This document shows, in pieces, positions 1 to 64,000 of a DNA stretch of 64,000 nucleotides. The position numbers and the translations under genes are program-made. The notes beneath the pieces were generated by a model that made no database searches, was not told the DNA's origin, and saw nothing but the letters and a program-made list of their open reading frames with translations. The stretch is from Streptomyces akebiae (GTDB lineage Bacteria; Actinomycetota; Actinomycetes; Streptomycetales; Streptomycetaceae), in the NCBI RefSeq assembly GCF_019599145.1, contig NZ_CP080647.1, positions 3,968,001-4,032,000 of the forward strand. Direction: 5' to 3'. The first letter of the stretch is position 1; each line of letters begins with the position of its first letter.

Positions 1-1585
1 TCTGGTCCTTGTCCCACCCGAGCACCGGAGCCATCAGCTCCGCCGCCTCCCGCGCACTGCGCGTCCCCCGGTCGAACGTCTCGATCGAGATCCGCGTCCG
101 CCGAGTGAGCACGTCGTCGAGATGCCGCGCCCCCTCGTGCGAGGCCGCGTACACCACCTCGGCCCGCAGATAGTCGTCGGCCGCGTGCAACGGCTCCCCC
201 AGCGACGGATCGGAGGCGATCAGATCGAGCAGTTCCTCGGTCGCCGACCCGTACCGGTTCAGCAGATGTTCCACCCGCACCACATGCAGCCCGGTGCTCG
301 CCGCGATCCGCGCCCGCGCGTTCCACAGGGCCCGGTACCCCTCCGCGCCCAGCAGCGGCACATCCTCGGTGACACACTCCGCGACCCGCTGGTCGAGCCC
401 GTGCACGGCGGCGTCCACCGCGTCCTTGGCCATGACCCGGTACGTCGTGTACTTGCCGCCGGCCACGACCACCAGCCCCGGCACGGGGTGCGCCACGATG
501 TGCTCGCGCGAGAGCTTGCTGGTGGCGTCCGACTCCCCCGCGAGCAACGGCCGCAGTCCTGCGTACACCCCCTGTACGTCGTCCCGCGTCAGCGGGACCG
601 CCAGGACCGAGTTCACGTGCTCCAGCAGATAGTCGATGTCCGCGCTGGACGCGGCCGGGTGCGCCTTGTCGAGGTCCCAGTCGGTGTCCGTCGTGCCCAC
701 GATCCAGTGCCGCCCCCAGGGGATGACGAACAGCACGGACTTCTCGGTCCGCAGGATCAGCCCGGTCGTGGAGTGGATCCGGTCCTTCGGTACGACCAGA
801 TGGATGCCTTTGGAGGCCCGGACGTGGAACTGCCCGCGCTCGCCCACCATCGCCTGGGTGTCGTCGGTCCACACCCCGGTCGCGTTGACGACCTGCCGGG
901 CGCGGATCTCGTACTCCCCGCCACCCTCGACGTCCTGCACCTTGGCCCCGACGACCCGCTCGCCCTCCCGCAGGAAACCGGTCACCCGCGCGCGGTTGGC
1001 GACCTTCGCCCCGTACGACGCGGCCGTGCGCACCATGGTGGCCACATACCGGGCGTCGTCCATCTGGGCGTCGTAGTACTGCAGCGCCCCGACGAGCGCG
1101 TCCTTCCTCAAGCAGGGCGCGATGCGCAGGGCGTGGTGGCGGGTCAGATGACGATGGACCGGCAGCCCCCGCCCGTGCCCGCGCGCCATCGACATCCCGT
1201 CGTACAACGCGACGCCCGAGCCCGCGTACCACCGCTCCCAACCCTTGTGCTGCAAGGGATAGAGGAAGGGCACGGGCTTCACCAGATGAGGGGCCAGGCG
1301 TTCCAGCAGCAGCCCACGCTCCTTCAGGGCCTCGCGGACGAGGGCGAAGTCGAGCATCTCCAGATAACGCAGACCACCGTGGATCAGTTTGCTGGACCGA
1401 CTGGAGGTGCCCGACGCCCAGTCACGCGCCTCGACCAGGCCCGTGGACAGACCGCGGGTCACGGCGTCCAACGCCGTGCCCGCGCCGACCACGCCACCAC
1501 CCACGACCAGCACGTCCAGCTCGCGCTCGGCCATACCCGCCAGTGACTCGGCGCGCTGCGCCGGTCCCAGTGCCGCTGTCCTCAC
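1..1585 (-). CDS. glpD: Aerobic glycerol-3-phosphate dehydrogenase (partial, 3' end outside window)
   Basis: FAD enzyme that oxidises sn-glycerol 3-phosphate to dihydroxyacetone phosphate at the membrane and passes electrons to quinone. The frame is open from GTG 1585 to the window edge, about 528 residues. The family is roughly 530-570 residues, so only a short C-terminal piece is missing. An FAD-binding VGGGVVGAG lies near the N-terminus, followed by SRSSKLIHGGLRYLE and later GRHWIVGTTDTDWD, all typical of GlpD. GGGAGG at 1591-1596 sits 5 nt before the GTG and decides the start; an in-frame ATG about 17 codons later is the alternative. No glpF or glpK adjoins it inside the window. Confidence 0.93.
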   Translation of the reverse strand, partial: MRTAALGPAQRAESLAGMAERELDVLVVGGGVVGAGTALDAVTRGLSTGLVEARDWASGTSSRSSKLIHGGLRYLEMLDFALVREALKERGLLLERLAPHLVKPVPFLYPLQHKGWERWYAGSGVALYDGMSMARGHGRGLPVHRHLTRHHALRIAPCLRKDALVGALQYYDAQMDDARYVATMVRTAASYGAKVANRARVTGFLREGERVVGAKVQDVEGGGEYEIRARQVVNATGVWTDDTQAMVGERGQFHVRASKGIHLVVPKDRIHSTTGLILRTEKSVLFVIPWGRHWIVGTTDTDWDLDKAHPAASSADIDYLLEHVNSVLAVPLTRDDVQGVYAGLRPLLAGESDATSKLSREHIVAHPVPGLVVVAGGKYTTYRVMAKDAVDAAVHGLDQRVAECVTEDVPLLGAEGYRALWNARARIAASTGLHVVRVEHLLNRYGSATEELLDLIASDPSLGEPLHAADDYLRAEVVYAASHEGARHLDDVLTRRTRISIETFDRGTRSAREAAELMAPVLGWDKDQ

Positions 1586-1878
1586 CGCTGCCTCCCGCTG
1601 TCCGTCGCGCCGGCCTCATCCCCGCATGCCCGTCGGACGAGACCCAGCTCTTTCGTCCCACTCGCATCCCCTGCCCGAAATTCTGACCGCCTTGCCCGAC
1701 TTCGGCCACCACCGGCCGCCAGCCTGTGGATAACTCCGCAGGACGCGCACAGAAAAACAACGTCCCAATCCCGCATATCGGTCATATTTCCGCCTAATGT
1801 GACATTGCGCTCGCTCATCCAGACCACCGGGCTTGCGCGTCTGTCCCGCTTCGGTTATTGGGAAGGACGGCCCTCGCC

Positions 1879-3087
1879 ATGCCCGCAGATCTCGCCGTGA
1901 TCGGACTCGGCCAGTTGGGGCTGCCGCTGGCCCAGGCCGCCGTCGCCGCCGGCATCGCCACGCTCGGTTACCGCACCGGCCCGGACTCCGGCTCGCTCGC
2001 CCCCGGCGAACTGCGCCGCATGCTGGCCCGCGGCTTCAAGCCCACCACCAGCCCCGCCGAACTCGGCCGCGTCCGTACGGCGGTCATCTGCGCACCCACC
2101 CCCCTCGGCGCCGACGGCTCGCTCGACCTCACCCAGGTCGAGGAGGCCGCCCGCACCCTGGCCGCCCGGCTGCGCCCGCACACCACGGTCATCCTGGAGT
2201 CCCCGGTCCCCCCGGGCACCACCGAGGAACTCCTGCGCCCCCTCCTCGAAGAGGGCTCCGGCCTACGGGCCGGCCGCGACTTCCACCTCGCCTACTCCCC
2301 CGCGCGCGTGGACCCGGGCAACCGCGACTTCGGCCCCGCCAACACCCCCAAGGTGATCGGCGGCCTCACCTCCGCCTGCACGGAATCCGCGGCCGCCTTC
2401 TACGGCCGCCTCACCGACAAGGTGGTACGCGCGCGTGGCCTGCGCGAGGCGGAGACGGTCCACCTCCTGGAGACCAACTACCGCCACGTCAACATCGCCC
2501 TGGTCAACGAGATGGCCGCCCTCTGCAACGACCTGAACGTCGACCTGTGGGACGTCATCCGCTGCGCCGAGACGAAGCCCTTCGGCTTCCAGGCCTTCCG
2601 CCCCGGCCCCGGCGTCGGCGGCCACGCCCTCCCCCAGGACCTCGCGGGCCACGCCCCCCGCTCGCTCCGCATGGTCGAACTGGCCCAGCGCGTCAACAAC
2701 CGCATGCCCCAGTACGTCGTCCAGCGCGCCGCCACCCTCCTCAACGAGCACGGCAAGTCGGCCCGGGGCGCCCGCGTCCTCCTCCTGGGCATCACCTACA
2801 AGCCCGACGTCCCCGACCAACAGGGCACCCCCGCCGACGAGATCGCCCGCCGCCTCATCGAACTCGGCGCGCACGTCAGCTACCACGACCCGCACATCCC
2901 CACCTGGAGCGTCCTCGACCGCCCCATCCCCCGAGCCGACTCCCTCTACGAGGCCACCGCCGACGCCGACCTGACGATCCTCCTCCAGCAGCACCGCACC
3001 TACGACCTCCAGGGCCTGTCGGTGAAGGCCCAACTGCTGCTGGACACCCGGGGGGCCACGCCCACGGGGGCGGCGCACAGGTTGTGA
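1879..3087 (+). CDS. UDP-glucose/GDP-mannose dehydrogenase-family protein with degenerate active site
   Basis: About 402 residues with the full three-domain fold of NDP-sugar dehydrogenases: Rossmann start AVIGLGQLGLPLA, the ESPVPPGTT loop, YSPARVDPGNRDF, the NYRHVNIALVNEM helix, GPGVGGHALPQD, and a C-terminal domain with LLLGITYKPDVPD. Residues that catalyse the two-step oxidation are replaced. Lining up with human UGDH, Thr131 is Pro109, Glu161 is Ala142, Lys220 is His195, Asn224 is Thr199 and the nucleophilic Cys276 is Ala250. Only Asp280 (Asp254) remains. Ordinary 6-dehydrogenase activity is therefore unlikely (inference); it may bind nucleotide sugars or run a partial reaction. ATG 1879 was chosen over the in-frame TTG at 1858 because GGAAGG lies at 1861-1866. 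It is divergent from glpD. Confidence 0.85.
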   Translation: MPADLAVIGLGQLGLPLAQAAVAAGIATLGYRTGPDSGSLAPGELRRMLARGFKPTTSPAELGRVRTAVICAPTPLGADGSLDLTQVEEAARTLAARLRPHTTVILESPVPPGTTEELLRPLLEEGSGLRAGRDFHLAYSPARVDPGNRDFGPANTPKVIGGLTSACTESAAAFYGRLTDKVVRARGLREAETVHLLETNYRHVNIALVNEMAALCNDLNVDLWDVIRCAETKPFGFQAFRPGPGVGGHALPQDLAGHAPRSLRMVELAQRVNNRMPQYVVQRAATLLNEHGKSARGARVLLLGITYKPDVPDQQGTPADEIARRLIELGAHVSYHDPHIPTWSVLDRPIPRADSLYEATADADLTILLQQHRTYDLQGLSVKAQLLLDTRGATPTGAAHRL

Positions 3088-3577
3088 GAGGGGGCGCACG
3101 ACACAGCCCCGGCCTCCAGGGCTGGTGGCAGACACCGCCCCGCCCCGGTACCGTACGGAAACAGGTGGAGCCCACCGCAGTGGCTTCTGCGACAGGCTCC
3201 TGGATGGTTCACGGAGTGTCCGCCCCTAATCGGTGTGGGGGCGGCCGCTCACCATCCGAAAATCCGCAAGATCCACCTCCTCCGGCACTGCACCATCCGA
3301 AGACGGACTCGGTCCCAGCGGGTGGGCTTGCGGTGACGTCCCATGGGCGCCCCCTTCCACGACACCGCCCATCAGCCCGGTGGACGGTCCGTCGGAATCG
3401 GGCCGGGCCCCGAGGCGGGGTCCGGACCAGGTCCTTGGAAGGGGGCTCCCAGCCGAACTGGGGCGCCGGACACGAACGCTATCGCCCGGCTACGCCCATT
3501 CGGCCCACATTCGTCCCCAACACCCCCACGCGCCCCCACCCCACAACTCAAGCCCCCACCACCCCACTTGGGCACAC
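3088..3577. other. Intergenic stretch without a supported gene
   Basis: This gap separates two convergent genes. Several frames stay open through it, but none has a credible start, ribosome site or recognisable product. It holds a short stem-loop (CCGCCCC at 3220-3226 with GGGGCGG at 3238-3244) that could help end the upstream plus-strand transcript. The octamer CACCATCC occurs twice. I see nothing else in it. Confidence 0.4.
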
Positions 3578-3612
3578 AAAAGGGCCCGGTCACCCGAAGG
3601 CGACCGAGCCCC
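3578..3612 (-). terminator. Intrinsic terminator downstream of guaB3
   Basis: Read on the minus strand, a GC-rich hairpin has arms GGGCTCGGTC and GACCGGGCCC around a short TTCG-type loop region and is followed directly by TTTT and G. This is an unusually canonical Rho-independent terminator for such a GC-rich genome. It starts about 33 nt past the guaB3 stop codon. Confidence 0.8.
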
Positions 3613-3645
3613 GAGAGCCCCGCTCAAGCCGAGCGCGGCATCACG

Positions 3646-4770
3646 TCACCGCATGTGCTGCGAGTCCGCCACCGTCACCTCGACGCGCTGGAACTCCTTC
3701 AGCTCGCTGTACCCGGTCGTGGCCATCGCCCGTCGCAGCGCACCGAAGAGGTTCATGGAGCCGTCGGGGGTGTGCGAGGGACCGGTGAGGACCTCCTCGA
3801 TCGTGCCCACGGTCCCGAGGTCGACCTTCTTGCCGCGCGGCAGCTCCTCGTTCACCGCCTCCATGCCCCAGTGGTTGCCCTTGCCGGGCGCGTCCGTGGC
3901 GCGGGCCAGCGGCGAACCCATCATGACCGCGTCCGCGCCACAGGCGATCGCCTTCGGGATGTCGCCGGACCAGCCGACACCGCCGTCCGCGATGACGTGC
4001 ACGTACCGGCCGCCGGACTCGTCCATGTAGTCGCGGCGGGCGGCGGCGACGTCGGCGACCGCCGTGGCCATCGGGACCCGGATGCCGAGCACGTTGCGCG
4101 TGGTGTGGGCCGCGCCGCCGCCGAAGCCGACGAGGACGCCGGCCGCGCCGGTGCGCATCAGGTGCAGGGCGGCCGTGTAGGTGGCACAGCCGCCGACGAT
4201 CACGGGGACGTCCAGCTCGTAGATGAACTGCTTCAGGTTCAGCGGCTCGTGCGAGCCGGAGACGTGCTCCGCCGACACGGTCGTGCCACGGATGACGAAG
4301 ATGTCGACGCCCGCGTCCACGACGGCCTTGGAGAACTGGGCGGTGCGCTGCGGGGAGAGCGCGGCGGCGGTCACGACACCGGAGTCGCGTACCTCCTTGA
4401 TGCGCTGCCCGATCAGCTCCTCCTTGATGGGAGCGGCGTAGATCTCCTGGAGGCGGCGGGTAGCGGCCTCGTCGGGCATGCCGGTGATCTCGTCGAGCAG
4501 CGGCTGCGGGTCTTCGTACCGCGTCCAGAGGCCTTCGAGGTTGAGGACGCCGAGGCCGCCCATCTCACCGATGCGGATCGCGGTGGCCGGGGAGACGACC
4601 GAGTCCATGGGAGCGGCCAGGAAGGGCAGCTCGAAGCGGTAGGCGTCGATCTGCCAGGCGATCGAGACCTCCTTCGGGTCCCGCGTACGGCGGCTGGGGA
4701 CGACGGCGATGTCGTCGAAGGCGTACGCCCGGCGGCCGCGCTTGCCGCGCCCGATCTCGATCTCAGTCAC
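3646..4770 (-). CDS. guaB3: GuaB3-family IMP dehydrogenase-related protein
   Basis: 374 residues, the (beta/alpha)8 barrel of the IMPDH/GMP reductase superfamily without CBS domains. Visible motifs are YAFDDIAVVPS near the N-terminus, LPFLAAPMDSVVSPATA, and the phosphate-binding VIADGGVGWSGDIPKA and ADAVMMGSPLA. The loop that in IMPDH carries the catalytic Cys (GPGSICTTR in the neighbouring gene) reads GFGGGAAHTTR here, with no Cys. The Arg-Tyr flap of IMPDH is also missing. The actinobacterial members of this family have, to my knowledge, no assigned reaction. It lies 104 nt downstream of guaB on the same strand with a stem-loop between them, so expression may be coupled or independent. Confidence 0.88.
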   Translation of the reverse strand: MTEIEIGRGKRGRRAYAFDDIAVVPSRRTRDPKEVSIAWQIDAYRFELPFLAAPMDSVVSPATAIRIGEMGGLGVLNLEGLWTRYEDPQPLLDEITGMPDEAATRRLQEIYAAPIKEELIGQRIKEVRDSGVVTAAALSPQRTAQFSKAVVDAGVDIFVIRGTTVSAEHVSGSHEPLNLKQFIYELDVPVIVGGCATYTAALHLMRTGAAGVLVGFGGGAAHTTRNVLGIRVPMATAVADVAAARRDYMDESGGRYVHVIADGGVGWSGDIPKAIACGADAVMMGSPLARATDAPGKGNHWGMEAVNEELPRGKKVDLGTVGTIEEVLTGPSHTPDGSMNLFGALRRAMATTGYSELKEFQRVEVTVADSQHMR

Positions 4771-4827
4771 GTCTGTGGCCTTTCCCTGATGCGTTCAGCG
4801 TCTACCAGTATCGCCGACGGGCACGAC

Positions 4828-4860
4828 GAGGGCGGCCCCGGATGCTCCGAGGCCGCCCTC
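4828..4860 (-). terminator. Stem-loop between guaB and guaB3
   Basis: Perfect 10-bp stem with arms GAGGGCGGCC and GGCCGCCCTC and a 13-nt loop, 14 nt past the guaB stop codon. There is no U-tract, so it is either an actinobacterial U-less terminator or an RNA-stability element that makes guaB3 expression lower than guaB. Confidence 0.55.
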
Positions 4861-4874
4861 ACCAGGTCCGCTGT

Positions 4875-6422
<1,548 letters not shown>

Positions 6423-6570
6423 CTAACGGGAAGTGCGGAGCACACATTCCACGGTACGAAGTCCTGCCGGGCTTCGTATGTTCGTACGGAAAAGGCGCTC
6501 CGCGCGTTCATCGCGGGCGCCTTCGAACCGTCGCCGAACGCCGGTACCACCGGCTCACCGGAGGCCGCTC

Positions 6571-7236
6571 CTACTGCTCCGCCAGCGCCCGGAGTCTGCT
6601 CAGCGCCCGGTGCTGGGCCACCCGGACCGCGCCCGGTGACATCCCCAGCATCTGTCCGGTCTCCTCGGCCGTGAGCCCCACCGCGATCCTCAGCAGCAGC
6701 AGCTCCCGCTGGTTCTCGGGGAGGTTGGCCAGGAGCTTCTTGGCCCACTCGGCGTCGCTGCTGAGCAGGGCGCGCTCCTCGGGGCCGAGGGAGTCGTCGG
6801 GGCGCTCCGGCATCTCGTCCGAGGGGACGGCCGTCGACCCGGGGTGGCGCATCGCGGCCCGCTGCAGGTCGGCGACCTTGTGGCCGGCGATGGCGAAGAC
6901 GAACGCCTCGAACGGCCTTCCGGTGTCCTTGTAGCGCGGCAGCGCGAGGAGGACGGCGACGCACACCTCCTGCGCCAGGTCCTCCACGAAGTGCCGCGCG
7001 TCGCCCGGCAGCCGGGACAGACGGGTGCGGCAGTAGCGCAGCGCCAAGGGGTGGACATGGGCGAGCAGATCGTGCGTGGCCTGCTCGTCCCCGTCGACCG
7101 CGCGATGCACGAGCGCACCGATCACTGTCGTCTCGTCGTCGCGCATCGGTCCATGGTGCCTTGCGGCCGCCCGGTCCGTGGCGCCACGTCCATGGTTGTG
7201 CACCGAAGCGTTATGAGCAGGCGCGCCGGAACTCAT
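6571..7236 (-). CDS. sigD: SigD/ShbA-type RNA polymerase sigma factor
   Basis: 221 residues from the chosen ATG 7236. A sigma-70 region 2 ([20 protein letters not shown], then [20 protein letters not shown]) and region 4 ([37 protein letters not shown]) are clear. There is no N-terminal region 1, so it is ECF-sized. Its place beside guaB, bldM and whiD matches the conserved sigD locus; the Streptomyces orthologue is thought to transcribe hrdB (established for S. griseus ShbA, as I recall). GGAGGG sits 8 nt before ATG 7236. A longer GTG start at 7287 and a shorter ATG at 7146, where strong conservation begins, are alternatives. Confidence 0.85.
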
Positions 7237-7294
7237 CTCCTGCGCCCTCCCCTCCCGCTCGTTCGACTGCTCCCCTAGGAACTCCACACCTCAA

Positions 7295-7307
7295 GGATGC
7301 GGCATCC
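7295..7307. promoter_or_regulatory. Perfect 13-bp palindrome upstream of the sigma factor gene
   Basis: GGATGC-G-GCATCC is a perfect inverted repeat about 60 nt upstream of the preferred sigma factor start and just outside the longest possible frame. Position and symmetry suit a dimeric regulator's operator, but I cannot name the protein. Confidence 0.3.
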
Positions 7308-7414
7308 GCGGCGAAACGAGCAGCGGGCACCCGGCGGATCGTCTCGTCGCCCCCGCCCGCCGTGCGGCAGGCGGGGCTCCTCCCTCGTGGGGGACTGCCC
7401 CCGGCACGGTCCAC

Positions 7415-8026
7415 TCAGCGGACCAGACCCCAGCGGAAGCCGAGCGCCACCGCGTGCGCGCGGTCCGAGGCGCCGAGCTTCTTGAACAGGCGCCGGGCAT
7501 GGGTCTTGACGGTGTCCTCGGAGAGGAAGAGTTCGCGACCGATCTCGGCGTTGGACCGGCCGTGGCTCATGCCCTCCAGGACCTGGATCTCGCGCGCCGT
7601 CAGCGTCGGCGCGGCGCCCATCTCGGCGGAGCGCAGTCGACGCGGGGCGAGCCGCCAGGTCGGGTCGGCGAGGGCCTGGGTCACCGTGGCGCGCAGCTCC
7701 GCGCGGGAGGCGTCCTTGTGCAGATAGCCCCGTGCTCCGGCGGCGACCGCGAGGGCCACGCCGTCCAGGTCCTCGGCGACGGTGAGCATGATGATGCGCG
7801 CCCCGGGGTCGGCGGACAGCAGCCGCCGCACTGTCTCGACGCCGCCCAGACCGGGCATGCGTACGTCCATCAGAATCAGGTCCGAGCGGTCGGCCCCCCA
7901 GCGGCGGAGGACTTCCTCGCCGTTGGCCGCCGTGGTCACGCGCTCGACGCCGGGCACGGTCGCCACCGCGCGGCGCAGCGCCTCTCGGGCAAGCGGGGAG
8001 TCGTCGCAGACGAGGACGGATGTCAT
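7415..8026 (-). CDS. bldM: Developmental response regulator BldM
   Basis: 203 residues: an N-terminal receiver (acidic pair in VCDDSPLAREAL, the normally phosphorylated Asp54 in LILMDVRMPG, Lys in LHKDAS) and a C-terminal LuxR-type helix-turn-helix (LTAREIQVLEGMSHGRSNAE, then LSEDTVKTHARRLFKKLG). Sequence and position next to a sigD-type sigma and whiD identify BldM. Family knowledge: BldM is an orphan regulator that switches on early genes as a homodimer and late sporulation genes as a heterodimer with WhiI, and Asp54 is not needed for function in studied species. No cognate kinase gene is adjacent. It is transcribed divergently from whiD. Confidence 0.95.
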   Translation of the reverse strand: MTSVLVCDDSPLAREALRRAVATVPGVERVTTAANGEEVLRRWGADRSDLILMDVRMPGLGGVETVRRLLSADPGARIIMLTVAEDLDGVALAVAAGARGYLHKDASRAELRATVTQALADPTWRLAPRRLRSAEMGAAPTLTAREIQVLEGMSHGRSNAEIGRELFLSEDTVKTHARRLFKKLGASDRAHAVALGFRWGLVR

Positions 8027-8418
8027 GACCGTCCTCCGCAGCTGATGCGCGTCACCTTGAGCCTCCAGGCTGGTACGAAATCGTCACCTGTGCGGTCGAC
8101 ACTCACGAGCGGACACGAACGCCTGCCCGAGCGCTTGTTCCTTCAACCGCCTCCGCCCGTCTCAACGACGGTCACTCGAAAGAGTTACGGGATGGCTGGC
8201 CACCTTCGGCACTCTACGTGAGGGGCTGGACACGGTGCAGACATGCGCGTGGGACCCTCAACGTTTCATCACAACCTATGCCCCATTCAGACGTTTTTGT
8301 TCCCATTTATTGGTGTCTGAGGCTAGATTCGCAATGAGTCATATTTTCATCTCCTTAGATAGTCGATGTACGGTCATGGGCAACATCTCCTCCCAGAACG
8401 GCAACAAGGGGACACGCA
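8027..8418. promoter_or_regulatory. Divergent bldM/whiD promoter region
   Basis: This 392-bp gap between two sporulation genes contains the promoters of both. It includes a distinctly AT-richer patch at about 8262-8365, rare in this genome. A CGTTGA hexamer on the minus strand (about 8256-8261) resembles the -10 of sigma-BldN promoters, which control bldM in studied species, but I cannot see a matching -35 at the right distance. TAGATT near 8323 is a -10-like box on the plus strand. No open reading frame here looks real. Confidence 0.5.
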
Positions 8419-8748
8419 ATGGCAGATTTCTCCCGCCTTCCCGGACCGAACGCTGATCTGTGGGACTGGCAGCTCCTCGCGGCGTGCCGCGGGGTCGACA
8501 GCTCACTCTTCTTCCACCCCGAAGGAGAACGCGGTGCGGCACGGAGCGCTCGTGAGAACTCGGCCAAAGAGGTCTGCATGCGATGCCCGGTACGCGCGCA
8601 GTGCGCGGCCCACGCCCTCGCGGTGCGCGAGCCGTACGGCGTGTGGGGCGGGCTGACCGAGGACGAGCGCGAGGAGCTCATGGGCAGGGCGCGCCACCGG
8701 CTGGTGACGGCGTCCGCGCCCGGATCCGACGCAGGTTCGAACACCTGA
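8419..8748 (+). CDS. whiD: WhiB-family iron-sulphur regulator WhiD
   Basis: 109 residues. The four cysteines that bind a [4Fe-4S] cluster are Cys23, Cys53, Cys56 and Cys62 in the family pattern C-x29-C-x2-C-x5-C. They are followed by the GVWGG turn (residues 74-78) and a basic C-terminal segment (MGRARHRL). WhiB-type proteins act by contacting the principal sigma factor's region 4 and sense redox or NO through the cluster; WhiD is required late in spore maturation. GGGGA about 8 nt before ATG 8419 supports the start. It lies head to head with bldM and convergent with a LysR gene. Confidence 0.95.
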   Translation: MADFSRLPGPNADLWDWQLLAACRGVDSSLFFHPEGERGAARSARENSAKEVCMRCPVRAQCAAHALAVREPYGVWGGLTEDEREELMGRARHRLVTASAPGSDAGSNT

Positions 8749-8833
8749 AGGAACGTTTTTGCAAGATCCCGGCGCCGGTCGTACGGCAGGTGCGTCGGGA
8801 CGGTCCGGCGCTACGCCGGAACCCGTGCGGGCG

Positions 8834-9748
8834 CTAGCGCGCGGCCGCTCCGGCCAGCCGGTCCAGCGTCGCCGCGACCGTGGGTACCAGGGCCAGATCC
8901 GGCAGGGTGAGCGCCACGATCTCCCGGTGCACCACCGGCTCGACCGACACCGTCCGCACCCCCTTCGGACGTACGGACTCCACGGCCAGCTCCGGCAGTA
9001 CGGCGACCCCCAGCCCCGCGCCCACCAGACCGACCACCGCCGGGTAGTCGTCGGTCGCGAAGTCGATCCGGGGCGTGAACCCCGCGCTCTCGCAGACCCG
9101 CACCAGCTGCCCCCGGCAGCGCGGGCAGCCGGCGATCCAGGATTCCTCGGCGAGCTCCCCGATGCCGATGGAGCGTGCTCGGGCCAGCCGGTGCCCCTGC
9201 GGGACGAGCCCGACGAGCCGGTCCGTGAGCAGGGGGCGCACGACCAGGTCGTCCCACTCCCCCTCCTCGGCTGCGGCCGCGCTCTCGTAGCGGAAGGCGA
9301 GCGCGATGTCGCAGTCGCCGTCGCGGAGCATCTCGACCGAGCGCGGCGGTTCGGCCTCCTCCAGGGAGACCCGGGTGCCGGGGTGGGCCGCGCGCAGGGC
9401 CGCCAGTGCGGTGGGCACGAGGGTGGAGCTGCCGCTGGGGAAGGAGACCAGGCGGACCCGGCCGGCGCGCAGCCCGGCGATGGCGGCGACCTCCTCCTCG
9501 GCCGCGGTGAGCCCGGCGAGGATGCCGGCCGCGTGCCGTACCAGCGCCTCGCCCGCCTGGGTCAGCCGCATCTCGCGGCCGGTACGGACCAGCAGCGGGG
9601 TGCCCACGGAGGATTCGAGCGCCTTCATCTGCTGGCTGACGGCGGGCTGGGTGCAGCCGAGTTCACGTCCGGCCGCCGAGAAGGAACCGGTGGCGGCGAC
9701 GGCGCGCAGGACACGGAGATGGCGGGCCTCGATCACGCCGTCGAGCAT
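8834..9748 (-). CDS. LysR-family transcriptional regulator
   Basis: 304 residues. The N-terminal winged helix-turn-helix is classical (HLRVLRAVAATGSFSAAGRE, CTQPAVSQQMKALE). The periplasmic-binding-protein-like effector domain follows from about residue 90 (RVRLVSFPSGSSTLVPTALA onward). A Cys-x2-Cys pair in GCPRCRGQLVRVCE is unusual but not diagnostic. It is divergent from the broken MOSC gene. The 69-bp gap between them contains the palindrome GCGTCGACGC at 9779-9788, where such a regulator could bind to control itself and its neighbour. The effector is unknown. Confidence 0.9.
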   Translation of the reverse strand: MLDGVIEARHLRVLRAVAATGSFSAAGRELGCTQPAVSQQMKALESSVGTPLLVRTGREMRLTQAGEALVRHAAGILAGLTAAEEEVAAIAGLRAGRVRLVSFPSGSSTLVPTALAALRAAHPGTRVSLEEAEPPRSVEMLRDGDCDIALAFRYESAAAAEEGEWDDLVVRPLLTDRLVGLVPQGHRLARARSIGIGELAEESWIAGCPRCRGQLVRVCESAGFTPRIDFATDDYPAVVGLVGAGLGVAVLPELAVESVRPKGVRTVSVEPVVHREIVALTLPDLALVPTVAATLDRLAGAAAR

Positions 9749-9817
9749 AAGCGGGGCTTGGACGGCGTACTGAATATCGCGTCGACGCTTTGACTACGGC
9801 CGCGTACTCGTACCTGT

Positions 9818-10459
9818 ATGAAGCTTCTGTCAGTCAACTTCTCGACCCTCGAAGGACCGAGTTTGTCGACTCGGTCCGAAGGGCGTTGATTGCAGGTGGA
9901 GCGTGACTGGCTGCCACGTGGTCCCCTGCGTCCGGTGCGGCAAGCCGCACTGGGGCGATTGACTGCGCCCCGCTGCCACACGTCCCGAAGGACGAGGGAG
10001 TCGCCGCGAGCCGCCTCCGGGCGTCTCAAGTCTGTTCGGGCTGGTCCTCGCGTGGAAACCGTGTCCCCACCGGCGTGTGGTTCGTGCCTTCTCGCTCGCA
10101 GTCCCGTGGGGGTTACGCTACCGCGTCCGAGGGTGGTGTTCGCCTTGGAGGCGAAATCCCGTTCCGGGTCCTGCTCCACGGGGAGTTCGATTCCTCCCGG
10201 GCGTGAACGGCAGCAGGTCAAGCGCTTCACGCGCCAGGGCGCGCCCGGCGCGTATCTGCGGGTGATCCGGCCGGGCGAGATCAGCGCGGGCGACCCGATC
10301 GAGATCGTCCACCGCCCGGACCACGACATCACCGTGGCCCTCGCCTTCCGCGCCACGATGAACGAACACGAGCTGCTGCCACGGCTGTTGGCGGCGGGTG
10401 AGGCACTGCATACGGAGCTGTTGGAGGTGGCGCGGAAGTACGTGGCGAAGCAGGGGTGA
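9818..10459 (+). pseudogene. Broken MOSC-domain gene
   Basis: ATG 9818 encodes MKLLSVN, the usual start of MOSC-domain (YiiM-like) proteins, then diverges and reaches TGA at 9887-9889. The C-terminal third of such a protein is intact further on in the same frame: VKRFTRQGAPGAYLRV, then AGDPIEIVHRPDHDITVALA and a helical tail ending at 10459. Roughly 9840-10205, where the catalytic middle should be, translates to nothing MOSC-like in any frame. It has about the length of the missing part, so it looks like replacement or heavy decay rather than a simple frameshift. Intact relatives transfer sulphur from a molybdenum cofactor system; this copy should be inactive. Confidence 0.65.
9854..9877. repeat. 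Inverted repeat at the MOSC break point
   Basis: GGACCGAG and CTCGGTCC form a perfect 8-bp stem around an 8-nt loop, exactly where MOSC similarity stops. It could be the trace of a transposon end or a recombination hotspot. No transposase gene or matching partner repeat is visible at the other side of the break near 10205. Confidence 0.45.
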
Positions 10460-10581
10460 CGGGCCGGTCGGGGGCAGGGGGCCGGTGAAGCCGCCACGCC
10501 GGTGCGGGTGTTCACCGGGGTGCCGGCGAACTGGCTGGTGAACGTGCGGTGGAGCAATCGGACGCGCACCCTCCAGGTCAC

Positions 10582-10593
10582 TACGCTTGCGCC
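10582..10593 (+). promoter_or_regulatory. Leaderless promoter -10 box for the SDR gene
   Basis: TACGCT (TAnnnT) ends exactly 6 nt before ATG 10594 and there is no ribosome site. This is the actinobacterial leaderless signature, with transcription starting at the A of the ATG. Confidence 0.6.
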
Positions 10594-11370
10594 ATGACAA
10601 CGGCTCTGATTACGGGATCGACCGCGGGGATCGGTGCCGCCTTCGCGCGGCGCCTGGCGGCGGACGGGCACAACCTGGTGCTGGTGGCGCGTGACACCAA
10701 GCGGCTGCGGGAGCAGGCGACCGAGTTGCACGACCGGCACGGCATCGAGGCGGAGGTGCTGACGGCGGACCTCGCGACGGACGACGGCATCGAGACGGTG
10801 GCGCGGCGGCTGGCGGACCGGAAGAACCCGGTCGACCTGCTGATCAACAACGCCGGCTTCGGCAACAAGGGCCGTTACCTCGATGTCGCCATGGCCGACG
10901 AGCTGCGGATGCTCAAGGTCCACTGCGAGGCGGTCCTGCGCCTCACCTCGGCGGCCGCCGAGGCCATGCGTGAGCGCGGCCGGGGTGGTGTGGTGAACGT
11001 GGCGTCGGTCGCGGCCTTCGTGCCGCGCGGCACGTACGGGGCGTCGAAGGCGTGGGTCGTGCAGTTCACCCAGGGTGCCGCGCGCGATCTGGCCGGCACC
11101 GGGGTGCGGCTGATGGCCCTCTGCCCCGGCTTCGTCCGTACCGAGTTCCACGACCGGGCCGGCATGGGCACCGACAACATCCCCTCCTGGATGTGGCTCG
11201 ACGCCGACAAGCTCGTCACCGCCGCCCTCGCCGACCTCGCCCGCGGCAGGTCCGTCTCCATCCCGGACCCCCGCTACAAGGCCCTGATGGGTGTGGTGAA
11301 GGTGGTGCCTCGCGGGCTGCTGGGCGGGATCACCTCGAAGACGGGACGGAAGTACGGGCCGCAGCAGTAG
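10594..11370 (+). CDS. Short-chain dehydrogenase/reductase
   Basis: 258 residues, cytosolic NAD(P)-dependent oxidoreductase of the SDR family. The cofactor motif is TGSTAGIGAAFARRL at the N-terminus, NNAGFG follows, then the catalytic Ser in VNVASVAAFVP and the Tyr-x3-Lys in YGASKAW. LCPGFVRTEF is the usual C-terminal loop. The substrate cannot be read from the sequence. The ATG at 10594 was preferred to an upstream in-frame start at 10549 because the cofactor motif begins right after it and a leaderless -10 box precedes it. The downstream SnoaL-like gene begins 102 nt later on the same strand. Confidence 0.92.
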   Translation: MTTALITGSTAGIGAAFARRLAADGHNLVLVARDTKRLREQATELHDRHGIEAEVLTADLATDDGIETVARRLADRKNPVDLLINNAGFGNKGRYLDVAMADELRMLKVHCEAVLRLTSAAAEAMRERGRGGVVNVASVAAFVPRGTYGASKAWVVQFTQGAARDLAGTGVRLMALCPGFVRTEFHDRAGMGTDNIPSWMWLDADKLVTAALADLARGRSVSIPDPRYKALMGVVKVVPRGLLGGITSKTGRKYGPQQ

Positions 11371-11472
11371 CGGTTCGGTCCCCGGGAACGCTCCAGCGGG
11401 TGAGAGGGCGGCGTCCCGGCGCGACAATGGAGCTGTTCATCCGGACCCAGGGGGGTCGGGAGGCGGTGTGTC

Positions 11473-12180
11473 ATGACATTCGTGCAGCTCATCGACTGCA
11501 GGACCAGCCGGTTCGACGAGATGAACCGGCTGATGGACACCTGGGTGGAGCAGACCAAGGGAAAGCGGACCGCTACGCACAGCGTGATCGGCAAGGACCG
11601 CTCGGACGGGTCGCACCTCGTGGAGATCGTGGAGTTCCCCTCGTACGAGGAGGCGATGCGGAACTCCGGGCTGCCGGAGACGGAGCGGATCTTCCAGGAG
11701 ATGGTGGCGCTGTGCGACGAGATGCCCACGTTCACCGATCTGGACGTGGTGCGCGACGAGCAGTTGTACGCGGCCACCGCGCGGCGGTTCCTCGCGACCA
11801 TCGCCACGAAGGGCGAACTGCCGCCGCTCCACGATCTGCTCGTGGAGGACTACCACGACCACGTTCCCTCCGGGGAGCCCGACGCCATCGGGATGGACGC
11901 GTTCAGGCGGACCTGCGAGGAGTGGCGGCGCGGCTTCGACTTCGAGTTCACCGTGGAGGACCAGATCGCGCAGGGTGACCGGGTGTGCACCCGGTGGACC
12001 TGGGACGCGACCCACAAGGGGGACTTCGTCGGGATTCCGGCCAGTGGACGGACGGTCCGGATGACGGGGACGGTCATTCACCGGTGCGCGTCCGACGGGA
12101 AGATCGCCGAGGGCTGGTGGGAGTACGACCGGCTCGGGCTGATGGGTCAGTTGGGCGCGCTCGACGACCTGGAGAAGTGA
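11473..12180 (+). CDS. SnoaL-like (ester cyclase/polyketide cyclase family) protein with extra N-terminal domain
   Basis: 235 residues. The C-terminal half, from about residue 95, is a SnoaL-like cone-shaped alpha+beta fold (FLATIATKGELPPLHDLLVE, DQIAQGDRVCTRWTWDATHK, GIPASGRTVRMTGTVIHR, EGWWEYDRLGLMGQLG). The first 90 residues are a separate small domain (IDCRTSRFDEMNRLMDTWVE, then SDGSHLVEIVEFPSYEEAM) resembling dimeric alpha/beta-barrel proteins. Such fusions are seen in actinobacterial proteins of unknown function. GGGAGG lies about 9 nt before ATG 11473. The gene converges on groEL with a strong stem-loop between. Confidence 0.8.
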   Translation: MTFVQLIDCRTSRFDEMNRLMDTWVEQTKGKRTATHSVIGKDRSDGSHLVEIVEFPSYEEAMRNSGLPETERIFQEMVALCDEMPTFTDLDVVRDEQLYAATARRFLATIATKGELPPLHDLLVEDYHDHVPSGEPDAIGMDAFRRTCEEWRRGFDFEFTVEDQIAQGDRVCTRWTWDATHKGDFVGIPASGRTVRMTGTVIHRCASDGKIAEGWWEYDRLGLMGQLGALDDLEK

Positions 12181-12234
12181 CCTGGAGGACCGGCCCGGCG
12201 AAGGAGGCGGTGACGCGGGGCGGTGACGCGGGAA

Positions 12235-12264
12235 GGCCCGGCACCCCTCGCGGGGTGCCGGGCC
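12235..12264. terminator. Bidirectional stem-loop between the SnoaL-like gene and groEL1
   Basis: A perfect 13-bp stem (GGCCCGGCACCCC with its complement) closes a 4-nt TCGC loop between two convergent genes. There is no U-tract on either side. Symmetry and position make it a likely terminator for both transcripts. Confidence 0.75.
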
Positions 12265-12292
12265 TCGCCTACGGCTTCACCGACGTCGTACG

Positions 12293-13930
<1,638 letters not shown>

Positions 13931-14050
13931 TCAGCCCTCTCGGAAAACGTGGGTGAAACGAACTGCGCCCCCGACGCCCGGCTGATTAGTGGTCGCGGGG
14001 GCCAAGGGCGCAGCTCAAAAGCAAGGTGCTTCGGTGAGGAAGCGGGCGAA

Positions 14051-14359
14051 CTACTTCTCGACGATCGCGAGCACGTCGCGAGCCGAGAGGACGAGGTACT
14101 CCTCGCCGTTGTACTTCACCTCGGTGCCGCCGTACTTGCTGTACAGCACGATGTCGCCGACGGAGACGTCGAGCGGCAGCCGCTGGCCGTCCTCGAAGCG
14201 GCCCGGACCCACGGCGAGGACGACGCCCTCCTGGGGCTTCTCCTTCGCGGTGTCCGGGATGACCAGGCCAGAGGCGGTGGTCTGCTCGGCGTCGAGCGGC
14301 TGGACCACAATGCGGTCCTCGAGCGGCTTGATGGCAACCTTGGAGCTGGTGGTCGTCAC
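14051..14359 (-). CDS. groES: 10-kDa co-chaperonin GroES
   Basis: 102 residues, the normal GroES size. It forms the heptameric lid of the GroEL cage. The mobile loop with [17 protein letters not shown] and the dome region [14 protein letters not shown] are clear. It is first gene of the groES-groEL1 operon. Two CIRCE operators and a vegetative-type promoter lie 100-175 nt upstream, so HrcA repression and heat-shock induction are expected. Confidence 0.97.
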
Positions 14360-14458
14360 GATCCGACCTCCCCCTTCGGAGATCTCACGGGGTTAACTGT
14401 CTGAGGTGGCGACCAGGTGGATCCGTCGTCGCGGGTGCCGGACCTGCCCGTCGCGTTG

Positions 14459-14485
14459 TTGGCACTCTCCCGGGGGGAGTGCCAG
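14459..14485 (-). promoter_or_regulatory. CIRCE operator 1 (HrcA site)
   Basis: TTGGCACTC-N9-GAGTGCCAG matches the CIRCE consensus TTAGCACTC-N9-GAGTGCTAA with a variant base in the left arm and two in the right. It lies just downstream of the -10 box of the groES promoter. Confidence 0.8.
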
Positions 14486-14492
14486 ACCTGAG

Positions 14493-14520
14493 ACTATGAC
14501 CGCGATTAGCACTCGGTCAA
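14493..14520 (-). promoter_or_regulatory. groES-groEL1 promoter
   Basis: On the minus strand TTGACC (14515-14520) and CATAGT (14493-14498) are separated by 16 nt, fitting an HrdB-type promoter. The -35 box and spacer lie inside CIRCE operator 2, so bound HrcA should block polymerase. Confidence 0.7.
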
Positions 14521-14532
14521 GCGGACTGCTAA
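14506..14532 (-). promoter_or_regulatory. CIRCE operator 2 (HrcA site)
   Basis: TTAGCACTC-N9-GACTGCTAA differs from the CIRCE consensus at one base only. It overlaps the -35 box of the groES promoter. Confidence 0.88.
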
Positions 14533-14623
14533 TCGAGCGGGTTGCGGCGGGTCGTCGGGCGGGGTGCGGGAGGGTCCCGGTGCGGGGTGCGGGAGGGTCG
14601 CCCATCCGGTTGTGGCGGGGCGT

Positions 14624-15652
14624 TCAGAGGTAGTCCTCCAGGCGGCCGACCGTCAGGCCCTGCTCCTGGACGCGGCGCAGCAGCCGGGTCGTCATCTCCG
14701 TGAGGGTGGTGCCCTTCAGCTGGTCCGGGCCCCGGAAGCCGGCGAGGACGATGTCGCCGGGGCGGAGGCGGTGGCCGACGGCGTAGCGGAGGTCGTGGAT
14801 CTGCATGGACGCGCGCCACAGGACGACCGCGGAGAGGCCGCAGTCGGCGGCCGCGCGGAGCGTGGTGCTGTCGTAGACGCCGTAGGGCGGGCGGAAGAGG
14901 GTCGGCCGGACGCCGAAGCGCTGCTTGAGCTTGTTCTGCTGGCCGCAGATCTCGGCGCGCTGTCCGGCGTACGGCAGGCCGCGCAGGGCGGTGTGGTCGA
15001 GCGTGTGGTTCTGCACGGTCGCGCCGACCGCCCGCAGCCGTGCGAAGTGGCCGTATCCGGGTCCCACGACACTGTCCGTCAGGAACATGCTCACCGGCAG
15101 CCGCAGCTCACGCACCATGTCGACGAACCGGGGGTCCTTCTCGGCCCCGTCGTCGTACGTGAGGAAGACGACCTTGTCCCGGGTGGGGACGCGATCGACG
15201 ACGGGCAGCGGGCCCGGCCCGGCAGCGCGGGGCAGGGGCCGTCGGTCGGGGTGCTCGGGCGCGGGGGCGAGGGGGGCGGGGAGGCCCCAGCGGCGGTGCG
15301 GGGGTGGTGATGCGTGGGGGTGGAGGTGGGGGCGCGGATGGGTGTGCGTGCGGGCGGGGTTGTGCGCGCGGGGGTGGGGAGGTGCGGGGCTGTGGTTCGC
15401 GGGTCCGCCCGCGCCGGGCGCGGGGGCCGTCGGGGCCGGTGCCTGCGCCGGGTCTCGGCCCCGCCCCGGCGCTTCGGTCCCCGGCCCCGAGCCCGTGGCG
15501 TCGGCCGCGCATCCGGCGAGAAGCAGAGCGGCGAGGGCCGTGAGGGCGGAGAGGACGGTCAGGGCGCGGGCGCCGGGCGTGCGGGCCGGTGGGACGCGCG
15601 TCCCCCGGCGCCCCCTCCGGTGCGCCCTTCGCCCGCCTCCGTCGGCCCTCAC
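14624..15652 (-). CDS. Polysaccharide deacetylase lipoprotein (second of tandem pair)
   Basis: 342 residues, a carbohydrate esterase family 4 (NodB-like) enzyme that removes acetyl groups from cell-surface glycans. The start is GTG 15652, overlapping the previous stop as GTGA, so the two are translationally coupled. A basic N-terminus leads into ALTVLSALTALAALLLAGC, a lipoprotein signal ending at a lipobox Cys. A long Pro/His-rich linker follows (PRAHNPARTHTHPRPH). Catalytic motifs are FLTYDDGAE (metal Asp), NHTLDHTAL (His pair) and FRPPYGVYD. It is paralogous to the upstream neighbour. Confidence 0.88.
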   Translation of the reverse strand: MRADGGGRRAHRRGRRGTRVPPARTPGARALTVLSALTALAALLLAGCAADATGSGPGTEAPGRGRDPAQAPAPTAPAPGAGGPANHSPAPPHPRAHNPARTHTHPRPHLHPHASPPPHRRWGLPAPLAPAPEHPDRRPLPRAAGPGPLPVVDRVPTRDKVVFLTYDDGAEKDPRFVDMVRELRLPVSMFLTDSVVGPGYGHFARLRAVGATVQNHTLDHTALRGLPYAGQRAEICGQQNKLKQRFGVRPTLFRPPYGVYDSTTLRAAADCGLSAVVLWRASMQIHDLRYAVGHRLRPGDIVLAGFRGPDQLKGTTLTEMTTRLLRRVQEQGLTVGRLEDYL

Positions 15653-16692
15653 AGGTAGTCCTCCAACCTCGCCACCGCGTACCCCTCTGCGGTGACCAGG
15701 TTCAGGAAGCGGCGGATCATGTCGGGCATGGTGCCCTTCCATTCGGACGTGCCCCGGAAGTGGCTGAGGACGATGTCGCCGGGGCGGAGTTCACGGTTCG
15801 CCTCGCGGTAGTCCCAGCGGTCGACGAAGACCTCCTCGTTCCACAGGGGGACGGCCTCGATGCCGCAGGTCCTGGCGGCGCGGAGGGTGTCCCGGTCGTA
15901 GCTGCCGTACGGCGGCCGGAAGAGGGTGGGCCGGGTCCCGTACCGCTTCTCGATCACGTCCTGCATCCCGCAGATCTCGTGCTTCTGCGCGGCGTAGGAG
16001 AGCGTGGGCAGGTGGCGGTGGCGGAGGGTGTGGTTGTGGAGGGCGACGCCACGGTCCCGCATCCGCTCGAAGTAGCCGTAGTCCTCCTTGATCAGGTAGT
16101 CGCTGAGGAAGGCGGTGTACGGGATCCGCAGGTCGGTCATCATCCGCAGGAACGCCGGGTCCTTCTCGGCGCCGTCGTCGATGGTCAGGAAGACGACCTT
16201 CTGACGGGTGGGGACGGTGGTGAAGACCGGAGGGAGGCCGTCCTCGACATGACCGTCGACCTCGAACCCCTTGCGGGTCCTCAGCTCGGGCTTCGTCGCC
16301 GGCGGCGCGGGCGCGCTCAGCGGCACCCTCGCGAGCCCCCAGCGCTTCGCGGCGGCGACCCGCGCGGCGTGCGCCCGGCGCACCTTCCCGGCGTACGTGT
16401 CGAGCGCCCGGGCTGCGGGCGCGTCGAGCTGCCGCCCACCGTGCTGCCGCGCCCTGCCCTGCCCGCGCTGCTGGCCGTGTGCGGGCCCGGCGGTCCCGGC
16501 GGTCGGCCCTGCCTCGGCGGCGCCTCGGCGCCCGGCGGAGCCCCGCTCCGAGGCCTCCTCGGCGCCTCCCCCGCCGCACCCGGACACGACGGCCGCGAGG
16601 GCGAGCAGCGCGATGCCGCCACGGACGCCTGACCTCCCCCTCCCGATCGACCACTTCGCGTTCTTTACATCATTTTGTCGTACGAATCGCAT
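15649..16692 (-). CDS. Polysaccharide deacetylase lipoprotein (first of tandem pair)
   Basis: 347 residues from ATG 16692; GAGG 10 nt upstream supports this start over a longer frame. The N-terminus is a lipoprotein signal, GIALLALAAVVSGCGGGG. The CE4 domain from about residue 150 shows FLTIDDGAEKDPAF, LHNHTLRHRHLP and LFRPPYGSYDRDTL, the metal-binding and catalytic motifs. In place of the usual FDDG both tandem enzymes carry an altered first motif with DDGAEKDP, so they form a distinct subgroup. Probable role is trimming of peptidoglycan or another extracellular glycan. The downstream paralogue is coupled through GTGA. Confidence 0.9.
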   Translation of the reverse strand: MRFVRQNDVKNAKWSIGRGRSGVRGGIALLALAAVVSGCGGGGAEEASERGSAGRRGAAEAGPTAGTAGPAHGQQRGQGRARQHGGRQLDAPAARALDTYAGKVRRAHAARVAAAKRWGLARVPLSAPAPPATKPELRTRKGFEVDGHVEDGLPPVFTTVPTRQKVVFLTIDDGAEKDPAFLRMMTDLRIPYTAFLSDYLIKEDYGYFERMRDRGVALHNHTLRHRHLPTLSYAAQKHEICGMQDVIEKRYGTRPTLFRPPYGSYDRDTLRAARTCGIEAVPLWNEEVFVDRWDYREANRELRPGDIVLSHFRGTSEWKGTMPDMIRRFLNLVTAEGYAVARLEDYL

Positions 16693-16823
16693 GGCGCCGC
16701 ATCCTCGCAGGGCGGCCCGCCTCCACCGCCCCGACACCGCCACCGTCCCCCGACCATCCACCGACTGGCCCACACCGCCCTCCCCCTGGCCCCCGCCCCG
16801 GCCCCCTGACCGACAATGACCCG

Positions 16824-18020
16824 GTGAACGACCTCGACCCCGCCACCTTCCTCGCCCCCCTCCTCACCCCCGAGGGCCGCGCCCTCCTCGACGAGGTGCG
16901 CGACACCGAGCCGGCACGGGAGCTGGCCGTGGCGACCCGGCTGCGCCGCGACCACCCGGCGGAACTGGTCTCGGCGGCACTGGCACAGGCCCGGCTGCGG
17001 CAGCGGGCGGTGGCGAAGTTCGGCGCGGCGGACGCGGAGCGGATGTTCTTCACGCCGAACGGGGTCGAGCAGTCGACCAGGACGAGCGTGGCGACGTACC
17101 GGGCCGAGTGCTTCCGGGCGCTGGGCGTGCGCTCCGTCGCCGATCTGTGCTGCGGGATCGGCGGGGACGCGATCGCGTTCGCGCGCGCCGGGATCCGGGT
17201 GCTGGCCGTCGACCATGACCCGCTGACCGTGGCGGTGGCCCGCGCCAACGCCGAGGCGCTCGGGCTCACCGAGCTGGTCGAGGTGCGCGAGGCGGATGTG
17301 ACGGAGGTGGACACGGCCGGGTACGAAGCCGTGTTCGTCGACCCCGCCCGGCGTTCCTCCAAGCGCGGCCGGATCTTCGACCCGGAGGCCTACTCCCCGC
17401 CCCTGTCCTGGGCGGTGTCGGCGGCGCTGAAGGCCCCGCTCGGCGCGCTGAAGATCGCGCCCGGCATCCCCCACGAGGCGATCCCCCCGGAGGCCGAGGC
17501 CGAGTGGATCTCCGACGGTGGGGACGTGAAGGAGGCCGTGCTCTGGTTCCGTGCGAACGGGACACCGGGGGCGCGGCGGGCGATGCTGCTGCCCGCCGGG
17601 GCCGGCATCCGCGCCACCCCCGACACCATGCTGCCCGACCCCCCGGTCCGTCCGGTGGGCCGGTACCTGTACGAACCCGACGGCGCCGTGATCCGCGCCC
17701 ACCTGGTCGCCCAGGTCGCCGAGGATCTGCGGGGCGGGCTGATCGACCCCACGATCGCCTATGTCACCGCCGACGAGCACCATGTCACCCCGTACGCCAC
17801 CGCGTACGAGATCACCGACCGGCTCCCGTTCAACGTGAAGAAGTTGAAGGCCCTGCTGCGGGAGCGCGAGGTCGGCATCCTCACCGTGAAGAAGCGGGGG
17901 TCGGCGGTGGAGCCGGAGGAACTGCGCAAGAAGGTCAAGCCGCAGGGGCGCAATGCGGCGACGGTCTTCCTGACCCGGGTCGCCGGCGCCCCGACGATGC
18001 TGATCGGCCGCCCGGCGTAG
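16824..18020 (+). CDS. Class I SAM-dependent methyltransferase with THUMP-like C-terminal domain
   Basis: 398 residues from GTG 16824. The methyltransferase core is at residues about 105-230: SVADLCCGIGGDAIAFARAG binds SAM, VLAVDHDPLTVAVARANAEA is the acidic loop, and FVDPARR resembles the catalytic motif of nucleic-acid methylases. The C-terminal part (YEITDRLPFNVKKLKALL, REVGILTVKKRGSAV, NAATVFLTRVAG) matches the THUMP-like domain common in actinobacterial homologues, suggesting RNA as substrate (inference). It is divergent from the deacetylase pair. The long frame upstream of 16824 is GC shadow. Confidence 0.85.
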   Translation: MNDLDPATFLAPLLTPEGRALLDEVRDTEPARELAVATRLRRDHPAELVSAALAQARLRQRAVAKFGAADAERMFFTPNGVEQSTRTSVATYRAECFRALGVRSVADLCCGIGGDAIAFARAGIRVLAVDHDPLTVAVARANAEALGLTELVEVREADVTEVDTAGYEAVFVDPARRSSKRGRIFDPEAYSPPLSWAVSAALKAPLGALKIAPGIPHEAIPPEAEAEWISDGGDVKEAVLWFRANGTPGARRAMLLPAGAGIRATPDTMLPDPPVRPVGRYLYEPDGAVIRAHLVAQVAEDLRGGLIDPTIAYVTADEHHVTPYATAYEITDRLPFNVKKLKALLREREVGILTVKKRGSAVEPEELRKKVKPQGRNAATVFLTRVAGAPTMLIGRPA

Positions 18021-18662
18021 TTCGCGGGGCTCGGCCGGGGCCGCCGCTGGGACCCTAGGCACCCCCGCCCGCCCGCAGCACCGTGGTGACCGGTCGCACG
18101 ACTCCCGGCACCGCCGCGGCCCTTGGCACCCCGTCACCGGCCCCTTGGCACCCCGCTGCCGACTCTCGGTGCCCCGTTGCCGACTCTCAGTGCCCCGCTG
18201 CGGCCCCGTGGTGGGCCGTCGCGGATCGCGCCCCGCCGCGCCCCACCGCTGCCCGTCGCACCCATCGCGCCCATCGCCACCCGCCGCGCCCGCCGCGCCC
18301 GCCGCGCCCGCCGCGCCCGTCGCGCGGCTCCCCGGACATCCTCGCGGGCCACCGCGCTCAAGCGCACAACTCCTCGCAGCGTCACTCACCGCAGCCCACC
18401 ACCCCCCGCCGCGCGAACGCATGCGAACGCAGCGCCCGACCATCCAGCGCGCCCCCGCCCCGTCGCCCGGCTACGGCTTCCCCGGACATCCACGACCCAC
18501 CGCGCCCACCGACGCACCGCGCCCAGCCACACAACACCTCACCGCATCACCCGCAGCCGACCACACCCCGTCACCGCAGCCCCAGCAGCCGCACACCCAC
18601 CCGGCCCCTCGGCCCCACGCGCTGCCCGACCGCCTCTCGTCCCGCTCCCCCTCCCCGCTCCT
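18021..18662. other. Low-complexity intergenic region without a supported gene
   Basis: This is 642 bp between two converging genes. It is C-rich and internally repetitive. At about 18117-18205 there are degenerate copies of a GGCACCCCG / GTGCCCCG-type unit, and a 9-bp tandem array follows at 18282-18326. Frames are open only because of the base composition; none has a ribosome site or recognisable product. Confidence 0.5.
18282..18326. repeat. Tandem array of a 9-bp unit
   Basis: CGCCGCGCC is repeated four times exactly, followed by a fifth copy with two changes. It is a simple-sequence array in noncoding DNA and should be prone to slippage. Confidence 0.75.
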
Positions 18663-20003
18663 TCAGTCACCCTCCTCCGCCCGCGCCAGCAGCAGTGCGC
18701 GCTCCCTCTCGTTCCGGGCCAGTCCGGCCGCCCGTACGAACTCGGCGCGGGCCTCCTCCGTGCGGCCCAGCCTGTGCAGCAGGTCCCCGCGCACGCTCGG
18801 CAGCAAGTGGTAGTCGCGCAGGGCGGGTTCGGCGGCGAGGGCGTCCACGATCTCCAGGGCGGGGGCGGGGCCCTCGGCCATGGAGACCGCGACCGCGCGG
18901 TTCAGTTCGACCACGGGGGACGGGGCGCGGGCGGCCAGCAGGCCGTACAGGGTGGCGATCCTCGGCCAGTCCGTCTCCTCGTAGGCGTACGCCTGGGCGT
19001 GGCACGCGGCGATGGCCGCCTGGAGGGCGTACGGGCCCGGGGCGCCGTGCGCGGCGGCCGTGGCGCGGCCGAGGGCGGTGAAGCCCCGGGCGATGAGCAG
19101 GCGGTTCCAGCGGCGGCGGTCCTGGTCCCGCAGCAGGACCGGCGCACCGGAGGGCCCCGTGCGGGTGGCCGCCCGCGACGCCTGGAGCTCCAGCAGGGCC
19201 GCCAGGCCGTGAACTTCGGGCTCCTTGGGCATCAACTGGGCCAGGACGCGCGCCAGTCGGAGGGCGTCCTCGCAGAGGGCGGGGCGCAGCAGGTCGTCGC
19301 CCGCGGTGGCCGCGTACCCCTCGTTGAAGATCAGGTAGATGACCTCCAGCACGGAGTCGAGGCGGGCCTCACGGTCGGGGCCGTACGGCACCTCGAAGGC
19401 GACGTTCTTCGTGGCCAGCGTGCGCTTGGCGCGGACGATGCGCTGGGCGATCGTCGGCTCGGGCGCCAGGAAGGCACGGGCGATCTCGGCGGTGGTCAGG
19501 CCGCCGAGGAGGCGCAGGGTGAGGGCGATGCGGGCCTCGGCGTTCAACACCGGGTGGCAGGCCGTGAAGACCAGGCGGAGCAGGTCGTCGTCGATGTCGT
19601 CCGGGTCGGACGGCTGGTCGAGGTACGGCCCCGCCGCCTCCAGGTCGCGCCCCACCTCGGCGAGCTTGCGCGCGTACCGCTCCCGGCGGCGTACGAGGTC
19701 GATCGCCCGGTGCTTGGCCGTGGCCATGAGCCAGGCACCCGGGTTGTCGGGCACCCCGTCCCTCGGCCACCGCTCCAGCGCGGCGACCAGCGCGTCCTGC
19801 GCCAGCTCCTCCGCGATCCCGACGTCCTTCACGATCCGTGCGACACCGGCGATGACTCGGGGCGACTCGATGCGGAAGACGGTCTCCAGGTCCGTGTCCG
19901 GGTTGGGGCCCGGGTTCGGGTCGGGGCGTGCGTCCGGGTTCGGGTCGGGGCGGGCGTCCGGGTTCGGGTCGGGGTGGGGGTCCATGGTGGGCTGTGGGGT
20001 CAC
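18663..20003 (-). CDS. ECF42-type RNA polymerase sigma factor with C-terminal TPR domain
   Basis: 446 residues, far longer than a simple ECF sigma. Region 2 (AEELAQDALVAALERWP, AWLMATAKHRAIDLVRR) and region 4 (LTLRLLGGLTTAEIARAFLA, TIAQRIVRAKRTL) occupy residues about 45-240. The remaining 200 residues are helical (RPALCEDALRLARVLAQL, YALQAAIAACHAQAYAYEE, RDYHLLPSVRGDLLHRLG), the TPR-like extension of group ECF42. That group is typically found beside DGPF (YCII-related) genes, as here 57 nt upstream, and has no classical anti-sigma factor. The extreme N-terminus is a PDPNPDAR repeat. Start is GTG 20003 or ATG 19985; a perfect palindrome covers both. Confidence 0.9.
   Translation of the reverse strand: MTPQPTMDPHPDPNPDARPDPNPDARPDPNPGPNPDTDLETVFRIESPRVIAGVARIVKDVGIAEELAQDALVAALERWPRDGVPDNPGAWLMATAKHRAIDLVRRRERYARKLAEVGRDLEAAGPYLDQPSDPDDIDDDLLRLVFTACHPVLNAEARIALTLRLLGGLTTAEIARAFLAPEPTIAQRIVRAKRTLATKNVAFEVPYGPDREARLDSVLEVIYLIFNEGYAATAGDDLLRPALCEDALRLARVLAQLMPKEPEVHGLAALLELQASRAATRTGPSGAPVLLRDQDRRRWNRLLIARGFTALGRATAAAHGAPGPYALQAAIAACHAQAYAYEETDWPRIATLYGLLAARAPSPVVELNRAVAVSMAEGPAPALEIVDALAAEPALRDYHLLPSVRGDLLHRLGRTEEARAEFVRAAGLARNERERALLLARAEEGD
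19909..19980. repeat. 24-bp coding tandem repeat in the ECF42 N-terminus
   Basis: Three consecutive 24-bp copies (19909-19932, 19933-19956, 19957-19980) encode PDPNPDAR-like octapeptides before region 2. The first two copies are almost identical, so copy number probably varies between strains. Confidence 0.8.
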
Positions 20004-20013
20004 AGCCCACCAT
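19984..20013. promoter_or_regulatory. Perfect 13-bp inverted repeat covering the ECF42 start codons
   Basis: ATGGTGGGCTGTG and its exact complement flank a 4-nt GGGT loop. It contains both candidate start codons of the sigma gene. In mRNA it would be a very stable hairpin that could hide the start; as DNA it could be an operator. Confidence 0.55.
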
Positions 20014-20060
20014 CAGACACGACATCCCCGGCGCCCGAGAAGCGGCCCCGCCAGGCGGGC

Positions 20061-20417
20061 TCAGCCCTCCATGATCTCGCGCACCTCGCACGTCACCGTC
20101 CAGTGCTCCTCGTGCACCTTCAGGAAGCGCTTGGTCCACTCGACCGCCTCGGCCATGTCCTTGCACTGCATGAGCGCGTAGCCGCCGACGACCTCCTTGG
20201 ACTCGGTGAACGGCCCGTCCGTGACGGAGATCTTCCCGCCCTCCCAGTGGACCCGGGTCCCCTGCGCGGTCGGCGTCAGCCCGGCGGTGTCGAGCATGAC
20301 GCCCGCCTTGGTGATCTCCTCCAGCAGCTCCCCCATCCGCTGCATCAGCTCGGGGCTGGGCCCCTCGGCGGGGGCGTTCTTCTCGTCGATCTGAACCAGC
20401 GACAGATAGCGCGGCAT
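20061..20417 (-). CDS. DGPF/YCII-related protein, partner of the ECF42 sigma
   Basis: 118 residues, a dimeric ferredoxin-like fold (YCII-related). It carries the name-giving motif in KISVTDGPFTESKEVVGGYA. The start begins MPRYLSLVQIDE at ATG 20417, with AGGAG about 6 nt before it. Proteins of this type are encoded next to ECF42 sigma factors and are thought to be their targets or signal partners. It is first in a two-gene unit with the sigma gene 57 nt downstream. Confidence 0.9.
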   Translation of the reverse strand: MPRYLSLVQIDEKNAPAEGPSPELMQRMGELLEEITKAGVMLDTAGLTPTAQGTRVHWEGGKISVTDGPFTESKEVVGGYALMQCKDMAEAVEWTKRFLKVHEEHWTVTCEVREIMEG

Positions 20418-20532
20418 GGTGACTCCTACGGCATCGGCGAGCGGGGCTCGTCCCCGACTCTCACCCATGCGTCGAACGCCCGCACCCGGGATCGACACGG
20501 CCGCCGAAATTTTCCCGGAGAATTTTCTCGCC

Positions 20533-21594
20533 CTACTTCAGCGACTCCCACAGCCGGCTCGCCTCCGGCTCGTCCGCCACCACCCGGTTGCGGTCGTACG
20601 GGGCCGTGACCACCGGCATCATCACGGTTCTCGTGTCGGCGGAGGACAGGCCCTTCACGCTCTCGCCCAGCCTCGTCAGTTCGGTGAGGGAGTCCAGGCC
20701 GGTGTCCGTCGTCAGGCTTCCGGTGATCGCGTCGGCGGCCCGGTAGAGCCGGGCGGGGTTGGTCAGCAGGTCGGTCGAGGAGATCTGGTCCAGGAGGGCC
20801 TTGACCAGTTTCTGCTGGAGGCCGATGCGGCCGAGGTCGCTGCCGTCGCCGATGCCGTGGCGGGTGCGGGCGAGGGCGAGGGCCTGCTCCCCGTCCAGGT
20901 GGTGGGTGCCGGCGCGCAGGCTCAGATGGCTGTCCTCGTCGTCGATGTCCTCGTCGGTGGTGACCGTGACGCCGCCGAGGGCGTCGACGAGCTTCGCGAA
21001 GCCGGAGAAGTCGATCTCGATGTAGTGGTCCATGCGGACGTCCGTCATCGACTCGACGGTCTTGACCGCGCAGACCGGGCCGCCGACCGCGTACGCGCTG
21101 TTGAACATCACGTTGTACGCCACCGCCGTCGAACCGCCCGACTCAGTCGGGCAGGACGGGCGGGTGACGAGGGTGTCGCGGGGGATGCTGACGACCGTCG
21201 CCCCGGTGCGTCCCTCGTCGATGTGGACGACCATCGCCGTGTCGGAGCGCGCCCCCGCGCCCTCGTCGCCGCCGCCGAGTTCCGCGTTCTCCTTGCCGCT
21301 GCGGGAGTCGGAGCCGAGGACAAGGATGTTCAGGGCGCCGCTCGGCAGGGCCTCGGCGGTGGCCGACGCGGACGGCTCGGGGGAGGAACGGATCTTCGCG
21401 GGGCGGTTGTCGCCGAGGGCGGCGTCGATGTCGACGCTGTCGATGTTGTCGTTGAGCCGCCAGAACGCCCAGCCCGCTCCGCCCGCACCGACCACGAGGA
21501 CCGCGGCGAGGAGGCCACCGGCGATCTTCAGCCGGCGCCGCCGTCTGCCGGGGTCCCCGCCGCCGTCCCCGAACGCGCTTTCTTCACCCTTCAC
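20533..21594 (-). CDS. LytR-CpsA-Psr (LCP) family cell-wall glycopolymer ligase
   Basis: 353 residues. A short basic cytoplasmic tail (PGRRRRRLKIAGG) precedes one membrane helix (GLLAAVLVVGAGGAGWAFW, residues about 26-46), so the catalytic domain is outside the cell. LCP motifs are in order: LNILVLGSDSR, ARSDTAMVVHID, VVSIPRDTLV (conserved Arg for pyrophosphate binding), YIEIDFSGFAKLVDALGGV and ALALARTRHGIGDGSDLGR. These proteins transfer lipid-linked teichoic or capsular polymers to peptidoglycan. It stands alone, with the xylanase gene ending upstream on the same strand. Confidence 0.93.
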   Translation of the reverse strand: MKGEESAFGDGGGDPGRRRRRLKIAGGLLAAVLVVGAGGAGWAFWRLNDNIDSVDIDAALGDNRPAKIRSSPEPSASATAEALPSGALNILVLGSDSRSGKENAELGGGDEGAGARSDTAMVVHIDEGRTGATVVSIPRDTLVTRPSCPTESGGSTAVAYNVMFNSAYAVGGPVCAVKTVESMTDVRMDHYIEIDFSGFAKLVDALGGVTVTTDEDIDDEDSHLSLRAGTHHLDGEQALALARTRHGIGDGSDLGRIGLQQKLVKALLDQISSTDLLTNPARLYRAADAITGSLTTDTGLDSLTELTRLGESVKGLSSADTRTVMMPVVTAPYDRNRVVADEPEASRLWESLK

Positions 21595-21687
21595 GCGCAG
21601 GAACTTACGTCCGAATTGTTACGGGCAGAACCTCATGCCGCCTTTCCTTCGGAAATTCTCAGACTTCTCATCCCTCCGGAGTCACTT

Positions 21688-23067
21688 TCAGCCCAGCGTC
21701 ACCGTGGGCACCGGATTGCTCCCGCTCCACGTGCCGTTGAAGCCGAAGGTCACCGAACCGCCGCTCGGTACGCTCCCGTTCCAGGAGGCGTTGGAGCAGC
21801 TGACGGCCGTACCGGTCTGTGCGCAGCTCGCGTTCCAGGCCTGGCCGACCTGCTGTCCCGCCCCGAACGTCCAGGCGACCCGCCAGGAGGGAAGCGAGGA
21901 TCCGGCGGCGCAGCGGATGGTCACCTCGCCGGTGAAGCCGGTGTTCCACTGGTTCGCGACGCGGTACGAGGCCGCGCAGCCGTCCGTCGACGGCGGGGGT
22001 GTCGTGCCCGTCCCGCCCAGGCCGGTGGCGATGCCGTAGTACGCGGGCTTCGGTGCGTAGTTCTCGTCGTACGGGGTCGCCGCGCCCTCGCCCGGGAACG
22101 TGTCCGGGATCCAGGAGTCGGAGTCGGTGAAGCCCCAGACCGTCACGCCGGTGCAGCGGGTCACGGCGACGCAGGCCTTCACCACGGCGTCGTACTCGGT
22201 GCGCTGCTGCGCCAACTTGGCTGCGGTGGCGGGCAGTTGCATACGGATGTCGAGTTCGGTGATGGCCACGTCCACGCCCAGGTCGGCGAAGCGCTGGATG
22301 TTCTGCTGGAGCGTGGACGGGACCTGTCCGAGGATCAGGTGGGCCTGGAGGCCGACCCCGTCGATGGGGACGCCGCGTGCCTTGAGGTCGCGGACCAGGT
22401 TGTAGAGGGCCGTGCTCTTCGCGTTGACGCCCTCGACGTTGTAGTCGTTGATGTAGAGCTTGGCGGCCGGGTCGGCGGCGCGGGCGGCGGTTAGGGCCTG
22501 GGCGATGTAGTCGGCGCCGAGGCCGTTGTACCAGAGGGTCTGGCGGTAGGTGCCGTCCTCGTTGAACGGTTCGTTCACCACGTCCCAGGCGGCCAGCCGG
22601 CCCTTGTAGCGGCCGACCTCCAGGGCGATGTGGTCGTTCATCAGCTGGCCGAGCTGGGCGGACGTCCAGGTGCCGTTGGTCAGCCAGCTCGGGTTCTGGC
22701 TGTGCCAGACGAGGGTGTGGCCGCGTACGTCCTGGTCGTGGGCCTCGGCGAAGTCGACGATCTGGTCGGCCTCGGCCCAGTTGTAGTTGCCTCGTGTGGG
22801 TTCGACGGAGCCCCACTTCATGGCGTTGCCGGGGGTGAGCCAGTTGAACTCGCGGCCCGCGATGTCGCCGTAGGTGCCGGTGAGCTTCGAGCCGGTCACC
22901 GCCGTGCCGAGGGCCTTGCCCTTGGTGGCGGCGAGGTCGCGCAGGGGCGGGTCCGCCGCGTGGGCTGCCGGAGCCGCGAGCAGCAGGGCGGCGAGTGCGG
23001 TGGCGCCGGTGAACAGGGCGGCGCACCGGGTGAGCAGGGGGGTTCTGGAGGTTCTGGAGGTTCTCAT
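21688..23067 (-). CDS. Secreted endo-1,4-beta-xylanase, GH10 with C-terminal CBM2
   Basis: 459 residues from ATG 23067, with GGAG about 10 nt upstream. The signal peptide ends LLLAAPAAHA-AD near residue 37. The GH10 barrel runs to about residue 340: WGSVEPTRGNYNWAEAD, RGHTLVWHSQNPSWL, acid/base Glu in AWDVVNEPFNEDG, nucleophile Glu in VAITELDIRM, and WGFTDSDSW. A short Thr/Pro linker (TGTTPPPSTDG) joins a family 2 carbohydrate-binding module with conserved Trp residues and a Cys pair. It cuts xylan outside the cell; the neighbouring importer and beta-xylosidase can use the products. An operator-like double palindrome lies just upstream. Confidence 0.95.
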   Translation of the reverse strand: MRTSRTSRTPLLTRCAALFTGATALAALLLAAPAAHAADPPLRDLAATKGKALGTAVTGSKLTGTYGDIAGREFNWLTPGNAMKWGSVEPTRGNYNWAEADQIVDFAEAHDQDVRGHTLVWHSQNPSWLTNGTWTSAQLGQLMNDHIALEVGRYKGRLAAWDVVNEPFNEDGTYRQTLWYNGLGADYIAQALTAARAADPAAKLYINDYNVEGVNAKSTALYNLVRDLKARGVPIDGVGLQAHLILGQVPSTLQQNIQRFADLGVDVAITELDIRMQLPATAAKLAQQRTEYDAVVKACVAVTRCTGVTVWGFTDSDSWIPDTFPGEGAATPYDENYAPKPAYYGIATGLGGTGTTPPPSTDGCAASYRVANQWNTGFTGEVTIRCAAGSSLPSWRVAWTFGAGQQVGQAWNASCAQTGTAVSCSNASWNGSVPSGGSVTFGFNGTWSGSNPVPTVTLG

Positions 23068-23078
23068 GGCGGGTGCCT

Positions 23079-23102
23079 CCGAAAGTTTCGGTTGTGCAAC
23101 CG
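23079..23102. promoter_or_regulatory. Double palindrome operator upstream of the xylanase
   Basis: Two perfect palindromes overlap by 3 bp: CCGAAA-G-TTTCGG (23079-23091) and CGGTTG-TG-CAACCG (23089-23102), 12-35 nt upstream of the xylanase ATG. The first resembles the repeats before bxlE, so the LacI-family regulator encoded between them is the best candidate ligand. Confidence 0.6.
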
Positions 23103-23184
23103 ATTGACTGCGGAGGAGTGTGGAGGGGGTTGTCTCACTCGTCAATACATCAACTTCCGGCCAGGCCGTCACTTGCGGGATGCC

Positions 23185-23234
23185 GGGTCACGCGGGATGC
23201 GGGGTCACGCGAGGTGCGGGTCACGCGAGGTGCG
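23185..23234. repeat. 16-bp direct repeats between the xylanase and LacI genes
   Basis: Three near-identical copies of GGGTCACGCGAGGTGCG-type sequence (the first reads GGGATGCG in its second half) follow each other with a period of about 16 bp, downstream of the LacI gene and upstream of the xylanase. Function is unknown. Confidence 0.6.
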
Positions 23235-23353
23235 CGTCTGCCGGGATGGGCTCGTCGTGGCCGACCACCGCGCCGTCGTGGCTCGTCGCGCCCACGCGGC
23301 GGAGCCGCTCATCGACTCGGCCCCGCTCCCTGGAAGGCGGCTCCGCCGGCCTT

Positions 23354-24418
23354 TCAGGGCGCGGTCGGCGGCGTTCCCGTGCTGCTCCGCACCACCAGGC
23401 TCGTCGCCAGTTCCACCCGGGTCGCGGCCGAGGAACCCTCCTGGCGGCCGAGGTCGAGGACGAGTCGGGCCGCCGCCTCGGCCATCTCCATCAGGGGCTG
23501 GCGCACGGTCGTCAGCGGCGGCCCCACCCAACGGGCCACCGGCAGGTCGTCGAAGCCGACGACACTGAGGTCCTCCGGGATGCGCAGGCCCAGTTCGCGG
23601 GCCGCCTCGTAGAGGCCGAGGGCCTGGAGGTCGTTGCCGGCGAAGACGGCGGTCGGGCGGTCGGGGCGGCGCAGCAGTTCCAGCCCCAGCCGGTAGCCCG
23701 TCTCGTGGTGGAAGTCCCCGGCCTTGATCAGGTCGGCGGCGACCGGCAGCCCGGCGGTCTCCAGCGCGGCCCGGTAGCCGTCGACCCGGGCGCGGCTGCA
23801 GATCATCCGCGAGGGTCCGCTGATGGCGCCGATCCGTCGGTGGCCGAGTTCGACGAGGTGGCGGGTGGCGGCCAGACCCCCCTGCCAGTTGGTGGCGCCG
23901 ATCGAGGGCACGTCGTCGCCGGGGTCGCCCGCCGGGTCCATCACCACGAACGGGATGGATCGGCTGGTCAGCAGCGCGCGCTGGGACTCGTCGAGCCCGG
24001 ACAGGACGAGGACGACCCCGTGCGGGCGGCGCGCGGCGACCTGGTCGGCCCAGGTGCGGCCGGGGGTGAGCCGCCCCGCGCTCTCGGAGAGGACGACGCT
24101 CAGGCCCTCCTCCCGCGCGATGTTCTCCACGCCCCGGATGACCTCCATGGCCCAGGCGCTCTCCAGCTCGTGGAAGACCAGGTCGATGAGGGGGGACCGG
24201 GTGGCCTCGGCGCGTCGGCGACGGTAGCCGTACTCGCGCAGCAGTTCCTCGACACGGGTGCGCGTGGCGGGCGCGACGTCCGCGCGGCCGTTGAGCACCT
24301 TCGAAACAGTCGGAGCCGACACGCCGGCCTGGCGGGCGATCTCGGCGAGCGTCGCGGTCTGCGTGGAGTGCGACGCGCGCGTTCTTGTCTGGATTTCCTC
24401 GGGCTTCGCGGGCTTCAT
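23354..24418 (-). CDS. bxlR: LacI-family repressor, probable xylobiose regulator BxlR
   Basis: 354 residues. The N-terminal LacI DNA-binding segment is textbook: [20 protein letters not shown], then the hinge. The sugar-binding domain follows, with [30 protein letters not shown] and [20 protein letters not shown]. It lies between the xylanase and the importer operon, divergent from the latter, an arrangement that matches the bxlREFGA xylobiose system. The ligand is probably xylobiose (inference from neighbours). Start ATG 24418 gives a short flexible extension before the HTH. Confidence 0.85.
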
Positions 24419-24446
24419 ATGCGGGATCGTATCCCTGCGCGACCCC

Positions 24447-24475
24447 TTGACGAACCCTTTCGACGGCCATACGTT
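24447..24475 (+). promoter_or_regulatory. bxlE promoter
   Basis: TTGACG (24447-24452) and TACGTT (24470-24475) are separated by exactly 17 nt. This is a strong vegetative-type promoter pointing into the importer operon. The repeated operator motifs begin right behind the -10 box. Confidence 0.75.
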
Positions 24476-24476
24476 C

Positions 24477-24527
24477 CCGGAACATTCGAAGTGCCATCCG
24501 AAACATTCGCACGTCCGGACATTCGCG
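24477..24527. promoter_or_regulatory. Three operator-like repeats before bxlE
   Basis: ACATTCG occurs at 24482-24488, 24503-24509 and 24519-24525, each preceded by CCGAA, CCGGA or CGG, giving the imperfect palindrome CCGAAACATTCG and variants. They cover the expected transcription start and 5' leader, the right place for repressor roadblocks. Confidence 0.6.
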
Positions 24528-24539
24528 AAGGGTGCTCTC

Positions 24540-25928
24540 ATGGAGTCGAGCAGAGGCCAGTTCACCGGGACGACCGCGGGCCGGTCCACCGGCAGCGGCG
24601 CGGGCGGCCGGCCGTTCAGCAGGCGCTGGTTCCTCGGCGCGGGTTCCGCCTCGATGCTCACCGCCGGCCTCGGCGCCGGCCTCACCGCCTGCGGCTCCGG
24701 CGGCGGCTCGGGCGGCGGGGACGGCAAGACGCTCACGGCGTTCGTGTACGGCGACGACGCGGTGAAGGTCCAGCAGGCGGGCGTCGACCGGTTCAACAAG
24801 TCGGCCGCGGCGAAGAAGGCCGGCGGCACCATCAAGCTCCAGAAGGTCCCCGGCTCCGACTACTCCCCGAAGCTCCGCACGGCCATGGGCTCCCCGAGCG
24901 CCCCGGACATCTTCTTCAACTGGGGCGGCGGCTCCATCAAGCCGTACGAGGAGGCGGACAAGCTCGTCGACCTCACCGACATCATCGAGGGCGACCCGGT
25001 CCTCAAGGACGGCTTCCTGCCCTCGGTCCTCGCGGCCGGCGATCTGGGGGGCCGCCACTACGGCATCCCGATGCGCGGCATGCAGCCGGTGATCCTCTTC
25101 TACAACAAGTCCGTCTTCGCCGAGCACAAGCTCCAGCCGCCCACCACCTGGGACCAACTCCTCGACATCAACGCCAAGTTGAAGAAAGCGAAGATCACCC
25201 CCTTCGCGCTCGGTGGCTCCGACGTCTGGCCCGAGCTGATGTGGCTGGAGTACCTGGTCGACCGGATCGGCGGCCCCGAGGTCTTCAAGCGCATCCAGGA
25301 CGGCGACGCCGAGGGCTGGGGCGACCCTGCCGTCGTCCGGGCCGCCGAGCTGGTCAAGGAGCTCATCGACGACGGCGCCTTCGGCTCCAAGTTCACCTCG
25401 GTGTCGTACGTCAACGGCGGCGCCCCCGCGGTCTTCGCGCGCGGCAAGGCGGCCATGCACCTGATGGGCTCCTGGGAGTACTCCACGCAGCTCGGCAAGT
25501 TCCCGGACTTCGCCAAGAGCAACCTGGGCTGGGCCGCCTTCCCGACCGTCGAGGGCGGCACGGGCGACGTCCGCAACGTCGTCGGCAACCCCACCAACTA
25601 CTGGTCGATCAACGCCCGCACGAAGAACAAGGACCTCGCGGTCGGCTTCCTCAAGGACTGCGCGTCGAAGGCGTACGCGCAGGCCCTGATCGACAACGGC
25701 GACGTGCCGACCACCTCGAACGCGGCCGAGCTGCTCGCCTCCTCCCCCAACCCCGAGTACGCGAAGTTCCAGTACGACATGGTCCAGCAGGCGCCGGCCT
25801 TCACGCTCTCCTGGGACCAGGCGCTCGGCGACGGCCTCGGCACCAAGATGCACACGGAGATAGGCAAGCTGTTCGCGGGCCAGTCCTCGCCGAGCGAGTT
25901 CGTGACGGCCTGCAAGGGGCTGAAGTGA
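24540..25928 (+). CDS. bxlE: Xylobiose ABC transporter, substrate-binding lipoprotein
   Basis: 462 residues. A Tat-type lipoprotein signal is visible: [10 protein letters not shown] (twin arginine) followed by the lipobox LTAC, then a Gly/Ser spacer ([11 protein letters not shown]). The mature part is a family 1 extracellular solute-binding protein ([57 protein letters not shown]). GAAGGG 7 nt before ATG 24540 supports the start. It is the first gene of an operon with two permeases, the first overlapping by GTGA. No ATPase gene is present; such importers usually share the MsiK ATPase encoded elsewhere. Confidence 0.88.
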
Positions 25929-26845
25929 CCGTCACGGTCGAGAAGACCCCGGCGGCGGCGCAGAAGGAGCAGGCACACCGGACGGGCCGCCGCGCGGGCC
26001 GCACCGGCCGCCCGCACGCCGTCTGGGCCCTGCCCGGCGTCCTCTTCTTCACCTTCTTCGCGGTCGTCCCGATGGCGCTGGCCCTCTATCTCTCCTTCAC
26101 CAGCTGGGACGGCCTGGGAGACCCGCGGCCGGTGGGCCTCGACAACTGGCGGAAGCTCCTCGACGACCCCCGGATGACGCAGTCCCTGTGGCTGACCGTC
26201 GTCCTCACCGTCGCCAGCTGGGCCTTCCAGACGGTCGTCGCCCTCCTCCTCGGCGTCTGGGCGGCGGGCCGGCAGCGCAACCGCGCGATCCTGTCCGCGG
26301 TCTTCTTCGTCCCGTTCCTGCTCTCCTCCACCGCCATCGCGATCCTGTTCTACGCCCTCCTCGACCCGAACTTCGGCATCATCCAGAAGGACACCCTGGG
26401 CTCGCAGAGCGGCGCGTTCCTCGCGATCGTCTTCGTCGGCGGCTGGCAGTTCATCCCGTTCCACACCCTGATCTACCAGGGCGGGGCCCGCCAGATCCCC
26501 GAGGTCCTCTACCAGGCGGCGGCCATCGACGGCGCCGGCCGCTACCGCCAGTTCTTCTCGATCACGTTGCCGCAGCTGCGCCACACCATCACCACGTCCA
26601 CGGTCCTGATGGTCGTCGGCTCCCTGACGTACTTCGAGACGGTGCTGATCCTCACCAAGGGCGGCCCCGGCACGGACACCGCGATCCTGCCGTACCTGAT
26701 GTACGAGGCGGGCTTCAAGACGTACGACTTCGGCTACGCCAGCGCCATCGCGTCCTTCCTGGTCATCGCCGCGACGGGCCTCTCCCTGGTCCTGGTCCGG
26801 CTGACGGGTTTCGGCGCCATGCGCAGTACCCGCGAAGGGATGTGA
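25925..26845 (+). CDS. bxlF: Xylobiose ABC transporter permease 1
   Basis: 306 residues with six hydrophobic segments, starting with [20 protein letters not shown]. The EAA loop that contacts the ATPase reads [22 protein letters not shown] 25925 overlaps the bxlE stop as GTGA, implying coupled translation. A basic, Arg-rich N-terminal tail of about 30 residues precedes the first helix. With the next gene it forms the inner-membrane channel of the sugar importer. Confidence 0.9.
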
Positions 26846-26854
26846 CGGCACGAG

Positions 26855-27760
26855 ATGTCACACGACACACTGGCGCGCCCCGCCAAGACCCGGCAGCCGG
26901 ACGGAAGCCCCGCGACGCGCTCCCCCCGCCGCCGCAGGCACTGGACGAGGCGCGCCAACCCGGTGGCGGGCCTGGGGGCCTTCGTCTGGCTGGTCATCGT
27001 CCTGATCCCGATCTACGCGATGCTGTCGGCGTCCCTCACCGGCGCGGACAAGGCGTTGACGGGCAACCCCCTCAAGCCGCCCACGGACCCGACCCTCGAC
27101 CACTACAACACCGTCCTGAACAGTGGCTTCGGCCATCTCCTGAGCAATACGGCGATCGTCGCGGTGTCGGTCGTGGGCATCGTGCTGGCCCTGTGCATCC
27201 CGCTCGCGTACGTGGCCGTCCGCACCCGCGACCGCTGGTCGAACGCGGCCTTCCGCCTGTTCCTCCTGGGCGTGGCGATCCCGGCCCAGGCCGTGGTGGT
27301 CCCCCTCTATCTCCTGATCGCGAAACTCGACCTCTACGACACCCTCCTGGCCGTCATCCTCCCGACGGCGGCCTTCGCGATGCCGGTCTCGGTCCTGGTC
27401 CTGGTGGGCACCCTCCGGGACGTCTCCGAGGACCTGTACGAGGCGATGGCCCTGGACGGCGCGTCCCCGCTCCGCGTGCTCTTCCAGTTGACGATCCCGC
27501 TCGCCAAGGGCGGCATCAGCACGGTCGTCATCTTCTCGGCTCTCCAGGCCTGGAACGGCTTCCTCTTCCCGCTGATCTTCACCCAGTCCGACGGCCCCCG
27601 GGTCCTCACGCTCGGACTGTTCAACTACGTCAGCCAGTTCGGCGTCAACATCCCCGCCGTGCTCGCCTCGGTCGTCCTCTCCGGCATCCCTATCTTCGCC
27701 GTGTACCTGGTGGCGCGACGGGCGCTGGTGGGCGGGTTGATGGGCGTGGGCGGCAAGTGA
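26855..27760 (+). CDS. bxlG: Xylobiose ABC transporter permease 2
   Basis: 301 residues, a MalG-type inner-membrane component. The first helix is VAGLGAFVWLVIVLIPIYAM. The EAA loop is EDLYEAMALDGASPLRVLFQ. The start ATG is 9 nt after the bxlF stop with a purine-rich stretch GGGATGTGACGGCACGAG bridging them, so it belongs to the same operon. Confidence 0.9.
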   Translation: MSHDTLARPAKTRQPDGSPATRSPRRRRHWTRRANPVAGLGAFVWLVIVLIPIYAMLSASLTGADKALTGNPLKPPTDPTLDHYNTVLNSGFGHLLSNTAIVAVSVVGIVLALCIPLAYVAVRTRDRWSNAAFRLFLLGVAIPAQAVVVPLYLLIAKLDLYDTLLAVILPTAAFAMPVSVLVLVGTLRDVSEDLYEAMALDGASPLRVLFQLTIPLAKGGISTVVIFSALQAWNGFLFPLIFTQSDGPRVLTLGLFNYVSQFGVNIPAVLASVVLSGIPIFAVYLVARRALVGGLMGVGGK

Positions 27761-27817
27761 TCCACCGGCTCCGGCACCCGCGACCTTCTGAAACTCGGCG
27801 ACCCCTGAAGGAGTTTC

Positions 27818-30133
27818 ATGACCACCCCTTGGCGTGACCCGGCCCTGCCCGCAGCGGCCCGGGTCGCGGATCTGCTCTCCCGGATGACCCTGGAGGAGAA
27901 GACCGCGCAGTTGTACGGCGTGTGGGTGAAGAGCGATTCGAGTGGCGAGGACATCGCCCCCGACGAGCAGGGCATGTCGGAGGCGTTCGACTTCAACGAG
28001 CTGATCACCCGGGGCCTCGGCCAGCTCACCCGCACCTTCGGCACGGCCCCCGTCGACCCGGCGCTGGGCGCGCGAGCACTGGCCCGCGCCCAGCGCCGCA
28101 TCATGGCCGCGAACCGCTTCGGCATCCCGGCCGTCGCGCACGAGGAGTGCCTGGCCGGCTTCACCGCCTGGCGCGCGACCGCCTACCCGGTCCCGCTGGC
28201 CTGGGGCGCGACCTTCGACCCGCCGCTGGTGGAGGAGATGGCCCGCCACATCGGCCGCGACCTGGCCTCCGTCGGCATCCACCAGGGCCTGTCACCCGTC
28301 CTGGACGTGGTCCGGGACCCGCGCTGGGGACGGGTCGAGGAGACGATCGGCGAGGACCCGTATCTGGTGGGCACCATCGGCACGGCGTACGTGCGCGGCC
28401 TGGAGTCGGCCGGGATCGTGGCCACGCTGAAGCACTTCGCCGGGTACGCGGCGTCCGTCGGCGCCCGCAACCACGCGCCCGTACGGGCCGGGGTGCGGGA
28501 GTTCGCGGACGTGACCCTGCCGCCCTTCGAGATGGCCCTGCGCGAGGGCGGCGCCCGCTCGGTGATGGCGGCGTACACGGAGACGGACGGCGTCCCGGTC
28601 TCGTCGGACCCGGGACTGCTGACCGAACTCCTGCGCGACGCCTGGGGCTTCACCGGCACGGTCGTCTCCGACTACTTCGGCGTCGGCTTCCTGGAGACCA
28701 GCCACCGGGTGGCCGGAAACCGCGCGGAGGCGGGACACGCGGCCCTGGCCGCCGGCATCGACGTCGAACTCCCCACCCTGCGCTGCTACGGCGAGCCGCT
28801 CCTGGAGGCGGTCCGCGCGGGCGAGATCCCCGAGTCCCTGGTCGACCGCGCCGCCCGCCGGGTCCTGCTGCAGAAGTGCGAGCTGGGCCTGCTGGACGAG
28901 GACTGGACGCCGGAGGTTGCGGGCGGCGGGACCGAGGCCCACGGCATCGACCTCGACTCCACGGCGAACCGCGCGCTGGCCCGTCGCCTGGCCGAGGAGT
29001 CGGTGGTCCTCCTGGACAACCCGGACGCGGTCCTGCCGTTGGCGCCGGACATCAGGATCGGGGTGGTGGGCCCCCGCGCCGACGACGCCCTGGCCATGCT
29101 CGGCTGCTACTCCTTCCCCTCCCACGTCCTGCCCGCCCACCCCGGCACCCCCCTGGGCATCGAGATCCCCACGGTCCTGGACTCCCTGCGCACGGAACTC
29201 CCCGACGCGAAGATCACGTACGCGGCGGGAAGCGACGTCGACGGCGACGACACCGGCGGCTTCCCCGAGGCCGTAGCACGCGCCTCCGAGGCGGACGTCT
29301 GCGTCGCGGTCCTCGGCGACCGGGCGGGCCTCTTCGGCCGGGGCACCTCGGGCGAGGGCTGCGACGCGGAGGACCTCCGCCTCCCGGGGGTCCAGTCCGA
29401 ACTGCTGGACGCCCTGATCGCCACGGGTACGCCGGTGGTGGCGCTCCTGCTCACCGGGCGCCCGTACGCGCTGGGCCGCTGGCACGGGCGGCTGGCGGGT
29501 GTGGTGCAGGCGTTCTTCCCCGGGGAGGAGGGCGGCCCGGCGCTCGCGGGTGTCCTGTCGGGCCGTGTCTCCCCCTCCGGCCGCCTCCCGGTGAGCGTCC
29601 CGAACCGCCCCGGGGGCCAGCCGTGGACGTACCTCCAGCCACCCCTCGGCCTCGTCGGCGCGGCGAGCAACCTGGACCCGACCCCGCTGTACCCCTTCGG
29701 CCACGGCCGCTCGTACACGACGTTCGCGTGGGCGGACTTCGCGGACGAGGGTGCGGGGGATGAAGGGCACGACGTGTCGGTGACCGTGCGCAACACGGGC
29801 GACCGGCCGGGGGCGGAGGTCGTCCAGCTGTACCTGCACGACCCGGTGGCCTCGGTGACCCGCCCCGACCTGCGCCTGATCGCCTACCGGCGGCTGGAGT
29901 TGGCGCCGGGGGACGCCTCCCGAGTGACGTTCCGCTTCCACCCCGACATCTCGTCCTTCACGGACCGCGCGGGGCGCCGCGTGGTCGAACCGGGCGCCCT
30001 GGAACTCCGCTTGGGCGCGTCGAGCGCGGACATCCGCCACCGGGTGACGTTGACGCTGGACGGCCCGGTACGGGAGGTGGGCCCGGACCGCCGGCTGCAT
30101 TGCGAGACGGAGGTCAGGGCCGAGGAGTTCTGA
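27818..30133 (+). CDS. bxlA: Intracellular beta-xylosidase, glycoside hydrolase family 3
   Basis: 771 residues without a signal peptide, so it acts on imported xylo-oligosaccharides in the cytosol. The GH3 N-domain holds LSRMTLEEKTAQLYGVW, RWGRVEETIGEDPYLV, HFAGYAASVGARNHAP and the nucleophile Asp in FTGTVVSDYFGV (about residue 285). The GH3 C-domain follows, then a fibronectin-III-like domain (VSVTVRNTGDRPGAEVVQLY). AAGGAG precedes ATG 27818. TGAAACT at 27789-27795 and AGTTTCA at 27812-27818 could pair across that ribosome site. The 57-nt gap after bxlG suggests it is the last gene of the operon. Confidence 0.92.
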   Translation: MTTPWRDPALPAAARVADLLSRMTLEEKTAQLYGVWVKSDSSGEDIAPDEQGMSEAFDFNELITRGLGQLTRTFGTAPVDPALGARALARAQRRIMAANRFGIPAVAHEECLAGFTAWRATAYPVPLAWGATFDPPLVEEMARHIGRDLASVGIHQGLSPVLDVVRDPRWGRVEETIGEDPYLVGTIGTAYVRGLESAGIVATLKHFAGYAASVGARNHAPVRAGVREFADVTLPPFEMALREGGARSVMAAYTETDGVPVSSDPGLLTELLRDAWGFTGTVVSDYFGVGFLETSHRVAGNRAEAGHAALAAGIDVELPTLRCYGEPLLEAVRAGEIPESLVDRAARRVLLQKCELGLLDEDWTPEVAGGGTEAHGIDLDSTANRALARRLAEESVVLLDNPDAVLPLAPDIRIGVVGPRADDALAMLGCYSFPSHVLPAHPGTPLGIEIPTVLDSLRTELPDAKITYAAGSDVDGDDTGGFPEAVARASEADVCVAVLGDRAGLFGRGTSGEGCDAEDLRLPGVQSELLDALIATGTPVVALLLTGRPYALGRWHGRLAGVVQAFFPGEEGGPALAGVLSGRVSPSGRLPVSVPNRPGGQPWTYLQPPLGLVGAASNLDPTPLYPFGHGRSYTTFAWADFADEGAGDEGHDVSVTVRNTGDRPGAEVVQLYLHDPVASVTRPDLRLIAYRRLELAPGDASRVTFRFHPDISSFTDRAGRRVVEPGALELRLGASSADIRHRVTLTLDGPVREVGPDRRLHCETEVRAEEF

Positions 30134-30144
30134 CGGCCTGAGGG

Positions 30145-30396
30145 TCAATCCGCCTGGGCCGCCGCGAACGAGACGAACGCGGCCCAGGCGGAGGGGCCGA
30201 GGTCGAAGTGGGGGCGCGTGGTGTCTTTGGAGTCGCGGATGTGGATGGCGGTGGGAGTGGTGGCGACCTCTATGCAGTCGTCGCCCTGCGGGCTGCTGTA
30301 CGTGGACTTGCGCCATTCGAGGGCGACTTCAACACAGTTGTCACCCTCGGTACCGCTGTAACTGGACTTGAACCAGGCCAGTTCGTTGGTGCTCAT
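30145..30396 (-). CDS. DUF397 protein with duplicated core
   Basis: 83 residues. The DUF397 core occurs twice: WFKSSYSGTEGDNCVEVA and WRKSTYSSPQGDDCIEVA, followed by HIRDSKDTTRPHFDLGPSAW. ATG 30396 overlaps the stop of the XRE gene as ATGA. In actinomycetes small DUF397 proteins are routinely paired with XRE/DUF5753 regulators, as here; the function of the pair is not settled. Confidence 0.88.
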   Translation of the reverse strand: MSTNELAWFKSSYSGTEGDNCVEVALEWRKSTYSSPQGDDCIEVATTPTAIHIRDSKDTTRPHFDLGPSAWAAFVSFAAAQAD

Positions 30397-31244
30397 AGCG
30401 CTCCTCTGATCCGCTCCAGCAGGCCCACGGAGTCCAGCGGAGTGAGGGCCTGTGCGCGGAGTGTCGCATATCGGCGGTGCAGTACGGCGGCCTCTTTTGC
30501 GTCGACGACCAGCCGCCCGGTCTTCTGGCCCTCCGCATAGGCGAGATGCTGCCCGTCCGGGGTTTCCAGCAGAGCCAGCGGACCGTCCAGACCCGCGTGC
30601 GCCTCGCACTCCAGCGGAACGATCTGAATCTCCACGTTGCGGAGTTGAGCACACTCCAACACGTGATCGAGGAGCCCCCGCAAGACGTCAACACCCCCCA
30701 ACCGGCGCCGGACGACATGCTCATCCATCACAAAGCTGAACGAGGTGTTGGGGCGCTCCCAGAACATTCGCTGCCTCTCCATGCGTGCGGCGACCTGCGC
30801 CTCCAACTGCTCGTCCGACAGCGGCGGAAGCCGATTGCCGAACACCGCCCGCGCGTACCCCTCGGGCTGCAACAACCCAGGAGCCAACCGGCACTCGTAC
30901 GTCGCGAGGTAGACGGCTTCCTGCTCCAGCCTCGCCCACGTCCTGAACCACGCCGCCAACCCCGGCTGCCGAGCCATATGCCGGAACGCACCCCGCACCG
31001 CACCCGTGTTGCCCGTGGCCTCCTCCGCCAGTTCCACGAACCGCTGATCCGCCAACCGTCGCCCCAACTCGATGGAAGCCACGGAGTGTTTGGACAGATG
31101 AACCCGCGCCCCGAACTCCTCCCGGCTCAACCCCGCATGCTCCCGCAGCGCCTGGACGACCGCCCCGAACGCCCGCATGCTGTCGGACGACTCGGGCTCA
31201 CCACCCGGCCCCTGCGCAGCCCACTCAACACCGTGCACCATCAA
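30393..31244 (-). CDS. XRE-family regulator with DUF5753 (Scr1-like) domain
   Basis: 283 residues. The N-terminal helix-turn-helix (residues about 25-80) includes ALREHAGLSREEFGARVHLS and HSVASIELGRRLAD. The larger C-terminal domain (RTWARLEQEAVYLATYECRL, APGLLQPEGYARAVF, EIQIVPLECEAHAGLDGPLA) is the DUF5753 module. It is coupled to the DUF397 gene by ATGA. Families of such pairs populate Streptomyces genomes and have been linked to development and to toxin-antitoxin-like behaviour. No target operator is evident. Confidence 0.9.
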   Translation of the reverse strand: MMVHGVEWAAQGPGGEPESSDSMRAFGAVVQALREHAGLSREEFGARVHLSKHSVASIELGRRLADQRFVELAEEATGNTGAVRGAFRHMARQPGLAAWFRTWARLEQEAVYLATYECRLAPGLLQPEGYARAVFGNRLPPLSDEQLEAQVAARMERQRMFWERPNTSFSFVMDEHVVRRRLGGVDVLRGLLDHVLECAQLRNVEIQIVPLECEAHAGLDGPLALLETPDGQHLAYAEGQKTGRLVVDAKEAAVLHRRYATLRAQALTPLDSVGLLERIRGAL

Positions 31245-31347
31245 CCCAGAGTGACGGCCCGCTCACCGTACTGTCCATCGAACGGCCGCGTACTCCCCCT
31301 CCCGTACGCACCACCGCACGGCTTACCCCACGTTCACCAGGACCGGC

Positions 31348-31353
31348 TATAAC
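31348..31353 (+). promoter_or_regulatory. Leaderless -10 box before the PH-like membrane protein
   Basis: TATAAC ends exactly 6 nt before ATG 31360 and no ribosome site is present, so transcription probably starts at the ATG. Confidence 0.55.
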
Positions 31354-31359
31354 GGCCCG

Positions 31360-32103
31360 ATGAGCGACGGCATACAGCGGGAGTACCGCAGACGGCGGGG
31401 CATACCGCCCACATTCCTCACCCTGCTGGTCGCGGCGGTTCTCGTCAGCGCCAACGCGCTGTACGCGATGGCGTCACTCGGCCCCTCGGGCTGGGACATG
31501 CTGGCCGTCGCGGCCTGGGTGGCCGTCGCGGGCCGGGTGCTGCTGGAGCAGTTCAGGGCCCGTACGTCCGTCACGGCCGACGGCGTCACCGTACGCGGAG
31601 CGATCCGCACCCGTAGCTGGGCCTGGTCGGAGATCTACGGCATCCGGGTCGAGGAGAGCCGGCGGAGCACCCCGCGCTGGTCGGGGTATCTCTACGCCAC
31701 CGACGGGCGCCGGGCCCGTCTCCCCCACCTCGACGAGTACCAGCTGGGCGATCCGATCGGAGAGGTCGCCGACCTGTGCGCCACCGCCCTGCGACTGGGG
31801 CTCACCTCCCTGGAGACGCGGCCCGAGGTGGAGGACCGCATCGCGCGAGGGGCGCGGCGGCGCAAGGCGTGGCAGCGGGCGGCCGTCGCGAGCCTGGTGG
31901 TCGCGGCCCTCATGTTCGCGCTGAACACCTGGCTGATCTTCACCGACCGGCCGACGCACTCACTCCTGCTGATCGGAGGCGTCCCGCTCGTCTGCCTCCC
32001 TGTTTTCTTCCTCGTCGCGGACCGCTTCGGCGAGGAGCGCCACCGTCGCCTCAGTCACCCTCGCCCAGCGCCTCGAACCGCCACCGGTGCACCGCCCGAC
32101 TGA
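31360..32103 (+). CDS. PH-domain-like membrane protein
   Basis: 247 residues. Two N-terminal helices (LTLLVAAVLVSANALYAMAS; WDMLAVAAWVAVAGRVLLEQ) precede a bacterial PH-like domain (SVTADGVTVRGAIRTRSWAW, then SEIYGIRVEES). Two more helices sit near the C-terminus (AAVASLVVAALMFALNTWLI; LLLIGGVPLVCLPVFFLVAD). The domain arrangement recalls the three-helix protein at 43146-43676. The function is unknown. Its 3' end overlaps the convergent small gene by 53 nt. Confidence 0.8.
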   Translation: MSDGIQREYRRRRGIPPTFLTLLVAAVLVSANALYAMASLGPSGWDMLAVAAWVAVAGRVLLEQFRARTSVTADGVTVRGAIRTRSWAWSEIYGIRVEESRRSTPRWSGYLYATDGRRARLPHLDEYQLGDPIGEVADLCATALRLGLTSLETRPEVEDRIARGARRRKAWQRAAVASLVVAALMFALNTWLIFTDRPTHSLLLIGGVPLVCLPVFFLVADRFGEERHRRLSHPRPAPRTATGAPPD

Positions 32104-32311
32104 CCAACTCCTCGCCCGGCTCAGGCAGTTCGGGCAACTCCGCGTCGTACTCCGCGTCCCACCACGTGATGACCAGCACCCGGTCCTGCGGCGCCCGGAA
32201 GGTCTCGCGCCGCAGCGGCCGTACGGGAAGCTCCTGGGCCCGTGCCCAGGCGAGGAGTTCCTCCCCCCGCCCGGCCACGGCCCGCGCCTCCCACATCAAC
32301 GCGACGGTCAC
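32051..32311 (-). CDS. Small conserved-looking protein of unknown function coupled to tsaD
   Basis: 86 residues starting at GTG 32311, which overlaps the tsaD stop as GTGA. The sequence ([20 protein letters not shown], then [20 protein letters not shown]) looks like a small alpha/beta fold of the dimeric-barrel kind. The exact coupling to tsaD and an uninterrupted frame in a GC-rich context support it as real. I do not recognise a function. Confidence 0.65.
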
Positions 32312-33435
32312 GAGTACAGGTTCTCCTTGCTGACCTCGTGAACGTGATCGTGATCGTGCGAGTGGGAGTGTCCCGGCACATGCGGATCCGTCACCGGAAG
32401 CGACGAGTCCGCCGACAGGTCCCAGTCGGAGGCGGCGCGGCCGCGCGCGACCATCTCCGCGCCCAGCGCGGCCACCATCGCCCCGTTGTCCGTGCACAGC
32501 TTGGGCCGGGGCACCCGGAGTCGGATGCCGGCCGCCTCGCAGCGCTCCTGGGCGAGGGCCCGGAGGCGGGAGTTGGCGGCGACACCGCCACCGATCATCA
32601 GGTGGTCGACGCCCTCGTCCCGGCAGGCCCGTACGGCCTTCCTGGTGAGCACGTCCACCACGGCCTCCTGGAAGGACGCGGCGACGTCCCGCACCGGAAC
32701 GTCCTCCCCGGCCGCCCGCTTGGCCTCGATCCAGCGGGCCACGGCGGTCTTCAACCCGGAGAAGGAGAAGTCGTAGGCGGGATCGCGGGGCCCGGTCAGC
32801 CCGCGCGGGAAGGCGATGGCCGCGGGGTCCCCCTCCTTCGCGTACCGGTCGATGACCGGCCCGCCCGGGAATCCGAGGTTCAGCACGCGCGCGATCTTGT
32901 CGAAGGCCTCGCCCGCCGCGTCGTCGATGGTCGCGCCCATCGGCCGTACGTCCGACGTGATGTCCGTCGACAGCAGCAGCGACGAGTGACCGCCCGACAC
33001 CAGCAGCGCCATCGTCGGCTCGGGCAGCGCCCCGTGCTCCAGCTGGTCGACGCAGATGTGGGAGGCGAGGTGGTTCACCCCGTAGAGCGGCTTGCCCAGC
33101 GCGTACGCGTACGCCTTGGCCGCCGAGACGCCCACCAGGAGCGCACCCGCGAGCCCCGGCCCGGCGGTGACGGCGATGCCGTCGAGGTCCTTCGCGCTCA
33201 CCCCCGCTTCCTTCAGCGCGCGCTCGATGGTCGGGACCATCGCCTCCAGGTGTGCGCGGGAGGCGACCTCGGGCACCACGCCGCCGAACCGGGCGTGCTC
33301 GTCGACACTCGACGCGATCGCGTCGGCCAGCAGGGTCGTCCCGCGCACGACGCCGACGCCGGTCTCGTCGCAGGAGGTCTCGATCCCCAGGACCAGCGGT
33401 TCGTCAGCCATTGACCTAGCCATTGCCCTAGCCAT
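32308..33435 (-). CDS. tsaD: tRNA N6-threonylcarbamoyladenosine synthase subunit TsaD
   Basis: 375 residues if started at ATG 33435, or 367 from the third in-phase ATG at 33411. It transfers threonylcarbamoyl to A37 of ANN-decoding tRNAs together with TsaB and TsaE. Motifs: [17 protein letters not shown], the metal-binding His pair in [40 protein letters not shown], and [13 protein letters not shown]. Most homologues end shortly after the ALGAEM region; this one has a His/Asp-rich tail ([15 protein letters not shown]). Its start overlaps the rimI stop, and a 12-bp tandem repeat supplies three possible ATGs. Confidence 0.95.
33403..33435 (-). repeat. 12-bp tandem repeat giving three in-frame ATGs for tsaD
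   Basis: On the minus strand ATGGCTAGGNCA occurs at 33435-33424 and 33423-33412, with a partial third copy starting ATGGCTGAC at 33411. The first copy also contains the TAG stop of rimI. Each unit repeats an ATG in the tsaD frame. Confidence 0.85.
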
Positions 33436-33958
33436 TGATCTCGGTTCCTTGTACGGATGTGGAAGGGTCGTTGAGGCGCATGACCAGCGCGTCCACGTTG
33501 CCCGGCTGGTAGTAGCCGCGGCGGAAGCCGATCGCCTCGAAGCCGAAGCGTTCGTAGAGCTTCTGGGCGCGGACGTTGTCGACCCGGCATTCGAGCATCA
33601 CCTGGGCGCACTCGAAGGCGGTGGCGGCCCGCAGCAGCTCGGTGAGGATCGTCGCGCCGAGGCCGGTGCCCCAGTGTTCCCGGGCGACGGCGATGGTCTG
33701 GACGTCGGCGGTGTCCCCGGCGGAGGCCAGGCCGCCGTAGCCGATGATCCGTCCTTCACCACCGCTGTCGTCGTCCGCGCCCTCGTCTGGGACCACCGCC
33801 ACCACGTAGCGCCGGGTGGCGTTCGGGCCCCGCGCGTGGGCGAGGTCCGACCAGAACATGCCGCGGGACCAGGCGTCCTCGGGGAAGAGGTCCCTCTCCA
33901 GCTCCAGGACGGGCTCGATGTCCCACCAGCGCATCTCGCGCAGCACCGGGGTCGTCAC
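33428..33958 (-). CDS. rimI: Ribosomal-protein-alanine N-acetyltransferase (RimI-like GNAT)
   Basis: 176 residues from GTG 33958, overlapping the tsaB stop as GTGA. GNAT features are clear: [20 protein letters not shown] includes the acetyl-CoA phosphate-binding turn. [20 protein letters not shown] and [15 protein letters not shown] are typical of RimI. It acetylates N-terminal Ala of S18 or other proteins; placement between tsaB and tsaD is conserved in actinobacteria. An acidic insert ([12 protein letters not shown]) lies before the acetyl-CoA site. Confidence 0.93.
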
Positions 33959-34620
33959 TTGGGGGTGACCACCTTGTAGTTCTTGGGGACCTGGGCGTCG
34001 GGCCGACGCAGGTACAGCGGCCGGGGCGCCGGCAGCTCCTCGCCCGCCGCGAGCCGTTCGGCGGCCAGCGCCGCGAGGGCGGCCGCGGAGACGTGCTCGG
34101 GCGCGCGGGCGTCGGTGAAGGTGTCGGGGTACAGCAGCGCGCCCGCCCCCACCGCGGGGAGCCCGGCCACCGCGTCGGCGATCTCGGCGGGCCGGTCGAC
34201 GGCCGGCTCGGTCGCTCTCGTCCGCGCGTCCTCGTACCGCGCCCAGTACACCTCCTTGCGCCGGGCGTCGGTGGCGACCACGAACGGTCCCTCGACCGTC
34301 CCCTCCGCCCCGGCCGCGTACGCGAGCCCGTCGAGGGTGCACAGGCCGTGGACGGGGACCCCGAGGGCGAGGCCGAAGGTGTCGGCGGTCATGAGGCCGA
34401 CGCGCAGCCCGGTGTACGGGCCGGGACCGATGCCCACGACGACGCCGGTGACGGCGTCGAGGCGGGTGCCCGCCTCGGCGAGGACCCGGTCGACGGCGGG
34501 CAGCAGCAGTTCCCCGTGGCGTCGCGCGTCCACCTGACTCGACGAGGCGACGACGTCCGTCCCGTCGTGCAGCGCGACGGTGACGGCGGGGGTGGCGGTA
34601 TCCAGAGCGAGCAAGAGCAC
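33955..34620 (-). CDS. tsaB: tRNA t6A biosynthesis protein TsaB
   Basis: 221 residues, an ASKHA-fold pseudo-enzyme that dimerises with TsaD and helps form t6A37 in tRNA. Motifs are LLALDTATPAVTVAL, the HGELLLPAVDRVL helix and GPGPYTGLRVGLMTA. The start is GTG 34620. It opens the tsaB-rimI-tsaD-small gene block, in which every junction is a 4-8 nt overlap, so translation is coupled throughout. Confidence 0.94.
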   Translation of the reverse strand: MLLLALDTATPAVTVALHDGTDVVASSSQVDARRHGELLLPAVDRVLAEAGTRLDAVTGVVVGIGPGPYTGLRVGLMTADTFGLALGVPVHGLCTLDGLAYAAGAEGTVEGPFVVATDARRKEVYWARYEDARTRATEPAVDRPAEIADAVAGLPAVGAGALLYPDTFTDARAPEHVSAAALAALAAERLAAGEELPAPRPLYLRRPDAQVPKNYKVVTPK

Positions 34621-34744
34621 GCAAACAGCCTACGGCGCTTCGGCCCGGGCCACGGCCGACCCGGTGCACGCTCCCCCTGCTGCTACCGTCACAGCACAGA
34701 CGTACTTCAAGGGCGTACGTGGGTACGAGAGGTGGGCGCAGAAG

Positions 34745-35305
34745 GTGGCCAGTAGCAGCTCGGGATTCGTGGCCGGGCTCACCGCGGCGGCCATCGCCGC
34801 AGTCGGTTTCCTCACCTACCAGGCCTCGGCGAAAGCGCCGGACGACCTGGGGAAACCGTCCGCATCGGAGTCCCCGAAGGCCAAGCAGTCCAAGACCCCC
34901 GGCAAGGGGAAGAAGGACACCGACGACGTCCTCCCCGACGACTCGGGCGCCGGCGAGCGGGTCGTCTACTCCCTCGACGAGGACCGCGTCTGGCTGGTCG
35001 GCGCCAACGAGAAGGTCACCCGCACGTTCGAGGTCACCCCGAGCACGGTCGACCCCAGCCCCGCCACGTACACGGTCTCGTCCCGCTCCGCCGCCGTCAC
35101 CGGCTCCGACGGCACCCCGATCGAGCACGTCGTCCGCTTCGCCTCGGTGGACGGCGTCTCCGTGGGCTTCAGCGCGGCGGTCGACGGCTCGACCCCGCGC
35201 CCCGACCCCACCACCAAGACGGGCGGCATCCGGGAGTCCCGCAAGGACGGCAAGGCGATGTGGGAGTTCGCGGGCATCGGCACGAAGGTGGTCGTGGTCG
35301 AGTAA
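34745..35305 (+). CDS. Membrane-anchored extracellular protein of unknown function
   Basis: About 186 residues from GTG 34745; a longer frame upstream overlaps tsaB and lacks a ribosome site. One N-terminal helix (FVAGLTAAAIAAVGFLTYQA) is followed by a Lys/Ser/Pro-rich spacer (SESPKAKQSKTPGKGKKDTD) and a globular beta-rich domain (RVVYSLDEDRVWLVGANEKV, KAMWEFAGIGTKVVVVE). The topology suggests an N-terminal anchor with the domain outside the cell. Family not recognised. It is divergent from tsaB. Confidence 0.7.
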   Translation: MASSSSGFVAGLTAAAIAAVGFLTYQASAKAPDDLGKPSASESPKAKQSKTPGKGKKDTDDVLPDDSGAGERVVYSLDEDRVWLVGANEKVTRTFEVTPSTVDPSPATYTVSSRSAAVTGSDGTPIEHVVRFASVDGVSVGFSAAVDGSTPRPDPTTKTGGIRESRKDGKAMWEFAGIGTKVVVVE

Positions 35306-35335
35306 GGGGGCTCTTCCGGCCGCCGGTCTGCCTCA

Positions 35336-35377
35336 GGGGCGCGGGGAACCGCACGACCAGCCCCCACCCACCCGCAG
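35336..35377 (+). repeat. Streptomyces dispersed intergenic repeat, copy 1
   Basis: GGGGCGCGGGGAACCGCACG followed by ACCAGCCCCCACC and CCGCAG is a variant of an intergenic element very common in Streptomyces (core GGGGCGCGGGGAACTGCGCG). Related copies lie near 54099 and 59107. Confidence 0.6.
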
Positions 35378-35417
35378 CCGCGCCACGACCGCTCCACCCC
35401 GGCCGGGGCGCGAACGT

Positions 35418-35600
35418 CTACGCGGCCTTGGGGCACCGTTCAGCCCCAGGCCGCCGCCCCTCCACCTTCACCGGCGGAGCCAAGGGCGGAGCCGTCGGCG
35501 GCGTGGAAACCGCCTTCGCCGCCGCACAGGAGGCCAGAAGGTCCCGCATCGACACCCCGGCCACTCCGGACGGAACCGGCTTACGCTGCGCTGTCGACAT
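35418..35600 (-). CDS. Small protein of unknown function behind an iron-box-like palindrome
   Basis: 60 residues. AGGAGG lies 6 nt before ATG 35600, one of the best ribosome sites in the window, so the gene is probably real. The centre GVSMRDLLASCAAAKAVSTP looks familiar from small Streptomyces proteins of unknown role, from memory only. There are two Cys residues and a Pro-rich tail. A 16-bp palindrome (35630-35645) sits 30 nt upstream. Confidence 0.7.
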   Translation of the reverse strand: MSTAQRKPVPSGVAGVSMRDLLASCAAAKAVSTPPTAPPLAPPVKVEGRRPGAERCPKAA

Positions 35601-35629
35601 GGACGCCTCCTGGTGCCACGGCGAACCAA

Positions 35630-35645
35630 GTTAGGTAGACCTAAC
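35630..35645. promoter_or_regulatory. Iron-box-like palindrome upstream of the 60-residue protein
   Basis: GTTAGGT-AG-ACCTAAC is a perfect inverted repeat and contains TTAGG and CCTAA, the outer half-sites of DtxR/DmdR1 boxes. The half-sites are 4 nt apart rather than the usual 9, so it may belong to a different regulator. Confidence 0.45.
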
Positions 35646-35766
35646 CAAGGACTGGTTACCATGTGACCACGCCGGGGACGGCCGGCGCAACATCTTGCCG
35701 ACGGCTTGTCGGAACAGACGATAGGCGGACGAACGCCCGGTGACGCGGCGCGGCGTCCACCAGGCG

Positions 35767-36369
35767 TTACGCGGACAGCACCCCAAGCTCCACAGCCGCC
35801 CACCGTTCACCCAGTCCGGTGACCGTCACGTGCCGCACCTCGTCCGTCGTGTCCCCCACCGCCCGGTGGATGACCACGTTCAGCCGGTCGTCGGTCAGCT
35901 CCTCGACCTTGCCCTCGCCCCACTCCACGACGATCACCGAATCCGGCAGCGAGACATCGAGATCGAGGTCCTCCATCTCGTCCAGCCCGCCACCCAGGCG
36001 ATACGCGTCGACGTGCACGAGCGGCGGCCCCTCCCCGAGCGACGGATGCACCCGGGCGATGACGAAGGTCGGCGAGGTGACGGCGCCGCGCACCCCGAGC
36101 CCCTCCCCGAGCCCCCGGGTGAGTGTCGTCTTCCCGGCGCCCAACTCCCCGTTGAGCATCACGAGATCACCCGCGCGCAGGAGCTTGGCCAGGCGACGGC
36201 CCAGCTCCAGCATCTGGTCGGGTGCGTTGACGGTGATCCGAACGGTGGTCCGAGGGGAGGCCTCGTAGGCGCGGGACGATCCGCTGGTCATATCGGCCTG
36301 GGACGATCCGCTGATCCGAAGGGACGCCTCGGACTCACCCGGGACGTGCGGTGCTGCTGGCGCTTCCAT
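35767..36369 (-). CDS. tsaE: tRNA t6A biosynthesis ATPase TsaE
   Basis: 200 residues from ATG 36369. The Walker A loop is LNGELGAGKTTLTRGLGEGL, followed by SPTFVIARVH, VHVDAYRLGG and VVEWGEGKVEEL. TsaE powers turnover of the TsaB-TsaD complex. The conserved domain starts near TVRITVNAPDQMLELGRRL, so about 45 N-terminal residues are extra. ATG 36291 (MTSGSSRAYEAS) is a plausible shorter start; neither has a strong ribosome site. With the longer start the gene overlaps the hydrolase gene by 35 nt in another frame. Confidence 0.9.
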   Translation of the reverse strand: MEAPAAPHVPGESEASLRISGSSQADMTSGSSRAYEASPRTTVRITVNAPDQMLELGRRLAKLLRAGDLVMLNGELGAGKTTLTRGLGEGLGVRGAVTSPTFVIARVHPSLGEGPPLVHVDAYRLGGGLDEMEDLDLDVSLPDSVIVVEWGEGKVEELTDDRLNVVIHRAVGDTTDEVRHVTVTGLGERWAAVELGVLSA

Positions 36370-37582
36370 AACCACTTACGGTAGCTCCCGCCGGTACGGC
36401 CCCCGCGCGGGTGAGCAGGTCGGCAAGTCGGTCGGTCACCACTTCGGGATGCTCCAGCATCACCAGATGCCCCGCGTCCGGCACGAGCACCAGTTCCGCG
36501 TCCGGCAGCAGATCGGCGATGGCCTCGCTGTGCTCGCTCGGGGTGACCAGGTCCTTGACCCCGGCCAGCACGAGCACCGGCAGCTCGGTGAACGTCGTGA
36601 GCGCCTCGGTCTTGTCGTGCTCGGTGAACGCCGGATAGAACTCGGCGACGACGTCGATGGGCGTACCCTCGATCATCCGTTCGGCGAACCGCGCGACCGC
36701 CGGGTCGACGTCCCGCGACGCGAACGAGTACCGCTTGATGATCCCGGCGAACAGATCGGCGGTCGCCCGCCGCCCCCGCTCCACCAGCGCGGCCTGCTGC
36801 CCGAGCGCCCTCAGCACCCCCGGCAGCACCCGCCGCACCGCGTTGACCCCGGCGACGGGCAGCCCGAAGTTGACCTCGCCGAGCCGCCCCGACGACGTAC
36901 CGACCAGCGCGACGGCGACGACCCGCTCGCGGATCAGCTCCGGGAAGTGCGCGGCCAGCGCCATCACCGTCATGCCGCCCATGGAGTGACCGACGAGCAC
37001 GATGGGCCCCTCGGGCACCGCCGCGTCGATGACGGCCTTGAGGTCGCGGCCCAGCTGGTCGATGGTGACCGGCAGTCCGTCGCGCACCCCGGACACCCCG
37101 CGCTCGGAGCGGCCGTGGCTGCGCTGGTCCCAGTGCACGGTCCGGACGACACCGCGCAGCGCGGCCCGCTGGAAGTGCCACGAGTCCTGGTTGAGGCAGT
37201 AGCCGTGGCTGAAGACGACGGTGACGGGGGCCGGTGCCTTGCGGCCGAAGAGACGGCGTCTGCGGGGCGAGAGGCCCGCCTCGGGCTCGACGTCGTCGAC
37301 CTCGTAGTACAGCTCGGTGCCGTCGTCGGCGACCGCCTTGCCGGGGAGGCCGCGCAGCGCCCCGTACGGGCCGGTGGAGTCGAGCGCCAGGCGGGCCTTC
37401 CTGCGCATGCCGCGCCCGACGGTGAGCCGCTCTATGGCGACGCCGGCCGCCGCGCCCGCCGCGACGACGCCTATCGCCGCCCCCGCGACCCCGGCTCTGC
37501 GCCAGATGCCGTCGCCGGACGCGGCCGTGGCTGCGGCCGCGCTCGCGACGGCCTCCACGGCCTCGGCGCTGCTCTCGCTCAC
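36335..37582 (-). CDS. Alpha/beta hydrolase with N-terminal membrane segment
   Basis: 415 residues from GTG 37582; GAGGAG 6-7 nt upstream clearly decides this start over the longer frame. A hydrophobic segment (AGVAGAAIGVVAAGAAAGVA) near residue 35 probably anchors it. The hydrolase core has VVFSHGYCLNQDSWHFQ, VHWDQRSHGRSERG, the nucleophile elbow LVGHSMGGMTVMAL, the acid Asp in VLAGVKDLVTP and the His in PDAGHLVMLEHPE. The substrate is unknown. It is a steady neighbour of alr and tsaE in actinobacteria. Confidence 0.9.
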   Translation of the reverse strand: MSESSAEAVEAVASAAAATAASGDGIWRRAGVAGAAIGVVAAGAAAGVAIERLTVGRGMRRKARLALDSTGPYGALRGLPGKAVADDGTELYYEVDDVEPEAGLSPRRRRLFGRKAPAPVTVVFSHGYCLNQDSWHFQRAALRGVVRTVHWDQRSHGRSERGVSGVRDGLPVTIDQLGRDLKAVIDAAVPEGPIVLVGHSMGGMTVMALAAHFPELIRERVVAVALVGTSSGRLGEVNFGLPVAGVNAVRRVLPGVLRALGQQAALVERGRRATADLFAGIIKRYSFASRDVDPAVARFAERMIEGTPIDVVAEFYPAFTEHDKTEALTTFTELPVLVLAGVKDLVTPSEHSEAIADLLPDAELVLVPDAGHLVMLEHPEVVTDRLADLLTRAGAVPAGATVSGYGSASSTARPG

Positions 37583-37726
37583 GTCCCGCTCCTCTTCTCC
37601 GGCCTGTCCGGTTCCACTGTCGCTCCGCACGCCTGTACGGAGTTACCCGTCTCGTTCGTCTTTCACCTACTCGTGTTCAGGTGCCCGGGATCCCCATCCT
37701 CACGGCCCCCGGTCGTCCGCGCCCGC

Positions 37727-38887
37727 TCACTCACCCGTGTCGACGTAGACGCGCGGAACGCGGGTTCCGATGCGCGTCACGATCTCGTACGCGATGGTCC
37801 CGGCCGCCTTCGCCCAGTCCTCGGCGGTCGGTTCACCGCCGTCGCCGACCCCGAACAGCACGACCTCGTCCCCGGCGGCGGGTTCGTCCCCGCCGAGGTC
37901 GACGACGAACTGGTCCATGGCGACCCGGCCCGCGACCGTCCGCCATTTGCCGCCGACCAGGACGGGCCCGCTGCCGGAGGCGTGCCGGGGGATGCCGTCC
38001 GCGTAGCCGACGGGGACCAGACCGAGGGTCGTGGCGCCGGGCGTGACGTAGTGGTGGCCGTAGCTGACGCCGTGACCCGCGGAGACGTGTTTGACCAGTG
38101 CGAGCGAGGCGCTGAGCCGCATCACCGGCCGCAGCCCGAGGTCGGCCGAACTGCCCAGCTCCGGGCTGGGCGAGATGCCGTAGACCGCGATGCCCGCCCG
38201 TACGAGGTCGAAGTGGGCGTCGGGACGGGTGAGGGTGGCCGGCGAGTTGGCGATGTGCCGCACCTCGGGGCGCACGCCCCGGCCCTCCGCGTACCCGACC
38301 ATGTCGCGGAAGCGGGTGAGCTGGGCGTCGATGGACGGGTGACCCGGCTCGTCGGCGCACGCGAGGTGCGACCAGAGTCCGGTGACCTTCACGAGCCCCT
38401 CGGCCTCGGCCCGCAGCGCCTCGGCGACCAACTCCGGCCAGTCCTCGGGCTGACAGCCGTTGCGCCCGAGCCCGGTGTCGGCCTTCAGCTGCACACGGGC
38501 GCGCAGGCCCGCCTGCCGGGCGGCGTCGGTGACCTCCCGCAGCGCCCACAACCCGCTGACCGCGACATCGAGATCCGCCTCGACCGCCTCGCGCCAGGGC
38601 CCGCCCGGCGCCCAGAGCCAGCACATCAGCCGCCCCGACAGCCCCGCCGCGCGCAGCGCCAACGCCTCCTCGGGCGTGGCCGTCCCGAGCCAGGTGGCCC
38701 CCGCCTCGACCGCGGCCCGCGCACACCGCACGGCGCCGTGGCCGTAGGCGTCCGACTTGACGACGGCCATCAGCTCGGCGCCCGGCGCCGACGCGCGCAG
38801 CGTGCGCACATTGGCCCGCAGGGCGTCCAGATCGATCTCCGCCCGGGCCCGAAGGGGCGCGTGCGGCACAGGTGCTGTCTCACTCAT
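37727..38887 (-). CDS. alr: Alanine racemase
   Basis: 386 residues, a PLP enzyme that converts L-Ala to D-Ala for peptidoglycan. The PLP Lys is in MAVVKSDAYGHGAVR (near residue 44). Other signatures are VQLKADTGLGRNG, RHIANSPATL, RAGIAVYGISPS and VPVGYADGIPRH with the catalytic Tyr region. MDQFVVDLG occurs near the C-terminal beta domain. ATG 38887 was chosen; the conserved sequence begins about 15 residues in. It is divergent from glmS, so D-Ala and amino-sugar supply share one intergenic region. Confidence 0.96.
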   Translation of the reverse strand: MSETAPVPHAPLRARAEIDLDALRANVRTLRASAPGAELMAVVKSDAYGHGAVRCARAAVEAGATWLGTATPEEALALRAAGLSGRLMCWLWAPGGPWREAVEADLDVAVSGLWALREVTDAARQAGLRARVQLKADTGLGRNGCQPEDWPELVAEALRAEAEGLVKVTGLWSHLACADEPGHPSIDAQLTRFRDMVGYAEGRGVRPEVRHIANSPATLTRPDAHFDLVRAGIAVYGISPSPELGSSADLGLRPVMRLSASLALVKHVSAGHGVSYGHHYVTPGATTLGLVPVGYADGIPRHASGSGPVLVGGKWRTVAGRVAMDQFVVDLGGDEPAAGDEVVLFGVGDGGEPTAEDWAKAAGTIAYEIVTRIGTRVPRVYVDTGE

Positions 38888-38987
38888 GTCAGCCCCAGTG
38901 TCGCAGAGCGCACGACCCCCCGGGCGAACGGGCGCACCCCGCCTCGCAAAGGAGCGCCGAACCCGACCCACCTGACCCACAGCCCCA

Positions 38988-39016
38988 CTGACCCACACCG
39001 AACTGTCACGTACAGT
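38988..39016 (+). promoter_or_regulatory. glmS promoter
   Basis: CTGACC (38988-38993) and TACAGT (39011-39016) are 17 nt apart. The -10 box is the right arm of an ACTGT-CACGT-ACAGT inverted repeat, so a repressor could mask it. The 5' leader would be about 42 nt, too short for a glmS ribozyme. Confidence 0.6.
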
Positions 39017-39064
39017 CACACTCGACACACGACAGGTCGCGAACAGCACAACACAGGGGTTTCT

Positions 39065-40912
<1,848 letters not shown>

Positions 40913-40976
40913 GCGGCCGGGGCTCGCGGCGCTGGGGCGGGTGCGGCGTCCGCCTGGGGCCAGGGCGGCGTCGGGC

Positions 40977-41100
40977 GGGAGCCTGGAACACCCGGCCAGG
41001 CCCACGAGCGGAGCCTGGAAACGCCCGGCCAAGCCCACGAGCGGGAGCCTGGAAACGCCCGGCCAAGCCCACGAGCGGGAGCCTGGAAGGCGCCTGGCCG
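40977..41100. repeat. 33-34-bp minisatellite between glmS and acpS
   Basis: Four head-to-tail copies: 40977-41009, 41010-41042, 41043-41076 and a partial 41077-41100. Copies 2 and 3 are identical apart from one leading G; copy 1 has three changes. The unit begins GGGAGCCTGGAAACGCCCGG. It ends 27 nt before the acpS -10 box. Confidence 0.88.
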
Positions 41101-41126
41101 CGGCCAGAGCAGCGTCCGCCCGGGGC

Positions 41127-41132
41127 TAGGGT
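41127..41132 (+). promoter_or_regulatory. Leaderless -10 box for acpS
   Basis: TAGGGT (TAnnnT) lies 7 nt before ATG 41140 with no ribosome site, consistent with a leaderless transcript. Confidence 0.5.
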
Positions 41133-41139
41133 GCGGATC

Positions 41140-41511
41140 ATGCCCATCATCGGAGTCGGCATCGACGTCGCCGAGATCGACCGTTTCCGTGCCTCGCTGG
41201 AGCGCACGCCCAGCATGGCCGACCGCCTCTTCCTGCCCAGCGAACTCCTCCTCCCCAGCGGCGAACGCCGGGGCATCGCCTCCCTCGCGGCCCGCTTCGC
41301 CGCGAAGGAGGCCCTCGCCAAGGCCCTGGGCGCCCCGAGCGGCCTGCGCTGGACCGACGCCGAGGTCTACGTCGAACCCTCCGGCCAACCCCGCCTCCGT
41401 GTCACCGGCACGGTCGCGTCCCGCGCCTCCGAACTGGGCGTCCAGTCCTGGCACATCTCGTTGAGCCATGACGCGGGGGTGGCGTCGGCGGTGGTGATCG
41501 CGGAGGGCTGA
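41140..41511 (+). CDS. acpS: Holo-acyl-carrier-protein synthase
   Basis: 123 residues, the trimeric AcpS class. It moves 4'-phosphopantetheine from CoA to acyl carrier proteins. The metal-binding Asp is in [12 protein letters not shown] near residue 9; the catalytic Glu/Lys helix is [33 protein letters not shown] closes the fold. It is placed between glmS and nnr, the usual actinobacterial order. Confidence 0.95.
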
Positions 41512-41707
41512 GGGGCCGCCGCCCTCCGCCCCTGCTCTCCCTGCGGGCCATCGTGCCGCTGGGGCGGCACGGGTGGGCGCAGACGGCACCTCGCCACCGC
41601 CGAGCAGCGGAACCCCACCACCGACCCACCCCGCCGAAGCCCACGCCACCCACCCCCTGCACCCCACGCCCTGCACCCCACCCCCTCCCCAAGGCAGACT
41701 CGTCCCC

Positions 41708-43174
41708 ATGCGCTCAGCCCACCGTGTAGAAACCGTCCGCACAGCCGAACGCACCCTCATGGCCCGCCTCCCCGAAGGCGCCCTGATGCAGCGCGCGGCC
41801 GCAGGTCTCGCCGCGGCCTGCGCGGACGTGCTCCCCCGCCGCGTCTACGGCAGCCGCGTCGTCCTCCTCACCGGCAGCGGCGACAACGGCGGCGACACCC
41901 TCTACGCCGGCGCCCGCCTGGCCAGGCGCGGCGCGGGCGTGACCGCCGTCCTCCTCGCCCCCGACCGCACCCACCCGGACGCCCTCAGGGCCCTCCTGCG
42001 AGCGGGCGGCACCACGACCACCGCCCACTCCGCCACCACCCCCACCGCCCTCGCCCGCGCCGACCTCGTCCTGGACGGCATCGTCGGCATCGGCGGCAGG
42101 GGCGGCCTCCGCCCCGACGCCGCCCACCTCGCCGACCTCCTCGCCGACTCTCCCGCCACGGTCGTCGCCGTGGACCTCCCGAGCGGTGTCGAGCCGGACA
42201 CCGGTGAGGTGCGCGGCGCGGCCGTCCGCGCCGACCTCACCGTCACCTTCGGCACCCACAAACCGGGCCTGCTCGTCGACCCGGCCCGCGAGTACGCCGG
42301 CTCGGTCCGCCTGATCGACATCGGCCTGGCGGAGACACTCCCGCCGACCCCGGCCCTGGAGTCCCTCCAGCACGCCGACGTGGCCGCCCTCCTCCCCCGC
42401 CCCACCGGCGAGAGCGACAAGTACCGCAGGGGAGTCGTGGGCGTCGCGGCGGGCTCGACCCGCTACCCGGGCGCGGCGGTCCTCGCGGTCGCGGGCGCCC
42501 TGCGCGGCGGCGCGGGCGCCGTCCGCTATGTGGGCGCCGCCACCGAAGCGGTCCTCGCCCGCTACCCGGAGACCCTCGTCTCGAACACGGGCCCGAAGAA
42601 GGCGGGCCGGGTCCAGGCCTGGGTCGCGGGCCCCGGCGCGGGCGACGACCCCACCCCCGTCGCGGAGGCCCTCGCCTCCGACGTCCCGGTCCTCCTGGAC
42701 GCGGACGGCCTGCGCCTCGCCGACCGCGACACGGTCCGCACCCGCGAGGCCCCCACCCTGATGACCCCGCACGCGGGAGAGGCCGCCGCCCTGCTGGGAG
42801 TCTCCCGTGAGGAGGTCGAGGCAGCCCGCCTCACGGCCGTACGCGACCTGGCCCGCGCCTACGACGCCACGGTCCTCCTCAAGGGCTCCACCACCCTCAT
42901 CGCCACCCCGGACCCCGACACCCCGGTCCGCGTCAACCCCACCGGCACCCCCTGGCTCGCCACCGCCGGCAGCGGCGACGTCCTCTCCGGCCTGGCAGGC
43001 TCCCTCCTGGCCGCCGGCCTCCCCCCGCTGGACGCGGCGAGCACGGCGGCCTACCTCCACGGCCTTGCGGGCCGCTACGCCGCCGACGGCGCCCCGACGG
43101 GGGCCCATGACGTGGCGGAGGCGATCCCGGCGGCCTGGCGGGACATCACGAGAACAGTGCCGTACCACCCTTGA
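41708..43174 (+). CDS. nnr: Bifunctional NAD(P)H-hydrate epimerase / ADP-dependent dehydratase
   Basis: 488 residues, repairing hydrated NADH and NADPH. The N-terminal YjeF epimerase domain (1 to about 215) shows EGALMQRAAAGLA, VVLLTGSGDNGGDTLYAGAR and VAVDLPSGVEPDTGEV. The C-terminal ribokinase-like dehydratase domain (about 225-480) has GVVGVAAGSTRYPGAAVLA, APTLMTPHAGEAAALLG, VLLKGSTTLIATPD and the catalytic Asp in ATAGSGDVLSGLAGSLLAAG. The start ATG 41708 is supported by onset of conservation. Its 3' end overlaps the convergent membrane-protein gene by 29 nt. Confidence 0.93.
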   Translation: MRSAHRVETVRTAERTLMARLPEGALMQRAAAGLAAACADVLPRRVYGSRVVLLTGSGDNGGDTLYAGARLARRGAGVTAVLLAPDRTHPDALRALLRAGGTTTTAHSATTPTALARADLVLDGIVGIGGRGGLRPDAAHLADLLADSPATVVAVDLPSGVEPDTGEVRGAAVRADLTVTFGTHKPGLLVDPAREYAGSVRLIDIGLAETLPPTPALESLQHADVAALLPRPTGESDKYRRGVVGVAAGSTRYPGAAVLAVAGALRGGAGAVRYVGAATEAVLARYPETLVSNTGPKKAGRVQAWVAGPGAGDDPTPVAEALASDVPVLLDADGLRLADRDTVRTREAPTLMTPHAGEAAALLGVSREEVEAARLTAVRDLARAYDATVLLKGSTTLIATPDPDTPVRVNPTGTPWLATAGSGDVLSGLAGSLLAAGLPPLDAASTAAYLHGLAGRYAADGAPTGAHDVAEAIPAAWRDITRTVPYHP

Positions 43175-43676
43175 CGAGCAACGCGACGATCAGGACGGTG
43201 GTCGAGGCGAAAAAGATCAGTTCCACGACGGGCGGCGCCGGGGTCACGGTGACGTCTCCGGCCCCCGGCTCCGCCTGTCGCGGTCGCATCCGCTCCAGTT
43301 CGTCAATGACCCGGCGATGACGGCCGAAGGACGGCCAGCGGCTGAACGCCTGAACCTCGACCGTGCGGTCTCCTTCCAGCGTGAGGCTGAGACCGGTCCT
43401 GTCGTCCCAGTTCACACCCCGCAGCGTCGCCCAGGGGATTTCGTACCGGCGGGCACTGTTGCGTACGACCAGAGTGTCCTGGTCGTAGCGCACCAGCGGA
43501 ACCAACTGCGCCCGTCCTGCGAACGCGCCGATGCAGAGGAGCATGACGAGAGCCGCGAGCTTCCAGATGGCCGCGTCCCTCCAGGCCGGCAACGCAGCGA
43601 GAACAGCTCCCGTCACGGCGGCGATGACCAGGGCACCCATGACCTGCCGCTCCCGCCAGGGCTTCACACGTCGCAT
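43146..43676 (-). CDS. Three-helix PH-like membrane protein, candidate RHS immunity protein
   Basis: 176 residues. Two adjacent N-terminal helices (MGALVIAAVTGAVLAAL; KLAALVMLLCIGAFAG) lead to a PH-like domain (LVVRNSARRYEIPWATLRGV, LTLEGDRTVEVQAF). One C-terminal helix (VVELIFFASTTVLIVALLVK) follows. The start ATG 43676 has AGAAGGAAG just before it. It begins only 14 nt past the stop of the giant RHS gene and is on the same strand, the position of immunity genes in polymorphic toxin loci. No known immunity family is recognised. The domain layout resembles the protein at 31360-32103. Confidence 0.75.
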   Translation of the reverse strand: MRRVKPWRERQVMGALVIAAVTGAVLAALPAWRDAAIWKLAALVMLLCIGAFAGRAQLVPLVRYDQDTLVVRNSARRYEIPWATLRGVNWDDRTGLSLTLEGDRTVEVQAFSRWPSFGRHRRVIDELERMRPRQAEPGAGDVTVTPAPPVVELIFFASTTVLIVALLVKGGTALFS

Positions 43677-43690
43677 CGCGCTTCCTTCTG

Positions 43691-46600
43691 TCAACCACCG
43701 AAGAGGCCTCTGACACCGCTCCATGCACTGCGAGCCCCGTCGGCGACCGACCGTCCCGCCTGCACCCCCCAGGTCCGGAGCGTACCGATCCCCTGCAGGG
43801 CCTCACCCGACTTGAGCATCGGCACAAGGCCGCCCGCGATTCCGACGACGCCGGCCGCGCATCCCAGACTCATCCAGTTGCCCCAGCAGGCGTCGGCGGC
43901 GACGACGACGCCCACACCCACCGCCAACAGGCCGAGGACGGGACCGATAGGAGTTGCGGCGGTCATCACCGCAGCGATACCCAGCCCGGTACTGATCATG
44001 CCGAGCGTGTCCGCCGTGTCATCGCTCAGGAAGGCGTGATCATCTGGCTCCTCCTCCGCGACCTGGATGTTCTTCGCCGTACCCAGGCACTTGTTCACGT
44101 CCGCGGACTTCTGGCACACCTCGAAGAAGTAGGCCATCTTCGCCTTCTTGACATCAGAGGTGGCGTTCTGCATGAAGGTGTCGTACTGGGCCTGCGTCAG
44201 CCACGGAGTCCCTTGGTAGCCGAGGTCCTTGGACACCCAGTCGTAGGCCTGATCCGGAAGCTTCTTCGTGACGGTCTTTCCGGTGATGGACCCGTCACCC
44301 ACCTGGGTTCCCTTGGTGTAGTCGACCGTTCCGGTCGACGGGTCGTAGCCGACGGCGTCCTGCACGGCCTTATCGCAGTACTTCAGGTCGTACTGGCACG
44401 AGTTCGGCCGAGAACCGATCTCGAAGCCGGTCGGGTCGCTGTACCGGACGGGGTTGTTCGCCCCGTAGCTGTAGGCGTTCATCTCCTGGGGCGAGTACGG
44501 CTTGTTGAGCTCGTCCCCGCTCAGGAACCGGCCCAGATCGGGGTCGTACATCCGGGCGCCGAGCATGGACAGCCCGGTGGAGTCGTCCTCCGACTGGCCC
44601 AGGAATCCCCGGTCGGTGGACGAGGGAAGATTCGTGCTGCCTCGTTGCTTACCGAAGGCCGTGTAGCGTCGGCGCAGGACGGCGCCTCCCATGGAGACCA
44701 GCATGGATGTCGAGGCCTGTGCGTCGCCGAGGATCCAGGTCAGCTTGCCGGCCGCAGAGCCGTCGGCCACCCGCATCGCGACGTTGGTGCCCGCAGCGGA
44801 GTAGTAACGGGTGGCGGAAGCGCTCGCCGAACCGGTCCTGCGCAGTTCGTGACCGTCGAGGTACAGCACCTTCTCAGTCGGCGAGGCCCGCAGCAGAACA
44901 TTTCCGTCCGTGTCGTACACGTAGGTCGACACCTCGTCACCCGTCGACTTCTCTTGGGTGATCTTGCTGATCCGGTTCAGGCCGTTCCACTCCAGCGCCG
45001 AACTCACCCCGTCGACCGTGCGTGAGGTCATCTGCCCGGCGGCGTTGTAGCCGAAGGAGTCGGAACCAGCCTTGACGACCGCGTGCGGGCGCGCCTGCTC
45101 CGCCGTGTACGAGGTCTCGTCCGCGCTGTAACCCGGGTAGGTGTAGTCCTTGTCCGTGGTTCCCAGGGACGTGGTCTCCCGCACAGCCTGGATGTTGCCC
45201 AGTTCGTCATACGTCCAAGTCGTGTCGTACGGGTCGAGGGAACTGCTCATGTCCGGTGTCGCGGCGCCGGAGCAGCCGTCGCTCTCCTGTGTCGTCCACG
45301 CCCGGCTGAGCCGGTTGAGCTCGTCGTAGGTGAAGCACTCGCTCTGTCCGACGACCTTGTCCGTGACGCCGGTGAGCTGCCCGCCGAGATCCCGGGTGAA
45401 AGTGTCGTCCTGCGCGGTGGTGGTGGTACCCCCCGTGGTCACGGTGGTCTTCGCACCGGCCAGGAGACCGGTGCCGTCGGCGTCGTCGTACGTGAGTGCC
45501 CGGCTCACGGTGGCGTCGGAGCCCCCGCTCTCGCCGTAGACACGGCCGTTGAGCCGGCCGAGCCGGTCGAAGCCGATCGACGACTGGTACGTTCCCAGCG
45601 GGCTGGCCACCCTGGACGGCAGGCCCTGCGCTGTGTAGGCGGTGGTCACCGTCTCCGCGGGCAGCCCACCGATCTGCGGATAGCTCACCGACGTGACGTG
45701 GTCAGCCAAGTCGTAGCCGTAGGCGAAGGTGTAAGTGCCGGCGAGTCCCGAACCGTCGTCCGGAATCGTCGTGGTCCGGCCGACGACCCGGCCACGGGTG
45801 TCGTATCCCGTGACGGTCTGCGTATAGGCCTTGCCGTCCTGGTAGGAGGTGGCCGTCGCCAGCTTGCCCTTGCCGCCCGGCGCACTGTCGTAGGCCAGCC
45901 GGGAAAGCGTCGTCGTGCCCTGTGACACCGTGGTGGGCCGTCGGAGGGCGTCGTAGGTGTAGCTCAGTGTCGTGCTGTTGCCGACTGTGGTGGCCGTGGA
46001 GATCTGGCCATTCTCGTCGTAGGTGACAGACGAGGCGCCCGTGTCCGGATCGTCCGACGTCAGCCGCTCCCCCAGCCAGTTGTATGTGTACTCGGTGGTG
46101 TTCCCCTTGGGGTCGGTGATCTTCCTGAGGCCCCCACTGCGGGTGTACTCGTACGCCGTGGCCGCCGCTCCGGTCGGGCCGTACTCGACGATCCGTGTGG
46201 TCTGGCCGAAGACGTCCGTGTAGGTGTCGGAGCGCTCGCCCACGGCGGGCACGACGGTCGTGTGGTCACCGTGGTAGTAGGTGCGGGAGTTCATCACGGG
46301 CTGGGGCTGCTCGTTGACGAGGATCTGCGTCCCCGTCGTCCGTCCCGCCCAGTCGATGAGGAGGTCGGTGTAGGACGGCAGATCGGCCACCGTGGGCAGG
46401 ACCATGCCGGAGCCCGCCGCCGAGGAGTTGTAGAACGGCGCTGACGTGCCCGTTGCGTTACCGGAGGTGTCGTACCGCGTGGAGACGACCGTACGGCCGG
46501 ACCCGCCCGGAGCGGTCGCCTGGGTCTCCCGCGTGCGTCCGAGTCCGTCCAGGTAGAGGTATGAGTAGATGTAGTTCGAACCGGACTGCAGGACCCCGGT

Positions 46601-49600
46601 CGACACCCTGGGCGCCCCCGTCACCGTGTCCGGCACCCCGTCGCCGTTGGTTCCGGTCGGCACGGCATAGGTGAACTTCATCGACGAGATACCGTCCGGG
46701 TAGTTGCCGATCTCCGTCGGCTTCCAGACGGTGCTGTAGCGGCCGACCGAATCGTGCACGAGCCGGGTGGTCCGGCCGTTGGCGTCCAGGATCCGGTACG
46801 GGGTGCCCCACAGACGAGAGGACCAGGTGGTCGTGGACATCGCGGTGCCCGAGCCGCTGCCGTCCGGGTCCGGGGTGGTGACCTTCACTCCATCGGTGGG
46901 CCATGTCGTGTTCGGCGAGTAGGTCGTGGTCGTCTTGCTGGCCTTGCCGTCGTAAGTGGCCACGACCCGGCCGGCGTCGTCGTAGTCCGTCTTGATGGAG
47001 CGGTATGTCGACGCGTTGGTGTACGTGCGGAGTTCCGTCACATTGGCGTCGGCCAACGCCGTGTCGTTGCCCGCCACCGACGTGGACCCGTCGTACAGCG
47101 TCGCCGTGAACGTGTCCTGGTTGGCGGCCGCGCGGTTCGCACAGTCGGCCGCGTAGTGGCGGCGCTCGTCCTCGACGATCATCCAGCGTTTGACGTCGGA
47201 GTCGGGGAAGTTGTCCGTGCTGTAGGCGCGGCCGTACGTGGTGCAGCGGTTGTCGGCGACCGCCTCCTCGCCCCAGTCGTTGGTCCGCAACGGCAGACCG
47301 TACGTGGTGCTGGTGGAGGACGTGTCGTCGTACTCGTCCATGACCGTGCGCACCCGCCAGCCCTGCGACGTCATCTGATGTGTCGACGTCTTGCTGTCGC
47401 GGACGAAGCGGGCGTCGGGCAGCCCCTCGTACGCGGCGGTGACGTGGGTCCAGTACTCCTTGAACGTCCGCTCGTGCGAGCCGCCGTCGCCATCGCGTTT
47501 GCTGGTCTCGATGGTCTTGCCCGCGAGCCAGGCCGAGTCCGTGTACTCGGTGCCCTGACCGTCCTTGACCTTCACGGTACGGGTCGCGGACGAGTCCGTC
47601 TTGGACGTGCGGTCGCCGCTCAGGCCACGGTAGAGCCAGTGGTAGGTGGACGCCGCGTTGCTCTTGGTGCCGGTGAAGACCTCGACCTGCTGGTAGCCCC
47701 GCCAGTCGGACCAGGTCTCGTCCTCGTCGGCCACCAACGGGTCGTTGGTGAACCTCCAGCCACCGCCACCGTTGTACTCGTAGCGCGTGGTCATGTTCGG
47801 GTCGCCGTCGCCGTCGGCACCTTGACCGACACCGGGGTCCACGGACACCTGGGTGACCAGGTACTTCTTGAACCAGCCGGTCTTCGTCTGCGCCGAGCCC
47901 TCGGGCGCCCACTTCTGCCAGAAGCACAGCTGGGTGTTGGAGGACTGGCTCGGCAAGGCGTCTATGTCACAGGCGTCCGGCTGACCATAGGTCACGCTCG
48001 TCGCCGCGCCGAGATCGCCGTACACCTTGGTGACTCGGCGGAAGTTGAGCAGCGAGGACCCGACCTGGTTGTCCTTCCACTCACCGTTGAAGTTGATGAC
48101 GGGCAGGCGCAGGTCGGTGCCATCGCCGTAGCCCTGGCGCTGGACGTAGTCGAGCCAGAGGGTCTTGCCGACGGTGCCGTCGGGGTTGGGCAGGCCGTGC
48201 TTGGTCTGGTACTGCATGGCCGGGTCCCATGTGGAACCGCCGTCGTTGCTGACGAAGGTCTTGATGTCCCACAGCATGTCCGTGGTGAAGAACGTGGGGT
48301 AGTACGTCATGCCGGCGCAGTAGCTGTCGTCGGCGGTGCCATCGCACATGAGGTCGGTCGGGACGTCCGGGTACGACTCCGGGGTACTGGAGATGCCGGG
48401 ACAGGCTGCGGGTTCGTCGCCCAGAGGGTCCGCCTCCGCCATGCGTTCGACACAGCGGCCGACGTGGCTCAGCTCAACCTTGGCGGGCAGCAGGGCGCCG
48501 CTGATCTGGGAGGCCCAGCCGTACTCGATGCGGGTGAGATAGCCGCCGGCGTCGTACGAACGCGCCTTGTCGGTGTTCGCGACCGAACGGTAGTGGTTCT
48601 TCTGCTTGTCGTAGAAGTAGGCGTTCTCGACCTCGTTGGGGTCGACGACCCGGTCGAGGTTCCAGCGCCAGGCCTGGGTGCACGGCTCGGGGTACTGAGC
48701 GTGGCACGGCTCGCTGGTGTCGTTGCCGACGACGGGCATCGTGTAGACGGAGTTCGTGGAGGCGTCGTTGCGCTCGCTGCGGCCCCAGCCGAAGTAGTAG
48801 CGCATGCCGTCCGGGGTGGAGATCACCCAGTACTCGTCGTCGCTGCCGTGGCCGTTCCAGAGGTGCTGGACCCGCCAGCCGGGGTCGTCCTGCAGGTGAT
48901 AGGAGCCTGTGCCATTGCCGTCCTGCACCAGCTGGGAGGTGACACCGTTGAGGCTGATGACGTAGACGGCGCCGTCGGGTTCCGTGCCGGTGTTCGGCGA
49001 CTCCCAGCACATGTCGCCGATGGTGGACAGGCCGTCCTGGGCACAGTTCTTGTAACGCCGCTCGATGTAGCCGACCTCAAGGTCCCAGCCCATGCCGACC
49101 CACGACGCCTGGTTGTTGGTGGCCGACGTACGGCCGTCCACCGACTGCGAGTTGTAGCTGAGGGCCAGTGATGGCGTGGTACCGAAGGGGGCCTTGGGCA
49201 GTTGGACCGGCAGGCTGTAGGTGAAGGCCCCGGATCCGGTGGACACGTCCCACGAACCGGTGGGGCTCAGTGTCGATGCCCGGTAGTCCCCCTCGTCGGA
49301 CGAGGACCCAGAGGTGACCGCCAGCACGGTGGCCCCGGACGCGCTCGCGTAGGTCGACCGGCTGAACTGGGAGGATCCGTCGTCGATCGCCACGGCCGCG
49401 GGGTCGGCGTCGGCGTACACAGTCGCCGAGAGAGTCCCGGTCCCGACGTCGTTGTCGGCTTCGATGAACTGCTTCAGATCCGGCGAACAGCCCTTCTTCT
49501 CCGGGGTGGTGAGCGCGCAGGCCGGCATCTGGACCAGCCGGAGGCGGTCGGCGAAGTCACCGCCGTGGGCGTATTGGAAACCGGAGTAGTCGAGCGTCAC

Positions 49601-50185
49601 CCGCACCGGGCCGGGGTCCTCGACGCCGTCCTCGCGGGTGAGGCGAAGCCCCATGCCTATGCCACCGATCGACTCCACCTGAGAGCGGTCGAGCAACCGG
49701 ACATCCACGTTCTCGGGGACACTTCCGGTCCGTACCAGTCGGGTGTCTCCGCCGGCGGGGGTTCCCTGCTTCGAGGTCTTCTGCCACTTCGCGAACTTCG
49801 CCTGGGGCGGTGTGCCTGCCACCACGCGCTCCGTGGCGGAGGGTTTCGCGACGGTCACCACGGCGGACTTCGCCGCCCGGCTCGTGCCGTCCGCGTCGAC
49901 CACCGTGCCCGACGTCGATACGGCCAGGGCGTCACCGGCGGCGGCTTTCCGCAGGTCGACGGAGGCTGCGGTCCTCTTGGGCCACGTCGTCTTCGGGGCC
50001 TTCGTCATCGTCTGCTCGGCCCTCTGCCGGGGCACGGTCTGGGCTCCACCCGTCGGCACGCTGACCGTCTTGTCCTTCGGTTTCGCCACGTCCACTACAG
50101 CGGCGAAGGCCGGTACGGACAGAAGACCGCACAGCACCGCACTGGACACGGACACGACAAGGCCACGTCTGGCAGACCGCCCCAC
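43691..50185 (-). CDS. Giant secreted YD/RHS-repeat protein, probable polymorphic toxin carrier
   Basis: About 2,164 residues from GTG 50185; a GTG at 50212 would add nine residues. GGGGGTG before 50185 and the resulting signal peptide (RSARRGLVVSVSS, then GLLSVPAFA) favour the shorter form. The N-terminal two-thirds is a large beta-rich region (GSGAFTYSLPVQLPKAPFG, WVGMGWDLEVGYIERRY). From about residue 1360 YD repeats follow (YTYDALRRPTTV, YDTRGRVVGRT, FTYDELNRLSRAW). The RHS core closes with FLGQSEDDSTGLSMLGARMY, DPDLGRFLSGDE and YSYGANNPVRYSDPTG at about residue 1928. After that comes a unique tail of about 245 residues, Cys-containing and ending in strongly hydrophobic, Gly-rich stretches. 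The likely role is a contact- or secretion-delivered toxin shell. Confidence 0.9.
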   Translation of the reverse strand: MGRSARRGLVVSVSSAVLCGLLSVPAFAAVVDVAKPKDKTVSVPTGGAQTVPRQRAEQTMTKAPKTTWPKRTAASVDLRKAAAGDALAVSTSGTVVDADGTSRAAKSAVVTVAKPSATERVVAGTPPQAKFAKWQKTSKQGTPAGGDTRLVRTGSVPENVDVRLLDRSQVESIGGIGMGLRLTREDGVEDPGPVRVTLDYSGFQYAHGGDFADRLRLVQMPACALTTPEKKGCSPDLKQFIEADNDVGTGTLSATVYADADPAAVAIDDGSSQFSRSTYASASGATVLAVTSGSSSDEGDYRASTLSPTGSWDVSTGSGAFTYSLPVQLPKAPFGTTPSLALSYNSQSVDGRTSATNNQASWVGMGWDLEVGYIERRYKNCAQDGLSTIGDMCWESPNTGTEPDGAVYVISLNGVTSQLVQDGNGTGSYHLQDDPGWRVQHLWNGHGSDDEYWVISTPDGMRYYFGWGRSERNDASTNSVYTMPVVGNDTSEPCHAQYPEPCTQAWRWNLDRVVDPNEVENAYFYDKQKNHYRSVANTDKARSYDAGGYLTRIEYGWASQISGALLPAKVELSHVGRCVERMAEADPLGDEPAACPGISSTPESYPDVPTDLMCDGTADDSYCAGMTYYPTFFTTDMLWDIKTFVSNDGGSTWDPAMQYQTKHGLPNPDGTVGKTLWLDYVQRQGYGDGTDLRLPVINFNGEWKDNQVGSSLLNFRRVTKVYGDLGAATSVTYGQPDACDIDALPSQSSNTQLCFWQKWAPEGSAQTKTGWFKKYLVTQVSVDPGVGQGADGDGDPNMTTRYEYNGGGGWRFTNDPLVADEDETWSDWRGYQQVEVFTGTKSNAASTYHWLYRGLSGDRTSKTDSSATRTVKVKDGQGTEYTDSAWLAGKTIETSKRDGDGGSHERTFKEYWTHVTAAYEGLPDARFVRDSKTSTHQMTSQGWRVRTVMDEYDDTSSTSTTYGLPLRTNDWGEEAVADNRCTTYGRAYSTDNFPDSDVKRWMIVEDERRHYAADCANRAAANQDTFTATLYDGSTSVAGNDTALADANVTELRTYTNASTYRSIKTDYDDAGRVVATYDGKASKTTTTYSPNTTWPTDGVKVTTPDPDGSGSGTAMSTTTWSSRLWGTPYRILDANGRTTRLVHDSVGRYSTVWKPTEIGNYPDGISSMKFTYAVPTGTNGDGVPDTVTGAPRVSTGVLQSGSNYIYSYLYLDGLGRTRETQATAPGGSGRTVVSTRYDTSGNATGTSAPFYNSSAAGSGMVLPTVADLPSYTDLLIDWAGRTTGTQILVNEQPQPVMNSRTYYHGDHTTVVPAVGERSDTYTDVFGQTTRIVEYGPTGAAATAYEYTRSGGLRKITDPKGNTTEYTYNWLGERLTSDDPDTGASSVTYDENGQISTATTVGNSTTLSYTYDALRRPTTVSQGTTTLSRLAYDSAPGGKGKLATATSYQDGKAYTQTVTGYDTRGRVVGRTTTIPDDGSGLAGTYTFAYGYDLADHVTSVSYPQIGGLPAETVTTAYTAQGLPSRVASPLGTYQSSIGFDRLGRLNGRVYGESGGSDATVSRALTYDDADGTGLLAGAKTTVTTGGTTTTAQDDTFTRDLGGQLTGVTDKVVGQSECFTYDELNRLSRAWTTQESDGCSGAATPDMSSSLDPYDTTWTYDELGNIQAVRETTSLGTTDKDYTYPGYSADETSYTAEQARPHAVVKAGSDSFGYNAAGQMTSRTVDGVSSALEWNGLNRISKITQEKSTGDEVSTYVYDTDGNVLLRASPTEKVLYLDGHELRRTGSASASATRYYSAAGTNVAMRVADGSAAGKLTWILGDAQASTSMLVSMGGAVLRRRYTAFGKQRGSTNLPSSTDRGFLGQSEDDSTGLSMLGARMYDPDLGRFLSGDELNKPYSPQEMNAYSYGANNPVRYSDPTGFEIGSRPNSCQYDLKYCDKAVQDAVGYDPSTGTVDYTKGTQVGDGSITGKTVTKKLPDQAYDWVSKDLGYQGTPWLTQAQYDTFMQNATSDVKKAKMAYFFEVCQKSADVNKCLGTAKNIQVAEEEPDDHAFLSDDTADTLGMISTGLGIAAVMTAATPIGPVLGLLAVGVGVVVAADACWGNWMSLGCAAGVVGIAGGLVPMLKSGEALQGIGTLRTWGVQAGRSVADGARSAWSGVRGLFGG

Positions 50186-50486
50186 AACCACACCCCCGTG
50201 CAAACACATCACGCATACCGAGCGAACAGACTCGGGGCGGGACGCTAACTCACACGTGACTCAAATCCAACGCCTACAAAAGACCGCACAGCGGACAGTC
50301 CCATGTAAAGGCCGTCTAAATTTCTGGGAATGAAAAACCGCTCACCCAACCGACTCGTCCAAGCCAACCGGAGCTCTACCTGACCCGAATGCCAGGTGCT
50401 TTAATGACGCGCCAGAAGCGACCCTCCATGGAGCGCCAACGGTCCATCGGCGGGTTCACACGCATTCCACGGGGGGCTCCACCAGC
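50186..50486. other. Divergent promoter region of the RHS and beta-propeller-like genes
   Basis: This 301-bp gap is less GC-rich than its surroundings. It includes CGTCTAAATTTCTGGG near 50312 and an ACAAAAGACC stretch near 50275, suggesting promoters for both flanking secreted proteins. I see no clear -35/-10 pair, no ORF and no repeats. Confidence 0.35.
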
Positions 50487-51587
50487 ATGCTCAACCGCAG
50501 ACAGCTCCTGAGACTGACCGGCGCCGGTGTCGGCGTGGCGGCCGTTCCGGCCGTTGCGATCGCGTCATCCCAACTGACCAACCGCGCCTCGGGAACCGAC
50601 CGCGAGGAAAGCACGAGCCCAGGCGCCGTGACCACGACCAAGCGTTTCGATCTGAACGACGGCTCGGACGTGCTGCTGCGCGAGGTCGGACTCACCGGGA
50701 CCCGCATCCTCCAGTCCTTCGCATTCGACAACACACGCGGCCACCTCTTCACCGTGCAACTCATCGACGGCGGCCTCCGACTCCCCGGCGAGACCCGGAC
50801 GTACACCGGCGCCGAGCGCGACGCGAACGGCGACCTGTGCCTGACCCGACTCGACCTCGCCGGACGGATTCTGGGCGTCATGTACCTACGCGGTTTCGGC
50901 CACGGCGTACAGATCGGCGTCGAGTCCACGAATTCCGGGAGTTTCCTGTGGACGGAGACAAAAGCTATCCAGGTCACCAACGCGGACGGCACCGTCGACG
51001 GCTGGGGCAGCCGCCTCGCCCGCTTCAAGTTCGCGAACGGAACGATCCTCACGCCGGACTCCCCGGCCCTCACCCAGTACAGCCTGGAGTCCGGCGTCGA
51101 CCGGACCACGGTGGCCCTGGACCCGGTCCACTCCCGGCTCACCGTCCGCTGCCGGGTCTCCGGCGCCTTCCGCTACCGGCTCTACGACCTCGCCGCCTTC
51201 AAGAGCGGCGGCCGGACGACCCTCGCCGACGTGGCCCAGCCCGCCGACCTCCAGCCCGGCTACACCGACGTCTTCCAGGGCTTCGCGACCTTCGGCAGCT
51301 ACCTCTACCTCCTGGCCGGCTCACAGTACGGCGCCAACGGCTCGGTCTCACCCGACGGCAACACCTTCATCACCACCGTCGACTGGAACACCGGCACCGT
51401 CGTCCAGCAGGAACTCACCAGGGCCGGCTACTCGCTCCCCTACCGGGAGCCCGAGGGCATGGCCATCCAGGTCCCGGACCCCGCCAACCCTCAGGCGGCC
51501 CGCCTGTGCAGCGGTTTCGGCTCGGTGACCTCCGCCACCGACAGCCGCAAGAAGGCCAGCATCTACTACAAGGACCTGCTGGTCTGA
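50487..51587 (+). CDS. Secreted P68-RBP/TagC-like beta-propeller protein
   Basis: 366 residues. A twin-arginine-like signal, NRRQLLRLTGAGVGVAAVPA, ends near AIASS. The rest is beta-rich with repeated aromatic-Asp turns (ILQSFAFDNTRGHLFTVQL, YTDVFQGFATFGSYLYLLAG, REPEGMAIQVPD, DSRKKASIYYKDLLV). This pattern fits the TagC/phage receptor-binding beta-propeller family, often annotated as teichoic acid protein C or baseplate protein. It is probably surface-exposed and sugar-binding (inference). GGGGGG lies upstream of ATG 50487. It is divergent from the RHS gene. Confidence 0.65.
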   Translation: MLNRRQLLRLTGAGVGVAAVPAVAIASSQLTNRASGTDREESTSPGAVTTTKRFDLNDGSDVLLREVGLTGTRILQSFAFDNTRGHLFTVQLIDGGLRLPGETRTYTGAERDANGDLCLTRLDLAGRILGVMYLRGFGHGVQIGVESTNSGSFLWTETKAIQVTNADGTVDGWGSRLARFKFANGTILTPDSPALTQYSLESGVDRTTVALDPVHSRLTVRCRVSGAFRYRLYDLAAFKSGGRTTLADVAQPADLQPGYTDVFQGFATFGSYLYLLAGSQYGANGSVSPDGNTFITTVDWNTGTVVQQELTRAGYSLPYREPEGMAIQVPDPANPQAARLCSGFGSVTSATDSRKKASIYYKDLLV

Positions 51588-51617
51588 AGGCCTCCACCAG
51601 CCTGAAGGACCTGCTGG
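51570..51617. repeat. Short duplication at the 3' end of the beta-propeller gene
   Basis: AAGGACCTGCTGG at 51570-51582, encoding part of the last residues, recurs at 51605-51617 just past the stop codon, with more similarity around both copies. It looks like a small local tandem duplication. Confidence 0.6.
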
Positions 51618-51688
51618 CCTCCAGCCTCAGGATCCGTCGACCGAAGAGGCCCGCGGGAGACCGGACTCGGGCACGCGGCGGAGCCGCC

Positions 51689-51931
51689 TCACTCCCCCTC
51701 CTCGATCCGGTCGATGGCCTCCCGCACCATCCCCAGATACTCGACCTCCTCGCACCGCGGCTTACTGCCCATCCGGTACATGTCAATGGCGTCATCGAGG
51801 CACTCGCCGAGGTCCTCGTCCGGCAGGTCCGCCGACAGCTCGCTGCACACCCGCCCGGCGAGCTCCGCGTCACCGCGCGCAGACCCCCGTCGAACGGCGC
51901 CCCGTAAGCGAAGACGCACACCGAAAGTCAT
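51689..51931 (-). CDS. Small acidic protein of unknown function
   Basis: 80 residues from ATG 51931. A basic N-terminus (GVRLRLRGAVRRG) is followed by an acidic helical part (ADLPDEDLGECLDDAIDMYR, GMVREAIDRIEEGE) with three Cys residues. A purine-rich GGGGGATTGGG precedes the start. I do not recognise the family. It lies between the accessory segment and coaA. Confidence 0.55.
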   Translation of the reverse strand: MTFGVRLRLRGAVRRGSARGDAELAGRVCSELSADLPDEDLGECLDDAIDMYRMGSKPRCEEVEYLGMVREAIDRIEEGE

Positions 51932-52127
51932 CCCAATCCCCCATTCCCCCCTGGTCGACCGGGAGGCGGCTCCCTCCCGACCGCCCGGACGCTAGTCCTC
52001 CCCACACCCAAGGTCCATACCTTCGCCACAGTTCACGCACAGGGAAAGGGGAATCCCCTACCGCGCCCCGGCCCGGCGTGACGGACCCCACCCCGCCACC
52101 CCGTTCAAACTCCGTTAACAATGGACT

Positions 52128-53117
52128 GTGATCTCACCGGTCTCCTCGTTGCCGCGGAGCGCCCACCGGCCCAGGCCGGAGGCGACTCCCTACGTCGACC
52201 TCACCCGTGCCGAATGGAGTGCGCTGCGCGAAAAGACGCCGCTCCCCCTGAATGCCGAGGAGGTCGAACAGCTGCGCGGTCTGGGCGATGTCATCGACCT
52301 CGACGAGGTACGGGACATCTATCTGCCGCTGTCCCGGCTCCTCAACCTCTACGTGGGCGCCACCAACGGCCTGCGCGGCGCCCTGAACACCTTCCTGGGC
52401 GAGCAGGGCTCCCAGTCCGGCACCCCGTTCGTCATAGGCGTCGCCGGCTCCGTGGCCGTCGGCAAGTCCACCGTCGCCCGCCTCCTCCAGGCCCTCCTGG
52501 CCCGCTGGCCCGAACACCCGCGCGTGGAACTGGTCACCACCGACGGCTTCCTGCTCCCCATGAAGGACCTCCAGGAACGTGGCCTGGTCTCCCGCAAGGG
52601 CTTCCCCGAGTCGTACGACCGCCGGGCCCTGACCCGTTTCGTCGCCGACATCAAGGCCGGCAAGGACGAGGTGACGGCCCCCGTCTACTCCCACCTCATC
52701 TACGACATCGTCCCCGACCAGCGGCTCACGGTCCGCCGCCCCGACATCCTCATCGTCGAGGGCCTGAACGTCCTCCAGCCCGCCCTCCCCGGCCAGGACG
52801 GCCGCACCCGCGTCGGTCTCGCCGACTACTTCGACTTCAGCGTGTACGTCGACGCCGGCGCCGACGACATCGAGCGCTGGTACCTCAACCGCTTCAAGAA
52901 GCTCCGCCAGACCGCGTTCCAGAACCCCGACTCGTACTTCCGCAAGTACACCCAGGTCTCCGAGGACGAAGCCCTCGACTACGCCCGCACCCTCTGGCGC
53001 ACCATCAACAAGCCCAACCTGGTCGAGAACATCGCCCCCACCCGCGGCCGCGCCACCCTCATCATCCGCAAGGGCCCCGACCACAAGGTCCGCCGCCTCA
53101 GCCTGCGCAAGCTGTAG
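52128..53117 (+). CDS. coaA: Pantothenate kinase type I
   Basis: 329 residues, the ATP-dependent first step of CoA synthesis and its main control point. The P-loop is [20 protein letters not shown] (residues about 100-120). Family signatures follow: [56 protein letters not shown] and [14 protein letters not shown]. The C-terminus ends [20 protein letters not shown]. Start GTG 52128 follows an AT-rich GTTAACAATGG and lacks a ribosome site, so a leaderless start is likely. Confidence 0.96.
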
Positions 53118-53136
53118 CCCCTTCACCCGGCCCGGC

Positions 53137-53142
53137 TACCCT
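53137..53142 (+). promoter_or_regulatory. Leaderless -10 box for the DUF389 gene
   Basis: TACCCT (TAnnnT) ends exactly 6 nt before ATG 53149, only 20 nt past the coaA stop. The downstream gene may thus be transcribed on its own as a leaderless mRNA. Confidence 0.5.
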
Positions 53143-53148
53143 GCGGGC

Positions 53149-54078
53149 ATGCTGCATCTGCGTCTGATCACCCCGGCCGACCGGACCGACGAAGTGGTGC
53201 GCCTGATCGAGGGCACGGTCGGGTGCGCCCACCTCGTCGTCCTGCCGGGTGCCGCCCGCAACCCCGCCGGAGACGTCGTCATGTGCGACGTGGCACGCGA
53301 GGCGGGCGACGAACTGATCGGCGCGCTCCGGGCGTTGGACCTCGACCGAACCGGCTCCATCGCCGTCGAGAACATCGACCTGTCGCTCTCCGAACGCGCC
53401 GACAAGGCCGAGAAGGACGCGCCGGGCGAGGCCGCGGACGCGGTCCTCTGGGAGCATCTGACGGACGCGACCCACGAGGAGTCGACGCTCTCCGTCACCT
53501 ACGTCGCCTTCATCACCCTCGCCACGATGATCGCGGCCTGCGGCGTGGTCCTCGACAACGCGGTCCTGATCGTCGGCGCGATGGCCGTCGGCCCCGAGTT
53601 CGGCCCCCTGGCCGGCATCAGCACGTCCATCGTCCAACGCCACCCACGCCTCGCCCTGCGCTCCCTGATCGCCCTCCTCGTGGGCTTCGCGGCGGCCATG
53701 GCGGCGACGGTCGCCTTCAGCCTCTTCATGGACGCGCTCGGCTACTTCACCGAGGCCAAGCTGGAGGCCGACCGCCCCAACACCGCCTTCGTCTACGCCC
53801 CCGACGCCTTCTCCTTCATCGTGGCGGTCCTGGCGGGCATCGCGGGCACCCTTTCCCTGACCTCGGCCAAGTCCGGAGCCCTGGTGGGCGTGGCCATCTC
53901 GGTCACCACGGTCCCGGCCGCCGCGAACGCGGCGGTGGCCCTGGCCTACGGCGACACGAAACAGACGGTGGGCTCCACAGAGCAACTGCTCCTGAACCTC
54001 CTGGGCATCATCCTGGCGGGCACCCTCACCCTGCTCCTCCAGAAGTGGCTGTGGTCAAGGCAACGCAGCGCTTCATAG
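53149..54078 (+). CDS. DUF389 integral membrane protein
   Basis: 309 residues. The N-terminal 110 residues are soluble (MLHLRLITPADRTDEVVRLI, AGDELIGALRALDLD). Then come six or so helices with the DUF389 signature LIVGAMAVGPEFGPLAGIST, SLIALLVGFAAAMAATVA, FIVAVLAGIAGTLSLTSAKS and LLLNLLGIILAGTLTLLLQK. The family's function is unknown. It follows coaA by 31 nt on the same strand. Confidence 0.9.
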   Translation: MLHLRLITPADRTDEVVRLIEGTVGCAHLVVLPGAARNPAGDVVMCDVAREAGDELIGALRALDLDRTGSIAVENIDLSLSERADKAEKDAPGEAADAVLWEHLTDATHEESTLSVTYVAFITLATMIAACGVVLDNAVLIVGAMAVGPEFGPLAGISTSIVQRHPRLALRSLIALLVGFAAAMAATVAFSLFMDALGYFTEAKLEADRPNTAFVYAPDAFSFIVAVLAGIAGTLSLTSAKSGALVGVAISVTTVPAAANAAVALAYGDTKQTVGSTEQLLLNLLGIILAGTLTLLLQKWLWSRQRSAS

Positions 54079-54091
54079 CCAGGGCCCCACC

Positions 54092-54120
54092 AAAAAAAGG
54101 GGGCGCGAGGAACTGCGCGA
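54092..54120 (-). terminator. Probable glmM terminator formed by a dispersed repeat
   Basis: On the minus strand the repeat element (CGCGCAGTTCCTCGCG, a short stem with a closed loop) is followed by CCCCC and then seven T residues (54092-54098). This is an intrinsic-terminator layout for glmM, about 60 nt past its stop. Confidence 0.5.
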
Positions 54121-54148
54121 CAAGCCACGACGACCCCGCGGCCCGCAA
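54099..54148 (+). repeat. Streptomyces dispersed intergenic repeat, copy 2
   Basis: GGGGGCGCGAGGAACTGCGC, then GACAAGCCACGACGACCCCG, is the clearest copy in the window of the common Streptomyces intergenic element. It lies between the convergent DUF389 and glmM genes. Confidence 0.7.
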
Positions 54149-54179
54149 CGGACAGCACCCCACGCCCCTACCCGGCGCT

Positions 54180-55538
54180 TCAGCCGAGCGCGGACTTCAC
54201 CGCGTCAGCCAGCCGCCCGGCAACCGCCCGGGCCTGCTCGATGTCGGCGGCCTCCACCATCACCCGCACCAACGGCTCGGTCCCGGACGGCCGCAACAAC
54301 ACCCGCCCCGTGGAGCCGAGTTCACCCTCGGCCTCGGCGACCGCAGCCGCCAGCTCCGCGGACGTGGACACCCGCGACCGATCCACGTCCGGCACGTTGA
54401 TGAGCACCTGCGGCAACCGCTCCATGACCCCGGCCAACTCCTGCAGCGTACGGCCGGTCTGCGCGACCCGAGCCGCCAGCAGCAGCCCCGTCAGCGTGCC
54501 GTCACCCGTCGTCGCGTGGTCGGAGATGATCACGTGCCCGGACTGCTCGCCCCCGAGCGCGTACCCGTGCTCCTTCATCTCCTCCAGCACGTACCGGTCC
54601 CCGACCGCGGTCTGCACCAGCCGCAGCCCCTCCCGCTCCAGCGCCAGCTTGAAGCCGAGGTTGGACATCACCGTCGCCACGACCGTGTCGGCCCGCAGCT
54701 CGGAGCGCTCCCGCATCGCCAGCGCGAGCACCGCGAGAATCTGGTCCCCGTCGACCTCGTTGCCCTCGTGGTCCACCGCGAGGCACCGGTCCGCGTCGCC
54801 GTCGTGCGCGATGCCGAGGTGCGCCCCGTGCTCCAGGACGGCGGCCTTCAGTGGCCCGAGGTGCGTCGACCCGCACCCGTCGTTGATGTTGAGCCCGTCC
54901 GGCTCGGCCCCGATCGTGACGATCTCGGCGCCGGCGCGGGTGAACGCCTCCGGCGAGACCCCGGCTGCGGCACCGTGCGCCTCGTCGAGGACGACCTTGA
55001 TTCCGTCGAGCCGGTTGGGGAGGACGGAGAGCAGGTGCTCGACGTACCGCCCGAAGCCGTCGTCGTAGGACCGGACGCGCCCGACGCCCGCGCCCGTGGG
55101 CCGCTCCCAGGGAGCCCCGGTGCGGTGCTCCTCGTAGACGCCCTCGATCCTGTCCTCCAGCTCGTCGGCGAGCTTGTGGCCGCCGCGGGCGAAGAACTTG
55201 ATCCCGTTGTCCGGCATGGCGTTGTGGCTGGCGGAGAGCATCACACCGAGGTCGGCGCCCAGCTCACCGGTGAGGAACGCCACCGCGGGGGTGGGCAGCA
55301 CACCGACGCGCAGCACGTCGACACCCGCGCTGGCGAGGCCGGCCACCACGGCCGCCTCCAGGAACTCCCCGGACGCTCGCGGATCCCGCCCGACCACCGC
55401 CACCGGCTTGTGGCCCTCGAACGTTCCCGCCTCGGCGAGTACGTGTGCCGCCGCGACGGAGAGTCCGAGCGCGAGCTCGGCCGTCAGATCCGCGTTGGCG
55501 ACACCGCGCACGCCGTCCGTGCCGAAGAGTCGTCCCAC
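54180..55538 (-). CDS. glmM: Phosphoglucosamine mutase
   Basis: 452 residues. It converts glucosamine 6-phosphate to the 1-phosphate, the step after GlmS. The start is [17 protein letters not shown]. Phosphorylated Ser104 is in [20 protein letters not shown]. The metal-binding loop is [13 protein letters not shown], the sugar loop [11 protein letters not shown] and the phosphate-binding loop [18 protein letters not shown] lies 8-9 nt before GTG 55538. Confidence 0.97.
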
Positions 55539-55718
55539 TGTGGTGTCCTCCGAAATTGCTCAGAATGTGCGGCTCGTACTGATGGTCACGAGTGTCCCGG
55601 CAATCCCCGGACCAAGTACATCCCCTGAGACTGTCCTCCCCCGTTCGGGGTTGTACCGACAGTCTGTGGATAAGCCTGCGATGAACGGACGCGTGCTGGT
55701 ACGCCCTGCCAAGCAAAC

Positions 55719-55752
55719 CGCCCCGGCGGCACGGATACGTGCCACCGGGGCG
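55719..55752 (-). terminator. Terminator of the rplM-rpsI operon
   Basis: A 14-bp hairpin on the minus strand (CGCCCCGGTGGCAC with GTGCCGCCGGGGCG, one G-U pair) is followed by GTTTGCTT, about 50 nt past the rpsI stop. More palindromic GCGCGA-rich sequence precedes it. Confidence 0.75.
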
Positions 55753-55803
55753 ATACGCGCAATGCGCGACGCACGCGAATCGCGCCAGTGGCGCGAGCGC
55801 GAT

Positions 55804-56331
55804 TTAGCGCTTGCTGTACTGCGGAGCCTTGCGGGCCTTCTTCAGACCGGCCTTCTTGCGCTCGACCGCACGGTCGTCGCGGCGGAGGAAGCCGGCCTTC
55901 TTGAGGGCGCCACGGTTGTTGTCGACGTCGGCCTCGTTCAGCGCGCGGGCGACACCGAGACGGAGCGCACCGGCCTGACCGGAGACACCGCCACCGGCGA
56001 TGCGGGCGATGACGTCGTAACGGCCTTCGAGCTCCAGCACCTTGAAGGGCTCGTTGACTTCCTGCTGGTGCACCTTGTTGGGGAAGTAGTCCTCAAGGGT
56101 GCGACCGTTGATCTTCCACTTGCCGGAGCCCGGGACGATCCGGACGCGGGCGATGGCGTTCTTGCGACGGCCCAGGCCGGCGGCCGGCTGCGGGTCGCCG
56201 AAGCGGCCGGCGAGGGACTCCGAGGTGTAGTCGCCCTCGACGGGGACCTCGGACTCGGTGGTGTAGCTGTCGATGTCGACAAGCTCGGTCTCGGTCTCTT
56301 CGACCGGCTGCTCAGCGGTGGTCTCGGCCAC
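55804..56331 (-). CDS. rpsI: 30S ribosomal protein S9
   Basis: 175 residues. The S9 core ([39 protein letters not shown], then [11 protein letters not shown] and [12 protein letters not shown] with the Arg tail that reaches the P-site tRNA) is preceded by about 50 acidic residues, as in other Streptomyces. It follows rplM by 41 nt in one operon. Confidence 0.97.
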
Positions 56332-56372
56332 GATGCTCCTCAGATCTTTTCTGTTTGGGGGTGTGGCCGGAA

Positions 56373-56816
56373 CTACTGCGCGACCTGGGTGATCTCGAAC
56401 GGCACCGGCTGCTGCGCAGCGTGGGGGTGCTGGTCGCCCGAGTAGACCTTCAGCTTCGAGAGCATCTGACGGCCCAGGGAGTTCTTGGGGATCATGCCCT
56501 TGATGGCCTTCTCGACGGCCTTCTCGGGGTTCTTCGCCAGCAGCTCGTCGTAACGGACGGAGCGCAGACCACCCGGGTAGCCGGAGTGGCGGTACGCCAG
56601 CTTCTGGGTCTTCTTGTTGCCGGACAGGTGAACCTTGTCGGCGTTGATGATGATGACGAAGTCGCCCATGTCCATGTGAGGGGCATAGGTCGGCTTGTGC
56701 TTGCCGCGGAGGAGGTTCGCAGCAGTGGTAGCCAGACGGCCCAGGACGATGTCCTGTGCGTCAATGACGTGCCACTGGCGAGTCACATCGCCGGGCTTGG
56801 GGCTGTACGTACGCAC
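56373..56816 (-). CDS. rplM: 50S ribosomal protein L13
   Basis: 147 residues from GTG 56816, where [18 protein letters not shown] begins. Core motifs are [38 protein letters not shown] and [19 protein letters not shown]. It is the first gene of the rplM-rpsI operon. A promoter about 185 nt upstream implies a long leader. Confidence 0.97.
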
Positions 56817-56998
56817 TTCGCAGCCTTCTTCTTCAGTGGATGGGTGGTGACACATGGCATCACTGAAGCGATCGTGCAGCTGGGGACGACAGTGCCGGGA
56901 ACGCTGCCCGTATGCCGCCCACTGGTAACTGCTCCAGGGAACCTACGCAAGGGCTTCTCGCCTGAGAGCGACCAAGCCAATACGCATAACAATCCGCA

Positions 56999-57028
56999 AG
57001 AGTACTCGGGCAGCCCCGGACGGGTCAA
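56999..57028 (-). promoter_or_regulatory. rplM-rpsI promoter
   Basis: TTGACC (57023-57028) and TACTCT (56999-57004) are separated by 18 nt on the minus strand, an HrdB-type promoter. Start of transcription would be near 56992. Confidence 0.7.
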
Positions 57029-57252
57029 AACGGCCCCGGGCCCGTCGCCCGCGGCACCCGTCGATCGACTTCGCCCGCGAGTTCGATACCACCCGGCCCC
57101 GCGCGTCGAGGGCGCGTGGTTCAGCCATGCAGGCCGCAATCGGCGGCCGGGTGAAGTTCACGTCCGAGGGGGACGAGGCGTCACCCGGTACCGAGCGGTA
57201 ACCCGGTACCAGGGCGTGACCTGGAACTGACAAAGACCTCCCCTCGCCCGTC

Positions 57253-57258
57253 TAAACT
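57253..57258 (+). promoter_or_regulatory. Leaderless -10 box before the membrane-anchored protein
   Basis: TAAACT (TAnnnT) lies 7 nt before ATG 57266 and there is no ribosome site. Confidence 0.5.
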
Positions 57259-57265
57259 GCGGCCC

Positions 57266-58150
57266 ATGAGCTTTGGGCAGGGGGGGTCTCAGTGGAGCCC
57301 CGGGGGTTCCCACAATCCGTGGGACAATCAGTGGAGTTCCTCCAATAACCAGACCCCGGACTGGGCGTCACTCGCCGAGCAGTCCGAAACACGCAACAGG
57401 CGCCGCAGACTCCTGCTGATCGTCGGCGGCGCCCTCGCCACGGTCGGCATAGGCGTCGCCGTGGCGGTCGCCGTCGTCAACACCGACAACGGCAGCGCCA
57501 CGGCGAACGGCCCGAACGACCTGCCGGCCACGGAGGGCATCCCGAGCGCCAGCGCCAAGACGGACCCGTCGTTCGCACCGACGTCGGCCCCGCCCCCGCT
57601 GAACCCGAAGGACTTCATCTCCAGCTCGGGCAAGGACAAGGCGCCGATCAGCCCGGACATCCTCTTCCCGGGCTCCCAGCTGACCAAGCGCGAGGGTGTC
57701 GTCTACCGCAAGGGCGCCACGGCCTCGACGAAGGACTGCGCCTCGGCCGTCCAGGGCACCCTCGACAAGCTCCTCACCGACAACGACTGCACCCGCTTCA
57801 TGCGCGTGACCTACTTCCGGGACAAGGTCGCGACCACCATCGGCGTCGCCCTGTTCGACACCGAGGCCAAGGCGACCAAGGTCAAGGACGACTGGGACAA
57901 GCAGAGCACCATCGTCTCCCTCTCCGGTGAGGGCGTCCCCGTCTTCTGCCGTACGACGGTGTGCCGGACGACCGCCAACTCCTACGGCCGCTACACGTAC
58001 TTCACGCTCTCCGGCTTCACCGACGGCACGGACGTGAAGGAGAAGGACAAGGCCGTCTTCACCGCCGGCGACGACCTCAGCGGCTCCACGTACGGACAGA
58101 TCCGCCGCCGCGGCGAGACCCAGGCAGCCGCCGCGGCCAACGGGCAGTAG
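57266..58150 (+). CDS. Membrane-anchored protein of unknown function
   Basis: 294 residues. A Gly/Ser/Trp-rich cytoplasmic tail (GGSQWSPGGSHNPWDNQWSS) and RNRRRR precede one helix (LLLIVGGALATVGIGVAVAV). A Ser/Pro/Thr-rich spacer (SASAKTDPSFAPTSAPPP) and an extracellular domain with four Cys residues (TKDCASAVQGTLDKLL, DNDCTRFMRVTYFRDK, FCRTTVCRTTANSYGRYTYF) follow. It is typical of conserved Streptomyces surface proteins; no function is assigned. It is divergent from rplM and convergent with truA. Confidence 0.8.
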   Translation: MSFGQGGSQWSPGGSHNPWDNQWSSSNNQTPDWASLAEQSETRNRRRRLLLIVGGALATVGIGVAVAVAVVNTDNGSATANGPNDLPATEGIPSASAKTDPSFAPTSAPPPLNPKDFISSSGKDKAPISPDILFPGSQLTKREGVVYRKGATASTKDCASAVQGTLDKLLTDNDCTRFMRVTYFRDKVATTIGVALFDTEAKATKVKDDWDKQSTIVSLSGEGVPVFCRTTVCRTTANSYGRYTYFTLSGFTDGTDVKEKDKAVFTAGDDLSGSTYGQIRRRGETQAAAAANGQ

Positions 58151-58172
58151 GCCGAGCGAAGCCGCCCCGGGG

Positions 58173-59036
58173 TCAGCAGCAGCCGCCCCCGGGCACCCCC
58201 GGCAGACTCCGCCGGTTCCGCGCCTCCCTGCTCCGCGCGGCCAGCAGCTCGTCCGCCGGGTAGCCGACCTCCTCCAGGGTCAGCCCGTGCGGCCGTACGA
58301 CATGCACGGCGGAGTCCCGCACCCCGGCGGCCAGCACCTTCCCGGGCCACTCGGGCCCCCGGTGACCGTCCCCCACGAACAGCAGGGCCCCGATCAGCGA
58401 GCGCACCATGTTGTGGCAGAAGGCGTCGGCCCGGACGGTGGCGGTGATGATCCCGTCGTCGCCCCGCACCAGGCTCAGCTCCTGCAGCGTACGGATGGTG
58501 GTCGCCCCCTCCCGCCGCTTGCAGTACGCGGCGAAGTCGTGCTCCCCCAGCAGCCGCCGCGCCGCCTCGTTCATGGCGTCCACGTCCAGCGGCCAGTCGT
58601 GCCACAGGACGTGACCGCGCAGCAACGGATCGACACCGCCGGGATTGTCGGTGACCCGATAGGCGTACCGCCGCCAGATCGCCGAGAACCGCGCGTTGAA
58701 GCCGCTGGGCGCCTCCCTGAGCGCCCACACCCGCACATCCCTCGACAGCCGCCCCGCGAGCCGCTTCAGCAGCTTCTCGTGGTGCTCACGCCACACGGCC
58801 TCCGGCAGATCCACGTGCGCCACCTGGCCCCGCGCGTGCACCCCGGCGTCGGTCCGCCCGGCCACGGTCAGCTCATAGGTCTCCCGGGACCGGGTGACCG
58901 TCCGCAGGGCGTCCTCGATCTCCCCCTGCACGGTCCGCCGCCCTGCGGCCTGCTTGGCCCACCCGGAGAACTCGGCACCGTCGTACGACAGGTCGAGGCG
59001 CACCCGGACATGCCCGGGCTGTACTTCGTCACTCAC
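58173..59036 (-). CDS. truA: tRNA pseudouridine38-40 synthase
   Basis: 287 residues. It isomerises U38-U40 in the anticodon arm. The catalytic Asp63 is in [20 protein letters not shown]. Other signatures are [34 protein letters not shown] and [17 protein letters not shown]. The C-terminus ends with a Gly-Gly-Gly-Cys-Cys, an odd tail. It follows rplQ on the same strand after a strong terminator. Confidence 0.95.
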
Positions 59037-59058
59037 TCAGAGATCCTCTCAGCAACAC

Positions 59059-59094
59059 AAAAGCGGGCCCGCCCCTCGAAAGGGACGGGCCCGC
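59059..59094 (-). terminator. Terminator at the end of the rpoA-rplQ block
   Basis: On the minus strand GCGGGCCCGTCCC pairs with GGGGCGGGCCCGC around a TTTCGA loop and is followed by TTTTG. It is a canonical intrinsic terminator about 110 nt past rplQ, so truA, which starts 23 nt further on, probably has its own promoter or depends on read-through. Confidence 0.8.
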
Positions 59095-59106
59095 CAACGC
59101 CCTGAA

Positions 59107-59185
59107 GGGGCGCGGGACTGTATCGATGTGCGGCTCCGCCGCGTGGGCGCGAACAACCACCACGAACCCGCAGCCGCAGACGCAC
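59107..59185 (+). repeat. Streptomyces dispersed intergenic repeat, copy 3
   Basis: GGGGCGCGGGACTGTATCGA, TGTGCGGCTCCGCCGCGTGG, then GCGCGAACAACC and CCGCAG is the long variant of the genus-wide intergenic element, between rplQ and truA. Confidence 0.65.
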
Positions 59186-59203
59186 AGCCCCCCGGCAGAA
59201 CGC

Positions 59204-59698
59204 CTACGCGTCCTTCGACTCCTCGGCCGGAGCCTCGGTCGCCTCGTCGGCCTTGGTCTCCTCGACCTTGGCCTCCTCGGACTCCTTGACCGCACGCTTG
59301 GTGGCGGCCTCGGCCTCACCCGTCGCCTGCTGCGCGACCGTCAGCGCCTCGACCAGCTCGATGACAGCCATGGGCGCGTTGTCGCCACGACGGTTACCGA
59401 TCTTGGTGATCCGGGTGTAGCCACCCGGACGGTTCTCGTACCGCGGGCCGATCTCGGTGAAGAGCGTGTGCACGACGCTCTTGTCCGTGATGACCTGGAG
59501 CACCTGGCGGCGGTTGTGAAGGTCGCCCTTCTTCGCCTTGGTGACCAGACGCTCGGCGTAGGGCCGCAGACGGCGGGCCTTCGCCTCGGTGGTGGTGATC
59601 CGACCGTGCTCGAAGAGCGACTTCGCGAGGTTCGCGAGCAGCAGCTTCTCGTGCGCGGCACTGCCGCCCAGACGGGCACCCTTGGTGGGCTTCGGCAT
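59204..59698 (-). CDS. rplQ: 50S ribosomal protein L17
   Basis: 164 residues. The conserved core is at the N-terminus: [60 protein letters not shown]. About 45 acidic residues follow ([20 protein letters not shown]), an actinobacterial extension. It lies 94 nt downstream of rpoA. Confidence 0.97.
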
Positions 59699-59792
59699 TG
59701 TTCTTCTCCTGTGTGTCTGCCCCGGCCGTATCAGGTACCGGGGTCAGGAACCCGATGAGCGGATGCTCACCGGCAACGACCGGTCAGTACGG

Positions 59793-60815
59793 TCAGTACT
59801 GCTCGGTCTCCACGAAACCCGCGTCCGCGTCGTCGTCGGCGCCGAAGGCGTCGGCGGCGGCCGTGGGGTCGAATCCGGGCGGGCTGTCCTTCAGGGCCAG
59901 GCCCATGCCGGCCAGCTTCGCCTTGACCTCGTCGATGGACTTCGCACCGAAGTTGCGGATGTCCAGGAGGTCCGCCTCGGAACGAGCGACGAGCTCACCC
60001 ACGGAGTGGATGCCCTCACGCTTGAGGCAGTTGTACGACCGAACGGTGAGCTCCAGCTCCTCGATCGGCAGCGCCAGATCGGCGGCGAGCGCGGCGTCCG
60101 TCGGGGACGGACCCATGTCGATGCCCTCGGCGTCGATGTTCAGCTCGCGGGCGAGACCGAACAGCTCGACCAGCGTCTTACCGGCGGAGGCCATGGCGTC
60201 ACGCGGACGCATCGCCTGCTTGGTCTCGACGTCGACGATCAGCTTGTCGAAGTCGGTGCGCTGCTCGACACGCGTGGCCTCGACCTTGTACGTGACCTTG
60301 AGAACCGGCGAGTAGATGGAGTCGACCGGGATACGGCCGATCTCCTGGCCCACCTGCTTGTTCTGCACGGCGGAGACGTAACCGCGGCCACGCTCGACCG
60401 TCAGCTCCATCTCCAGCTTGCCCTTGCCGTTGAGCGTGGCGAGGACGAGGTCGGGGTTGTGCACCTCGACACCGGCCGGGGGCGCGATGTCGGCGGCGGT
60501 GACCAGACCCGGGCCCTGCTTGCGCAGGTACATCACGACCGGCTCGTCGTGCTCCGAGGAGACGACCAGCTGCTTGATGTTGAGGATCAGGTCGGTGACG
60601 TCCTCCTTGACGCCCGGCACGGTGGTGAACTCGTGCAGGACACCGTCGATCCGGATGCTGGTGACAGCCGCACCGGGGATCGACGACAGGAGCGTGCGAC
60701 GCAGGGAGTTGCCGAGGGTGTAACCGAAGCCCGGCTCCAGCGGCTCGATCACGAACCGGGAGCGGAACTCGTCGACGACCTCTTCGGTCAACGAGGGACG
60801 CTGAGCGATCAGCAT
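59793..60815 (-). CDS. rpoA: RNA polymerase alpha subunit
   Basis: 340 residues. The N-terminal assembly domain has [20 protein letters not shown] and [20 protein letters not shown]. The C-terminal DNA- and activator-binding domain has [20 protein letters not shown] and [21 protein letters not shown] short acidic tail ends the protein. Ribosome site AGAAGGA lies before ATG 60815. The gap to rpsK upstream is 158 nt and could hold an internal promoter. Confidence 0.98.
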
Positions 60816-60973
60816 GTGGTGATCCTTCTGTCAGGGGCGCCCGCTATTTGACGCCCTGAGCCACCAGGCGGAGCCTGACGGAGTTTACGTACAAGGGTAC
60901 GGGCGATATGCCTCCGAAGAGCCATACCGCCCGAAAACCTCAGACCAAGCAGTCGCGTATCCGACCCGAGGGG

Positions 60974-61378
60974 TCAGACGCGGCGGCGCTTGGGGGGACG
61001 GCAGCCGTTGTGCGGGGTGGGCGTGACGTCCTGGATGGAGCCGACCTCGAGACCGGTCGCCTGGAGCGAACGGATGGCCGTCTCACGACCCGAGCCCGGG
61101 CCCTTGACGAACACGTCGACCTTGCGCATGCCGTGCTCCTGCGCGCGACGGGCGGCCGACTCGGCTGCCATCTGCGCGGCGAACGGCGTGGACTTCCGGG
61201 AGCCCTTGAAGCCGACGTGACCGGCGGAGGCCCAGGAGATCACGTTGCCCGAGGGGTCCGTGATGGAGACGATCGTGTTGTTGAACGTGCTCTTGATGTG
61301 CGCGTGGCCGTGAGCGACGTTCTTCTTTTCCTTGCGGCGCACCTTCTTGGCAGCGCCCTGACGACCCTTGGGGGGCAT
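60974..61378 (-). CDS. rpsK: 30S ribosomal protein S11
   Basis: 134 residues with the S11 core: [40 protein letters not shown] and [20 protein letters not shown]. It ends in the basic [13 protein letters not shown]. Its role is platform assembly and mRNA exit of the 30S subunit. It is 70 nt after rpsM. Confidence 0.98.
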
Positions 61379-61448
61379 CTACAAACTCCTACGGGGAGGT
61401 GGTCGGTCCTACAGCGAAGACCGCTGATGAAGCGTTGTCCGCTGAGGA

Positions 61449-61829
61449 CTACTTCTTGCCCGGCTTCTTCTTGCCGGCGATGGCGCGACGCGGGCCCTTG
61501 CGGGTGCGGGCGTTGGTGCTGGTGCGCTGACCGCGGACGGGCAGACCACGACGGTGACGGAGGCCCTGGTAGCAGCCGATCTCCACCTTGCGGCGGATGT
61601 CGGCCTGGACCTCGCGACGGAGGTCACCCTCGGTCTTGATGTTGTTGTCCACGTACTCGCGGATCGCGACGAGCTGCTCCTCGGAGAGGTCGCGGACGCG
61701 GGTGTCGGGGTTGACGCCGGTCGCTGCCAGCGTCTCCTGGGAGAGGGTCCGGCCGATGCCGAACACATAGGTGAGGGCGACCTCCACGCGCTTGTCGCGC
61801 GGGATGTCAACACCGGAAACGCGTGCCAT
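61449..61829 (-). CDS. rpsM: 30S ribosomal protein S13
   Basis: 126 residues. [20 protein letters not shown] opens the protein, [20 protein letters not shown] is the signature, and a Lys-rich tail reaches tRNA. It sits between rpmJ and rpsK. Confidence 0.98.
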
Positions 61830-61928
61830 TCAATGGCTCCTGGTGATTGTCGGAGGTCTTCCACAGGACCGGCTCCCGGCCGCCGTACCAGGTACGAACC
61901 GGGTCCCCGGCCTCCGAGCCGGGGGTGT

Positions 61929-61948
61929 CAGACGCCGTGCGGCGTCTG
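61929..61948. other. Stem-loop in the rpmJ-rpsM gap
   Basis: CAGACGCC-GTGC-GGCGTCTG is a perfect 8-bp hairpin in the 197-nt spacer between rpmJ and rpsM, flanked by further CCGGCTC-type complementary runs. It could tune rpsM expression or be an RNA processing site. Confidence 0.45.
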
Positions 61949-62026
61949 GGTCCTGCGTATGAACAATTCAGCTCGCGTCGCGCGAATCCCTGCGATGTCG
62001 ATGCAGAGGGTGTGGTCGAACGTGCG

Positions 62027-62140
62027 TCAGCCCTGGCGCTGCTTGTGGCGCGGGTTCTCGCAGATGACCATGACCCGACCGTGACGGCGGATCACCCTGC
62101 ACTTGTCGCAGATCTTCTTGACGCTCGGCTTGACCTTCAT
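62027..62140 (-). CDS. rpmJ: 50S ribosomal protein L36
   Basis: 37 residues: [20 protein letters not shown], then [17 protein letters not shown]. Cys11, Cys14, Cys27 and His32 form the zinc ribbon, so this is the zinc-binding (C+) form. GGAGAA is about 9 nt before ATG 62140. It lies between infA and rpsM. Confidence 0.96.
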
Positions 62141-62213
62141 GGGGTGAGGTTCTCCGGGTCAGTGCCACCACCCGCGTCCCGGAGAACCGGGGCACGGAGA
62201 GCGGGGGCAAGAT

Positions 62214-62435
62214 CTACTTGTAGCGGTAGACGATCCGGCCACGCGTCAGGTCGTACGGAGACAGCTCCACCACGACCCGGTCGTCAGGGAGGATACGGAT
62301 GTAGTGCATACGCATCTTGCCGCTGATGTGTGCCAGGACCTGGTGGCCGTTCTGGAGCTCGACCTTGAACATGGCGTTCGGCAGAGACTCGACGACAGTG
62401 CCCTCGATCTCGATGGCACCTTGCTTCTTGGCCAC
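62214..62435 (-). CDS. infA: Translation initiation factor IF-1
   Basis: 73 residues from GTG 62435 ([57 protein letters not shown]), a single S1/OB fold that binds the ribosomal A site during initiation. GAAGGG is 6 nt upstream. The first gene of the infA-rpmJ-rpsM-rpsK block; TAGACT at 62517-62522 is a possible -10 box. Confidence 0.98.
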
Positions 62436-62629
62436 GCTTCGCCCTTCGAATCGACTACCTTGATCGACTCCGCGTAGCCGGATGAAGACATACGGAAACA
62501 CGAGAGCCGACGAGTCAGTCTACGTCAGGCCCCCGAGAAACACGAATTCGGGTAAGACTGCCCACCGTGGAAGATCATTACTCCGGCCCGCGGCAGCGCC
62601 GCGACCCAGCCGCACCCGGCGGCAGGACT

Positions 62630-63466
62630 TCAGCCGACCGGGTCAGGAGCCGCGGTGATCCCGAACTCCGCCAGCTTGGCCTTGCCCCCGTCGGGAGCCG
62701 TCAGCACAAGGGGACCCTGCTCGGTCAGCGCGACGGAGTGCTCCCAGTGCGACGACCACGTCCCGTCCGTCGTCACCACGGTCCAGTCGTCCGCGAGCAC
62801 CTCGGTCTTCGGCGTACCCAGCGACACCATCGGCTCGATCGCGAGACAGAACCCGGGCACCAGCTTCGGCCCCTTGCCCCGCCGCCGCTCGACGTAGTTC
62901 AGCAGATGCGGGTCCATGTGCATCTCGGTCCCGATGCCGTGGCCGCCGTAGTCCTCGACGATCCCGTACTTCCCCCCGCCCGGCTTCGGCTGCCGGCGGA
63001 TGTACGTCTCGATGGCCCGGGAGACGTCCACGAGCCGGTTGCCCAGCTTCATCGCGGCGATCCCGGCCCACATGGACTCCTCGGTCACCCGCGACAGCTC
63101 AAGCAGCTCCGGAGCGTGACCGGACCCCACGAACGCGGTGTAGGCGGCGTCACCGTGCCAGCCGTCGACGATCGCACCGCAGTCGATGGAGATGATGTCG
63201 CCGTCCTTCAGGACGACCTCGTCGCTCGGGATCCCGTGGACCACGACCTCGTTCACCGAGGTGCAGATCGTCGCCGGGAAGCCGCCGTATCCGAGGAAGT
63301 TCGACTTGGCCCCGTGCTCCGCGAGCACCTTGCGGGCGACCTCGTCGAGGTCCTTCGTGGAGGCGCCCGGCACGGCGGCCTCCCGGGTGGCCGCGTGAAT
63401 GGCGGCGACGACCAGCCCCGCCTCACGCATCTTGGCGATCTGCTCGGGACTCTTGATCTGCACCAT
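62630..63466 (-). CDS. map: Type I methionine aminopeptidase
   Basis: 278 residues from ATG 63466 (VQIKSPEQIAKMREAGLVVA). It removes N-terminal Met. The five metal ligands are visible: two Asp in SIDCGAIVDGWHGDAAYT, His in DYGGHGIGTEMHMDPH, Glu in LAIEPMVSLG and Glu in SHWEHSVAL. Longer frames upstream lack support. It follows adk by about 130 nt in the conserved adk-map-infA order. Confidence 0.96.
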   Translation of the reverse strand: MVQIKSPEQIAKMREAGLVVAAIHAATREAAVPGASTKDLDEVARKVLAEHGAKSNFLGYGGFPATICTSVNEVVVHGIPSDEVVLKDGDIISIDCGAIVDGWHGDAAYTAFVGSGHAPELLELSRVTEESMWAGIAAMKLGNRLVDVSRAIETYIRRQPKPGGGKYGIVEDYGGHGIGTEMHMDPHLLNYVERRRGKGPKLVPGFCLAIEPMVSLGTPKTEVLADDWTVVTTDGTWSSHWEHSVALTEQGPLVLTAPDGGKAKLAEFGITAAPDPVG

Positions 63467-63545
63467 GGGGGCCTGCGCTCTCCGTCTTCCTTCGTGTCCA
63501 CGAGGCACGAGATCTCGTTCTCGCGTTTTTGCCTACACAACAGTA

Positions 63546-63578
63546 CGGCCGCGGCGCCCCTCACGGGCACCGCGGCCG
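63546..63578 (-). terminator. Stem-loop downstream of adk
   Basis: CGGCCGCGG and CCGCGGCCG form a perfect 9-bp stem with further partial pairing inside, 18 nt past the adk stop. On the minus strand it is followed by TACTGTTGTGT rather than a clean U-tract, so it may be partial. Confidence 0.5.
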
Positions 63579-63595
63579 ACGTACCGACCGACGAC

Positions 63596-64000
63596 CTACT
63601 TGTCGTCGTCCTCACGCTTGAGCGCCTCCATGGCGCGCTGGGTGACTTCCTCCACCGGACCGAGGGCCGAGATCGTCACCACGAGGCCCTGGGCCTTGTA
63701 GTAGTCGATGATCGGCTCGGTCTGGGTGTGGTAGACCTCCAGGCGCTTGCGCACCGTCTCCTCGGAGTCGTCGTCACGCTGGTACAGCTCGCCGCCGCAG
63801 GCGTCGCAGACGCCCTCCTGCTTCGGCTTCTTGTACGTGACGTGGAAGACGTGGGCGGAGTCGTTGCGGCAGATGCGACGACCGGCGATCCGCTTGACGA
63901 CCTCGTCCTCGGGGACCTCCAGGTCCAGCACCGCGTCCAGGTTCATGGACTCGTCCTGGAGCGTCACGTCCAGCGCCTCGGCCTGCGAGACGTTGCGCGG
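63596..64000 (-). CDS. adk: Adenylate kinase (partial, 5' end outside window)
   Basis: The last 134 residues are present, open to the window edge. The LID domain is recognisable: KRIAGRRICRNDSAHVFHVT, then KQEGVCDACGGELYQRDDD, holding a Cys pair and a further Cys that fit the zinc-binding LID. EETVRKRLEVYHTQTEPIID and YYKAQGLVVTISALG are the conserved C-terminal segments. It interconverts ATP, AMP and ADP. The P-loop half lies beyond the window. Confidence 0.95.
   Translation of the reverse strand, partial: PRNVSQAEALDVTLQDESMNLDAVLDLEVPEDEVVKRIAGRRICRNDSAHVFHVTYKKPKQEGVCDACGGELYQRDDDSEETVRKRLEVYHTQTEPIIDYYKAQGLVVTISALGPVEEVTQRAMEALKREDDDK

Follow-up and report, generated by a model that had tools for sequence, protein, structure and literature searches.

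Tse5 of P. aeruginosa is described as an Rhs pore-forming effector, with Tsi5 as its 2TM immunity protein (PMC9637101, PMC10684867). In S. aureus, the pairs EsxX/ExiCD and TspA/TsaI comprise membrane-depolarising T7SS toxins and membrane-bound immunity proteins, and orphan immunity genes are also reported (PMC12744356). UmbC2 of S. coelicolor has been called predicted pore-forming (PMC11062931), and an umbrella toxin bearing a 4TM toxin label is listed elsewhere (PMC13274773). Bacterial teneurin-like proteins (BiTLP) combine a YD shell with a hydrophobic C-terminal domain, which on export permeabilised E. coli, and immunity genes lie downstream of them (PMC13018210). In the literature searched, no RHS toxin of Streptomyces was found to have been studied functionally. 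Here, a locus of the soil bacterium Streptomyces akebiae is analysed in which an RHS protein probably ends in a membrane-puncturing toxin and a small protein encoded next to it probably protects the producer, as judged from sequence comparisons.

Organization of the locus

The stretch of DNA analysed (the window) comprises 64,000 nt of S. akebiae assembly GCF_019599145.1 (contig NZ_CP080647.1, positions 3,968,001-4,032,000), and the features of the locus are listed in Table 1. The original prediction described an RHS protein of ~2,160 residues with a signal peptide, followed 14 nt downstream on the same strand by a small three-helix membrane protein with its own ribosome site. This description was borne out: the RHS frame contains a TIGR03696 core and an N terminus that is, by eye, of the Sec type (RSARR, LVVSVSSAVLCGLLSV and AFA-A), and the small gene has an ATG start, a Shine-Dalgarno sequence and three hydropathy regions. 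An alternative upstream GTG at 50212 would extend the RHS protein to 2,173 aa. In a Pfam scan, the matches of the RHS protein to SpvB, RHS_repeat and DUF6443 were all below cut-off. No terminator-like site was found in 43000-43900. The S. akebiae genome contains 10 RHS cores, and a membrane-type tail is present in only one of those 10 loci.

Table 1. Features of the RHS locus, in window coordinates
Feature	Position	Strand	Basis
RHS (YD-repeat) protein, 2,164 aa, GTG start	43691..50185	-	Open frame and TIGR03696 core
Probable Sec signal peptide, residues 1-28 (AFA-A)	50102..50185	-	Judged by eye
RHS repeat-associated core, end of shell	44426..44665	-	TIGR03696, E 1.3e-18, residues 1850-1929 of the 2,173-aa frame
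Putative autoproteolysis aspartates	44513-44515 and 44435-44437 (within 44435..44515)	-	Spacing 26
Predicted cleaved-off tail, 243 aa	43694..44422	-	Follows from predicted cut
Conserved helical LGYxG domain, two Cys, proposed entry-like part	44069..44269	-	AF2 helices
Variable, putative membrane module, 117 aa: hydrophobic helices, Cys loop, cationic amphipathic C-terminal helix	43694..44044	-	Hydropathy, low-confidence AF2 helices, amphipathic moment, net charge +3
Spacer between RHS gene and small gene, 14 nt, Shine-Dalgarno GAAGGA	43677..43690	-	
Candidate immunity protein, 176 aa	43146..43676	-	ATG 43676, stop at 43146
TM1 (8-28) and TM2 (36-56), proposed specificity part	43509..43655	-	Hydropathy and AF2
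PH-like domain, bPH_6-related, residues 57-134	43275..43508	-	Pfam bPH_6 matches and AF2
TM3, residues 150-175	43152..43229	-	Hydropathy and AF2

The aspartate pair with its spacing of 26 is a pattern found in 42 of 52 homologues, and in the other 10 both aspartates can be recognized by eye. Because Tse5 has the pair D1141/D1164 (PMC10684867), a role in autoproteolysis can be proposed for these residues, and by analogy a cut is predicted at DPTGF|EIGS (44423/44422).

Within the 243-aa tail, neither an enzyme domain nor a Pfam family was detected at E 0.1, and a Pfam scan of 14 tails yielded two single sub-threshold matches only. The LGYxG domain was modelled by AF2 as a block with pLDDT 74-87 (tail residues 61-120), and its profile matched 19 of 120 homologues. 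The membrane module, at whose junction relatives diverge abruptly, is probably membrane-inserting. The structure model of the tail as a whole is weak (AF2 pLDDT 56), too weak for use of its structure matches, which appear to be generic helical bundles. A glycine zipper was rejected as the mechanism of the tail, with 3 motifs observed versus 2.0 in shuffled sequences (P 0.33) and none in the tails of L018, L037 and L038.

The AlphaFold2 model of the small protein (mean pLDDT 67) has a PH-like layout, in which the three helices assigned as TM1, TM2 and TM3 surround six strands (61-108) and a helix at 119-134. It had been stated that the protein matches no recognised family. This stands for its own score against bPH_6 (PF10756), which is sub-threshold (E 0.0074, 16.7 bits, cut-off 22), but not for its relatives: bPH_6 was matched at E <= 0.01 by 15 of the 17 family members scanned, and P0134 and P0139 pass the curated cut-off. 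The resemblance to the Pfam entry lies in the PH-like domain of the small protein, and the entry is itself a general family. No solved structure is similar in sequence (best E 0.3). The 2TM-PH-1TM branch to which the small protein belongs is seen in Streptomyces among other sources, and 16 of its 17 aligned members contain the motif WPSFGRH. For two pairs of relatives of the small protein, dN/dS values were under 1. The PH-like domain had been called unusual for an immunity role, in agreement with the literature searched, in which no PH-type immunity protein was found; such a role, if true, would add a use of this domain that those searches did not bring up.

Exchange of tails and downstream genes

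Tails and shells of RHS proteins vary separately. P0015 and P0026, the latter a database protein with tail B, have shells that are 93% identical and share 29% identity over their last 110 residues; the shells of P0015 and P0016 are 37% identical and their tail ends 51%. Shells and partners were compared at 9 of 12 loci, L052, L054 and L056 being left out since the core end was not found. The S. akebiae shell is 53% identical to the shells of L038, which has a 2TM partner, and L039, which has a 4TM partner. It is 31-32% identical to the shells of L017 and L018, yet the PH-type partner is common to all three. Because shells with 53% identity have other partners and those with 31-32% share the PH type, the partner gene follows the tail rather than the shell.

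The tail type of the window (tail A) is followed by the PH-type gene, as the next gene on the same strand, in all five loci that carry it (the window, L014, L016, L017 and L018), four of which were found through the PH-type gene itself. Tail C is accompanied by a PH-type protein that has diverged (L037), and tail B by a 2TM protein of 96 aa (L038 and the near-identical L051). Next to tail D and its related tails, in two genera, lies a single family of ~190-aa 3-4TM partners (L143, L052, L054 and L056). The membrane proteins encoded downstream fall into three families that show no detectable similarity to one another and go with different tail types; soluble partners also exist. A downstream gene that stays constant while tails vary, named in the original prediction as a result that would speak against a pair, was not what was found: the downstream genes switch family with the tail.

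A membrane-type partner was called at 11 of 13 loci with membrane-type tails versus 2 of 41 with soluble tails (Fisher 6e-8), with genes called by a home-made gene finder, 1TM calls counted as not membrane, and 15 of 69 loci (1 membrane-type and 14 soluble tails) excluded as they had no downstream call. When the four loci to which the small gene had led are removed, the counts are 7 of 9 versus 2 of 41 (1e-5). The downstream gene of L014 was called from an internal start, which leaves its class unaffected. The exceptions among membrane-type tails are L118 (soluble downstream call, candidates doubtful), L063 (1TM call) and L047 (no call). Since one locus of the S. akebiae genome itself is membrane-type, the association draws mostly on interrelated loci chosen by tail similarity.

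The RHS proteins of L017 and L018, from two strains, are 96% identical in the shell and 94% in the entry half, but 57% in the membrane half; their partners are 53% identical in residues 1-58, compared with 92% in the PH domain and 93% in TM3 (27 of 58 differing sites versus 9 of 118 in the rest, p 6.5e-9). The divergence forms a single block made up of the membrane half of the tail and the first two helices of the partner, with dS raised in both parts. As the block is uninterrupted along the DNA, the two parts could have diverged together through a single recombination tract. In L014 and L016, the contrast within the partner is weak (66% in residues 1-58 versus 77% in the PH domain and 67% in TM3). 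Across the five tail-A sequences, partner identity tracks the shell (r 0.95) and the entry half (0.92) and less so the membrane half (0.41), and co-divergence of the partner with the membrane half inside tail A was ruled out as an argument on these values. Given that the tail-A correlations follow the shell, the argument for toxin and immunity rests on tail exchange, the matching of families and the L017/L018 block. The site of this block suggests that toxin and partner recognize each other inside the membrane; if so, a natural pair with 92%-identical PH domains bears on whether immunity to membrane toxins is read inside the bilayer.

Proposed function and alternative explanations

A toxin-immunity relationship between the RHS protein and the small protein is well supported by these comparisons, and the polymorphic toxin-immunity architecture originally proposed gains support from tail exchange, from partners that follow the tail and from orphan small genes. 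The locus as a whole is best explained, in our view with a good measure of confidence, as a polymorphic toxin-immunity pair with a self-cut, membrane-inserting tail that TM1-TM2 of the partner would block. The RHS protein would be exported via its signal peptide, with its shell enclosing the tail as may be expected from RHS proteins, and self-cutting would then free the 243-residue tail. The LGYxG half could help the tail to get to or into a neighbouring cell's envelope, whereupon the last ~117 residues would insert in the cytoplasmic membrane and collapse its potential, probably by forming a pore or channel. In the producer and its sisters, the small protein would be held in the membrane by TM1, TM2 and TM3, with the PH-like domain probably cytoplasmic; contacts of TM1-TM2 in the bilayer, to which the site of variation points, would block the tail, and the PH domain would serve as a constant scaffold.

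The same pair could instead carry a hydrophobic tail that is a translocation hairpin, either directed at something else in the envelope (lipid, lipid II or a membrane enzyme) or being a remnant without its enzymatic end. Tails in which a membrane segment precedes a soluble end do occur in S. akebiae and elsewhere in the genus (L108, L117 and L140), and the Pfam scan matched the tail to no known pore-former family, which counts against a pore. However, the C-terminal motif GARSxWxx[VI]xxxFG recurs in all five tail-A loci, which makes random truncation look unlikely, whole tails bearing the LGYxG domain (~230-270 residues) leave little space for an extra domain, and their partners are mostly membrane proteins. 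We regard the hairpin as unlikely, though as deserving more weight than the two readings of the small protein that follow.

If the small protein were an accessory of the RHS protein (a membrane anchor, chaperone or export helper) and not its immunity protein, its three membrane helices and its same-strand adjacency in all five tail-A loci would be expected. Such a role is improbable, as the gene goes with the tail and not the shell, families with no detectable similarity to it replace it beside other tails, and in two of six loci (L015 and L019) it occurs without an adjacent RHS frame. Immunity genes also occur apart from their toxin genes. A general bPH_6 membrane protein lying beside an RHS gene by chance, with no functional link, appears slightly more improbable still. 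Proteins of this kind are widespread, with some match to the family profile in 82 of 353 genomes of the genus, mostly weak; 78 genomes have weaker matches only, and five of the six such neighbourhoods inspected showed no RHS frame (in G192, no RHS was among the frames listed across 3.8 kb upstream). By contrast, few genomes contain strong relatives (3 of 392 when the single sequence is the query, 4 of 353 for the profile), and all four strong profile matches (>160 bits) adjoin an RHS gene with tail A or C. In G185, a weaker match (30.7 bits) follows 15 nt after a broken RHS remnant, itself without an LGYxG match. Furthermore, the best three of 392 genomes in a search with the tail only were the same three that gave strong matches in a search with the small gene only, and because these separate searches single out the same genomes, the pairing is more than chance. 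No plasmid match to the small protein was found.

Returning to the toxin-immunity pair, a wider picture can be offered tentatively, with doubt just outweighing belief. Streptomyces and another genus of the same family may possess a modular family of RHS toxins that are secreted and act on membranes. A single conserved LGYxG entry-like domain would be combined in them with three or more interchangeable membrane modules, and a separate family of membrane immunity proteins would belong to each module. One of these families would have a PH scaffold with specificity in TM1-TM2, and the membrane half and hairpin would be swapped as a ~600-bp cassette ending near the TM2/PH junction.

Comparison with known systems

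The umbrella toxins resemble the S. akebiae protein, by description, as secreted Streptomyces proteins with a predicted membrane-acting tail; they have an umbrella scaffold and not an RHS shell, and the available text describes no PH-type immunity (PMC11062931, PMC13274773). BiTLP likewise combines, by description, a YD shell with a hydrophobic end, and no PH-type partner appears in the available text (PMC13018210). EsxX and TspA differ in their T7SS carriers, EsxX being an LXG protein with a polytopic pair for immunity, and the glycine zipper that is a feature of EsxX/TelE-type toxins is unenriched in the tail studied here (PMC12744356).

Tse5/Tsi5 shares with the S. akebiae pair an RHS shell, two aspartates before the tail (catalytic in Tse5), a hydrophobic tail without a predicted enzyme and an adjacent small membrane immunity gene (PMC9637101, PMC10684867), the tails being likened by description. 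Tse5 is delivered by T6SS in a Gram-negative bacterium, whereas the S. akebiae RHS protein has, by eye, a signal peptide, and its conserved LGYxG half and PH-like three-helix partner are further differences. The E. coli CDI ionophore toxins, together with their CdiI proteins, have in common with this pair an entry half and a membrane half, membrane-embedded immunity, and polymorphism in the membrane half and the immunity protein (PMC11630599). There, the carrier is CdiA, the immunity proteins are two-helix hairpins of 72-100 residues and the entry half differs between groups (PMC11630599); here, the carrier is an RHS protein, the partner has 176 aa, and the entry-like half is common while the membrane half is exchanged. 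By analogy, the best reading of the S. akebiae pair is that of a Gram-positive analogue of Tse5/Tsi5 and the CDI ionophore pairs, which, if true, would provide both with a Gram-positive counterpart.

Organization of the locus

The RHS gene and its candidate immunity gene (the small gene) are described in the table below together with their neighbors. By profile match, the TIGR03696 RHS core ends at residue 1929 in the 2,173-residue frame obtained from the longer GTG start. No terminator-like sites were found when 43000-43900 was scanned. The 3′ ends of the small gene and of the dehydratase/epimerase gene are convergent, such that the last 29 nt of the former (43146-43174) lie inside the latter. 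Reading the topology of the small protein from four N-terminal positive charges, its PH domain would be cytoplasmic.

Features of the RHS locus (window coordinates)
Feature	Position	Strand	Description
NAD(P)H-hydrate dehydratase/epimerase	41573-43174	plus	PF01256, PF03853
Small gene	43146-43676	minus	176-residue frame, 14 nt past the RHS stop; GAAGGA ahead of start
RHS protein	43691-50185	minus	Open frame, 2,164 residues; GTG start; Sec-like leader
Propeller protein	50487-51587	plus	PF21311; divergent start beside the RHS gene

A counterpart of the propeller gene, 73% identical (L023:2578-3555), flanks the RHS gene with a type C tail in genome G014 in the same arrangement (letters A to D denote tail types), and this matching flank suggests that the two RHS genes occupy a shared chromosomal site with differing tail cassettes. 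In G014, the RHS frame spans just some 410 residues. Elsewhere in the window (36449-41038), two overlapping frames have Pfam domain matches: SIS and glutamine amidotransferase on the plus strand (36449-40912), and alanine racemase on the minus strand (37727-41038). One or both of these frames exceed the real gene length.

Tail architecture and exchange between shells

Past the core, a linker and then a domain of helices (…WLxKDLGYxG…C…C) are common to the homologous tails, which diverge beyond that point. The last 117 residues of the window tail (the membrane half) contain hydrophobic helices and a short loop bounded by Cys, and finish in a segment that is cationic and amphipathic. An aspartate pair ahead of the tail resembles the autoproteolytic pair of Tse5 described in PMC10684867. 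An LGYxG-domain profile matched 19 of 120 listed homologues (133 found in all). Given that this profile was partly derived from the homologues scored, the following counts are descriptive: 18 of these 19, and 8 of the 101 homologues with no profile match, passed the hydropathy threshold applied to the final 140 residues; the remaining profile match fell barely under it (1.58).

Shells (the RHS part, ending with the core) and tails were compared pairwise for 19 homologues. P0015 (type A) and P0026 (type B) have shells that are 93% identical and tail ends that are 29% identical, and the corresponding values for P0015 and P0016, which have equal tail types, are 37 and 51%. Comparison of the window protein with loci L017 and L018 gave 33% for the shells and 55-63% for the tail halves. 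Different tails on near-identical shells and like tails on distant shells are the polymorphic-toxin signature, as given in PMC3482391.

Partner families and membrane-type tails

Tail A is followed by a PH-type gene, at gaps of 14-85 nt, in the window and at L014, L016, L017 and L018, four of these five loci having come from the small-gene search. In an independent tail search, this genome (G000), G343 and G295 ranked top among 392 genomes, and the PH-type gene was present in all three. Tail C (L023/L037, G014) has a diverged PH-type family member, 25% identical to that of the window, whereas tail B (L038 and its close relative L051) precedes a 96-residue 2TM protein. A single partner family of ∼190 residues and 3-4 TM segments accompanies tail D (L039/L143) and the related tails of L052, L054 and L056; the latter three belong to another genus (g7) and have this family in common with Streptomyces L143; their tails carry the LGYxG motif and end in KKLKFW, KRLKFW or KHLKFW. 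No significant similarity was found when the PH-type, 2TM and 3-4TM families were compared with one another. In shell comparisons covering pieces of up to 450 residues at 9 of 12 loci, the window shell shared 53% identity with the shells of L038 and L039, which have partners from other families, but 31-32% with those of L017 and L018, which have a partner from the same family. Judged from these identities, partner family tracks the tail, not the shell.

As a wider control, one rule was applied to 69 RHS loci: 10 in this genome, 29 in congeneric genomes (taken from the head of a long core-search list), 26 from tail searches (including L143) and 4 from the small-gene search; 15 had no downstream call and stand outside the partner counts. 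Among these phylogenetically non-independent loci, partners with at least two TM segments followed 11 of 13 membrane-type tails versus 2 of 41 soluble tails, and 7 of 9 versus 2 of 41 once the four small-gene loci were removed. The two soluble-tail exceptions are L052, with a tail barely under threshold, and L110.

L110 (G000:C1:9709999-9713700), another RHS gene of this genome, has a tail with no classical TM segments that ends in FLKFW, and an 86-residue 2TM frame lies downstream; it is possibly a different membrane-acting pair. L118, an exception to the pattern, has a tail whose opening stretch is extremely hydrophobic (hydropathy 3.6), and the soluble call downstream of it is doubtful. The RHS-like tails of L047 and L048 contain a hydrophobic Cys-loop motif (DACFSKQWGSCA), with transposase-like frames nearby (function judged by eye).

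At two of six small-gene loci (L015 and L019), the surrounding listed frames include no RHS frame. A diverged PH-type gene of G185 (E 9e-7) remains open 15 nt past a broken-frame RHS remnant (L173, G185:C18:20000-25500). The solitary genes and this decay fit protection retained after toxin loss. The hydrophobic piece of the L173 remnant lies in another frame. Four small-protein paralogues (P0143, P0147, P0150 and P0153) occur in strain NPDC002680, three on contigs of equal length that are probably one contig, and two of them with close locus tags, an arrangement resembling a poly-immunity array.

Variation within tail-A pairs and putative mechanism

Between L017 (S. hokutonensis) and L018 (Streptomyces sp. 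STR69), identity is 96% across the final 500 residues of the shell and 94% in the LGYxG (entry) half, then drops sharply to 57% for the membrane half. In their small proteins, residues 1-58 (TM1-TM2) are 53% identical (dN/dS 0.85) versus 92-93% for the PH domain, linker and TM3. At the DNA level, low identity is found mainly in a single block that runs from the junction of the entry and membrane halves approximately to that of TM2 and PH; the further drop near the linker reflects a difference in length. Because dS is also raised, a single recombination tract is a possible origin of this divergence. Even such a tract would end inside the small gene, which implies that no match between PH domain and tail is required, and TM1-TM2 is therefore proposed as the putative specificity carrier. 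L014 (S. griseus NRRL WC-3645) and L016 (S. resistomycificus) gave the same order with smaller contrast (66% versus 77% for PH and 67% for TM3). When all five tail-A sequences are considered, the partners diverge in step with the shell rather than with the membrane half, which gives the proposal no help.

Literature searches for immunity proteins with a PH domain brought up nothing relevant among the entries listed; one listed paper, PMC9550806, contains the term "pleckstrin homology", and another set of hits used the matching string in unrelated senses. The available portion of PMC3482391 contains one pore-forming polymorphic toxin domain, Tox-WTIP of proteobacteria, and two two-TM immunity families. 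The reading as a whole, with a membrane-depolarising tail as the predicted and most likely mechanism, is considered probable; that mechanism is favored because of the hydrophobic tail end, the membrane partner and the analogy with the pore-forming Rhs effector Tse5 and its 2TM immunity protein Tsi5 of Pseudomonas aeruginosa, and with the CDI ionophores of Escherichia coli.
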